This document shows positions 1-64,000 of a stretch of 64,000 nucleotides of DNA, in pieces. This DNA comes from Nymphaea colorata. Its lineage: Eukaryota; Streptophyta; Magnoliopsida; Nymphaeales; Nymphaeaceae. The position numbers and the translations under genes are program-made. The notes under the pieces were generated by a model. It saw only the letters and a list, made by a program, of their open reading frames with translations, was not told where the DNA came from and ran no database searches. The DNA is taken from positions 23,336,981 through 23,400,980 of the forward strand of contig NC_045147.1 in assembly GCF_008831285.2 (NCBI RefSeq), given 5' to 3'. The stretch's first letter is position 1; each line of letters opens with the position of its first letter.

Positions 1-390
1 ATGAGACGCATTCCCAAGAAACTGTCATTTCCGGAAACGTCTGCCAAAAGAAACTGTGTCATTTAAAAAAGTCAGAATTGCAGACAAGTTCGAATTCTGG
101 ATTTCAAACGCATTCAGATTGGAAACCAAAAATATCTATAAAAGTTAAAAAACAATACATAGAGACTAGTCCATCAGAAATGCCTCTAACATTCAAATTC
201 CATCTGTGCTAGTAACCTGTCATCAAAAGTACCATTACTTCGGAAACTCTCCATATGGTCCACAGGATATACGCACGACCTCACTCCAGCTCAGCAAACG
301 ATTAACGGTCCCTAGAATCAACAGATCGGCTCCGATTAGATCTTGCCTGCAAACAGATGTTGACCATATTAGTGAGAAAGTGCAGTAAAA

Positions 391-3300
391 TCATGAAACA
401 AACAAATGAAAGATGATGCTCACAGCAGGAGAGCGGGATCGAGATGGACTCCTGCTCTTTATTGGGCTTTTGCTTGCTCGTTCAGGGTGCTGTGGCTGCC
501 AAAGACATTACAAAGAAAACTATTCCAGAACAAGAAACCAAACAAGAAAATATAAGGTTTAAATCTCAAAGCCACTTACAGAAGCATGTGGTGATCTTGA
601 TTTTGACTGCGATCTGCAAAAGTTGCACAAAACTGAGTTCAATATCCATAAAGTACCTCTAACACCTTGATCCAAAAGGGTTGAGGCCTCTTCCACGTCA
701 GAGTTACCAATGAAACAGGAAGACAAGACCTCAGTAGCATTGACCAACGGCCATCACATAAATAACTATATTGGCTACCATTCCACGTTATCCAGTAAAA
801 TCACTAAACTGTAGAACAGTTACGGAATTAAGATCCACCAGAAAGAATTCAGTTGGGAGATATTGGGATAAAAGAGAGGAAGAGAGGAACTTCTCCCATC
901 TTCAGGATCATCAAGCCTTATGAAGAACATCTTTCTATAACGTCGCAAATCCAAAGCTGACTCCTATTAGCAAGATGAAATTAGGTCGACATGTTCCAAT
1001 TCCACTTTCCGTAATGCTATCCATTCCTCAGTCCCTTGACTCCTATGAGCAAGCCACTATACCAAAAGGTACAAAGCATTAACATTGATTTCTGATTGTC
1101 AAAGCTGCTCAGTTTACGGACCAGCATACCTCCACAACCAAAAGAGTTGCAGGCATTTGCATCAATCCCTTCCAAGTTCCTAATAAGCAATCCCCAATTC
1201 GCCGCTTAAGCCCTCATCTATAAAAAGAAAACAAGGTAACTTTCAAAAACAGGGGATAATAAATGAGAGAATCACTCTGCTGAAATTCACACTCCATCCT
1301 CCCCCTTCCAGCAGAGACATATTTCAATGTGGTTAAGGACACGGTACATGAAGGGGAAAGAGCATATGCGTAGCATACCACATGGCATTACATTCAGTAA
1401 TGCTGCCCATGACTGAAATTTCATTTTCACCATGACTGAAATTTCATTTTCACCACGCCTTATCCAATACCAAGAATTGGAAGTAGGAAAAAGGACACCA
1501 CGGACATGTAGAAAACAGATGGGATCCTGACACTTGAAACCGAGAGAATGCCTGTCAAACTGCGTTATACAAGCAAGGATGACAAGGACCCTGCTGCTTT
1601 AGTAGGCCTAACTTTCAGACACCATTCGATACAAACGAGCACTTCACAGATTGCAGACATGTTGCAACTGCCTCAGATATTGTCTTATGTGCTGTACCAA
1701 TGACGAGAAGTGTCATGCAGACTGAAGAAATTATAAAAGCATGTCATCCATGATACGAATTATAAATCTAAGTTGTGGACATTAGAGACCAAGACTGCAA
1801 AACAGGTTCTACTATGAAAAGGGATCTTTTCAGGTCGCATCGCAATTTATTGCAATACCTAGCAAATTTACCTAAGTAACATGGAGCACAGAAAGAAGTA
1901 TTTAATGAAGACACGCCATATTACAATTAAACTCCATATGTGATTTAGATCATTTACTTAGTAGTGAACTGGCAGACAAGAAACATAACCATTCAAGCAA
2001 TGACACAAGGGTTGGAATAATTGGAGTCGACGACGGTAATGAAAATATACATAAAGCCTCTTCTCCTGATCAGAAGGAATAGGTTATCTTCTAGTTTTTT
2101 ATTTAGATTTTTTATTAAACCTACAAACCTAGGTTCATTCAGTAGAGATCACACTTTTGAAGAATCAATGAGATCTGACGATGGATTCAAGTTTTCTGCT
2201 CAATCAAATGCTTCTAGTTTTGGGATTTTTATAACGTATCAAAACAAAAGAATACCCACAACTCTTCAACCATTCAAAACATCTATGTTACACGATTGCT
2301 TATCAAACATCTATGTTACACGATTGTACCAACTATCTTATATTGTCAAAGAGCAGCTATGTTGCACGATTGCTTATCAAACATAAAAAAAAATACACGA
2401 CATAGAGCACAGAAAACAAACAAGACGAGTTGAATGCAGCAAAATATACGACAATTTATCCATTCCACCAAGGACACAAAAAAGAATTAAGAGATTGGAC
2501 TCTCAACCATATATACAAAGCCTCCTCAAATATGATTATTTTCAGTGCCTCATAGAATTATATGACATTTTTCATAAATCTAACCATATAATTGAATTGT
2601 AAAACGTTATGAAATTTTGTCCAGATGGTATTTTACTGCTCAAAAAAGATCAAAACTTTGGTTTTTATAACCTTATAAAATATGATTTATATATCTGGTT
2701 TTCAATGTTTTTTATCCCATAAATAAAAAAAAATTCATCCATCTCCATGATTGGACTCGTCAAAAACAAATAGCATTCTTGAGGCACATGAGCCAAGACC
2801 ACAAATGGGACATACATGTATAACCCAAAAGTATTATTTTTTCTTCAACAAAAAACAAAAGAAAATAAAAGGAAAGACAACTGAACAAATATTACAAAGA
2901 TAAGACCAAAAAGAGGCAAAAAGGATAAAACAGAAAAAACTTCTAACATATGCTAGCGAAAAAGATTCTCTGACATATCTCAGGGGGACGTGCAAGAGGG
3001 GTCACTTCCACTAGGAAAATGAGGTGTTGCCCCAAAACATGTAAAACAAAAGAGGGATCTTCAACACCACCCCCCCCCCCTTCTTTTCTGGTGAAAGTGA
3101 AGGTTTCGGATAGATGAGAGAGAGAAAGAGATACAGCCAGAAAAGGACACCCTTTTAAACATATTGGGTATAGTCTTGATGAAATATACTTTGGAGATTT
3201 TGTGGTATCCTGTTGCATAGTTTCAGATCATTCAAAACTTCACTTCATCTGAGCTTAAGCTTGTCCCCTTGTATGGAGCATGTGTAAGGTTGAAAGGCTG

Positions 3301-6300
3301 AGGGCACTTCGGATTCACTAGTAGGCATTTAAGAAACGTGTAGTAGTAAAAAAATATCAAATTCAGTTTGTAGAAAAAAAAGTTGTTGACAAGTTATAGA
3401 ATCAATAAAAAATTCATAATAAAGAAACAAAAACTTTTGGTCAAAAGACAATCTTGTCAATGTCATTAGACTAGAAGATTGCATGTTTGCTATGATAAAT
3501 ACAACTGTGGTCATGCAGCGACACAAACAGATATTTGCAACCAGATAATTTGAGGCATACAGGTGTGACAACACTATGCTAAAACAGTAGTATTCAACAG
3601 GATCAGTTAAAACCTCATTCCCATGGATGGAAATACCAATTACATGAAAAAATTGCCTTTTTCAGTTCTATACACTAGATCAAGCAGCAAACGCTTGAAA
3701 GGTTTCACTAATTGTGAATGCCTGGTCACAGTTTCCATAATCAAAGTTACCTAGGAAAATCTCCAAAAGTCCAGATTGACAACAAAGAATCACGTTACCC
3801 AGCCAAAAGAGTGTAAAATAAGAGCAACAACACCTCCCAGATGATCACCGCAATTCACCATCACATCGGTTCTCCATTTTGAACCCCGATGCATCCCTTG
3901 CCCAGGGACAACATTATAAAATCTGTAAAGTTGGTGAGTGCAATATTCACTTCATCTTCAAGAACCCAATAGATGCAGAAAACAAATGGCATCTGAGGGT
4001 TCAGCTAATATTACTGGCATTGCCCTATCAAACTTTTTGCTCAACATTTTGCATGGGCAGATGTAGATTTGTCACTCAAGAAAACTGCCTAAATAATATG
4101 TTTCAATTTTTCTTAACACTTCAATGAGCAGTATTTACACTGTTCTCAAAATCAACAATTCACTATAGGCCAACTATGGCAGAAATTTGAGATATTTTCA
4201 AAGGTCATTCTCCATTAAGTTCTATTAACTTCATGTTCCTGCTGCCCAGTACGAAACCATCAATTCCAACATTTAACTCATTGTCCTATTCCTTCAGGTT
4301 ACATCTTCTATGCAGCACTAATTCAGAACCTTATCCTTAATTTTTCAACTTCTTGTTTCTCTTGTATTTGAACTTCCACCCAAAAGACGTACTCAAATCA
4401 TAAAACATCCTTTTCATACAATTTAACCAAGAAACTACATATTAGCACAAATCTCGGATGAAACAATTCTCTTTCTCCATTAATATTCCACCAAGACTTG
4501 CTAGCTTCAGATGTCACTTCAACAATTGTAAAGGAGGTCAAACTATTTATCGCAAACCTGTGTCCACAATGAAAATTCTTTCTAAGATCCTATGCAACTC
4601 CAGACATATTCCTAATGATCCTGTTACGAGATACTTTTCCCCGAGAGAACAACAGAAGCAGACAAATTTAACTTTAACTTGTCCACAACTTCCCCAACAT
4701 GGCCTCCAGAAAGTACTTTAAGGGTAAATGCATAGTCAGTAATTGTGCAAACTGCATACACACAAGGTACCAGTACCATCAATGTAAACACATAATTTAA
4801 GATGAAATTTTCATGTGGCATTAACATGTAGACCGGAATAGGGATACATAATCAATACACATATTGGACCTCCAATGCCTTAGTCATTGATATTTTACCA
4901 CCTAATATTTACTGTGATTTCTCTTTCCATTAAAATGCTGCATAAACAAACGGAGCCCTGCTATCTAATTTTTTTCAATGAGTCTCTCCACCCAAAAAGA
5001 AAGAAATGAAAAACAAACGATTTACACTGTGCATAGTTTAGCACACTTCCAATAACAACAAAGCCAACAGCGGCTAGGCCCTTTTCATAGTCTAATGGTG
5101 TTTCCATTATCTCCTAGAAGGAAGCCAACTATTTTGAAGTCATCCTTCATCCAGACAAAGCAGTCCTTATTTTGAAATATCTGCATTTTATGTTCATATG
5201 GTTCCAACATGGACTTGACTTAATGGCATTGTATGTAGCAAAGATCAGACCAAATGGCAGTGGATACTCGATAAAAAACGCTTAAATACACAGTATGAAC
5301 CTTTTTGTCTTCTTCACATGGATTCACAAGGTTATTTAATAGTTAAAACTTGTCATAGGTTAATTTGGACAGGCACTGGTAACACAGGAAATAACAAATT
5401 AACAATCAATCGGACATTCAAAATTTCAAACAGACTAGACAATGAATGATACCTCGACATAGAGCGACGCCTTGATCCAGAACGGGAGCGTGATGAGACA
5501 GACCTTGACCGGGACCTGGATCGGGATCTGGAGGGAGATTTGGCTTTGGGAGACTTGCTGTGCACCAATTTGCACATCATTTAAATTAGAAATTAATCAG
5601 ACACAAAAAGTAACTCCTAACCTCAATCAACTAACAAAAGAATTCCTACCTCCTGCTGCGACTCAAGCTCCGGCTTCTGCTCCTGCTTCGACTGTAACTG
5701 CGGCTACGACCAACTGGACTCCTGCTTCTGGAATATGATTTACTACGGCTACGACTCCGAGATATATATTCCCTTACCTTAAACAATGAAGACAGTAATT
5801 ATGTGCAAGGAATGAACAGAGATAAGATTGCCAAATAAGAAACAGGTTTAAATTGCCAAATATACCCTTATATAAGCACGTGAAAATGCATTTCGGAACT
5901 CTGAATCATCAAGTTTCCTTATCTGGAAAAATACAAATAGCACCCACAAAATTAAACACTTTCTTGCATGAAAACATACAACTACAATTTATACCAGATC
6001 CAAACTCCACACTCTACAAATATCAAACCGTAAATTGGCCACTCACAGCATATTTCATGTCATCATAGTTAGTGTAGTCCACAATACCCCTTGTACCTAC
6101 AAGTCACACAACAACTTCAAATATTCCAGCATATAATATCTAAACAAAGGCTGACAAGACAAGAAAAATAAACAAAGCCATTTGACTTGATAAAAGGCCA
6201 ATCTATCAAAGACATGGAAAACATACATGGACAATACAACACAACAACAATAATGTTATAACAAGCTATCATCCTTTCACCAAAAAACAAAAATAAATTT

Positions 6301-7796
6301 AAGTTCATATTTTTTCTCAGTCAACCAGGGAAATAGATTGTTTCGATTTTAAACAACTTCACACATGGCAATTAAACAATTGAAATCAGCACAGTCAGCA
6401 AAGTCAAGCTCCTAAAACCATCAGAACAATTTGCAACCCCGATATCATCCAAAAGCAGTTTCTTTCCCTTAATGAAAGAATAAAATGAAATGATAAAATA
6501 ATTACCACCACGTTCACGAAAAACTTCCGAAAAGCAAACATCACCAGCTCGGCGCATATGATCCTAATAAGAGCAAAAAGTTGATTCAGCTTGGAAAAGG
6601 AAGCCAAGCATATAGAAAATAAGAAAAATGGAACAGATAATTAAAGATTCACCTTAAGATCTTGCCATGAAGCAGATGAGGGTAATCCTGTAACTAAGAC
6701 TGTAGGTGCAAAAGACAGATGTGTCATGACGTAATATAACACAATCCCAAAGATAAACAGCATGAACATGCACGCATTCATCCCAGATTTAGCTTCTACA
6801 CGGCAATGAACAGAAAAAAGTGCTTTGATAGCACAGGAAATACAGACCCCGATACTCAGAGCGCCTTGAAACACCACCACGTCCGCCTCCACCCCCATTA
6901 TAACTGCTATAGCGGTCAGTTGATGAAGACATCCCACGACCACCATGTGCAAGTTCCACCTAAACAGGCCAAAAAAAATAAATCAATATAAACAAACAGA
7001 AAAGCAACCAAATAAAACTCTTGAAAAACGTATTGAAACAAAATTTGGAAAATAATCAACAGAAAACACTTCCAAAATCTGGAGAGCAATAAAAGACAAA
7101 ACATGAATACACTCACCCGCAACCTGTGCCCATCAAAATTGTAACCATCACGACCCCTGATAGCATCCTCAGCATCACGGGAATCTTCAAACTGGAAAAA
7201 AAGAATTGAAACAAATAACTCAGTATACAGAAAAGCAAGACTTTGTTTGGTATATTTATTCATCATAAATGTCGGGGCACATTACCTCAATGAAACAGTA
7301 GCCTGGTGGCCTAGGAGGAATCTTCAGATCAATGTCCACAATTGGCCCATACTGAAAATCAACAAGATGGTCTTAGCTTGTACTTGAAGACAACTATGAA
7401 CCACTAAAATGACAAAAATAATCAAAAGATTCAAAACAATGATGAGAACAATAACAACAAATCAACACTGTCCCACAAGCCCGTGAACGACGACAGAGAG
7501 TGGTAGTGAAACATAAGTCCGATGATGGAAGACTCCAGAACTTACAATATTTGAAGAGATACTTTAATTTACTAACGCTACAAATATCGTCCAGTATCAA
7601 CCATAAGTGACATTGCGGTTAGTATTAAACAAAAAAAAACTAGTGGCACCAAAAAATTCCAAATGCACACCATTTTCAACACACGCAAACAATGCCGAGT
7701 TCTACGAACCTTGTAAAAGAGATCTTCAACCTCTCGTTCACGTATGTCACCAGGCAGATTGCCTACATAAAGTGTGCGACTCGAACGGCTGCTCAT
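391..7796 (-). CDS. SR34: SR34/SF2-ASF-type serine/arginine-rich splicing factor, 12 coding exons
   Basis: Nuclear pre-mRNA splicing factor that binds exonic enhancers and helps choose splice sites. Coding exons in transcript order, complement: 7710-7796, 7286-7351, 7117-7191, 6848-6959, 6653-6699, 6506-6563, 6047-6096, 5866-5922, 5650-5777, 5453-5557, 580-613, 391-495. They total 924 nt (307 aa), and every junction keeps phase. RRM1 has RNP2 LYVGNL (9-14) and the RNP1-like segment GYCFIEF. A Gly-rich hinge follows (about 82-113). The second RRM carries the SF2/ASF signature SWQDLKD (124-130). An RS domain runs from about residue 190 to the end. The length is close to Arabidopsis SR34. The last two exons lie 4.8 kb from the rest and were accepted because they encode RS-rich peptide and fit phase 2 then 0. 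The last exon could instead start 6 nt later at a second AG. A 5' UTR intron is likely (7805-8315), which would make an out-of-frame ATG just upstream of the start intronic. SR30-type naming is also possible. Confidence 0.9.
1408..1453. repeat. Perfect 2 x 23-bp tandem duplication
   Basis: The unit begins CATGACTGAAATTTC and is repeated head to tail without change. It lies in the 4.8-kb intron of the SR34-like gene. It looks like a recent replication-slippage duplication. Confidence 0.8.
2278..2333. repeat. Short 28-bp tandem repeat with a diverged third copy
   Basis: The unit AACATCTATGTTACACGATT and its next 8 bases repeat with a 28-bp period. A third, related copy (GCTATGTTGCACGATTG) lies near 2357-2380. 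All are within the long SR34-like intron, and no coding role is seen. Confidence 0.6.
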
Positions 7797-7804
7797 CTTG
7801 TTTC

Positions 7805-8315
7805 CTAGACGCCATGGAAGAAAGCAACACCAGAAACAATAACGCACAAGAAAAATCAATTATTGAATCCACAGAAAACAAATGAAGGAATACAAATATT
7901 ACTTTTAAGATTACTCATAACGCCCAACTCGGACCCAACCTAAGTCCCCCAAAAAAGGCCCAAGTGACCGGACTCCTACACAACCACCTAATCAATAAGA
8001 GGAAGAAAAAAAACGTAATAGCGGACATCAAAACCTACATTCAGAGAGACAGAGAGATGCATGGCGACAAGCAAAATGAATGACTGCCCTAAAAATAAAA
8101 AAATTCAAACCGTAACCCGCCGATGAAACAGCGGCCACACCCACCTCTGACAGAATCGCGAACGCAATGAGGAGGCTTCAGTTTCTTTGGGGTGCACGCA
8201 AGGTACTGGACACGCAGAGGCGCGAAATCTTTAGAAAGAAAGAAAGAAAAGATAGGGTTTCTCTAGGGTTCCTTGAGAACGACAGAAAAATAAAAAGGGA
8301 GGAAGAGAGACTCAC
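7805..8315 (-). other. Predicted 5' UTR intron of the SR34-like gene
   Basis: On the minus strand a GTGAGT donor follows position 8316. A pyrimidine-rich stretch ending in TCTAG precedes 7804, 8 nt before the ATG. Leader introns are common in plant SR genes. Removing it also removes an out-of-frame upstream ATG 19 nt before the true start. Inferred from splice-site sequence only. Confidence 0.55.
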
Positions 8316-8371
8316 CGATAAAGGCGCCTTAATCCAACGAGCACGAGGCCCCCGTTTGGCGAGGCGGCCAC

Positions 8372-8380
8372 CTATTTATA
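8372..8380 (-). promoter_or_regulatory. TATA box of the SR34-like gene
   Basis: The minus strand reads TATAAATAGG here, about 55 bp upstream of the predicted leader-intron donor. This fits a start of transcription near 8340-8350. The surrounding 120 bp is more GC-rich than the flanks. Confidence 0.6.
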
Positions 8381-8460
8381 GCCTCGGCTCAGCCCGGAGC
8401 GCGAGCCCAGTTTCTCTTCGCGTTATATTCATTAAAAACCTCATGGCTGTATTTTCATGA

Positions 8461-9641
8461 GATAAATATTTTACCGGACGAGAGGGAGGCGAGAGAGCCT
8501 AGCATTTTACCGGACGATAAGTACCTCGATAAATATTTTCTTTCGTCTTCCAGTTCAAAAACGTTAAAAATGTGTTGTTTGTGCGGGGAAAGGAAGAGGC
8601 GTCAAGCGCGAGCCTTCAGCTTCCTACTTCGACCATTTTTTCTTGGCACATAAACGAACGAGGAAAATAAAAATAATAGTTTAAAAACCTTTAACAATTC
8701 CTAAGTCACGCAAATTGCAGCACAGAATCGTCTAATTAAATATTAATACGCTGAATCATAATATAATTTGTTGGGTCTTGCATTTTGAGTTTCAAGGGAT
8801 TTGGTCTTGCTGGTTGGGCTAGCGTCCAATCAATTGCTGGTCAGATTTTTATTGGTGTCAACTACACAAAAACTAGAAAATTTAGGTGTTAATTTTATGT
8901 AGTCAATCACAAAACCCGGAATTATTTGTTTTAATGATGTTAAAACCTGGCCACAATTTTTCTATTCTTGTTCGTGAAGATTTTTTGCCAAATAAATTAC
9001 CATATTAATCTCTTATATCCAACAAAAATTTGTATGAACAAGGTCTTAGCACGATATGCATGCCCCCGCTATTAAGTAGTTTAAAAAGGATGTTTGGCAG
9101 CGCAAACAATTCTGTAACTGATCTATGAATATTTCTTCATACTTAAGGTAAATTCATGGATAACTAATTGTTTGCAGCGACTTAGACTAGCCTAAATTCA
9201 TGGATAACTAATTGTTTGCAGCGACTTAGACTAGCCCCAGATGAATATATACTCAGTTTACAATTCCCCAAAACGAGTAAAACCCCCTATAAAAGAGACC
9301 ATGATATATGAAATCGGGGTGCAGCTGAAGCTGAGATCCGAGATTCGATTGTGTTTGAACCTTTTTAATAATCATCTTTTTGGATTTTCTGTTTCAGATC
9401 TAACACCCATTTGTTAGGTGGCCCTATTTAATGACGTGTGTTATTATTTTGAGGGCCAAAAAACCCCAAGTTTATTTTGTTAATTATTTTGCTCTCTTTC
9501 TTGTTGTCGTTCAGTTTGTTTTCTTGGTCTTCTTTTGGTTCATGTTTCCTCATGGATTAGAGCGAGTCACTCTAATTGAATGGATCAACATAATTCAAGT
9601 ATTTTTAAAGACATTTCTAACAATAAATGTTTGATGAACAA
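8461..9641. other. Intergenic, between the SR34-like promoter and the copia remnant
   Basis: AT-rich sequence with no convincing coding region on either strand. The only structure seen is the 44-bp tandem duplication at 9149-9236. The short open frames here do not resemble known proteins. Confidence 0.6.
9149..9236. repeat. Perfect 2 x 44-bp tandem duplication
   Basis: A 44-bp unit starting TAAATTCATGGATAAC and ending GACTAGCC occurs twice head to tail with no mismatch. It lies about 400 bp upstream of the 5' LTR. Identity between the copies implies a recent duplication. Confidence 0.85.
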
Positions 9642-9790
9642 TGTTGACGTGTTTTAGTGTAGGGATCTTGGTTTGGACCCGGTCCAATGTGTGTTTGTGT
9701 TAAGCTCTATTTATGTCATTGTAAATCCTAATTTTAATTTTTTGTGTGTGAATAAAAATACAAGAGAGTGTGTCTGGTTGCTAGTGGGCA
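9642..9790 (+). repeat. 5' LTR of the copia remnant
   Basis: Starts TGTTGACGTGTTTTAG and ends GCTAGTGGGCA. It contains TTTGTGTGTGAATAAAAA, a likely poly(A) signal region shared with the other LTR. It is about 149 bp, short for a plant LTR. Confidence 0.8.
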
Positions 9791-10690
9791 CCACTCCACA
9801 ACATGGTTGGTTCTGATTTTTCTATTGTGCTCGTGTTGGTGGAGGGATCATGCCATCACTGTTCATTTGGACGGAGAATCCCTTGTCCCCATTTGAGTGA
9901 AGATCTTCTGCTGCCGTGGGTGGAGGTTCTGCTGCTTGTCGTGGAGTCCCTGGTCATTGTCGCCTGTGGTGCACGGCACCGATGCTGAGAGCTCTGTCTG
10001 CCGTCGCCTGCCTCTGTAGTCTCGAGTGCCTGCATCTGTCTAGCTCCCAATGTTGTTGCCCGACGGTGCTCTCTCTATCCCCGCGCAAAGCGTCAGTTGT
10101 GTTGTCCCCTTGGCGCCCACCGTGGGATGCTTCTTTGCCACAGCGTCGCCGCTCGTTCCTCTTGCCCTACGCTCTTTGTTGCTCGCCTGACGCTCCTATG
10201 CCGCTCGTCAGTTGTGCTTCCCTTAGTGCCCACCATGGGATGCTTCTCTGCCACTGCTCTCAACTGTCTCCAGCATAGATCCAACATTTTTTTTTCTGTT
10301 CTGACATCATAGACCATCCATTACCGGCTGTCTCATGAAGTTCAGGGATCTTATCTAAGATGAATACGAATAAGAGGGTCTTGATTTTTTTCTGTTGATC
10401 GAGAGATGCTCTATGCCCTGCAGTCTCTGTCTCCCGTAGTTGACGGGAGGGGATCGAGATCGAGAGACACCCTATGGCCTGCAGTCTGAGGCCCCTCAGT
10501 CTTCCCCACTCTCTCATTCTCGGTGACGCGAGGGATCGAGAGCTGCCCTGCAGTCTCTCAGTCCCTACCTCCTCTCTCTTTCTCTTGGTTAACTTACATG
10601 CCCCTCGGTCTCCACTCTTTATCTAACCCCCCTCCTTCCACTCTCTTCCCCACCTCCTCATATCTCTCTTTTTTTGTTGCGACGACTGTC
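9791..10690. other. GC-rich filler inside the copia remnant
   Basis: This 900-bp stretch is clearly richer in GC than its surroundings and does not resemble gag or integrase. It holds two internal direct repeats. One is a diverged segment starting CGTCAGTTGTG at 10091 and 10206. The other is three loose copies of a segment around GATCGAGAG...CTGCAGTCT between 10400 and 10560. It may be captured foreign sequence or a decayed leader. The overlapping open frames on both strands look like chance products of the base composition. Confidence 0.45.
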
Positions 10691-10899
10691 AATGGAAGAG
10701 TATTCTTCGAATCAAGAGATTCAGTTCACAGATTTTATGGAATATAAGCGGGAGGAGAGTCTAGCAATTGTAGATGTACTTGAGCATGAGAAGGATGAAG
10801 GGTGTTCTACTTTGAGTGACTGATGGTGAGAATTCTACCCTCAATCCCAATGCAACTCCTTTCCTGAATGACCCAAGTCATGCTCGGGAGAAACCAGTT

Positions 10900-12545
10900 G
10901 AAAAAGACATTTAGACAACAGCTGAAAATGAAGAGCTTCTCATTGCCTCGAGAAAAGGTGTCAGGTCATGTACTCAATACTCTATTGGTAACTTCGTATC
11001 ATATTTAGACTGTGCAAGGACTACAAATGTTTTGTTTCATCTCTTTTTTTTTGCTGTGAATCACAGAACTGTTACTGAGGCTCAGAGTGATCCCAAGTGG
11101 ACTCATGTAATGCAAAAAAAAAATGTAAGGCTTGAGCAGAAACATGACATCGGAAATCTTAAAGATCCATAAAACGGTTCATCTATCTGGATCCAAGTGA
11201 GTCTACACCATTAAGTACAAACCATATAGGAGTGTTGAGAGGTACAAAGTTCGCCTTGTTGCTAAGGGGTTTAGTCAGAAATATGAGATTGACTATTTGG
11301 AGACTTTCGCTCCTGATGCAAAATAAAGATTATTAGAGTTAACATTTCTCTAGAAGTGATGAATGAGTGAAAAATGTACCAACTTGATGTTAAGAATACT
11401 TTTCTCAACAAAGGTCTTGAAGAAGAAGTGTATACGTGTATGCCCCCAGAATATGAAGAACCAGAAAAATACTGCAAACTGAAGAAAGTTTTATATGGGC
11501 TCATGCAGTCTCCCCAGGCATGGTTTGAACATATTAGACTTGTAATGAGATAACATGGCTACAATCAAAGAAATAGAGATCATACTTTGTTTGTGAAGAG
11601 AAAGGAGAGTAAGGTTACTCTTTTGTTAGTCTGTGTTAATGATATGATTGTTACAAGCGATGATGAAGATGAGATAACAAGATTAAAGGGTTTGTTGACT
11701 ATTGAATTTGATCTCAATGACCTTGGTAAACTAAGATATTTTATAGGTATTGAAATTGCTAGATCAGGTACGACCCTTATGTTGAATCAAAGTATACCTT
11801 GGATTTATTGAAGGAGTCAGGAAAACTAGGGTATAGACTTGCTTCTACTCCTCTAGATGTTGGACACAAGTTTAGTATTAAGGATGGAGAACCGCTTTGT
11901 AAAGAGGCTAAGGGGAGATATCAACGTCTAGTTGGAAAGTTGATCTATCTTACTCTTACTAGACCTGATATCACCTTTGCTGTAAATGTGACGAGTCAGT
12001 CCATGCATGCTCCTATGGATACTCACTTGAAGGTTGTCGACAGAATCATATGCTACCTGAAGAGGAATCCTAGCAATGAGCTTCTATATATGAAACAAGG
12101 GTCTATTGAGATTGAAGGGTATTCCGATGCAGACTGGACATGTTGTGTTGATACTAGAAGATCTACTTCATAGTACTGTGTGTACTTGGAGGGAAATCTT
12201 GTTGTTTGGATGAGCAAGAGACAAGATGTTTGTTTCCGCTCTAGTGCAGAGATTGAATATAGAGCTGCTGCTACGAAAGTGTTGGAATTACTGTGGCTAA
12301 AAGTATTGTTGACTCATATTTGAATAGAGACTGAAGGACCAATGAAGATGTATTGTGATAACAAGTCTGCAATCAACTTAGCTAATAACCTTGTGCTAAA
12401 TGATAGAACAAAACATGTTGAGATTGACTGTCACTTCATCCGTGAAAGAATTGATGCTGAAGAATTAATCTTACCATACATGAAGTCTCAAGGCCAAACT
12501 ACTAATGTTCCGACTAAAGCCCTACATTCTACTCTGTTTGAGAAA
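10900..12545 (+). pseudogene. Copia reverse transcriptase-RNase H remnant
   Basis: Recognisable copia pol pieces appear in order. These are a linker like SYxxF...EAxxDPKW; the RT start (YKVRLVAKGFSQ, near 11,240); LDVKNTFLN (near 11,380); [12 protein letters not shown] (near 11,490); and the active-site region, which reads CVND instead of the usual YVDD (11,632-11,643). Next come LTRPDITFAVN (near 11,950) and RNase H motifs YCDNKSAI and RTKHVEIDCHFIRE (12,350-12,450). An in-frame stop near 11,552, a frame change near 11,799, another stop near 12,171 and the altered catalytic motif show it is dead. These sequences are fragments as found. Confidence 0.85.
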
Positions 12546-12596
12546 AATGTATCCAAGTTGGGCATGTTTGATATGTATGCCCAACTTGAGGGGGTG

Positions 12597-12735
12597 TGTC
12601 GATGTGTTTTAGTGTATGGGTCTGGGTCTAGACCCAGTCCAGTGTGTGATTATGTTAAGGCTCTTTATTGTAAACCCTAATTTTTTGTGTGTGAATAAAA
12701 ATCTAAGAGAGAGTGTGTTTGGTTACTAGTGGGCA
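12597..12735 (+). repeat. 3' LTR of the copia remnant
   Basis: Starts TGTCGATGTGTTTTAG right after the polypurine tract and ends ACTAGTGGGCA. It aligns along its length with 9642-9790, with scattered substitutions and a deletion of about 10 bp in its middle. Confidence 0.8.
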
Positions 12736-15700
12736 TCAGTCATCTTCACCTGTGGTTTTTTTTCTTTTATTGAAGGGTTTTCCACGTTACATCTGTCTCT
12801 GTTCATTGTTTTACTCGCTTTTACTATTACAACAAACAATTTAAAAGATGCGGTACTCTTAAAAAAAATCATGTTTTTTATGCGATTAATTTAAATGATC
12901 CATGTTATTTTTAAAAAGTTAGCTGTTAATTTAGCCAAAAACAAAAAAAACCTTAAGAGAACATGTATCTTTGTTATATTTCTTCCATTAGCAATGAAAC
13001 AAATAAGTTTCTAACTAATTCTAATATTCATTAAGTACTAATTGATTTAGACATAGTTGAACAAGGATTGATATTGCAAGGTATAAACAAATATGAAGCT
13101 AATGCAAATGATGGAACATTATTTCATATGTAGGCATTTTAGTCGTTTTATCTATTTTTACATGCATTACATAAATCATAACAAAAAAATATAACAAAAT
13201 ATTTTGAAATTTTACATCTCGTTCATTTCAAAAGGTCAAAATTTTTTCACGAATACATGATTAGAAAGAAAGAAAAAAAGAAAATATGTGGACCATGTTA
13301 TGCCCAGTTGGATATATTGTATATCAAATCATAGATTGTAAGCCTACTTTATTTTAATACTCTGATCATTTTGTATTTGATAACAAGTATAATTAAATGG
13401 GATAAGCTTGCCACACTTGATTGGATTAGCATGCCATGGTTAGGCACAACCTTCCACTTAATCTGTTTTAATATGTTTAATTGAAAAAATTATTTAGTTT
13501 GTAGTACTGAACAACTTAAGCATTTTTTCGATATTTATATCCAATGAAAAACTTAAAAACACGAAATAACCAATATTTTATTAAGTTGAACATGAGATAG
13601 AGGGGACCCGATATCACTTCTGATCTCAGATCCAAAAGTTTGTCGCCAGAATCCCCTCACGTGAGACATTATCCGAGGTTTCAGCCATATACTGAGTACT
13701 TCAAACCTTCACTTTTGTATAAATCTATAATTCAGTGTTTAATTACTTTATAAAAAAGATTTGAGATGGACTTGGGGATCTAAGATCCGAGACAATAAAA
13801 CCTCAGCATGCTCTACATAGAAAAGTTATTATATTTTATCTCCAAAGGGAGAACTCAGTGGTTCTCCGGATATACTGAAATGTGTCATTTAGGTAAATTG
13901 GAATTCGAAATACTTTTTTTAAGTTTTCATTGAGACACACCTGCAGCATTGAACTGATTATAAATATATGATTCTTTTACTCTTGTGGATTTTAGATCAG
14001 GGGCAATTAAATGTGCCCCTAAAGAACAAAAAAAAAAAAGACTAAATTGATAATCTGTCAATTGATTATCAACGAAATGAGCAATTGAATGCTAATTTTA
14101 AAACTTAGTTTTGTATGGTTACCTAATATCCAATTAGCTGGTGATCATCCACTTTCAATTTGATCCCAAAATATATGACATGCTGCCTGGAATCATGCAA
14201 CTGAACTCTTATTAGGCGGTCTGCCACTTACCAAACAACCACTCAAATGTTTGGACACAGTGCTGCTCAACTACTACCACCGGAGAATGCCAAGGGACTC
14301 AAGTTGACGTCCTCGAATTAAGTTCCACCCTGCCAATCTGTTGTTCCAGTTTTCTTATTCCGTTGTTCAACGTTCTTGATTTAACCCGGCTGCGTAATGT
14401 CAAATCGACATTAAATTAATCAGCAAACAGACTTTGTGATTCGAAGCACGGTTGGTGGTGAACGGCAGCATCAGAGCCAGCTTCATCAAGCTTGGGATGC
14501 CTTTTGAGCTATTAGCTGTAACTATGGAACTATTTGCAGGAAGAAAAGTTTCAAACTGTTATTACTGGCTGTAACTCAACGTGGCTGCCATTGTGGGGGT
14601 TGGGCTGTAGCTGTCAGATCGAGGAGGTATGATTCAATTTTCATGATGAGTCACAAGCCAAAGTTGGTGTACCTCTTGTGGTTGGTAATTAAAAACCCAT
14701 AAGTTTTTTCACTGTTTCGAGCACTGTCCGGAAAGAACGTAAGGAAACGGTTGATGTTGGTTTACTGTGAATTTTTCTTTTGGTTGGTATAGACCTTGGT
14801 TGGCCCTGTAAGACGTGAATCAAATCTGCATTTGATTGCCTGCTTGGCATATCAAGAGCAGATATATTGCTCTAACATGCTTGATTATGAATCCAAAGAA
14901 GCTAGAGATTTCTCTAGTGAATGAACGGAAGGAGCCGCAGTTGGCACATTAGAAAACGGCTTAATCCATGGACTTCTGTTGGCTGCGTTAAGAAGCATTC
15001 ATTTGTTCTGAGATATAGACAAAGCGATAGTTATTGGAACCTTCGGCGCAACCACTAGATTTTAAGTAAGTATAAAGCAACCAGAAGTTAGTGATTAAAA
15101 AATGGGATATCTGACAACCACAGGTACAGAGCAGGTGATGAAAGGAAAAAGTTGTGAAGGACGTTAAGTTGAAGACCTTGCGTAAAGTGGCACATGTAAG
15201 AAGCAGGTGCCAAAAGAGAATTATAAAAAGTGTACAGGCTAAGAGTCCCAACCATTTGCTAGTCAATCCTTCTCACAGTATCATCTTCTATAAAACAATA
15301 GTTTTCAGAGCTAACCTAACATTGTCCTTGTTGAGCTAGAAGACCAACCATGCCTAATGTTCTTATTTTCCCAAACACTTCCCAGATTGAACGAAACAGG
15401 AAGAAAATCTATAAAGAAGGGGTTTGCTCCAACATAACCAAACCAGTTAACCACTTGTGAAGAACATATAGAAACATGTGCAGCGTCCACAGGATCGTGA
15501 TCAAAAGTCAATATCCCAAAAGGCAAAAGCAATAATCTGAATGCATAACAAAATCACCTTTTCCAGTTCAAGAAACAATAGTTGGTCTCTCGTCAGGCAT
15601 TTTTTTATATCAGGAAAGGTCGATTCTGAGAATCTGAACGACTAGGGGCCTCCTGTTACAGAAGCCAAAATGCTTTCAGAAAGTGTTTTGGGCCAAATTT

Positions 15701-17229
15701 GGCAAATTGATTCGAAATAAAGCTTAAGAATTGTGGCAGAAGCCAGCAGTTAGTGATGACAGAGTGCCCATAGATTTGAAGGAGTAGGTATCAGAGATTT
15801 GGTAGCTGCTATATTGGTAAGGGGTAGAAGTGTAGTAACTAAATCTAGCGGATCGCCAAATGCACCAAACAATGGCTTCATAAACAAGGAACGGGAAGCT
15901 TCTGATGGCCATGACCACCCAACAACCAGAAGGCTCTTGTCGTTCGTGCCTCGAAGCTAGTTTTTGGATGTCAGATCATAGGCTGCCCTTGTGCTAGAAA
16001 TCAGTGCTGAAATATAACTAGAGTTGCAGATAGTCCAGGTCTGGTGTGTGGATTCTGTGATTTCTAGGCAGTGCTTGATCTGATCTCAGTCCGACCGGTG
16101 GCCTCCGACCGCATTTAGCTGTCTCAGATGCGGCCAGCTTGGATCCGCTTCTGTGTTCAAAGGGAGTGCCTGATCTAGAGTTGCTCGAAGGCAGACAAAC
16201 CATGGCTTTCTGCCTTAGCTTCTTTGTAATATCAGCAACGCTATGTTAGAAATGATACTATTATTTAAGATCATCAACTTTAGAATGAACCCATATACAG
16301 GGAAGCGTTTTATAGGCGACAAAACCTAGTTTAGTGTACCAAAAAGGTGAACTTGAAAAAGTTTTTTCTGAGAAAAGATTCAGATTAAGACTTGCAGTTT
16401 TGGCAAAGATCATACAAGTTGTTAAATGGTAAAATGTTTCGATATTTTTGTTACGTAGCTGACTACTAAGGATAAGTTTTTCTAAAGAATACATGTTAGG
16501 AAAAAGTCTTGCTACCAAACACACCCTTGACTTGCGGTAGGCAAGAAAAAGGTTAACGTGGTAATGTATTTCAAGCTACCAAACGGTTGTCCCTTAAATT
16601 GCTGCTTCATAAGATGGAGGGGTTACATGCGGAGCCGGAGAAACTTGTGCTGATCCTGAGATATCAATTCCGAGGTTTGGGATTCTCACCCAAACACCGG
16701 AACATAAGAAAACCGGTCTCCCCCAGAAGCACAAAAAGGACTCTTCAGCCATCCTATTCAAGAACTCGAGAAAAAGCAATGACGTGCGTGGGTCCCAGAC
16801 ACGATATCCGAACCCTGGTAGAAAATTGCAAGTCAAAAGCTAAGCCAACAACTTCCACGCGCGACTAAAAGTCCGTCGGAAATTTCCTTCTTCAGTTGGC
16901 AGCGACGGAGAAGTTGACAGAAAAAATGGGGGAAGAACCACAAAATTTTGGATCCGTCTTCATCCCTATGAGGCCCTAACAACTACAAGAATGACATCAA
17001 GAAACGCACTCATTTTGCTTCCTTAAGCAGAAACCATGAGATCATTTCAGTAACAAAAATAATACAATCACTAAACAAAAAGAAGGAGCTCTGGATTGAT
17101 CTTGTTCATAAAAGCAGGGGCATGTAGGTAATTTTTGTACAAAGAGAAGAGATCAGAGAAGAAGATGGTAGGGAGGCATACAGGAGGTTTTTTGGCGGGA
17201 AGGCTAATTGCCCGGACTCGGAGGCTTCT
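12736..17229. other. Intergenic, no gene recognised
   Basis: 4.5 kb of mostly AT-rich sequence. Open frames are short and have no family resemblance. The stretch 15,000-16,900 is somewhat less AT-rich, but its open frames (for example 15,311-15,532 minus and 16,594-16,836 minus) lack start context, partners or homology that I can recognise. The last few hundred bases before 17,230 would hold the 3' UTR of the small membrane-protein gene. Confidence 0.5.
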
Positions 17230-17610
17230 TCAGTCGCCGTTCTCCTCCTCTTCGCCCTCGCCGTTGAGGGAGGAGCGGTAGTAGACGAGGAAGAGGAGGA
17301 TGATCAAGATGAGGGCGACGCCGACGGGGGATCCGCCGACGCGGTGGATGGAGGCGGGGTCGCCGGTGGCGGTCAAGATGTCGGAGAAGAAAGTAGGGCG
17401 CTTGGTGGAGAGGAAGCGGATGAGGAGGAGCAGGGTCAGAGGAAGAAGCATCATCCCGGTGGGGCTGATGATCTCCTGGATCGACTCCGCCACCGCGTTC
17501 GGCTCGCCGAGTACCATCGGCATCACCACCATCGCCCCCACCACTCCTACCACGATAACGCCGTACGGCGGCATCTCGAACTCCCACCAATCCCGCCACT
17601 CTTCCGCCAT
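17230..17610 (-). CDS. Small three-helix membrane protein, unknown function
   Basis: Single-exon open frame of 126 aa beginning MAEEWRDWWEFEMPPYG. Hydrophobic segments at about 15-34, 51-67 and 94-111 predict three membrane helices. The tail is acidic (GEGEEEENGD). The middle loop contains GEPNAVAESIQEIISP, and the second loop contains RPTFFSDILTATGDP. There is no signal peptide ahead of the first helix. The sequence is GC-rich compared with both flanks, as expected for a real exon. I do not recognise the family, though it has the look of a conserved plant membrane protein. Overlapping longer open frames in other frames (17,204-17,791) are low-complexity Arg/His/Pro products and were not used. 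Confidence 0.65.
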   Translation of the reverse strand: MAEEWRDWWEFEMPPYGVIVVGVVGAMVVMPMVLGEPNAVAESIQEIISPTGMMLLPLTLLLLIRFLSTKRPTFFSDILTATGDPASIHRVGGSPVGVALILIILLFLVYYRSSLNGEGEEEENGD

Positions 17611-20411
17611 CTCTCCCTTTTTCTCTCTGCAGCAAGACTCTCTGGTTTCTAGTTTCTAGCTTCCCCTTCACGTCCTCGCGCCCGTTGAGGACCTTAAAAA
17701 GGAGATTGTTACGGAGAATACCCACGTAAGATCCACTTATCACGGAGGTGCCACTGTCAGTTAAAGACCAGGGGAAGTGGCCAACGACCATCCCTTTCTT
17801 CTATTTTCCCATTCCCATAAAATTCCCAATTAACGGTGTTACTCACGCGTTTGATTTACGGGACGCACGCGTCTGTGGAACCGACATTCTTTTCAATCTG
17901 ACGCAAACACGAGACGAGGGGGAGTTTTCGTTCGTTGTAAATAATGTCAACTATTAGATATAATAAAATCAAATAACTAAAAGCGAAATATAATGAATCG
18001 TGAAATGGCCTAACAGATAAATGGGAGTAAAATTTTATAAATAGGAACAAGAAACATGATGTCATGATTCCTGAACACCCATTTTCCTTCTGTGGGAAGC
18101 GAAAGGGCTACTTTTGCGACAAAATACCAGGAAAAAAAAAAGAGAGAAAAGAATTTCCCAGACTCGTACTTGGTCGGTAAGAAATTTCGTTCTTCTTTTG
18201 CGACACGGCAGGGGTTTGTCTTTCTTAGGAAAGATATAAGAAGTGCTACGAAAAGTGAAGGAAGGTGAGTAAGCGAAGTTGAGATATCGTCCTTTTCCTC
18301 ACGTACCTTTTTTGCTGTTTGCTTCGTGAGCTGCTTAGCTAGGAAAACGCTGGCAAACTACCTCCTGCAGTCTAGTTTGTTGGTCTTCTTTGGAGAAAAT
18401 GTATACCAACTTGATGCATTCAAACGTCTTTCTTGTCATATTTTTTCAAAGTGCATGCACCTGTTGGAAAAAGTAAATCTCAAATAAATTTCACCTGGAT
18501 AACTTCTACTTTCCTCAAAGGCCTGTTTAGGGGTAAAAAAAAAAACGGGTGGTTGTTACCTTAGAAAAGTTTTTCACATTGGAAACCTATAGGATCATTT
18601 GGTAGTGTTTCGTGACATCAAATATTAAGGCAGATTCATGTCATGATATAATTATGTGTTTATGAATGATTGAGACATATTGATGAAACACTTTGTGAGT
18701 GTTCTATTTGCCAAAAAAACTTATAGGGTCACATTTCTCAAACACGTGTAAATTTAGGCTCAATTTATAGCTGAACTAGAGTTAACCGTACCTTTTGATA
18801 CATAATTCTTTTAAACAACACACAAGTAAGATTATAGTGTTCTTAAAATGTCACTTGGATCTATCATTCTCACTAAAGCAAAGTCATAAGCGTAGTACTA
18901 GCACTAAAATAAGATCTTTTTATCATGATCAAAGATCAACAAAATATTATAAATATCTCATTCAAATTCGACATTTTATTTCTATGTCAAATTAAATTTT
19001 TAGGTTCAGTTTGTCAACAATGATGTTTTGTGAACGTCCTTTAAATTGGGTTAAAAGTTTGAAATAAATTTATTGAAGCAATAGTTTTCATGTCTTGTAT
19101 ACATAGCCCAATCGTTACGGTAAATTCATAAAATGTCTCTGACTCTTTATAATATTAGACATATACTTTGAAGTGGGTCGCGAGATCAAAAGACTCTAAA
19201 CGATCCATTTCCTATCTCGATTCACTTAATCGGATTAGGTTCGATGAATTAAACTTCATATTTTAGATTCACTCAATCAGATATTATTGGATAGGTTCAC
19301 ATGAATCCGACGTAATCTTTTAATTGAATTTAATCCATGTGGGAAGATCTCGTTGTTGGTTCTGTACTGTTTTCAAGCCTCACCCGAATCGAAACTCAGG
19401 CTCCATTCCGGCGTGACCCTTTGTGCTTTTCGGAAGGGTAAATCGGTCAATATAAAAAAGTGTTTCTCACGTTATAATCGTACAGCTGACGTTTTGTCAA
19501 CAGTGGAGGACGTACCATGACATCAACGGCCTTGTGAAACTTTCAATTGTATATTTATATTTTGATTTTTTTAACACAAATAAGTTCAATTAATTTATTT
19601 AATTTAATCGCTTTGTTTACATAAAAAAAATTGCCGGTTAAATGAAGAAGTTAAAATTCAAGATGTTCTTGTTTTAAAAGTGCATTGATCACTAAAAATG
19701 AACATTTTTGAACATCTAATGTGTTTACTAGAACAAATAACTTCACTCCATCCTCAAAATATGTGTGTCATTTGTTATTGGTGACTTGCCAACGATTGTC
19801 CATGAATTTTTGAGTAAGGGGCTCTAATAATAGAATTTTAAATTTTTAAGAAATATTAATATATGTAAATGAAAAAATTCATATGAACATGAAAATAAAT
19901 ATTTTTTTTATAAATTTATGTAGGCAATTGCTCACATCAGCCTCGAGACTCTCTGTCTATAATATAATTCGAATGAAGAAAGAGTTGGAGCCAATTGGGG
20001 GAAATTGGACATTCGGGAGGCTAAAACTGGGTCGAATCGATCATTTTAATGCAAAAGAAGGGTATGATGGTAATTTTTTATAAGAAAAAAAAAGGAGCCG
20101 AATGATGAACTAATATCAGTGAATATGTTATGCCGAGTTAGTTGGTAAATCAACCTCACATGCATAAGCATGCACTCGATTCTTCACCCCGACGTAGAAG
20201 GATCTTGACCCACTTTCATTTCATTTGAAAAATCCAGCCTTCTTCTCGATACTTACGGTCTAAGGCCTCAATATTTAAATAATTTGCGTCAGAATAAAAT
20301 AATCTCTTTATAAAAATACATCATGTGAACTTTCGTACCACAACACATGGTTCATTGCATCAGCATGGCGCGATTGTAGGACGATTCTGAAAATAATATG
20401 CATTCAAATTA

Positions 20412-20884
20412 AGGCTGCACACAAGCCGAGTCAAGTCAGAGCTTGTCTAGCTTGAGCTGGACTTAGCTCAATAAACTCGAGCTCAAGCTCGGCTCGAACT
20501 AGAGTTGAGCTTCTTATAACAAGCTCGAGCCCGACTTGACTATACAAAATCAAGTTGGAACTCAACTTGTTTAACCCATTTAACTCGTTTAGGCGTTAAC
20601 TCGTGTAAACATTAACTCATGTAACTCTGTGTAAGCGTTTAACTGTTGTAACTTGTGAAAATTTGTCCTAAAAGTTAAAATCAGTGAACTAGTTTTGACA
20701 TATTATATAGAGTACGAGTTTGCTTGTTGGGTTGAGTATAAACAAGTCGAGTTCCTTAAACTTGAATCGACTCGTTTATCGTTTCGAACATCTTTGTAAG
20801 TTCGAACTCAACTTGTTTATAAGCGAGTCGAGCATGAGCAGAGTTTCGAACTCGCCCGAGTTGGCTCGACTTGTTGTGCAGCCT
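20412..20884. mobile_element. MITE-like element with terminal inverted repeats and 6-bp target duplication
   Basis: The left end AGGCTGCACACAAGCCGAG and the reverse complement of the right end, AGGCTGCACAACAAGTCGAG, form imperfect terminal inverted repeats. The direct repeat AAATTA flanks the element on both sides (20,406-20,411 and 20,885-20,890). The body is full of CTCGAG/CAAGCTCGA-type words on both strands, giving an overall self-complementary layout. At 473 bp with no open frame it would be non-autonomous. The superfamily cannot be fixed from a 6-bp duplication. Confidence 0.75.
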
Positions 20885-21422
20885 AAATTAAAATCGAAAA
20901 TTTTCCATCTAGGGTGAACCTTGGACTTAATCTACATAGAGGTCTCATTTGTTCTTGTTTTGGACTCAATTCAATCGGTTTAGCAAAAAAATCGAACCTA
21001 CTATTGTAACCATGATCAACGATTTGCTAAAGCATGGCATTTCACTTGCGACGATGAACATCACCTGACGTTAATTGGAGCATTTCTTAATACTTGAGTT
21101 TACCATAGGGTTTGCTTCCAAATAAAAAACACCTTAAATACCAGTAGTTGAAAGTTGGAAGGATGTGTCAAAATGGTGGGTTGATGTACAATTAAAGCGC
21201 ATGTGCAGTGAGGGAAAACTGAAACAAGGAAAAAACTTACTACTCGACTGAAGGTTCGGTCCTTGTCGTTTTCTCGGCTCATAGTTTACATTTGGCGGGT
21301 TTGATCTTTCCGATCTAAAAATAAAACTATTGGAGGCACAGCATTAAACAATACCAAGTGCGCCTCACAATAAGTTTTAAATATCTGCATCTTCACCTGT
21401 CCAACAATTAAGAAGCCTGATA

Positions 21423-21423
<1 letters not shown>

Positions 21424-21507
<84 letters not shown>
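21424..21507. repeat. (TA)n microsatellite, 84 bp
   Basis: Uninterrupted alternating TA of about 42 units. It is intergenic. The Ile-Tyr repeat open frame across it is an artefact of the repeat. Confidence 0.98.
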
Positions 21508-21512
<5 letters not shown>

Positions 21513-23035
21513 AACGACCACTCAACTTTTGAAAGTTTACAACATGGACAACACTTACGAAAGAAATTCTCATAGAGCCCCCATTGATAGAAAACATTAA
21601 ATTTGATTTAAAATGATAAGAAGCTTCTTGTAAGGAACCACTCCTTTCATGTTGATGAAAGATTATTCATGGTTTTAAGGGAGATACTTTTTGTTATTTT
21701 ATATCAAACTAGCTTTAATATTTTACGTCAATAGGTGGCCATTTTTGGTTTATTTTTTAAAAATTAAGCACCGATTTGACGTATGTTCAAAGGTTAGGTG
21801 GCTTTTAGTAACTTTCCATGTGACATCTTGGGTATAATGAAACCATGATTATACAACCACATACTCCATTCTAGTGGTTTCAAGTATCTTTTTGAGGCGC
21901 CACATTATTTGCATTCGGATTCAGACATCCAATTTGATTCAAAATAGAGATTCCTTCTAGCCTTGGTTTTAACTATCGTCAAAAATATCGTTCTTATGAT
22001 AATATTGACAATGTTTTTTCTCCAGCATTTTCTTGGGCATTTAAAAAAGTTAAAAATCTTGAAAAATTTTAAAATAAAAAGCAAAAACAAAAAGTTATAA
22101 AAAAATGACGAGATATTCATTTTTGCCGAGATTTTTTTTGTTTTACTTGTTTTTGTCGTACATATCGCAAGACTTTAAAAAATCTCCCGATATCAAGCTT
22201 ATTGGCTTTCCCCAACAAGCATGATGCTTTTCCAACTACATCGAGCTATTTACTTATATCGCTCTATTAAACACTTAAAACTTGATACAGAGATACAACA
22301 TAACTTTTCGAAATTGTCAAAAGCACATCTCAAATTTCCCATGATTGTATGAATCAGTAACAAGGTACCACATTACCCTCTTAGAAAAAACTAGACTTAA
22401 TTTGTTAAAGAGATCTTAATGATAAGGTTTATGCAGTTCTCCATTTGAGTATAATCCAAGTTCAAAAACTTTGAACAATTAATTTCAATCTTACTTTAGG
22501 ATTCATTTGATGCACAAGAAAAATTTACCGTGATAAATTTACTATAATAAATTTTTTTGAAAAATTTTACAGTTTTCTTTCATTTTGAAGTCATGTTTGA
22601 TCATAATAAGGTAGAATTTAAAGTGATAAATTTCATTTGAGGTCATGTTTCATGATAGGGATTTAAAGTTGTAAAATTAATCATATCCGAATTCTCACTC
22701 CTCCAAATAAGATAAAGGTAAGACCCGATTCGATCGGACTAGGTGGAGTCCACGTTCGGACTTCGATCCGGGTCCGCTTATTAAATCCCATTCGTTGATC
22801 TCATCTCGCCGTTCATAAGATGAGCATGTATCAGGGCTCTCCAGTAACGTTGGCGGCCATTAACCGGGTAGAACGCTCGGTTGCCTCTGAGGATACGACT
22901 CGACGGGTCATATGATCGGCTCTCCTAGATAACAAAGTTACAAAACACTCGAAAGGGAAAAAGAAAGAAAACGGACAATCCTACCAGTCGGTCGAAGAAG
23001 ACAGCAGAAGAAGAGGAGGAACCAAAGGAGAGAAG

Positions 23036-26000
23036 ATGGCAGCGTCATTGGCAAGTAGGATTTTCAGGAAACCTCGCGCTTCTTCCGTCTTGCCTCCGTC
23101 TTTCTGCCTTCTCCATCGATATGTAAGTCTTCCTTATGTGTTTTTTTTCTTCATTTTCTCCCTGCCCATGTGAATCGCCTATCGGTTTTGTGCATGGTCG
23201 GCTTCCTGCGAATTCCTCACTCTGAATTTCCTTCTGGGAATCGAGTGAATGGATAATCCTTTTTTTTTTTTGGGGGGGCGATCCCTTCGATACCCAGGAC
23301 CTGGTAATTTTAGTTGGAGAGGTACTTGAGTCTTCCGTTTTATCCGGAAAAAGTAGGATAAGTTGGGATGTGTGAAGAGCTGTCCAACGAGGGTTCGCAG
23401 GAGAAGACGGTCTTAAGTTATGAAGTGGAATTCTGACTTTTTCCGTATCTGATATGATTTTCCGTCTCAAATTCGTTATTTATTGTCAATTCGATGTTCG
23501 GTTGTTTAGATAAGCGAGATAAACCGGGGTAATCGCATCACTCTGAGTACGATACCCCAGTTTATCCAATAAGCTTGTGGCAAGGGGGATGTTCGAGAGT
23601 TGAAACGAAGGCCGTGATTATCCGGATAAGTTGGATATTGCATGCAGTTCCAGAAAAACGAAGCCTCAGGATATTCGTTTACATGGAAAGTGGGTGCGGT
23701 GTATTTGGATGCATCCGTGCTCCCACTACTGGGAAATTAAATTTTATTTTTCAGAATGCATTATTTGGCTGCTGCATCCAACAACCGCAGAGGAGGAGCT
23801 CCTCGATTCATCGATGTATTTGAACAATGGAAACACATCCTTATAGTTTGGTGACCCATTCAATGTCAACTAATAAGATCCGATGAGGGTCTCCTACTGC
23901 ATCTTTTTTACGAATTTTTTCCAAATTTGTGTAGGCAAGCACTCTAGTCATAGCCGAGCATGATGGTGGAACGGTGAAACCATCATCGTTGAGTGCGGTG
24001 GCTGCTGCTGAGGCTATTGCCGAGGGAAATTCGATCTCCTTGTTATTAGCTGGCTCTGGTCCATCCGTCGAAGCAGCTGCTAATCATGCTGCCACATGCC
24101 ATCCTTCAGTCTCTCAGGTAGTTTTTTCAGTTCTTCTAAGCTTGCCTGGACATTACATCTGCTATATATTTGAAGCTTTTGAGAGTTTCAATTCTTGCCG
24201 ATACCCCAGCTGAAAATGATTGGCTAAATTTGTCAGTGTGGTGGTATTGGTTTCTAACAAATGTTGCTCTAATTTCATGGCAAATATCATATGTTTGTTA
24301 TTGGTGATTGAATGGGTAATGTCATGTGTCACTGCAACTTTGACAATGTCGACATCATTTATCTCCTTCATTTCACGCAAGGGGAATACAATTGGCGCTT
24401 CTTTGTTGTAAGCATTCGGTGTGTCATGTTTTGTTCTTCAAGTTCATCCGCTTTTTTTTTTTTTTTAAAGTAGTTGAGGTGTTTTCATTGTTCAGTAGTT
24501 TGACAAGAATCCTTTTTTTGTCTTTTTGCCGATATGTTGCTTTATTTTCTGCTCCTTTTGCTGACCTATTCATTATGAATTGTGCTTTCAAGTGCAGGTG
24601 CTTGTTGCTGAAACGGAGAAGCTAATGCATCCTCTTGCTGAACCTTGGGCAGAACTGATCCATTCAGTTCAAAAAAAGCATGTCTATTCCCATATAGTCA
24701 TGGCTTCAAGTTCATTTGGAAAGAACATATTGCCACGGGCTGCGGCACTTTTAGATGTTTCTCCTGTTACAGATATCATAGAAATACGCGCATCTCGGTT
24801 ATTTGTAAGGTTTGATCCAGTACAAAGTTATGTTTTGATATTTTTAGTTGCTGTATCAGCATTTGGGTGTTCTGTCATCTCATGTACATCATGCCTGAGC
24901 TTCTGTTGGTTTATTTGCATGTTTTCTTTTATGATTATGGCAGAGAACTGATGTGGATGGCTAGGTGGTTCTATGCTTTCATGGATGCCTAATCCTGTTT
25001 CCTTGAGATGTTCCTGGATATGCAGCTTTTTTTTGTTAAGGAAAGTTGATTGTCAACAGTTTGAGTTTTAACTGTTACTTTACATCCATCTCTATGATCT
25101 ATCTACTAGAAAAGATCATGATTTTTTTGTCTCCTGTCTATCAGATGCATGCAGACACACACAACAGTGTGATATGCATCTTTTGTGGATTTCCTAGTAT
25201 CCCTGAACCTGACACAGCTTGTCTGATTTATGCTGATAATGCTCCTTCTTCCATTTGTTTTGCTGGTCGCTTCTGTGGTTTATGTATTTTGCTGAACTCT
25301 ATTTGCAGGCCAATTTATGCTGGCAATGCTCTTTCCACTGTTTGTTATACTGGCTCAGACCCGTGTATGCTGACTGTCAGACCCACATCATTTCCACTGT
25401 CTAGCTGCGACCCAAGACCAGATGCTGCCCCTGTCTCCCATGTTGATGTTTCAGTCTTTGCTGGTAGTCTCTTTGCTCATTCATTAAGATGGATATTGAG
25501 CTCTGTTTCACATGATTCGTGCTACTGCTCTTTGTTTTAATCTTGGTCACCTCCAATTGAACATGAGTAACATTTTTTTTTTTTTTTTTTTAACTTACAT
25601 GTTTTGGTGAATATGTCAAATGTAAAGAATGCCTGACCATCAAGTGATGGAATCACTTTTCTGTATATAATAAGTTCGTGAAGTCAATAGAGAAACTTGT
25701 GGGCATTTGTTAAGTTTTCCTTTCAATGATGCTAGTTTTTTGGAAAACTACCATTTGCATTTCAGTAATCTTTTACTCCTTCAGTCTTTGATGGACCCAC
25801 TTTTTCGCTTGCATGTGAAGCCCTACTTTTTCTTTGGATATCGAGCTTTTCACAAGTTCCTCCTAAACTTGCTGCTATTTTTTGCTCGATCCAATTTGTC
25901 CTCGCCAGTTCCTGAATTCTTTTAGGGTAAGTTTAGCAACACTTTCAATATTTGACGTGGCTCAAGTTCAAATCTGCTTCATGTTTATGTTTTTGTTCGG

Positions 26001-28090
26001 CTGTTTGCATCTGATATTACATTTATGGTGGGGCAAGTCTGCCATTTATGGTTGTTGCTAAGGCATATTTAGTAGATGAAGTTACTGTTACGTTTCCAAA
26101 ATTGAAGTAAAATACATTTTATTTCCTTATACAGATTATCATTCAAAATCAAAATGGTTGGGCCACACATCTCAAGAGACAGAACGCCCAGATTTAGGTA
26201 ATGCACATATTGTGGTCACTGGAGGCAGGGGTCTGAAAAATGCAGAGAATTTTAAACTAATTGAAAAGCTGGCAGACAAACTAGGTGCAGCTGGTATGAG
26301 TTCTGGGACTTTTGTATTTGCTTCTTTGTATATGATGCTGTCTGATGCTTAAAGCCCTAAACTTGTATTATTAGGTGCACAAATGCGATGCTCCTTAAGG
26401 GTGCTCTGTGTTTGAGATGTGCATGTGCTTACAAGTTTGATAGCCTTTTTTCCTCACTTACCAAACTAACATTGTATGTATTCAAGTCTGAATCTAGTAT
26501 CCTTTTGTTTGAAATGACCATTCCCCCACCCCCTCCCTCCATGTCCATGGCCTGATAATCAAAGATGGGTTTTAACTTTTAAGACAATTGTGTAATTATT
26601 GTATTCTTGTTAAGTATTTCAACTTTTGAACCCTGGACTTTACATTTACTAAGTATAAAGATAATTTTGGCCATTTCTGTAAGCGACCTATTTTAAGTAA
26701 TGAAGCTTTTAACAATTGGGAAAATGCAAATTGGTGATTGTGGTCCAAGCGACAGTATTTATTTCTGCAAACTGGAGCATGCCACTTCTTTTCCTTGCTG
26801 TGTATCCTGTGCAAGTTAGTGTGACCTCATTTTCTTGTTGCTTCGAAGAACTTTTCTAATTTGAGAGTTGTGATGTTGCACAGTTGGGGCAACTAGAGCT
26901 GCCGTTGATGCTGGATTTGTTCCAAATGAGTTACAGGTAGTCCTATCTTGGTTTCCCTTTAAACAACCCGCTTTTCATTGTCATCTTTAATGACATTTTT
27001 ATACTCAAATGCTTAGGTTGGCCAAACTGGAAAGATTGTTGCTCCAGAACTGTATCTTGCATTTGGAGTTTCAGGTGCAATCCAACATTTGGCAGGAATG
27101 AAGGATTCCAAGGTTATAGTTGCTGTAAATAAAGATGCAGACGCACCTATATTTCAGGTGGTCACAAAGTTATTGTTCTGTCATTTTCATGATTCTGTGA
27201 TAGATTTCATAAAAAGTGATGGATGGGGAGTGTACTAGTTGTGACTCCATCTGTATTAAAATACCATATATTATGTATTTTTTGTCTGAGTTTCTTATAA
27301 CAAAAATATCATTTTTCTTTCTTGGATGGTTAATAGTGTCTCAGGGTCATGTAGACTCACAGGTGCCTGTAATTAAAATGCAAGCGTTAAAAGTAATGTA
27401 GAGTGTGTTGTTTGGACGTTTTCAATCACAGGGAATCTAATTGTCTGTTCTCTTTTGTTTCAGAAAGAGCTGCTGTGATATTTTCATTCACAAGTATCCC
27501 TAGACCCTTAATTTTGTATTGCAGGGATGTTTGAGTTTTTTTTATTTTAGTTGCCTGCAAACTCTTAAGAATTAATTGGTAGTTTCTTCTCTTCCAAGGG
27601 TTTGATAACGACTTCACTTGGCCTTGTGGATAAGCTCTAATAGTTTCTGAACAATGTTCATCATCTGGTCATAGGAATGATCATGCACCAGGCATGAGGA
27701 ACTGATCTATCAAATCATAATGGTTTTGTTTATCTGTGACGTTTTGGAGCTATAGACCATTTTTGCACATTTATGGGGAGGCTAGAGAGATGCTGCTCCA
27801 TTCTAGTAGTATTATGAAATTTAGGTATTCTACCTGCAGACGTAGTTATACATCTTTCATTTTCCGAATATTTCTATTATGTGTGACCTGTTTCTCTCAT
27901 TTGTTCCTAAACCCCATTGGTTCGTGTATGCCCTGTGTGTTGAATTTTCATTTCGTTACCTCATTTCTTATGTCTTTGTTTCACTTGTCATTATTTGTTG
28001 TGTTGGTCACAGGTAGCTGATTACGGGCTTGTAGCAGACCTATTTCAGGTGATACCTGAGTTGATTGAGAAGCTCCCAGAAAGAAAGTAG
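23036..28090 (+). CDS. ETFA: Electron transfer flavoprotein subunit alpha, mitochondrial
   Basis: Mitochondrial matrix flavoprotein subunit. With ETF-beta it carries electrons from isovaleryl-CoA and D-2-hydroxyglutarate dehydrogenases to ETF:ubiquinone oxidoreductase during branched-chain amino acid and lysine breakdown. Exons: 23036-23122, 23935-24117, 24598-24809, 25309-25463, 26135-26293, 26884-26936, 27017-27157, 28013-28090. They total 1068 nt (355 aa), phases all consistent, and the length is close to plant relatives. The N-terminus ([17 protein letters not shown]) is Arg/Ser-rich and lacks acidic residues, as in a mitochondrial presequence; the mature start resembles [12 protein letters not shown]. 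The C-terminal FAD domain has VVTGGRGL (239-246) and the ETF-alpha signature [16 protein letters not shown] (295-310), then [11 protein letters not shown]. Exon 3 has two candidate donors 5 nt apart; only the downstream one (GTTTGA) keeps frame. Confidence 0.95.
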
Positions 28091-30623
28091 CCTCTATGTT
28101 TGTGTTTACGCAACTTCCTAATTATAGGAACATTGGGTGCTCCAAATTTTCAATTGGAAAATAACCAGAAGTCCAATAAGTGCATTCGAGCAGCTGGCAG
28201 ATGAAATATTTTAGCGATGAGCATCTAAAAGGGAGTACAGTGGGGGTCATTTATTTCTAACAGGGTTTCCTCCACCTTAGCCCAGAAGCAGGTGGGTGAG
28301 TTTGTTGATGAAAAACCAGCAAATTAACAGTGAGGTGGTGATCTCCACCATTTTGTTGAGGTTTCTGATAATGGTGACTCTCGTTGGAGTAATTTGGGTT
28401 GTAGCTCCTGTACTGCCACCATGAAGGTGGTTCTCATTGAATATTGAAAGTCACATTTTAAATTTTGTGGTTGGCCAATAAAGAAGAAGAAATAGCAAGG
28501 TCCTTTTTTTGAGTGATGATGGAACACATATCCTGGTCTCTATTTTTCACTTGTTAAACAGAGTGGTGATTGTTTCTCAATTTGACATAAGGCCATCTCC
28601 TCCATTCTTGTGCCTCCATGTGACATAAAAAGAATCTACGTGTAAGAGGTGGAAAAGGTGTACCAGCATATGAGATGTTCAGAGAATTGCTACTCAGAGC
28701 AGACCCAACCTGGTTGGGGCGAAAAGTTTGTGGCCATGGCGTCCTCCTCGATACCCAGTCCATGTATGCATGGACACCTATTAGCCTTGCTAAATGGTGC
28801 GTGGAGTTACAAGACATCTACCGTGGAAAGTAATTCAACATGTAAAATTGAAAGCCGCATGCTAAAATCAGCTGTGAAAAAATGAAGTTTTTCTGCATCC
28901 ACGGACAACTTTGCACAAGTAAAGCACTCAATGAATCACCGTGACCGTGTTTGGCAGTCTTGGATCTTAAATCTCTAGATCTCATGCGGCAGGGCAGACA
29001 ACCAACAGCCAAGGTTTATCAAACACGAGATCTTAGGTCAGACCTTAAGGCTTTAACTTAGCATTCATTCAGATTTAGTTTTGTATGACAAACAGTCCTA
29101 CTTAAAATCTGATTTGATTTACAGGGAAAGTGTCTCATAATGAATTGGAGGATCTCAAAATCTACTTACATGAGATTATCGACGTTTCTTGGGAGCGTAT
29201 GTTCATCCTCTTCTCAAGTAGTGTCAAACTCTTCTTTGTCTTATATTATACTACTCAATATCTACATCAAAACCCAACCAGAACATGGGTTTTGGTTTGT
29301 TGGTTTCTAAACCAAAACCTGGGGTTGAGTCTTTGCTTATGCTTGTTTACTTGTAAGGGAGTATCCTTTCATTGGTCTAACTATCATGTTTTGGGATTTT
29401 ATGTTTTGGGTGGTCGGCATTGGAATCCGTGTATACGACTTCGGCCATTCTATGCAAACAAGTTGAGATCATTCTCCTTTCTTACCTATACCCAATCCAA
29501 GCCATATCCTGCTGTATCTCGTGTCTTACGTGTCAAATTAAGATCATTAAAAAGTCAGGTAGATTTAACGGTTTGGATCGGGCCTGACTCAGACCCGATC
29601 CAAGCCATATCCTGTCCTGTCCCGTGTGACGTGTCGAAGCGGGTACACGACTTATTTCTGCTTCTTCTCGATCGAAAGCATCGCCGAGCAAAACGATGAT
29701 GAATATTTACTCAAGCTTCTTACACCATCTGCATAGAAAGGGAAAACTAAAAAGAACAACCCTATAATGCTCTGTTCTAATGGGCATGCAAATGTTTCAG
29801 CAAAAAACAGAAACAAGAATTCAATGCCACGAAAGACCAATACTTTTATCTCAACAAGATCAATCCAAAATCCAACGCAAAACTCAACAAAAGAGAACCA
29901 TAACAGTAGAAATGAAGGTAGCAAGATATAAAATTAAGAAATTAGGAATTCCCTGTGTAAACTTGAACATCGATCCAAAGAGGAACTCTTGCGGTCACTT
30001 AAACGGGTTGTTGCCTACCCGATTAACTTAACCTCAATTTATTAGTTTACCTATCGAATTATTTTCCAAAAAAAATGAGAATGGAAAATAGAGGAGACTC
30101 GAACCATGATGCTCACATCCATCCATCTCACTGGAAATGAAAATCCCATAAGTTCTCTCTCCAGCCATCAACAATGAATTCGAAGAGGTTGAGCCAACAA
30201 ACTCGCCGCATAGAGTATGCCTTGCTGGTCTAAAACATAGATGAACATAAGTTCCTAATTAAACAGCTCGTTTGGATCAGACCGATCAGATTTTTTTCTA
30301 ACTAGTGGCCGAAGAAACTGCTGAGATCTATTTCATTGGTTTGAAAACGAATGTGTGGCCCAATCCAAGCCTAGCAAAGATGGGTTAGGCAGTTTCATGC
30401 TAAACTATGCTAACATGTTCACTTTGGATATTGGATTCTTGATCTCCTCGATTTTAATGTTATTATCCGAGTGTAATGTCTTGAGATGCATCCCCTGTCC
30501 AATCGAAGGACATCAAGAACTTTTGATGTTTCCGGAATTTATTAAAGCATATGAAAGCTTCAGGGGTTTACAAGCCGCACATGAACAAGTAGAAATATAA
30601 CTCATTGCCCTCCTAACTCGAGC
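28091..30623. other. Intergenic between ETFA and tRNA-Gly
   Basis: No convincing gene. The first 200-400 bp should hold the ETFA 3' UTR. A diverged direct repeat (29,491-29,534 and 29,594-29,636) shares the word CCAAGCCATATCCTG. The open frame at 29,130-29,699 has no family resemblance and spans this repeat. Confidence 0.5.
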
Positions 30624-30694
30624 GCGCATCTGGTGTAGTGGTATCATAGTACCCTCCCACGGCACTGACCGGGGTTCGATTCCCCGGATGCGCA
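30624..30694 (+). tRNA. tRNA-Gly(CCC)
   Basis: A 71-nt sequence folds as a cloverleaf. The acceptor stem is GCGCATC/GATGCGC with discriminator A. The D arm is around GTGTAGTGGTATCAT. The anticodon loop CTCCCAC has anticodon CCC after T33. The variable loop is TGAC, and the T arm is CGGGG-TTCGATT-CCCCG. The internal promoter boxes are intact (A box TGGTGTAGTGG, B box GGTTCGATTCC). The anticodon stem GTACC/GGCAC has one A-C mismatch. The first run of five T residues downstream is at 30,750-30,754. It lies 305 bp upstream of the PPR gene, same strand. Confidence 0.93.
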
Positions 30695-30998
30695 ATCAAA
30701 AACAACAACGTGCCCTACTGGCAATGTTGATATGTCCATCTTAGAATTATTTTTGCCCCCTTTTTTTCCTTGCTTATGAATAAAAAAAAAAACTTGAGAA
30801 AGTATCTTAAAAGTATAAGAACAATTTTTATCAGTCCATCCTATTATTTCTTTTTGCTTACCTATGAACAAAAAAAAAAAACTTTCAAAATTAAGAAAGA
30901 GTATTTTAGAAGTATAAAAGCAATAACAATCCTTGAAATTTGGATCTCCCCAACTAAATCGGGTTAAAAAAGGGAGGGAAATGGATGCATAGCGAAGC

Positions 30999-32423
30999 AT
31001 GCCGTCACGTCTTCAGACAAGGAAGCTCTTGAAGACCAACGTATCTGATATCGAAGGAACGATTCTTCGTCTCTTGGTTGCCACTCCCTCTGCTCGAAGT
31101 CTTCAACAAATCCAAGCCCGAATCATCACCAGCAATCTCCAGGGCAATACAAGAGTCACCTCCCAATTCTTTCGACTCTGCGAGTTGCTCAAATGTCTGA
31201 AGGATGCTCTCAGATTTTTCCTCCAAATCCCCAAACCCCAAACCTTCATCTCCAACACCCTTATCCAAGCTTTCGCTCACAGTTCATCTCCCAAGTATTC
31301 CTTGTTGGTATTCGTTCATATGCTCAGAAATGGTGTTTCCGCGAACAATTTTACGTTCCCCTTCGTCCTCAAGGCTTGTTCCGACCTCAGACTGGTTTCT
31401 CATGGCGTTTCCGTGCATGCCAACATTATTAAGACCGGCCACCATTCTAAAGATCTCTATATTCAGAATTCGCTAACGGATTTTTACTGTTCTTGTGGCG
31501 ATGTAGCAACTGCACGCAAGTTATTTGATGAAATGCCTCAACGAGATGTTGTTTCTTGGACAACCTTGATTTCCGGCTACGCTAAGAATGAGAGGTTCGT
31601 CGATGCAGTCTTTCTTTTCAAGACGATGCAGCTTGCTGGTGTGACTCCTAATGCTGTAACAATGGTGAATGCACTATCTGCATGCGCGCAGTCAGGCGAA
31701 TTATGGGTAGGCTGTCAGGTCCACAAGCTTATAAGAGAACAGAAGATGAAGTTGGATGTGATCTTGGGGACATCCTTAATCAATATGTATGCCAAATGTG
31801 GGAGAATCGAGATGGGTATGAAGGTTTTCAACTCGATGCCGGAGAAGAATGTCTTCACGTGGAACGCTGTCATTAACGGGCTAGCCATGGCAGATTCTGG
31901 AAAGCGAGCCATTTCTTTGTTTTACAGAATGGAGGAAGCAGGTGTGAGACCAGATGAAGTGACACTAATTGGAGCTCTATGTGCCTGTAGTCATGCGGGC
32001 ATGGTACAAGAGGGTTGCCGGATTTTCCAAACGATGACCAGAAAATATGGGGTGTTGCCGGGGATCAAGCACTATGGTTGCATGGTTGATCTTCTTAGTC
32101 GAGCTGGCTTCATTGAGGAAGCTTATGAAACTGCAAAAAACATGCCTTATGAGCCCAATGCCGTCATCTGGGGAGCACTATTGGGGGGTTGCAGAGTCAA
32201 TGGTGATCTGGAACTTAGTGAAGTTGCTGCGAGGAGACTGGTGGAATTGGAGCCATGGAATGGTGCTTATATCGCTGTTCTGTCTAGATTGTATGCAGAG
32301 CTGGGTAGATGGGATGATGCTGAGAAGTTAAGGACGTTGATGATAAAAGGGAGAGCAATGAAGGACCCTGGATGCAGCTTATTTATTGAAGCAGCAAACT
32401 CATCTCCTGTTATTTGTCTATGA
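30999..32423 (+). CDS. Pentatricopeptide repeat protein, PLS class, E subgroup
   Basis: Intronless open frame of 474 aa, the usual structure for plant PPR genes. Tandem 35-residue-like repeats run from about residue 80. Typical phrases include NTLIQAFAHS, DVVSWTTLISGYAKN, GTSLINMYAKCGRIEMG, NVFTWNAVINGLAM and GIKHYGCMVDLLSRAG. The end (VIWGALLGGC, ELEPWNGAYIAVLSRLYAELGRWDDAEKLRTLM, DPGCSLFIE) is the E1/E2 motif region. There is no DYW deaminase domain. Members of this group bind organelle RNA sequence-specifically, mostly for C-to-U editing with a partner deaminase. The organelle cannot be fixed: the N-terminus (MPSRLQTRKLLKTN) is basic but short. The RNA target is unknown. Many plant PPR genes cannot be paired with an orthologue by eye, so no symbol is given. 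Confidence 0.92.
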   Translation: MPSRLQTRKLLKTNVSDIEGTILRLLVATPSARSLQQIQARIITSNLQGNTRVTSQFFRLCELLKCLKDALRFFLQIPKPQTFISNTLIQAFAHSSSPKYSLLVFVHMLRNGVSANNFTFPFVLKACSDLRLVSHGVSVHANIIKTGHHSKDLYIQNSLTDFYCSCGDVATARKLFDEMPQRDVVSWTTLISGYAKNERFVDAVFLFKTMQLAGVTPNAVTMVNALSACAQSGELWVGCQVHKLIREQKMKLDVILGTSLINMYAKCGRIEMGMKVFNSMPEKNVFTWNAVINGLAMADSGKRAISLFYRMEEAGVRPDEVTLIGALCACSHAGMVQEGCRIFQTMTRKYGVLPGIKHYGCMVDLLSRAGFIEEAYETAKNMPYEPNAVIWGALLGGCRVNGDLELSEVAARRLVELEPWNGAYIAVLSRLYAELGRWDDAEKLRTLMIKGRAMKDPGCSLFIEAANSSPVICL

Positions 32424-33763
32424 TGATAACTAGACATATATTTTGAAAGAGAATTGCTCTCTCATTTGGCCATTTTGTGTCTCCTTCCTTCTGTTTGATG
32501 TTTCAGCAAAGGTGTAAAGCTCCGGACTTCTAGCCCAAATTATTGCCTTGAATTTCAGGTGGCAAACGCAGGTTGAGCTTTGCTACGGCTGGTCCAAATT
32601 TCAAAATTACAAAACTGGTTTTTTTTTTTTAATAAAGGAAAGCATACTAAATTATTGATAAGTGGTTGTCAGCATCTTCCGATTGTTACTCTTCGCCTTT
32701 GCAAAATTGTCAAAATACAGGAAGGATTTTTGTTGTTAATGAGAAAAAAGGGAAGATCAGGTTTAGAGTCTTTAGACAATTGGGAGTCAGGCAAATTATG
32801 CCAGATTCTCACTTCTTCCTTATGATAATCATGGAGTATACTTCTAAATGTGCGAAATAAAAATGTTCTCATTTAAAAGGTCAATTTCAAGTAAAATGTA
32901 TAGAAGCAACGTTATTGTATGCAACTTGTTCCTTTCTTTGTGTCTAAATCTGTTCGTCATCAAACATGAGATACTAAGAGCCTTCAGTAGGTGAGAACGT
33001 GAAAGGAAGGTACTTTCACACTTCACAGTGAAGGTACGCAGTGGGAATCCCAAGGTTCAAAATTATCATCTGCCAACTTGAAGAGAACTTTCACACCAAG
33101 GAATCTAATCAAATTGACGAAGTATGAAATATTTTTTTCACACCAAAGAACAAAAATTGAGGGTCGAGATTGTAAGTTCCTTGAAAGGAGATTTGGCAGA
33201 ATATAATCTTACATGATGTGCGGATACCCACGTGGAGATTCAATCCTCTTTGCTTCTTTCTTTTCCTCATAGATCAATGTGCACCTATTTTTTTTTGATA
33301 AACTAACTTTTTTCAAGAAAGTTACTTTAAATAATACATCAGCGTGGAGTCAAAAGTAAAGTATTTAATGGTTAAGTAATAGTTTAAGTTTCAGCAATTT
33401 CTTCTGGCTAGTACCAACACCAAGCTCTATCTAATGCACCTTTATTCAGTCCTCTCCTGCAAAGGACTGCAAATGGGTCCAATTGACGTATGAATATTTG
33501 TCATGTTTGCTATACTGGACCCAATTGCAGCCCAAATTCCAATGCCTATTTCTCTTATCTGAACTGTTTGCGTCACAGTTGCAAGTTGTGCTTCCTATAT
33601 CCACGCGTTATTAAATAAAGGATTGTTCAACTTTATGGACATTTAAAATGTTTAGGGGCCATGTGCTCACCAATTGAAATCTTTAACATAAAGTCATTAA
33701 TTTTTGTGATCTTGGGTCCTTGACAGAGGAGTGGGCCTCAAAGTCTAAGAGAGTGAATAAGTC

Positions 33764-33845
<82 letters not shown>

Positions 33846-36600
33846 TGCCGGATGTTGTTGGATGACTGAAAAAATAAAAAACTAGTGTTGAAAGCATAGT
33901 AAACTATTGCTAAAAGCACTATGGAAGATTGTTTCACCATAAACCATCAATAATGTCATGCACACTTTAAGACAAATACAATCCAATTTTAGGCTGTCAA
34001 AGCGGGTTTGTGTGATCGAAGAGTACTCATAAATCGTTTTTTCTCCTCTTTTCTGAATGCATTTATTTTTTTTTCAAATACAAATTTTTATGAACTCTGA
34101 CCTCAAAGCGCCAAGTTAAGAATGATAAACGAAGGTGGGAGCAATTTGTCAACGTTGTTATGAAAGAGAGAAATCTGTCAACAGCATATAAGATCGGGAT
34201 CAGTATGGAAGATGCTTAAACCTTTGCTTAAAACTCATGTTATCATTATAAAAGAACAAAACAGGATTCAACAGCTAGCATGCAGCAAATGAAACTTGTT
34301 TAACACATACCAACGTTTAAATTCGTGAAAAATGAAAGACACTATAAGTACAGTCTGAACTTGAACAATTTACTTACTATGAATATTCACTGTTGAACAT
34401 TTAATGAATATATATATATATATATCAAGTAAATATAAAAGAATTATGATCAAACGGGAATTTTTTGTCAAAATATGTAGATCGAATTTAACGTTAAATA
34501 ACTCCGTAAAAAATAATACCAAGTTAGTTAATTAACTGACATTACCACGATTCTATAAATTAAGATAACTCTCCTTTTCCACATGTTTCAAAAATATCAC
34601 AATATACATCATTATGATTCTTCATTTTACTGGGCAGTACCCAAAATAAAAGTATCATTTCAAACATGTTTCTTTTTCTATTTATTACTCAGAGCAAGTG
34701 AAATCTCCGCTTGATTTGCCCGATGACTATGTTCATATGCGTTGATTCACAGTTTTTCTACTTTTTAAATCAATGAGTCCCCCGCACTTAAAAGGTAACT
34801 TTGGATCCAAACTGCCTGCTTGTTGAGACGCAAAAAGATTAACGGCACTGAACCCGTGGGACCCGCCATTGTACAATGAACATTTTACAAAAAAAAAATC
34901 AATAAAATGATGAAAATAAGCTTTAATTTTAAAAATAAAACCCTAACAATTTTGGTTTCAAGCGAAGGAAGGGACAAAACAAGCAACTACTTTACCAGTC
35001 TTTTTTATAAATCCTTCAAGATTTCTCACAATATTCAATAAAATTTTACAACAACAGTTTACCTCAATGCGAAGCGAGCCTCTTATATCATATACGGGGT
35101 GTTATAGAGAATTATAAAGTGAGCTTCCTCCTAAAGAAAAAAAAGCATTGGGACGTGCATTTCCATAAATGACACATAACTTGCTCGATAATTATTTGAA
35201 ATCCAGTATGTTTTTATTGTTCTTTCTTTAGAAAGGGTAAGCATGAAAAGTTGGCGATGGGCGTTGACATGCTTTTGATCCTTATCTCATGAGCTACATA
35301 TTGTCGTTCTCTCAATCATTGATGAGTGCGTAGCACCTTGTTTTCCACACATACCACCAGCCACCCGAAGAAAGTAATGGCCAATTTTAGATTATTTTGA
35401 AAGCAGTTTATTAGCATTTTCATTTTAAAATTTTAAGAACGGATTTTACACAAAACCTTCCTTCAAGCAACAAGAACAGCTAATTTGTATGTGATTATTT
35501 GGATCATAACTCAACTATCTTTCTACCAAATTAATTTTTCAAAAAACTTACAAAAAGTCATCCGGTGGTGGAGCATTTTCATATTTGAAGATGTCATTTG
35601 TGAATTCGTTTCACATTTTATGTTACATAATAGCGGCTCTTTTTAAAATTTCGACAAAAAAAATATATTGCGACTCTCTTTAATAATATTTTTTTTTTCA
35701 CTCAGGCACCTGGCCGAACCTAGCTACGCTGCCTCGAATTTCGACATCGTGGTTGAATTGGATTCGCCATGTAGAAGAGAAGAAAAGAATGGTGGTTTGA
35801 CCAAAACAAAAGAAAAAGAAAAAAAAAGTAGATAAGTTGAGAATGGAAGCAGCGCAAATACTTTATAAAGTTTTATTCTTTCAAAGTCCAAAGTTGAAGT
35901 TTTCCATTGGAAGGGTCTGAAACCAATCTAAAGCAGATAAAACTTGGTTTTGTGTTTAAAACCATATTCTCATATTTGAGAACCGTGAATTTGAGATCTA
36001 AACGAGAAAAAAAAAAAAAGAGGATCTTAAGTGTAGCTAGACATAAATATAAAGACAAAAATGTACGCAATTCACGTTTAAGTACAGTAATCTTTGAAAC
36101 AAAAAAACAAATAAACAGTAATCCAACTGATGTCCAAGAAAGTACTTTTCTTGCCCTTTCAATTCGGACCCGATCAGGACACGTACTCAGATCCAATTCT
36201 TACCCGACTCTTTAAGGTGCGGTGGGCCCCCCAACTTGTCCTGGAACTTCCGGGTACGTTCGGATGTTGCGTTGCGCTTCATGAAAACCCGACGCCGGAC
36301 GCAAAATATGCTATGCCCCTTCCAAGAGACGACGGGCAAAAGGGAACTATTCTTGACATTCTGGTGAGTTTCAAGAATAAGCCGCGCCCTCGCCTCGTAT
36401 CCATAAGACGAGTTTTACGGACGATAAGAGGTGGCAGCTGAATAATTAAAGGACTTGACGTTAAGGTGGGCAGATCGGTAACGGTTACGGGTTATAGTGG
36501 CCAATTCAGGAGGCAGAAATGGAATTTTTTGATTTTAGTGGGGGTGATATGGTAAATTGAAAACTCCAAATAGAAGTGCGCTTCTGCCGTCCACCGCTGT
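32424..36600. other. Intergenic between the PPR gene and the mitochondrial carrier
   Basis: 4.2 kb of AT-rich sequence with no recognisable gene. It holds a compound CT/AT microsatellite (33,762-33,843), a short AT run near 34,400, and the carrier promoter at the right. Open frames at 35,873-36,441 on both strands overlap each other and show no family resemblance. Confidence 0.55.
33762..33843. repeat. Compound (CT)n(AT)n microsatellite
   Basis: CT repeats (33,762-33,800, one interruption) run directly into AT repeats to 33,843. Confidence 0.97.
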
Positions 36601-36642
36601 GCCGGTGGCGTGGCACTCGCTGCCCGCAACATTCTCCTCATT

Positions 36643-36978
36643 AGAGAGAGAGAGAGAGAGAGAGAGGGAGAAGGGAGACCGAGGTCGTGTTTTGGTTGGG
36701 GTTGGGAGGTCGTTGGTCGTATTTGTTGGGCTAGCCCCCTCCCTTCCCCTCTCTGTGCCAGAGAGAGAGAGAGAGACAGAAAGAGGGAAGAAATTTGGTC
36801 GACTTCTTGCTTCCTCTTCTTCAGTTCCCATTGCCTTTTCTTTCTCTTTGTAATGCTGAACCCGTGAAAACGCTCACCAATGGCTAGCTTCTTCCTCTGC
36901 CGATTCAGGTGAGCGTCGACGCCTAATCTTTCTCTCTTTCTTTCTATCCATCTCTCTCTCCCTCTCTCTCTCTCTCAG
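36643..36978 (+). promoter_or_regulatory. GA/CT-rich leader region of the mitochondrial carrier gene
   Basis: GA runs at about 36,643-36,667 and 36,761-36,790 and CT runs at 36,938-36,978 surround a GTGAGC splice donor at 36,909, so this is likely the 5' UTR exon and start of a leader intron. GAGA-type repeats near transcription starts are common in plants. An ATG at 36,886 in good context opens a short upstream frame across the donor. Confidence 0.45.
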
Positions 36979-37872
36979 GTGTAATCTGTTTTTGAGGTGC
37001 TCTGATTTGGTTTAGATTGCATCCAGGTTAGGTGGAAAGAGTTATTTTCCTGTTTCTTTTTAGGTCTCTTTTCTTTCTATCGTTCGATTGTGTCGGATAG
37101 GGGATTATGTGTGTTTAGTTAAGTTTGACTCCATTGTCACATTATTAGAAGTTTGGATCATTTACCGGAATGAAAGCTGAGTTAGGTTTTTTCTTAACTA
37201 CTTCGCTTGTAGGCTTTTATGTGCTGGCAATCGGAGCGCATTAAAGATTGATTCTCGACGAAGTAGCATTGTAATTGCAAAAGGAAAGAACGCGGGCCCG
37301 GTTGTTCTTGGCTAGGTTTGGGAGAAAACAGAAGAATTGCGGTGTTGATAGGAAACTTAGAAATCTATGTGAAATTGTTGATGCTTTTCTTGCTGTTTTT
37401 TGATTTTGAGAGGAGAGAGTCTGTTCGTTCATCGGCTAAGTTTCCTTTGAAAAGGAGACAATCGCTGCATTCTGGATCGTCGTCTATCCTGTTTGCGGTT
37501 CCGGTGTTGCGTTTTGAATATCAGGTCGCTCGCGTAGACACGGCTAGAAGGACGCAACTAATCATTCTTGTGCAATTCTCTGTTAAAAAACACAGTATAT
37601 AGGGGACGCGAAGTGGAGATAGGATAGAATGATAGATTGTACCTGTCACTTATCTTAGGTCCGTTCTTGTTCGGAACTTTCTTCAATCTTGAGGGAACCA
37701 CTGGTAATGTGTAGAATGATTCCAGCATGATTCATCAGGAAATTCCTCATTCGTGGTTCTTGTTCTTGTTATTTTTTCATTTTCGTTTTTTTTTTTTTCT
37801 CTTTGTTTGATTATTGAAGAGGTTCATTAGGTGCTTGGTTTTGGCATTTGAACTAGATAGTAGATTTTGGTA

Positions 37873-40800
37873 ATGGAAGACACTGGGCAATGGAAGCGTG
37901 CGCTAATAGATGCAACAGCTGGGGCAATAGCAGGCGGCATCTCAAGAACAGTAACATCACCATTAGACGTCATAAAGATAAGGTTTCAGGTGTGTTTTTT
38001 TGGTTCAATTCAATAGGTTTATTCCTTTGCAGGATTCTCCTTAGAAAGTTATCTTCAGAATACCTCCATTACATGTTCCCATCCTTTGTGTGTCTTAACA
38101 AAAACGATTTTCCTTTGTCATGCTTTCTGAATTGTGGATTTGCATTTTTTGTACCCTTGATATTTTGGATTTGATATTTGGTGTGCCCTAGTTTCTGAAT
38201 TCTGATCGGTCTATTCGTTGTTACTGTCACATGTTTGCTTGATAGTTTATGTTTCCATTTTCATGATTTAGTTATTTTCTCAATCTTGGTCTCACTTCAT
38301 TCTGTTTTTCGTTCCATCCTCTTCATGTTGGATGTTGCTTGTGGATGAATAACCACATTTACTCATATCTACTTTATTCTGTTAATGATATGATAGCTTC
38401 AGTTAGTGCCATCATACAAAAAAGCACTGAAAAAGTTCTGGTTTAAGGCCTATATAAATATTTGTAGGTCTTTGGAGAAAATAAGGCACTGTATTTGTAA
38501 ATAGAAGCAGGTATAAGAAGGTTCTAGTTACCATACTTCATCAGGCGATTATAATAAGGGCCATGCTGTCAAAATATCAAAATGAATGACATAGTTATTG
38601 ATTGGTTAAAAATGTCATTTTTTCAGTTTGTGCAATCTGAATTAGAAATCCTCACCTTTTTGCAGCCAATATGAAACTGGGAAACACCAGTGCTGTGATT
38701 TTTTGTACCCTAACATATTTTTTGTGAAATCTGTGTGAAGCTAATTTGTGTTGGGTAAACTATCGTTACGTCATAGTAGTTAATCTTCTGTTTCTGGAAG
38801 CATGCAATTTTCACGTAAGCATAAAATGGCCAGCTAGAAGGAATTTGTGGCTGATCAACCACCTAATTTAGATTTTGTTGAACCAAAAAGGGATGCAAAC
38901 TTTTCAGAACTCTGTCCAGTAAGATATCAGGATTTTCATGCCTGTTGTGTTCGAAAATTCCAAAGTCTGTTTTGTATCTCACTAATGAATTTATAATTTA
39001 GTTAGAGTGCATCTATTGCCATTTGAATATCTTTTTTGTGCCCTTTAGCCTGAAAAATTTATCATCTTTATGACCAGAGTTTACAAGCTGTGTGAAAGCA
39101 GAAAAATGAAGTTCTCTTCCTAGTGAGATGTTGTGTGATGACTTATTCTTGATTTTTGTATGCCAGTTCGTTACATGTAAACAGTTTCTGGACCTTGTGT
39201 TGTTTCTTGTAACCTGTATCACCTAAGAGGTTGAGCGTCCTGTTTAGATCTATGGTATCAACAATTTAGCTTTTTTATCAAGGACGACCATATTTGTTTC
39301 TCATGTATGATTGGTGTAAATTAGTGAAACTTTATTCTTCAATTCTTACTTATGGTGCATTACAGAGAGATAAGATTGATGTGGGTGGTGCTCATATTCT
39401 TCTTAATTTCATTAATTGGCTAGTGGCCACTAACAGACGCGTCTCCTGGTACATGTAATGGTGAACAGGTTCAACTTGAGCCTACTTCTTCATGGGCTTT
39501 TGTTCATAAGGAATTATATGGAACATCTAAGTACACCGGAGTTCTACAAGCAACAAAGGATATATTCAGGGAAGAAGGTTTTCCGGTACAGACTGTTCCT
39601 TGAATTGGTATTACATTTGATGAGATGCTTAATTGGTTAAAGTTTTATTTGATGTTTGTTTCTTGGAAAGATTGTTTCCCTCCTTTTCCGTTCATTTAAT
39701 TAGCCTTCCCCACAGTTAACCTTTGTTTGTCGATATGCAGGGATTTTGGAGAGGCAATGTGCCTGCACTTCTTATGGTCATGCCTTATACGGCAATACAG
39801 TTTACAGTGTTGCATATGTTGAAGACTTTTGCAGCTGGTTCATCAAAATCAGGTTATCAGAAATTATGCAAGAACCTGAGCATTTGCTATGTTATATGAT
39901 TGCTGGAGACAGGCAGCTAGCTGTCTTCTTTTTTTTTAATTACATTTGTGTCATTGCATGTGACAACATGCAGAAAATGGACACTTTTTATCCTAGAATT
40001 AGGGTTTCTCATGTTGCAACTTGCAAGTATCTTGTTTAGTTTGCTTATTGTATGACGATCCATCTTGATCGTCTAAATGAAAGTGCTCCCATGTTGCTGT
40101 GCTCTTACAGACTATGTGATAAACGGAAGGAGAGAGAGCAGAGATATTTGTAGCATGGTTGCATTCTTGATGTATCCACACCTGGACTTTATCTTTGATA
40201 ATGGTGATACTTTTAGTGGAATCGTGGAATAATATTTACTAGAAATTTGTAGTTTGGCTGAGACTATGTACAGCTTTTGCTTTGGATAACCTTAAGAAGC
40301 AGAGCTCCTGATCCAAGGGTCAGGACTTATAGACATCAAGAATAGTTGGCAAGGGATTCACTTGCTCAAATTTAAATGTAAAATACTTAACGTTCTTCTA
40401 GATGCTAGCATTTGAATTTCAGTTACTAGTGAATTTTCTTCTGGTAGTACGTGTTCAAAATGTTGCAGACAAGAGTTTCATCCACCTGTTTAGGTTACTG
40501 GACCTAAGATCTTCAAGTTGAAGAAGGTCCAGGGTTTCAATACCCCAGGAGTGTCCCCATTCTAACGAAGTCTACTTTACCTTTGATCACAATTTTGTCT
40601 TTTTTCCTTGTACCGCTACTTGTAGAACAACGAATTTCTCTTTCATTTCTTAAAAGAAGTTAATTAAGTTTCTTTCTTTCGCTGCAGCGATACTATGAGA
40701 ACTTGACGTCTTTATGCCTCTGTAATTTTTCTGATTAGGTTTTCTTTCTGTTCTTTCTCCACAGAGGACCATAGTCGTCTGAGTCCATATTTGTCTTACG

Positions 40801-43605
40801 TTAGTGGTGGTTTGGCTGGGTGTGCGGCAACTGTTGGATCCTATCCATTTGATCTTTTACGAACAGTTTTAGCCTCACAAGGTGAACCAAAGGTAAACTC
40901 TGAAAAGTTTTTAGTGCAAGTTTGTTGATTTACAGTCACCAAACACACAGTAGCAATATCTTTATTAATTGCTTTCAAGGATTCTGAGTCCAAGAAGATA
41001 ATTTTTCTAGGTGTATCCGACCATGAGATCTGCTCTTGGTGACATTGTTGGAGCACGTGGTTTTCGAGGTTTATATTCTGGATTGTCACCAACACTTGTT
41101 GAAATTATTCCTTATGCTGGCCTCCAGTTTGGTACCTACGATACGTTCAAACGCTGGACCAAGGTATTGTTTTGTAGAACTTTTCAGTGTTTCCTCTTAT
41201 TTCTTGGTCTCACTTAACTAAGTACTCAATTTGGTAATATTAGTTTGGGTTTTTAATATTCATCACTACCTTTTCCATTCCAGATTAGCCTTGAGTTCAA
41301 ATCTGTCAGTGTAACTTTTTTTTATGGAATAAGACATGTATGCGCTTGAAAAGATAAGGAAAAGGATGAGTATAGATGTGTTGTTTGCACCGATTTCTCA
41401 TACATGGTTAAATGGTACATAAACCATGATTAATAAAATGCCTTTCCTAACTGTAGTTATTCGAGTTCTTTCTGAAAATGCCATCATATGAGAGAGAGAG
41501 AGTACACGAGTTTTATTTTCAAAAATGCCTTGATGGATGCATCTCTGAAACTCTTTTCAGGGATGCCTTCTCAAGTTCTATGTTGGGGAGAGAGATAGGT
41601 AAAGAGTAATCCAGATCTCTTCAAAGAATGTCTTGATAGATGTATCCATGAACCATTTTTTAGGGATGCCTTTTAATCTCTCTATTTTATCTCTTTAGAC
41701 ATGGAATCAACGTCAGTGTACGCAGCCAAATTCAAGCAGGACGGATGACAACCTGTCAAGTTTCCAGCTCTTCCTATGTGGGTTAGCTGCTGGGACCTGT
41801 GCAAAAGCCGTTTGTCATCCTCTAGATGTTGTGAAGAAGAGGTTTCAGGTCAGTGGTTAACTATTTTTATCTTACTAATAGGTTGCTATACATAAGTTTT
41901 CTGATCCTATAAGAACATTTATATCATATTTTAAGAAGAAAATTTTAAAAGATCGTAATGTTTTCTCCTGCAATGTATTAATAATAAATAATTTATTTTT
42001 CCAAATAATGTTTGGGAAATTCCTGTCTATGAAAAAGTTGAAAGTATAGGTGTGAAAAGTTTGAAAATGTTTTTGAAGAACTGGACAACGAAAATTAAAT
42101 GTTTTATAAATAAAGTAAAGTTAAAGAAATAAGGGAATAATGATCAAATTGCTAATTTTGTACCTGAGAGTGCCAACAGCATATTAAGTTCATGACATTT
42201 TAAAATTTTCATATCGTTGAAAAAGCTTTTGACGTGATATTTTGGATATATTGCAAATTACTTGCATTATTTTTTGTTACTTTTCTTCTTTGGAAATATC
42301 GGCATTCTTTTCCTCCCGTAAGTGGAACATAAAGGGAAAGCACATTGAATCTAGAAATAGGAAAAACTGAAAGCAAACCTGAAAGCATCTTTGATGTAAT
42401 TACCACAATGTTACAATATTTTTAAATACCTGGCACTGGAAAATGAATGGAGATATTCTCTCATCTTGCTGTTCTCTAATATATGAAATATCTGTTGCAT
42501 ATGCACGCATACCCTCATCTAGGCATGTCTGAAATTTCGTGTCTGAGTGGGAGACTGAAGGTTAATCAGTCAAAATTGGACAATGTTCACTTGAGTGTAG
42601 GGTATGAAAAAACATGGCGTGAACATGTGGTTTCCTCTTTCTAAGATCAGATCAACTATGAAAAATGCATGTTTCGTTGTACATCTTTTATTTGAGACCT
42701 AAAAATTTTTGAATATGACATGTCTGAATGGTTAAAGTGAATAATGAATATTTCAATAAATCAAAGGCCTGTTGCATCAGTAAATGATGAATAAAAACTA
42801 GTGAGATTGAATTGTAAGCTCGAACTCAGTTTATGTGATGGAGAAGCATTATAGGGTGTGGTTCCATGACCACTACCAGTCTACCATTAGGAACATGTTA
42901 TACGAGTATTCTCTATGGGGGCCACTGCTTGCACAGTTAGCAGGAGAGGCTTGCACGTTCGTGGCATTTGCCTGATCCAAGTTGTGTCATGTCCGACACC
43001 GTGATGCCTTCATTGCTGACAAATGCTGTGAAGGCTCAGCCGGTTTTGAGATTTTACTTTTTGTGCAAGTCTCAGCTTTGTTTTAGTTCTGTTGGATTTC
43101 TGGTTCAGGTGTCATCCCAGAGAGCACCTGGTTTTATATAATGTTAAAAATAATCCCTAGTTCCTAACTATTTTTTTTTCAAAGATTGAGCTAAATGCCT
43201 TCTCAAATTTCCCGTTCTATCAGGTTGTTTTATCTGAAATTATTTATGATCTTTAGATGCTTAGGTTGCAATGATGATGCGCGGATGATGGGTCCAAAAT
43301 GCCATGGATCACCCTCGTTTTCTCTGTCATGCTGCAGCATTCTGATGTTTGCCTGTATTTGCTTTTAATTTAGTTTCCTTCTGCAGATTGAAGGACTGCA
43401 AAGACATCCAAAATATGGGGCGAGAGTTGAGCATCATGCCTACAAGAACATGTGGGACGCTCTGAGTAGGATCGCGAGCGCCGAAGGCTGGGCGGGTCTC
43501 TACAAGGGCATCATCCCATCAATAATTAAAGCTGCACCCGCAGGTGCAGTAACTTTTGTTGCTTATGAATACACATCTGATTGGTTGGAATCTGCATTAT
43601 CCTGA
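37873..43605 (+). CDS. Mitochondrial carrier, thiamine diphosphate carrier-like
   Basis: Inner-membrane solute carrier of the MCF/SLC25 family. Exons: 37873-37989, 39469-39585, 39741-39852, 40765-40892, 41011-41163, 41699-41848, 43387-43605. They total 996 nt (331 aa), all phases consistent. Three carrier repeats carry the signatures [11 protein letters not shown] (29-39), [13 protein letters not shown] (from 142) and [11 protein letters not shown] (249-259). Each is followed by a second-half motif: [41 protein letters not shown] and [28 protein letters not shown]. The N-terminus ([22 protein letters not shown]) and overall order match plant proteins annotated as thiamine pyrophosphate carriers. 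The substrate is therefore inferred from similarity, not from the sequence itself. No cleavable presequence is seen, as usual for carriers. Its 3' end faces the ACBP gene across 610 bp. Confidence 0.93.
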
Positions 43606-44215
43606 TCCCACAACGTATTTCCTCTTGGTCTGAAACTTTATCAAGTTCATTGTAACAACAATCAATTTTATTGATTCCTTTATTGGGCAATTTTTCAAGA
43701 GATGCAAACGGTAGAGATGAGTATAAATCTATTGCGAGAATTTTTACCTTTAGATTGCAATTCCTGATTGACCGGTCTAAACTCTTATTTTCTTTGAAAA
43801 GGTGAATGGCACAGAGATATCACCGGAAGGTTTCTGTTATTCATATGGAGATAAGAACCATTATTTTGGCCATCGTTTCCTTTCCGTTGTGTCGGTTCAA
43901 ATACTCTTGAGAGAATGGAAGGGAAAAATATCAAATTATGCCAACGAGAGCATCATATCTTCATTTTACTAAAAATATCAGTTGGCTAGTTCACGTCATA
44001 AGAAAAGAATGAAGAAATTAAATATTTCCAATATCTACTTTACCTGAAGGTACAATCAATCAGAAGAACAAAAGCTTTACGGTATTTCTCTATAAGACAA
44101 AAACGAGGGAAAACCAATCTTGGCTCTTATTTTCTTTTAAAGCAAAAAAAGAAATACGACTAAAATGGATACAGGAGAATCTATATATTATATATTGGAC
44201 GGATAGATGATCTGG
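43606..44215. other. Convergent intergenic spacer
   Basis: 610 bp between the stop codons of two convergent genes, so it must contain both 3' UTRs. No separate gene is seen. Confidence 0.7.
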
Positions 44216-47200
44216 TCAGGCATCTGTCGTTTGGTCGGGAGGACTTCCTGCTAGCCATCCCCATACCCCACCGGAGCTCTGCTTCTGTTTCGCGTTCAGC
44301 GCGGCCTGTTCTGAAGCAACCTTTTGCCGTCGTAGTAAGTCAACTTCCTTCTGTAACGTTTCCATCGATTGTAGCTTCTGTCGCAGCTCAGCAACATCAA
44401 CCTGCTCAGGCCAATTAGAAAGGTTAGCAACATTCAGATTGATTTCTCCATGTGTAAAAACATGCATCAACCCGAGAGCTACAAATCCAACATTCAGTAG
44501 GAAGACAAAAGTCGGATGTTGTCGCTGAAATTTCACATGGCAAACTGACATAGCTAATGGCTGGTATTGTCCATCATTTTAAGAGGTTACTGCACATAAT
44601 CAGACTAGTTTCACAACTTACCAAAGCTAAGACAAATCAGCTAGGAAGTCAATAATGACCAACTTCAGTCTTCTTTAATCTAATGGTCACACATAAGAAT
44701 CCACAGGTGCCCGGTCATGAGTCATTCATTATAAGATCTCACTATGGAACACACGAGGGATCCAAGACAATATTGCCTTTTCCTAATAAAACATATTTCT
44801 GATTACTTTCAATCAGGGAAACAACCACATGAGATTTACGCTCGAGACTACTTCAGTGATGAATGTGCAGTTTGATCAATCGGTTATCTCTTTCAACCTC
44901 AAATACATATTTCCAAGTTTACACTATAAGAAAAATAGGTGATTCTCCCTGAAAATACTGAAGGACTACTGCAAGATCGTTAAGTAATTCCATCTTTGAC
45001 AATACTGAAGAACAAACTGTAACATCCTAATTTGTATCATAAATTTACTAACTGTAACTATACACAAACTAGTAAACTCAAACTGGCAGTAAAACTTCAA
45101 GAAACTCCAAGTAAGCCAGATGAATATATGATAAAACACTAGACACAGAAAGCGTCAGAGATGAAATTGATGGTTGAAGTGCAAATAACCAGGAAATACT
45201 GAATACAGGAACTAAAATGCAAAAGTTTTTAATTTTCTTTAATATATTCGTTTTCAGTTCTGGAGAATCGGAGATCCTTTTAAGATAGAGAAACAATTTT
45301 GTTTGCTGGAGTTCTTCTATATGTGACAACAATGACTGATCCAGTAAGTTACATGGCACAAGTACTGTAACTTAGCTATTGATAAGTTGTCCATTTTCTC
45401 TGGATCCTTCTACTTATACCAAAACCAATTTAGGAAAACAGATCTAAATGCGGTAAGCACAAACCTCAAGTTTGAAGCATCTTGACTGTTCAGAAGCAAG
45501 TTGACTGCGAACTGATTGGAGTTCCTGCATAGGACCAGTATCAGAAGGAGATTCCTATGTTCGGTCACATGTTTAATTCATACAGTTCCGGAGAATAAAA
45601 ACACTTGCCTTGGTGAGATCTACATTGCGTGCCTCTGCTTCAGTTAGATCTTGCTTTAACTGGAGGGTCAACAATTGCTCCTTCCCAAGAGCTGCCTCGA
45701 GATTTCCCTTCTCAGCCTTGAGAGTTGCAATCAGCCGCTCTCCAGTTTCTTGATTGCCAGCATTCTGTTAAAGTGGAACATCAGGTCATATCAAATTGTC
45801 AAATTGGTCACTGTACCAAAATGATCCACACAGCGTTTCATACCAGAGGGTCTAATTCAGCATTATCCACAACAATCTCCCTTATTTTTCCATCTTGTGT
45901 GGTTTCAAATTCGGATTCTACATCTCTTGTTGCATTAGTAGTAGGAAGCAGAGGCGCAACGCTATCAGTTGCAGATGCATCCATCTTTGATGGCAACGTA
46001 GACTTATGGCTTGGCTTAAGAACATGGACCTAACAAATCAAACAGGACACACATTAAAAGGTTCTTCATATCGGCCTTTCTATTGGAGGAGAAACAATAC
46101 ACCAAATCTACCTCATTGCTGTAACGGCCATTATATCCACCAAAAGAAACAAGAATGTCTTCCCCATTATAAGAGCTTACAGCCAAGCTCAATCCCTAAA
46201 ACATCAAAAATTGGTGTCAGGCAACAGGTGATTAGCAAAATGAATGGGGAAAGCTGTCACTTCCATCAAGAACAACTAGTAAAACAATGAATTGCACAGA
46301 ATGAATCACAGGCACATAGGTTGTGTACGGTGAAAGTTCAAGATCGTTTTCAGTTATTGGCAGCCATGGTTGACGCTAACGGTCAACAATTGCCTGAAAG
46401 TTAACCTCTTCATTCAGCACTACGAGTATAGCAAGCCCTTGACTTAGAACGTGTGTAATGAGACTTATCTCTTGAAAGTGAAGAAATATTTTGCCAGTTA
46501 GAACTTGCAACAAGTTGAAAAGCTTTTGACACCAGTAGAAAGCATCCATTGATGAAGAAGAAATCTTACCTCACTCGCAAGCGGGACACGTCCTTGGACT
46601 GTGGTCACAATGGACCATGTGAGTGTAGACATATTTAAAACAACGGTTTCCGAGACACCTGCAAAAATAACCATATAAAAGGTTGATCACCAGTTTTAGA
46701 GAGAGGAGAGAGAACTTCTTATGAGTACCATCACAGCAAGTACACTCAAATCTAAAAAAATAAAGTCTCAAGAGGGAAAAAAAGGCAATTGTTGGATCTT
46801 ATTATAGCACCATTCATTTGTCATTCCGATGTATTAAGATTGAATATTACCCACTGTGAGTTAGGACCTTTCATTTTCATTCTTAAAAGTTCATGTAGTG
46901 AAGGTAATTAAACCAACTAATACATAATGAAACTAAGCTCACATATAGGAATTAGATATAGTATTTGGTAGCTAGAGCTACATAATCAAAATTTTGTGCT
47001 ACCAAACGGCATTTCAGTCCAAAGCTCTCTAATACATAACGAACCTCAGCTCACATATAGGAATTAGATATAGTATTTGGTAGCTAAAGCTACATATTCA
47101 AGATTTTGGGCTACCATATGGCATTTCAGTACAAAGCTCTCTAATAAATAACGAACCTAAGCTCACATATAGGAATTAGATATAGTATTTGGTAGCTAGA

Positions 47201-50200
47201 GCTACATAATCAAAATTTGGCGCTACCATATGGCATTTCAGTACAAATACTCTCTCTCTCCGCCTCCCCCCCCCCCCCCCCCACACACACACACTATTTG
47301 GAACTTTCGTTGACAAGAAGTTCCACTTTGCTATCCCAGGAAAAAGAGTTTGAGGTTGCCAATTTGTCAAACCATTTTAAATGACTAGAAGTATTGAAGT
47401 TACCAATAGGTCATAGGATCACCAAGCTTCTTTTATCCAAATAAATTCTTAAAAATACATCATGGGAAGAAAGGTGCAGGCCATTTGGTCAACGGAAGAT
47501 ACATGCTAAGAACAAAGAGAATTGACTAAAGAGGTCAAGTTTGAAAACAAACCACTCTTGTTATCTCCTCCACCAACTATAAACCAGTTTTCTCCAACAG
47601 TTATGCCTGCATGCCCAGCTCTAGGTGTTGGGATGGTTCCTTGCACTGTCGGTCTTGACCACTCCATCTGCAACGAAATCACCAAAGATAAGTATTACGT
47701 GGAAACGTCTCGTTATATGTATTAGCAGCGATAGTTGAATGCCTCATACACTCTGCAGGTCAAGAACATGCAAATCATTGAAGCATGTAGCATGTGATCC
47801 ACCACCAAATATTAATAAGTAACGCTCTGCATGCACTGCAGCAGCATGATCCGACCTTGGTGAAGGAGGTATGCCCCTACACAATAATCATGGAGTCTCA
47901 AATTAGTCCACATGAATGCTTAAAATAAATACACAAAATGAAAAGTACGCCCTCACAAAAGAAACATAGGATTTGAAATTACACCGAATAGATGTGTAAA
48001 ACATCTCCAGGAAATTAGTTGAAAGCAATTTAGCACCCAAATAAGTTATGCGGACCAACTTACACGGCATCTACTTCATCCCAGGTCATAGTTTCTAGAT
48101 CGAGAATGTGGAGATCATTAAGAAGAGACCTCTTATGATCCTCACCACCAAACATGACCAAACTTGATCCTACAAGGGTAACAGACTGACCCCCACGGGA
48201 AGCCTGGATAGAAGACAGATAAAGTTAGAAGATGGCATCATGACAGTGTATACTGAAGTAGTTGGACACAAAAGAACATCAAACAATTTCATTTTAAAAA
48301 ATGTGAAATATGGTCAATGATTTGTAGGTTATCAAGGTAAATGTGGCCACACTTGTCCAGTGAAAATTGACAGAGAATAGAGAAAAAGTAAAAGAACAGG
48401 TCATGGAAAACTTGTCGTGCATGTAACTATTTGAAACTATCAGCTAAGCTGTTTTATATATGAGCCTTCCATATACAGGAGAAACAAGCACATAAGCCAT
48501 TATTTTGACAATCAGTACATCACTTTATCTTCTAAATCAATATGCAAATACCATCAAATTTCTATAAGCTCCAAGTCCTTTACAAAGTCCTCAACAATTT
48601 AGCTTATGAAATGAAAATTGCCTAATTACATTAAAACTAGCATCTTACACACCGGAGGCTTCCCATAAGTCTTCAAGAACGACCAGGTAGAAGATTGCAA
48701 ATCAAATTCCTTCACTGCCATGAAAGAATAGAAAACAACATGAGCACAAGTTGAAGTTCCCAAATCATACTGAAGCAAACAGACAAACCCAGAATCTTTA
48801 CTTTTACCTGTCACAGATTCAGAAGGATCTTTAGTATGCCCAGCTATGGAAACAAGCTTATTGTCCCATGCTATCTGCAGGGAGGAAAAGGTATAACATT
48901 TATAATTCCAAGCCAAAAATTACTGTTATGAACATAAAAGAAATAGGTAAAGCAGTAAAGAGAACAAAATGAACAGGATTCCAGAATTCCTGTAAAAACT
49001 TACCAGAGAGTGACCTGCACAGGCGGCTAAGGGCACCGAGGATGGAGATTCAGATTCCATCGCCACTTTAAGGTCAAGCTTGGTCCATGTAAATGTTTTC
49101 AAGTCCAGAACCTGTCAACGGCCCATATAAACTTAGTAGATAAGCACCATATTCATAAATGCCAGAAAACAGAACAATAGTGATATCCTCTGGGAAACAA
49201 AATGCACATGAGAAGGAAACTAAATGTTGATGCAATAACCAAAAGGAAGTAATCAAAACCACCATGATACAAATTTCTAACAATTTCTAGGAAAGCAAAG
49301 CAGACGCCAAGCTCCACTACAGTGTCTTTAATATTCTACTACAGTGTCTTTAATATTCTACGATTTGAAGGTCAAACTGGAAGTACCTGAAGTTACTATA
49401 AAAAGCCTGCAAACATAGATCCCGAACAAACAATATACAAGAGTGCCACATAACAAGTTCTGATGCACACATTACTGACTATTTATGGCAAATTGGCAAT
49501 GGATACCTGAAGATCATTAAGATAACGCCCATTGTGGTTTCCACCAAAAATGTACATTTTGTCTTGGATTATAGCAGCTCCATGCTGAACAAGAAAACAA
49601 GCAAGAAATGAATAGAAATTACTGAAAAAATGAATCCACATAACCGAATAAAGATGTCATTGTAAACTAGACCATGTCAGTAGATTGGAGTTTGGACCTC
49701 ATATCGAGCTTTTGGGCATTGACCAGAAACTGAGGGTGCAACCCATTTGTCATAAACACCAACTGACCCCAATACTTCAGAAACAACACCTTTATCCTCT
49801 GTCTCCAACACACCGTTTTCAGCAGGAATAGTTTTTTGCTCTTCATACGAGTTCATATCTGACACAACCGGTTGTTCTGCCGGATTCTACAATTCCCAGT
49901 AAAAAAGAGATCAACCAATGTATGGAAACTTGTGTTAACAAAAAAATACATTAGACAGATTTAATATAACAAACTCATTTTTCTGTACTTAATACCAAAG
50001 CTACTAATTATACTATGAAGAGAAAGTTAATGAGTTACCTAAGGGCCATACGGTCAATAAAATAAATCCTTACCATATGGCCCTTGAATTATTAGAGAAA
50101 TGAGCTAGGCAGCTATGTGACACGGTCACACGGGTACCTTTATTTGGGTGAGGTACCCATGTCGACACAGGTACAGGTATGCCCATGGACATTGCCTGGA

Positions 50201-52747
50201 CACAGTCAAACATGTGTTGGGTGCGGTCAATGCACCCATGGCCGTATCAGTCCTTTTTTTAGACTCAGCAAAGTTGGCCAAGTCCTTTTGGTCCATAATT
50301 AAGTTTTATTAAACAATCGTGTATATATAATGAAATGAAGAGCCTTGACAAAAACTAAAAGGCTGTTCATGTTATCTATTGTCTAACTACACCTATTCAA
50401 CATGATTTTCTGGCGGCAGATAATTTTTCCAGTGACTTGTTTTCTTTAGTATAACTTTCTATATTGTTTTGTTTGTTTAAAATCTTACTTTTAGTTATAT
50501 GTATGTGCATGTGTGTGTGTGACAGTGTCCCAAATTTTTTTAAAGTGCTCCACACCCATACTCATACCAACACCCATACGGACCGTACCTATGTGACACA
50601 GCTAGGCAGTGAGAGATGATCTCATCTCATGACTATGACAACCTCTTATACATGTAATCAATAGCATAACCTACCAAAAAATAAACATGCCCTTTCTGTA
50701 CCAAACCATAATCATACTTTCTCTTTACATACTGCAAAGAACTAAGTGCAATGCAAGAAGCAACTTAACCAAGAGATTTGATGATGATGATGAAAGCCAA
50801 CATCAATGCATAAGATGCTCTCTTTCGGGTGAAAGTAATGCAATAATGATGGAAAGGAGCACATCACAGTTAACTAAGCATAGAAATCTAACAATGCAGT
50901 ATCCGGCTGGCAGCTTTGAGTCTTTGACAAATACAGTATATAGGATGAGGAACAATTAACAAAAATTGTCGTATCTTCCATACTCACATTCATTTCCACA
51001 TCCACAACAGGCTCAGAAACAAATTCAGGAACCCTGGAATACCATGCTGGTTCTTCTTCCTATAGAAGGAAGAAACTACGTTGTCAGCATTAGTCAAATA
51101 AAATAACTGTAACAGTTATTGGATTGTTAACTGCAACCACCTCTAGGATTTTTACAAAGAGGCGCATGGCTTCAGTTTGTGCCATGTTTCCAAGTCCATG
51201 CCAGCTGTAAACAAAATGTAATTTATTGATAAGTAATCAAGTGAAAGCAACAAAAACTATAACTAAGCTACCAGCATATGAAAATATACATGCAACATGT
51301 GGGGCATTTTTGTACATGTGCAGATTGCAATGCACAACAACAATTAAGAAAGGGCTTAAAAGGCACCCATTGCGAAGGACCGGCATTAGATTCCAATCTA
51401 ACTAGTCAAACTCTACAGTATTCCCTTTATGGACGCCTAGCAGTATGGTCCACAGCAAGATAGCCAAATCAGGAGATAAAATAGGAAGTCGCTTGACTTT
51501 GACATAATAAAAATATATATTTACAATTTAAAATGAAATTTTGAGTCTTTGACCGAAGCATATCAACTGTGGTGAAATTGTTACAGGAGTCACGTTATTA
51601 GGTACACAAGCGCGAAAATTTTTTAGCCAAAATTTGTTTCTTCAGTTTCACGTTAAAACTGATGCCCCTTGGGAGAATGCTTCTCAGAACAAGGGAACTA
51701 ACGCCATTGCCTCCTGAAAAAACTTCCTAAAAAGCAAGATTCCCAAGCATCCAGCAACCATGCTTAAAAATCCAAGAATGTCAATGTTTCCTCTCGCATC
51801 CAACCGCTCTACTTTCCATCATACAGCAGACGGAACTTCCTCGTGCGTATATCCTTCCCTTGGCAAGATATCAATTCGATCAGTTGTTAATTGCTGTTTA
51901 GTGACTTATCATGCATTACATTATCGACTGATGATACTCCATGGAAAAAAAAAAACAACAATAAGTCGATGAAATAGAAAACCGAATATTATCAATTTCC
52001 TGGGCATTTTTGCCAACGGATTCGATCCCAAATGGAAAATCATCAAACAATTATGAGAAACGGCGATAAGCACCAAGATCGAAATTCCAAACAAGTACGG
52101 TTTCATTTACCAACCTCGTCCATTTGCTGCTCTCAACAGGACTCCACCCCTTAGGCTTAGGGATTGTGCATGGACCCACGGTAGCCTGCAAAATTACAGG
52201 AAAAAAAAAGGTCGAATCCATTCCATGTTTGTAAGCACGCTAGAAACTTAAATCAGATGAACTGAAACCATACGAGATCCAGATATGATAATCCGCGAGC
52301 GCACCCAATACTAAGAACTACAAAATTCAACAAAACCAGATTCCACATTCCCCTCAGATCTTTGCAGTACCCAATTCACATAATCAAGATCTCACTCAAT
52401 TCTCTCGAAAAGCACCCGTAAAATAGTTCGCAAACACCAATGACCAGACTGATTCACCGCAAATCTAACGCAGTCAACAGAGAACTGTCGTTCCTACGCA
52501 GATTCAGCGAAGAAGGCCACGGATCGTCGCATGATCATCGGATAAAACAATCGAAGACGAACAAAGCGATCGAAATTCTTGCCTGCTGGTAGAGTCCGTA
52601 AAGTAAGAGCGCAACGTCGTTCCGGAAGCGAGAAATTGCAGCAGGCTTGGCGGAACCCTGAGATCCTCCTCCGAAACCTGCGTAGGCGGCCGCCGCGTAG
52701 AACCTCTCAGGGTATGCGAGGCCGGAGCTCGCCCTCGCCATCGCCAT
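44216..52747 (-). CDS. ACBP4: Kelch-type acyl-CoA-binding protein, ACBP4-like, 18 exons
   Basis: Cytosolic acyl-CoA-binding protein that binds long-chain acyl-CoA esters for lipid trafficking. Exons, complement in transcript order: 52583-52747, 52115-52185, 51141-51204, 50988-51059, 49698-49886, 49507-49584, 49004-49111, 48808-48874, 48653-48714, 48064-48203, 47750-47876, 47553-47667, 46570-46658, 46112-46195, 45844-46029, 45609-45764, 45465-45524, 44216-44401. They total 2019 nt (672 aa), every phase closes, and the length is near Arabidopsis ACBP4. The ACB domain (about 12-105) includes YPERFYAAAAY, LLYGLYQQATVGP and EAMRLFVKILEE. Kelch blades (about 185-510) include YIFGGNHNGRYLNDL, LVMFGGEDHKRSLLNDL, LLIFGGGSHATCFNDL and WFIVGGGDN. 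A long coiled coil follows (about 545-650), and the tail is GGVWGWLAGSPP. Introns 1 and 16 use GC donors. Residue 260 is Ala where a kelch glycine is expected. Confidence 0.95.
46917..47247. repeat. Three tandem copies of a 112-bp unit
   Basis: The unit, beginning CTAATACATAA and containing GCTCACATATAGGAATTAG, recurs with exact 112-bp spacing (the shared GCTCACATAT starts at 46,937, 47,049 and 47,161). Each unit holds TTTGGTAGC; copy 1 holds the matching GCTACCAAA 27 bp later, giving a hairpin. It lies in intron 12 of the ACBP4-like gene. Confidence 0.9.
47250..47293. repeat. Compound CT / poly-C / AC low-complexity tract
   Basis: A CT run, then about 17 C residues, then an AC run, directly after the 112-bp tandem array. 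Likely a slippage hot spot. The C-run length may be unreliable in the assembly. Confidence 0.9.
49316..49359. repeat. 2 x 22-bp tandem duplication
   Basis: The unit ACTACAGTGTCTTTAATATT plus 2 bases repeats perfectly twice. It lies in intron 6 of the ACBP4-like gene. Confidence 0.8.
50113..50599. mobile_element. MITE-like element flanked by AGCTAGGCAG direct repeats
   Basis: The 10-bp sequence AGCTAGGCAG occurs at 50,103-50,112 and 50,600-50,609, a likely target-site duplication of Mutator-like length. The ends carry GTCACACGGGTAC (50,125-50,137) and its inverted relative GTACCTATGTGAC (50,585-50,597). No open frame is seen. It lies in intron 4 of the ACBP4-like gene. The exact outer boundary is uncertain because the word CTATGTGACAC occurs in direct orientation at both ends. 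Confidence 0.6.
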
Positions 52748-54404
52748 TGCTTCCTCCCTCTCTTGCAGCCACCAGCAACTCGGGAGGAAAGAGAGAGAGA
52801 TAGAGGAAGAGCGGGGGAGGGAGGGAGATCTCACCGCGGCAACTCCTCTTACTCTCCCATATTGAAGAAAGTGGAAAATATTTATAGTTCGGATTTAAGC
52901 TTTTGTTAACGTCCGCTCTCGTTGTCCGAACTAGTAAACCGACGCCCGGGCAGCGGGTCGGATTCCGTTTAGATTTAGATTTGATTTAATCGGTTCTCGA
53001 AGTGGAGCTTTGAACCCATTTTTCCGACCCGGTAATATCATTAGACGAGCTCTGGACACTAATTTGGATACCAAATCCAATATTTCTCCACGGACCCAAG
53101 ATACTATGGCCAATGGTTTTGAATTTGATATCTAATCCAAATCCAGTTCATGTTCTGATCCAAAACAGGTCCAAGCAGACAAATGGGTCTCTTTTCTCCT
53201 AAAGAACTTGCGAAGCGGTTCTGACGAGATCGGCGCAATAGTATCGGTATTATAGGTGAATCGCTTTTTTTTTTTAAAAAAAAAAACGATACGATTTCTG
53301 ATAGCCAATCTGCATGTGTTTTTATTTAAGACATCAATTAGACAAACCAATATTAACTTAAATTAATTGATATTTGTAGATATAAAAACAAGAAAAACAC
53401 AAAAAAAAAAAATGCAAATGGACCTGTCTCACTTGCTTGAGGTGCCGAAACGGTAAGGCCTGACTGTTGCCGTACACATAAGAGTTACTGTGATTGTATG
53501 CCTGTTAGGGATGATTAAAATTAAAAAAAACTCATTGTTATAAAAAATATAAATTATTATTTAAAACTTAAAAAAATATTAAAAACGACAAATACACGTT
53601 TTTTTGCAACAAGAAAACTACACTGCAATCTAATTCTATCATTATATCAAAGTAAGTAAAAAATATCGGCGTTTAGCACGCCGTAACTTGGTAAACACCA
53701 TTTTTGCTTTCTTTTCTTTGTATATAAAATAAAAGCGGATCCCTACTCCAAAGGAATATGATGCCAATATATTTGCATTTATCTCTAACATTATTTAACC
53801 GTTCAAAAGTAAAACTTCAATAAAAAAAGAAAGTCAAGATCTATACAAGTCAGCATTGCCATATCTAATCTCTCTTGCCTTTTGTACATATATTTAATAT
53901 AACAAAGGGAAAAAAATTAGGTACCACGGCACTATAGTAGCTATGGTTGAGTTGTCCAAAACGATACTTTTTGTGTCAAACCATTTTTTTCCCGGTTCAT
54001 ATTGGCAGAGATGTCAATAGATCATATCATATTCAAATATGATGCATCTTTTACCTTGTTTGATTTATTGGATCTTCATATATTCAAGGTTCAAATATGA
54101 ATCAATAAAGGTGTACATCATTACTTGAATTTGATTTAAAATTCACAATCCAAACCTGGATTTATTTGTGCATATGAGTCCAAATCTAGCTTCTAAATCT
54201 ACTCAATCCGAACTACGTGTGATCATATGTTAAGATTGACTTCTAAAATGCAGGGATATTGGATTCTACCATACTCCAAATCCGTATCCAATGCCGACAG
54301 TGGCGCCGAAATATGGGATGCACCAGGCTATCCGTCCCGAGAAGGGGGATAGCTTCGATATTTCGTAAATTTACACGGGTAGTTTCGTCGTCCGCGAATT
54401 GGTA
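52748..54404. other. ACBP4 promoter and intergenic sequence
   Basis: The first 200 bp hold the 5' UTR and TATA box of the ACBP4-like gene. The rest is AT-rich with no gene recognised. The snoRNA promoter lies at the right end. Confidence 0.6.
52879..52887 (-). promoter_or_regulatory. TATA box of the ACBP4-like gene
   Basis: The minus strand reads CTATAAATA about 130 bp upstream of the start codon. This leaves room for a 5' UTR of about 100 nt. Confidence 0.6.
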
Positions 54405-54413
54405 AAACCCTAA
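54405..54413 (+). promoter_or_regulatory. Telo-box of the snoRNA transcription unit
   Basis: AAACCCTAA matches the plant telo-box, a promoter element common in ribosomal-protein and snoRNA genes. A TATAAA follows at 54,442-54,447, which would place the start near 54,475, about 190 nt before the first snoRNA. Confidence 0.6.
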
Positions 54414-54662
54414 TTCCCCATCTCAGCCTCCGTCTACAATCTATAAACCGCGAATCCCATCTCGCCATTCCTACGATTCTCTATTCGCTCCAGAAGGAAG
54501 CAAAATCTGCCCAAGTTCTCTCCTCTTCTGCTTTTCGTTTTTACTCTTCTTCCTCATCCTCCTTGTTCCTAATCAACGTTTTGTTTTCAGAGGTTTCTTT
54601 CTGTTTTTCTCTTTCCCAATGAACGAGTTTGTTACGAAGTGACTTTCCTTCCGCGTCGAAGC

Positions 54663-54760
54663 GAGGGCGATGATGATCGAAAACTACCTATTTGTTGAGG
54701 GGATGCGATTGGTTAATCATCTCTAGTGATAAAGAAACCAATGGATCCTACTGAGCCTTC
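54663..54760 (+). ncRNA. Box C/D snoRNA, predicted guide for 18S rRNA (snR41/U62-like)
   Basis: A terminal stem GAGGGC/GCCTTC (one G-U pair) encloses box C ATGATGA (54,670-54,676) and box D CTGA (54,751-54,754). A C'-like GTGATAA lies between. The 12 nt CCAATGGATCCT (54,738-54,749) just before box D are complementary to AGGATCCATTGG, which I recall from plant 18S rRNA. By the box D + 5 rule the target is the A in GGAUCC, the position equivalent to yeast Am541, guided by snR41 in yeast. It would direct 2'-O-methylation with fibrillarin, NOP56/58 and 15.5K in the nucleolus. No convincing D' box or second guide was seen. Confidence 0.85.
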
Positions 54761-54818
54761 CTTCTTTTTCTATCTTCATTTATTTTATATGTTTGTTTGT
54801 TTGATCGTTTTGGTATGG

Positions 54819-54900
54819 CCATCGATGTGATGATATTTTTCCCCGGATGCCATGGCAAATGTTGGTTCGGAAAATCAGACTACAATTATCTGATCGATGG
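54819..54900 (+). ncRNA. Box C/D snoRNA, predicted guide for 25S rRNA
   Basis: A perfect 7-bp terminal stem CCATCGA/TCGATGG encloses box C GTGATGA (54,827-54,833) and box D CTGA (54,890-54,893). The 12 nt CAGACTACAATT (54,876-54,887) before box D are complementary to AATTGTAGTCTG, which I recall from the 5' part of plant 25S rRNA. The box D + 5 rule points to the first U of AAUUG. It lies 58 nt after the first snoRNA on the same strand, so both are likely processed from one precursor. I do not assign a published name. Confidence 0.85.
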
Positions 54901-57195
54901 TATCAACATTTTTGTTTTATTTCCTTTTCTGTTTCCTTCTATGCGATACTTTTCCTCCTCGCGTTCCAGGCTTGTGGTATTTTTATCGATCTGTTCAGGT
55001 GTCCAGTGTTTTAGATTTCTAATGCCTGTGATTTTTTTTCTGTTTGCCGTGGAGTTGATTCAAGGCGACCAGTTTCAGAGGCGTTTTAGGTTTTAAATTT
55101 CTGAAGATTGTGTTTTCAGCCTATACAGATAACAGACTTCGGATTCGAAGTGCTATATTTTTGAAACATTCCAAAATTTTATTTTAGTTTATTCTCCCAG
55201 AAGGTTTTGTTAGTCTTCTGTTTTTTGTTTTTCAACATTTCGTCATTCGCCTTAGACAGAAAATTTCAGAAAGTAGATTTGTCATTGTGACATGGAAGCA
55301 GAAATAGCTTTGGGTGGAAAAATTCGGCAGAAAAAGTTGTTCATGGAGTGCTTGTTCATCCCTTGGGTTTGACAGAAGACATAAGCATGGAGAAACTGAG
55401 GGACATTCACATTCCTGAGCATGAAACGAGTCAAACGTTTGGCTTTTTGAAGGGCCACTCTCAACTGAAGGGTGTTTTTTCAAAAATAAATATCTCAACT
55501 TCTGTATGAAATTGTCTTAAATAAATTTTAAAAAATTATTTTATCATAAAAACTCCAAGAAGATTAATGTTGAAGAAAACATAAAAATTGATATTCTCAT
55601 TTCTCTCACGCCTCCACTGAACAAGATTTCCTGTTACCATAAGACCAAAGGAACCGCCGGTGGGATATGAGAAGACGTTATGATTCGGTTCTCTAATGGA
55701 GGCAACCAACAGACAGAATGAACGCTCAACATTATCTTGGAGCAACTATTTGGTTACATGCTTTTGGGGTGCCAGGAGCGGGACGCCATGTTCCTCGCGT
55801 CACGGAACAGGATATCAAACGTTCTTCGGAACAGCAAGTCCTAGGGCTTAGGGCTGCAGAGGGTTGAATTGTGAATGGGAGTTTCCAAGTCAAGTCTGTC
55901 TTTTATCGAGCTCATCTAACTACACATTGGAATCAAACAGCTATTCTGCAGGAAAGTTCTTGCGCGTTGAAATCAAACAACTACAGTAGAGTTCAAAAAT
56001 TTTGTGTATTCCATCAAAGGAAAAAAAAAAGTTCATGGGTAATTTGTCAATGATAAAAGGACGCCTTCAAGCACTGAACATCATGAATGCCATATAAATA
56101 GAAACAGGAAGGCATTGGTTCAACTTTGCATGGGAGCCAACAAAAATTGGAATCCAACTTACTGTTTGTGTAGAAGCAGACAGCGAAGAGAAGAGCGTGG
56201 AAGACGACGTCTACAAATCCTACTCCGAGGAAAAAGCGATACCGAATAGAAAGTAATTTGCAGGCGCCGTAGCCATTTTGCATGGACAAAATATGACTCC
56301 CTTGGTTGATTGGGTACCCCATGGATGGGCGACCTTTCAGGTCCTTCAACTAGGCTTTCAGGTCCTTCAACTAGGCTTTCAGGTCTTTCAACTAGGCTTT
56401 GTCCAATTAAGTTTTCATCTGCTTTAAGTGATGATTCCATGTAGTGCCTACTCTGCTTAGAGAATATTGTCGAGGGGCTCAAGGATAAACTGCTGCGGCA
56501 TCTAAGCTGCACTGGAACCAGCCCTGTCCCCTTTATGAATGATAGATGTAACGGTTGCCACCTTCACCTTATTAACACAGCTCAGCAACAAAAATTCTTG
56601 GTATGATTATCGATGTATTCTCATTATGTACATAGAAACGTGTGGTCCAAGCTGTTAGATCATACAGACAGGTGGTGACTTGATTTGGATGCTATGAAAA
56701 CCAATGAACTAACCTTGGTTTAGATCTTCCACCACAGAAGTCGAAGGCATTATATTGTTATTAGTCTTGGTATTGGCTATGTATTGGTTCGTTGACGACA
56801 TACATTGGCTGGTATGCTATGATAATGACGCAGAAGTCACACCAGCATGCAGGCCACAGTATAACTGCCTGTTCATCCCGTGGATCAAATTTTGGCAACA
56901 TATAAACTACCAGCTCAACCCTGAAACAAACTGCCAACATTATATATCCAGGGGCACAGCATTTCTACACAAGAAGCATAAGAAAACAACAAACATACAA
57001 GTAGTCACAAACGAGGAGCCAGTAGGAGTTTTGTAGAGGACTTCACATCCCATTTTTATTATACCGAAAAATCTCCACTCTCAGTTAGCTCACTAGCAAG
57101 TAATCTAAACTGGATGTCCCTCCCGAGGTGCTGATACAAAATTGAAAGCTGTTATAGAGAAAAACTTGGAAAAGAATCTCACAGGAAATCTCTCT
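54901..57195. other. Intergenic after the snoRNAs
   Basis: No third C/D box RNA was found. A 6-bp hairpin ACTTCG-GATT-CGAAGT lies near 55,136. A 3 x 21-bp tandem repeat is at 56,335-56,400. Open frames on the minus strand at 56,047-56,512 are described among the findings. The right end should hold the 3' UTR of the NDUFAF4-like gene. Confidence 0.5.
56335..56400. repeat. 3 x 21-bp tandem repeat
   Basis: The unit TTTCAGGTCCTTCAACTAGGC repeats about three times, with one C-to-T change in the third copy. On the minus strand it keeps frame and would encode SLVEGPE repeats. Confidence 0.9.
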
Positions 57196-58636
57196 CTACC
57201 TGCTCTCGTCCGTGCTGCCTTCACTGGAACCTTCAGGAGGGAGAGAGAGATGCTGCAGAACTCTCTGAACATGAACCACGTCAATTTTTAATGTCTCAGC
57301 AATAGCTTTTGCATCCATAGGTCTACTTTGACCATCTGCTTTGCCTTCGTGGAAAAGGAAGACCTGGCGCAGCTTAGCAATGTTAAGCGTCCCTGGGGGG
57401 ACAGCTTTTTGTTCATCATAGCCAGCTCCAGGCTTTGTATCCCGTAGTTTTGGCATAGGTCTATTATATCTCTGTACAACTGATGCCTGCAGAAAGGACA
57501 AGCTGATTACTAATCCAAGAATAGGACCCGTTGAAGACACTGATCATAGCAGTCACAAAGCTTGCCAAACCGTATCAATTTGTAGAAGGCATCCACATAC
57601 AAACAGATTTCACACCTGAAAGCAAAACACTAATGGTCCAACTAATATGAGAAAAGTTCATAGAACATCATCGGTTTCAGCAAGTTATTTTGTTTTTCTA
57701 GGAGAAATCTTGTCGAAATCAAGAACAAAGGGGTAAAACGATTAAAAACCGTACAGTTTTCTCCAATTTGGAACAGCCACAGGTCATCCAAATCTGACGA
57801 GTGACAGTATCCATGTCCCAGTTGGGGAGGCAGTTTACAGTACAGCACATTTCTATGAAAGAGGACATGTATGGAGTTTTCAAAAAAATTCAGGAGAAGT
57901 GAAGACATTGGAGACAACAGATAGAAAAAGAATGACCAAAGAAAACAGAGAAGAGAGAGAGAGAGACTGACACCTTGTTGCCAACAACTGACACACTTTC
58001 AGGAATAAATCTTGCAGCATCCTCGAACAACCAAGAGAAACATGACCGTGCCCAAGGACCACTTACATCCTCATACCAGATACACATGTGCAGAGGTGGA
58101 CAGATATGTTTGAGAGCTCATGTCCTCCCAAAAAGAACATCTATTGCTATATTTGAAACAATATTTTAGGCTTCACATCCTAGAACTTAAGCTTTCTTCT
58201 TCTGCCACAGGCATACGAAAGATACAGCTTTTTAGTGAAAAGAAGTGCAAGGGCTTTAAGGGTATGATGTTGTAACAAAAATAAATCAAGAAAAAAAAAA
58301 GGAAATAAAAAGAAATGATGGAAGTGAGGACATATCCTCCGGATGCTCAAGCTTTCTGCAGAAAGAATTAGCAAGCAATAGCAAACAGCATGAAATAAAC
58401 TGAAGGATAGATCATGGGATGAATTTCAGATATCCTGCATCTTCTTCTACCCTTCAGAAAGTAAATATATACAGATGGCTAGGCTAGTGAAGCCACTAAC
58501 ATGGTCTTCATTGAACAGTCCAAGGTTCAAGAAGAGCTCTGCAACAATATCAGATAAGAGCAACTGTTGGCTGCAAACAAAAGCAGATGCTGGTGTGGCA
58601 AGGTGTTTTATATATGTGCACGTGTGTGCGTATAAA

Positions 58637-58677
<41 letters not shown>

Positions 58678-61485
58678 TACACACACACACACATATATAA
58701 AGGAAATATATGCATTTGAATTAGAGTGTAAGTATAGTAATAATCAATTTTAACAGCCGAACCAAAAGCACACCTGTTGCGCCCCCAACCCCAGTGTGGC
58801 AGCCAATTTGCGACCCCCATGTAGCACAGCATACAAGATAAAAGGCTTTTTGAAATATACAAACCAGATAATTCATAGTATGTTACTCTCATTCCCCAAT
58901 CAGCTTGAAATATTAACAAGAGGCACCAATGCCATATGAATAACGGGATATCATCCCTCATCTTCAGAAGGTCAGCAACACTAGTCAATTTACAGTCCAA
59001 CTATGGATACATGCACAAAATTTTGTTTGATTGCTTAGAGTAACAAAGTGAGTAGAAGACAAAGTGCTGGAACTCAAATCCAAAATAAGGTGAGATGGTA
59101 CCACATATGCATCTGAATATGGCCTTCCCCTCAGTCATAGATGGCACAGTGTTATACAGAGAATAAAATAGAGTCAAGTAATCAAGCACCACATTCATCA
59201 TCACAAGTTCAGACTCTCATGCTTTCAGTTCTACAAGTGGTAAAATGTGCTTAACTCTGGGACTATGAATTCCAAATATATAGAACGGATCTCCTCCCAC
59301 TTGGCTGGTGCATGTATGAAGGTCGTCAAGCACAGGCATCAAACGGTCATCTCTCACGGGCCAATACACATAAAACTGGCCCCAATGCCACATTCACACG
59401 CACGCGCTATGTCACATAGGTACAAGTACGGGTACAGGGAAGTGGGTACGGGTACGACATTTTCATCAATCTTGGTACGGTGGTACAGCGATAGTTATAT
59501 ATTTTTAATTAATTATATACATGAAATCAGCAAAAAAAAGTAACATAAATATAAGAAACAGATGCCATGTTTGCTGGAGATATGTTGTATGAAGGTAAGG
59601 AAGAAGGAGGAAGAGGCGTCAGGCAAAAATGGGTTCATTTAAAGTGGTTTGGATCAGTTCTAACTCAAAACCGATCCGAACCGTACCAAGGCGCACCGCC
59701 ATACCATCATACCGGTACGGGTATGTGAGCAAAACCCACATACCCGTGTGACGTTGCATGCACGTAATGAAACCAGCCAAGTCTCTCTCAAATCAGACAC
59801 AATGACATAACACTGGTCAACTCCATGAAACCACACACACTTGCTGGCCGACAGGCCGACTAGTTCGAAGCATGGAATAAAGTTTTCAACTTTTTATGCA
59901 GTCCTTCATTTTTTAGGGTACATGAACAACATCAAGTAAGGCATCAACGAATAAATATATAACAATCTAAATTTTTAGAGTAGATGAACATCATCAAGCA
60001 ACACACAGACAAATGTATATAAGTAAAGGGAAACAACAGGTTACAGACTTCTAAAACCTCACCTCTCCCATTTCCGGTTTGCCACCAGGCTTTGAACTGA
60101 TCCTTCCCACCATTTGTCTCAGCATTGCATCATATTCTGGATCTCTTTCTTCCAGTACAGAAGATTCACTTCTATTCTTTGATAAGGACTCTGCGAACAA
60201 GATGAAAGTATCGATGTGTCTCAAGTCAGGATCAGAATTAGTATGGCAATTATAAGCTTTAATGTGTCAAATTGTCAATATCAATAGGTTTAAAGTTTTA
60301 AACCTACAATACACGTTGTCTAATTCCTCTAAACATCAGCCAATTCTTTAATTGATTGGTATCGACAAAACTTCATATATCATACAAAAACTCAATGGTC
60401 ATCCATCATATAGCTATGTACGTATAGGAAGCAGAAAAGGCAACGGAATAAGTTCTCGTTTAACAAAACTTAAATTTCTGGAAGTTGAATTCAATGAAGT
60501 AGCATAAAACATTGCACGTCTGAATGATTCAATTAAAGAGTCATAAAATAGACGAACCACCAAACCTGTGAGTCCAATATCTCCTCCAGAAGGAAGCTTC
60601 TGAGGAGAACGCAAGAAAATTAGCACAATATTACGTAGTTCCATCACTTCCAAGCTCGAAATATAGATTCTTTAGATGAAATAAAAAAAAGACTTCTAGC
60701 AATCGTGAAGCGCAATATCCATACCTTGGACTCACATTCGTAACAGCTTTTTCTATACGTCGATCCCGTATGCGGCAAAGTAATGAGGTTGCGACCAACA
60801 ATGGAGAGGCGGAAAAAAAAAAGCTAAAGAACTAATCGAACTAAAGAACAAGTGACTGCAATCATTTTCCTATGAAATAAAAACCAGATTTAGACGATTT
60901 CGCAAAATTCAGAATAATTCTACTCAAACCCAACTTTCAAATGCTCATTGAATAAAAAAGACGACCGCGATCATCAGTCTGCATTGTGGTGATCATGTGA
61001 CGGCGGTAGCAGTCGTTTGAATTATACTATGTTCAACTACCACTTTTTGGTTCTAAGAGAAGCAACGAAGTTGCAGTATATAGGAAGGACAACCATTATT
61101 GCTGAACCCACTTTGACTTCTTGTGGCTGTGTTCATGGCCACTTGGACATTGATGATCATTAGTGAAGTAGAACTAAACCATAGTTGACACCGGAATCTG
61201 GGATTAAAGCAAACGCCCAAACTCAGTGAGGACGATCACAGAGACCCGCAAAAGATCAAGAAATTTCAATAGAGAAAAGGATCAAAGAGCCACAAAGGTA
61301 GCAGGTGAGAAATGCAAACAGGAATTTCACACACCAGCATCTGCAGCGGCACCAAATCGTACTTCTTCTCTTTTGGGCAATTCCGGCTTGCTCGCGACGA
61401 CAACTCTCGGCCGCTCGGTCTTCCTAGACGGGTCGAGGCTCGGAGGCCGACCCTTTCCGATTGCTCTGCGCAGCGCTTGGCCCAT
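57196..61485 (-). CDS. NDUFAF4-like mitochondrial complex I assembly factor, four exons
   Basis: Exons, complement: 61333-61485, 60566-60599, 60063-60190, 57196-57486. They total 606 nt (201 aa), phases consistent. The short N-terminus MGQALRRAIGK, a basic patch with KP (SRKTERPRVVVASKPELPK), a central DPEYDAMLRQMVGRI segment, and a C-terminal block resembling the helical end of animal NDUFAF4 (GTLNIAKLRQVFLFHEGK, DAKAIAETLKIDVVHVQRVL) support the call by pattern. In animals NDUFAF4 works with NDUFAF3 early in assembling the membrane-matrix junction of complex I. Gly2 could be myristoylated. Exon 2 is only 34 nt. Intron 3 is 2.6 kb and carries a microsatellite and a MITE-like element. The exon model is firmer than the function, which rests on remembered family pattern. 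Confidence 0.7.
58635..58697. repeat. Compound (AT)n(AC)n microsatellite
   Basis: AT repeats pass directly into AC repeats, inside intron 3 of the NDUFAF4-like gene. The Cys-Val and Thr-His repeat open frames across it are artefacts. Confidence 0.95.
59411..59752. mobile_element. MITE-like element, relative of the one at 50,113-50,599
   Basis: The left end GTCACATAGGTAC and the right end CATACCCGTGTGAC are inverted relatives of each other and of the ends of the element in the ACBP4-like gene. The body has repeated ACGGGTAC words near both ends. No open frame and no clear target duplication are seen. It lies in intron 3 of the NDUFAF4-like gene. Confidence 0.5.
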
Positions 61486-63162
61486 TATCTAGGTATTCCG
61501 GTGCCGGAAAATGCCTCGAATCATGTCGGGAACTTGTCGTGTTAAGGCGTCGGATGAACGCGTACGGCAACACTTGGTGACTGGTTCGACTCACTTCGAC
61601 ATGTTGGGGGAGGGACAACTCTAGGGCGTGGCGCTTGTGGCCGCTTGAGAACTCTCGCCTCTTCGTGGCGTGGTCGTATTTAGGCCACGCCTGGAATTGG
61701 TAAAACATTTTCCTAGGAAAACGATTCGAGGAAAAGAAAAAAAGAACAGCTTGAGAAAATACATCTTCATGTCTGGAAAATTAGAAGTTGATATGAGACA
61801 ACCCATGGACAACTAAATCAATTAGCATTATGTTTGGATGTAAAACAAAGTCATGTCAAAGCAAGGCATGACAAGTAAATCATGAACCTTGTTTTTCTTG
61901 TTATTATTTAGAATACGAAGGATGTTTTATGGTGACAGTCAAAATTTTAATGAAAAATTCAGTTTAAATAAAACGACATTTTAAAAATTGCAGAACTTGC
62001 CCCCAATTTTTTTTAACATAAAAACATTGTTTACTTCACAAAAAATAGTTAAAAACTACCAACTAAACTCAGCATGCACTGTTATTCGTGGGGCTTTCTG
62101 TGCAAGTACAGACTAAATTCACTCATTTACGACCTAAAGGTCGGCCTCTCGTTTCCTTATGCTTTTTAAAAATACTTTTGCACAGCTTCCTAGTTTTATA
62201 ATAACGAAAAATGTGAAATAAATAGAAAGAATAGATTGTCCGTCGGTCAATATGTACAGTGTTTGATTCTGTCGGGTTAAGTCCCGATCGCCACTCATGT
62301 TTTCACGCCAATTGGTCTTCTGAGGACCTTTTTGCATGTTACGCTGAGCTCGAAAACAGTGGAACTTTATACGCCGGCTCAATCACGGAATATTTTTTGA
62401 CGTCACTAATTACGTTTAATTTATTCTTCTTCAATTTCAAAACCAAGCAATTCATATTCGTCATAACGACGAGAAGAGGCCCGTGAGTTATTTAGTTTTC
62501 CGATTTAAGTTTCAGCTTTGTTGATTAACTAGGCTTGCGCATTTTAACGTTTATTTAGGGGAAACCATTTTTAGCATAAGACTTAGGGAGACACAATAGA
62601 TCATTCAAAATAACTATAAATTGTTCCTAAAACCACCAAAAACTGTCCCAATACTATAAACAGCTGCCGCCAATGTGAATGTAATAACGGTTTTTTCTTA
62701 ATAAATTTTAAAGATGAGATTCATGAATGTGTCGGACACAAGGTTTGCAAATTTATAGTCTAATCTTTGCATTTTTCAGACATATGGCTACAGATTTTCG
62801 TTAAAAAATAATAATATAAATTTTTTCACCTCCAGTCAATGTATGATGAAGAACGAGACGCTCGATTCCTTCGTGAAGGCTCAGGAGGCCTAGCAGCAAT
62901 TCCGGAGTTGAAGTTCCGGATGGTCGCAATTTGACAAATATTGATCACTATTTGTTAATAGCCGGAAAAGAGAGGCGTTTATCAAAATTACCAGGGAAAA
63001 AGGCAACGGCCCCACCGCAGGGCTTCAAGGGTAGGTGGAGACTGGAGAAGGAAAAGACAACCGGGGCAACGGGAAATTCCTGGTCCTATAAATGGCTTTT
63101 CCGGGAAGCAACCGACTTCCCGCGATGCGAGGGAGCCGGAAGGACCCCTGTCCGACACTCTC
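61486..63162. other. Divergent intergenic region (bidirectional promoter space)
   Basis: 1.7 kb between the start codons of the NDUFAF4-like gene (minus) and the MTPC1-like gene (plus), so it holds both promoters. The ends are GC-richer; the middle (61,850-62,850) is AT-rich. No gene is recognised inside. Confidence 0.6.
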
Positions 63163-63501
63163 ATGGGCTCAATCCTGCTGGGTCCCATCAGCCGCCGATC
63201 TCTCTCCATCTGCCGGCGAGCCTACGTCTCTCCCGACCGCTTCGGCGGCCTCCACCACCACCCCGGCATCTTCCCGCCGCTGCCACCACCACCGCCGTAT
63301 GATGACCACCATCACCATTTGAAGAGCAGCCGGAGGTGGCACGTCGGTCACTCCCACTCCCATGGTCCAGGCGACAGCGAGGGCGTCTTCAAATTGGGCC
63401 TCGCCGCGGACGTCGGCCTCGCTGCTGGGAAGGCCATCACTGGATACCTTTCCGGCAGCACGGCGATCATCGCCGACGCCGCGCACTCGGTTTCCGACAT
63501 T
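63163..63501 (+). CDS. Metal tolerance protein C1-like CDF transporter, first exon only
   Basis: First exon (113 codons, phase 0) of a cation diffusion facilitator. It is followed by a GTGAGT donor; the gene continues past the window end. The N-terminal part is basic (GPISRRSLSICRRA), suggesting an organelle presequence. It is followed by His-rich stretches (HHHH at 49-52, HVGHSHSHG at 60-68). The start of the CDF domain reads VFKLGLAADVGLAAGK, then GYLSGSTAIIADAAHSVSDI, with the HxxxD metal-site motif at H108 and D112. This matches plant MTPC1/MTP6-group proteins, whose metal (Mn, Fe, Zn or Co) cannot be read from one exon. The rest (63,502-64,000) is intron sequence. Confidence 0.85.
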
Positions 63502-64000
63502 GTGAGTGGTGACCCTAATCGGCTTTCCTTACCGTACTTCCGGTTTTTGCGTTTTATCTTGGGTCTTGGGTTCGTTTTGTGGTTGGATGTTCGATGAGCT
63601 TTGGGATGGATACAATTTCTTTGCTCAACTCCATTTTTTAGCTTCTTGGTTTCTTCTTCCCGATGGAAGGTGTTGAATTCGTAGGTTGGTCCTCTGGAAG
63701 TATCAGTCCCCTGTAACCGTGTCTGCTATTGCAAATGACAGGCGTCTTCCGAACCATTATGATAAATTGGGGTGTCCATTTTTATTTGTACATTCCTATC
63801 AATCCATGATCACGTTACTGTGATGAATGAACTGCATCAATCATGATCTTCCTCGAATCTGAGTTTAATTTCAGTGTTTTTTGGTGAATATTTGAACAAT
63901 CTAGGCGAATTTTGTTTACTGATCTATAAATGAATAAATGTACCTTCATTTGCAGACTGTTCATCTAATATTGATATTTTATATTGTTGTCATTTTTGTA

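Follow-up and report, generated by a model that had tools for sequence, protein, structure and literature searches.

The Nymphaea segment analysed here (64,000 nt; "the window") contains two box C/D snoRNA genes arranged head to tail on its + strand, the first at 54661-54761 and the second at 54820-54899, with a gap of exactly 58 nt between them. They are a genuine and ordinary tandem pair, and each is a new member of a known plant C/D snoRNA family. Run with default settings on the full 64-kb window, Rfam gave three matches, two of which are this pair; the E-values given below refer to that scan, i.e., to 64 kb searched against all Rfam families. The promoter elements, the two genes and their parts are as follows.

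54405-54412, + strand: telo-box AAACCCTA, 256 nt upstream of snoR41
54442-54447, + strand: candidate TATA box, TATAAA, 219 nt upstream of snoR41
54661-54761, + strand: box C/D snoRNA snoR41 (RF00205); Rfam 46.6 bits, E 2.1e-5, gathering score 40
54670-54676, + strand: snoR41 box C, ATGATGA
54684-54694, + strand: snoR41 D' guide CTACCTATTTG; 11 bp (one G-U) to 25S 1068-1078, selects U1072
54695-54698, + strand: snoR41 box D', TTGA, directly after the D' guide
54738-54749, + strand: snoR41 D guide CCAATGGATCCT; 12 bp to 18S 537-548, selects A540
54751-54754, + strand: snoR41 box D, CTGA; the D guide ends 1 nt upstream
54820-54899, + strand: box C/D snoRNA snoZ155 (RF00326); Rfam 53.3 bits, E 1e-5, gathering score 43
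54827-54833, + strand: snoZ155 box C, GTGATGA
54876-54887, + strand: snoZ155 D guide CAGACTACAATT; 12 bp to 25S 142-153, selects U144
54890-54893, + strand: snoZ155 box D, CTGA; the D guide ends 2 nt upstream

Both matches exceed the gathering score of their family and run over the full length of the model (positions 1-97 of RF00205 and 1-81 of RF00326). Each RNA has a box C of the form RUGAUGA, a box D CUGA, a guide just before box D, and a terminal stem, which consists of 6 bp in snoR41 and of 8 bp, one outer pair being G-U, in snoZ155. No other pair of C and D boxes closed by a stem of 4 bp or longer was found on the + strand from 53.9 to 57.3 kb, and our search of this interval for additional C/D snoRNAs with boxes and stem gave none. 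The folding energies of snoR41 and snoZ155 are unremarkable (z-scores of -1.5 and -0.4, respectively), which is usual in C/D snoRNAs and is no argument against them. The original prediction, made by reading the DNA unaided by databases, had two tandem C/D snoRNAs at this place, 58 nt apart, with canonical boxes inside terminal stems, and all of this is borne out by the Rfam matches and the box analysis. Its lengths of 98 and 82 nt are close to, though not the same as, the approximately 101 and 80 nt given by Rfam. The expectation that open-reading-frame annotation would miss the locus holds, but Rfam detects both genes at default thresholds.

The targets were sought in ribosomal RNA of the same genome, represented by a 651-nt fragment of 18S (contig C21) and a 5' fragment of 25S of approximately 1.5 kb (contig C11). 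The 25S piece, a truncated relic in which some positions are substituted, serves as a proxy for the expressed rRNA; even so, the three guides of the locus all fit. In the region C11:22794000-22800500, the 25S rDNA relic ends after about 1.5 kb and is followed by sequence that, judged by eye, resembles a retrotransposon polyprotein. We took the partner of the fifth base upstream of the D or D' box as the selected nucleotide. Both D guides are perfectly complementary to the same-genome rRNA over 12 bp, and among the 500 CTGA sites on both strands of the window only those of snoR41 and snoZ155 reach this length against the rRNA pieces, the next best having 10 bp. The 12-nt antisense element that had been proposed near box D of each RNA is thus found in both. 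The proposed targets likewise agree with alignment to the same-genome rRNAs: one guide selects A540 in 18S, at the expected equivalent of yeast Am541, and the other selects U144, in the 5' part of 25S. The third guide of the locus, the D' element of snoR41 directed to 25S U1072, was absent from that account. A D' guide of at least 9 bp in snoZ155 was not found against the same-genome pieces of 18S (651 nt), 25S (5' ~1.5 kb) and 5.8S.

In Arabidopsis numbering, which was checked by base identity at neighbouring Nm positions, 18S A540 is A545 and 25S U1072 is U1067, while the number of U144 is unchanged. The A of the GAGGA motif falls at position 541 of yeast 18S, and A540 is equivalent to yeast A541. 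Two of these nucleotides, A545 and U1067, have been assigned to Arabidopsis SnoR41Y, and U144 to SnoR36 (PMC8053127 Table 1); 2'-O-methylation has been mapped at all three in Arabidopsis, tomato and tobacco (PMC11542601 Table 2), and A545 is equated with human Am590 and yeast Am541 (PMC11542601). The three predicted nucleotides therefore coincide with mapped plant Nm sites, and it is at these positions that methylation would be expected in the present species.

Comparison with known snoRNAs gives a consistent picture. The Nymphaea snoR41 agrees with Arabidopsis SnoR41Y and Rfam family RF00205 (clan CL00068) in its boxes, its two guides and their targets (18S A545 and 25S U1067), and on the rRNA of its own genome its D guide indeed pairs at Am545 of 18S and its D' guide at Um1067 of 25S. 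Relative to the RF00205 consensus, 11 nt are inserted between its D' and D guides, and the part preceding the D' guide is 5 nt shorter. SnoR41Y carries no mark of multiple gene variants in PMC8053127 Table 1, and the Nymphaea gene also appears to be single-copy (see below). AtsnoR41Y has been placed beside human U62a and yeast snR41 (PMC3511168). The second RNA shares with Rfam family RF00326, snoZ155, the same D-box guide and the target U144; Arabidopsis SnoR36, which guides modification of the same nucleotide, is likened to snoZ155 by target alone.

We consider that the locus is a dicistronic plant snoRNA gene, started from a telo-box/TATA promoter and guiding three rRNA sites, with a probability of about 0.9. 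In such a gene, snoR41 and snoZ155 would both be part of a single RNA polymerase II precursor, whose synthesis probably begins at the promoter around 54405-54475; the two RNAs would be excised from it, have their ends trimmed back to the terminal stems, and be packaged with fibrillarin and its partner proteins. The former would then direct 2'-O-methylation of 18S A540 and 25S U1072, and the latter that of 25S U144.

The telo-box and TATA box claimed upstream of the pair are both present, at 54405 and 54442, and a transcription start is inferred near 54475. Telo-boxes occur six times in the 64-kb window, against 2.5 expected from shuffled sequences, so a single one is weak evidence when taken alone. 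A published survey found this element at 92% of the Arabidopsis non-intronic snoRNA loci and at 54% of the independent clusters in rice; 34 of the 37 Arabidopsis non-intronic loci with a telo-box also have Site II or TEF1 (PMC3022908). Of these companions of the telo-box in polycistronic snoRNA genes, Site II (TGGGCY) is absent from both strands at 49126-61478 (about 12 kb), and the TEF1 box from the + strand upstream of the pair, at 53400-54660. The Nymphaea locus thus resembles plant polycistronic snoRNA clusters with telo-box/Site II promoters in having two different tandem C/D snoRNAs downstream of a telo-box and TATA, and differs from them in that Site II and TEF1 were not found; co-transcription of the two RNAs is a prediction here. 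It is conceivable, albeit doubtful, that the combination of snoR41 with snoZ155 in a single gene, whose promoter has a telo-box and no Site II, is a cluster arrangement that has not been described before. An imperfect hairpin (54300-54372, -24.4 kcal/mol), present in a single copy in the genome and having no Rfam match, is found just upstream of the telo-box.

The alternative that survives best, even though we regard it as unlikely, retains the same snoRNAs, targets and telo-box promoter, and derives the RNAs from an intron within a longer host transcript, either non-coding or with the intron in its 5' leader. Telo-box promoters also drive genes with intronic snoRNAs in rice and Arabidopsis, and 28% of rice snoRNA loci are estimated to be intronic (PMC3022908). 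Since the element occurs on intronic-host genes too, it fits a promoter of the ribosome-biogenesis type for RNA polymerase II and cannot by itself separate independent from intronic transcription; moreover, acceptor-like CAG sites flank the pair on both sides. Against a host gene, a search for protein domains in the three + frames of 54400-57196 found none, so that no protein-coding host was detected, and the leader (54440-54660) has no strong splice donor of the GTAAG, GTATG or GTGAG type, although these observations are compatible with a weaker donor and with a non-coding host. The lack of a protein domain together with the lack of a strong donor favours independent transcription. The proposal that the pair has its own telo-box promoter and no intronic host is plausible and likely: the telo-box and the TATA box speak for it, and the missing Site II and TEF1, as well as the occurrence of telo-boxes on intronic hosts, count on the other side.

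Each of the two Rfam families has one match above the cut-off in the 408-Mb genome (783 contigs), and no further copy of the 921-base locus was found in it; both snoRNA genes appear to be single-copy in this assembly, which has gaps. Patterns made of a guide and box D have one extra genome match each for the 18S guide and the U144 guide, and chance alone would give about one (2 strands x 408 Mb x 5 spacings / 4^16), so that these matches are at chance level. This applies to the 18S pattern match at C3:1933742 and to a would-be second U144 guide at C3:11120033, where only the letters of the guide and CTGA are seen, and no C box with a stem. Apparent further copies of the D' guide pattern are also explained by chance, as there are seven of them and eight for the reversed control. 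That the two genes are decayed or silent, with functional copies residing elsewhere, is very improbable, as every box, both stems and the three guides are preserved and no other copy exceeds the Rfam cut-off in the gapped assembly. As for a fortuitous resemblance to C/D snoRNAs, the shortness of the C and D motifs would invite it, but two independent tests contradict it to the point where we give it practically no credence, namely the Rfam E-values over 64 kb and all families, and the rRNA complementarity, in which the pair gives the two best of 500 CTGA sites, at known methylation sites.

The mechanism and the snoRNA families are already established; what the locus adds is correct annotation of what appear to be the genome's only copies of the guides that serve three conserved methylation sites in plant rRNA. 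One of these sites (yeast 18S A541) is common to plants, yeast and human. Single copies would simplify a knock-out test.

Elsewhere in the window, a tRNA gene is located at 30624-30694 on the + strand (RF00005, 56.8 bits). On the minus strand, an open reading frame at 52535-52894 resembles the beginning of an acyl-CoA-binding protein, although its Pfam match to ACBP is weak (E 0.16), and its transcription would point away from the snoRNA pair; another, at 57196-57543, weakly matches UPF0240 (E 0.012) and is convergent with the snoRNA transcript. The open reading frame at 62962-63597 has a cation efflux domain (PF01545, E 6.9e-07).
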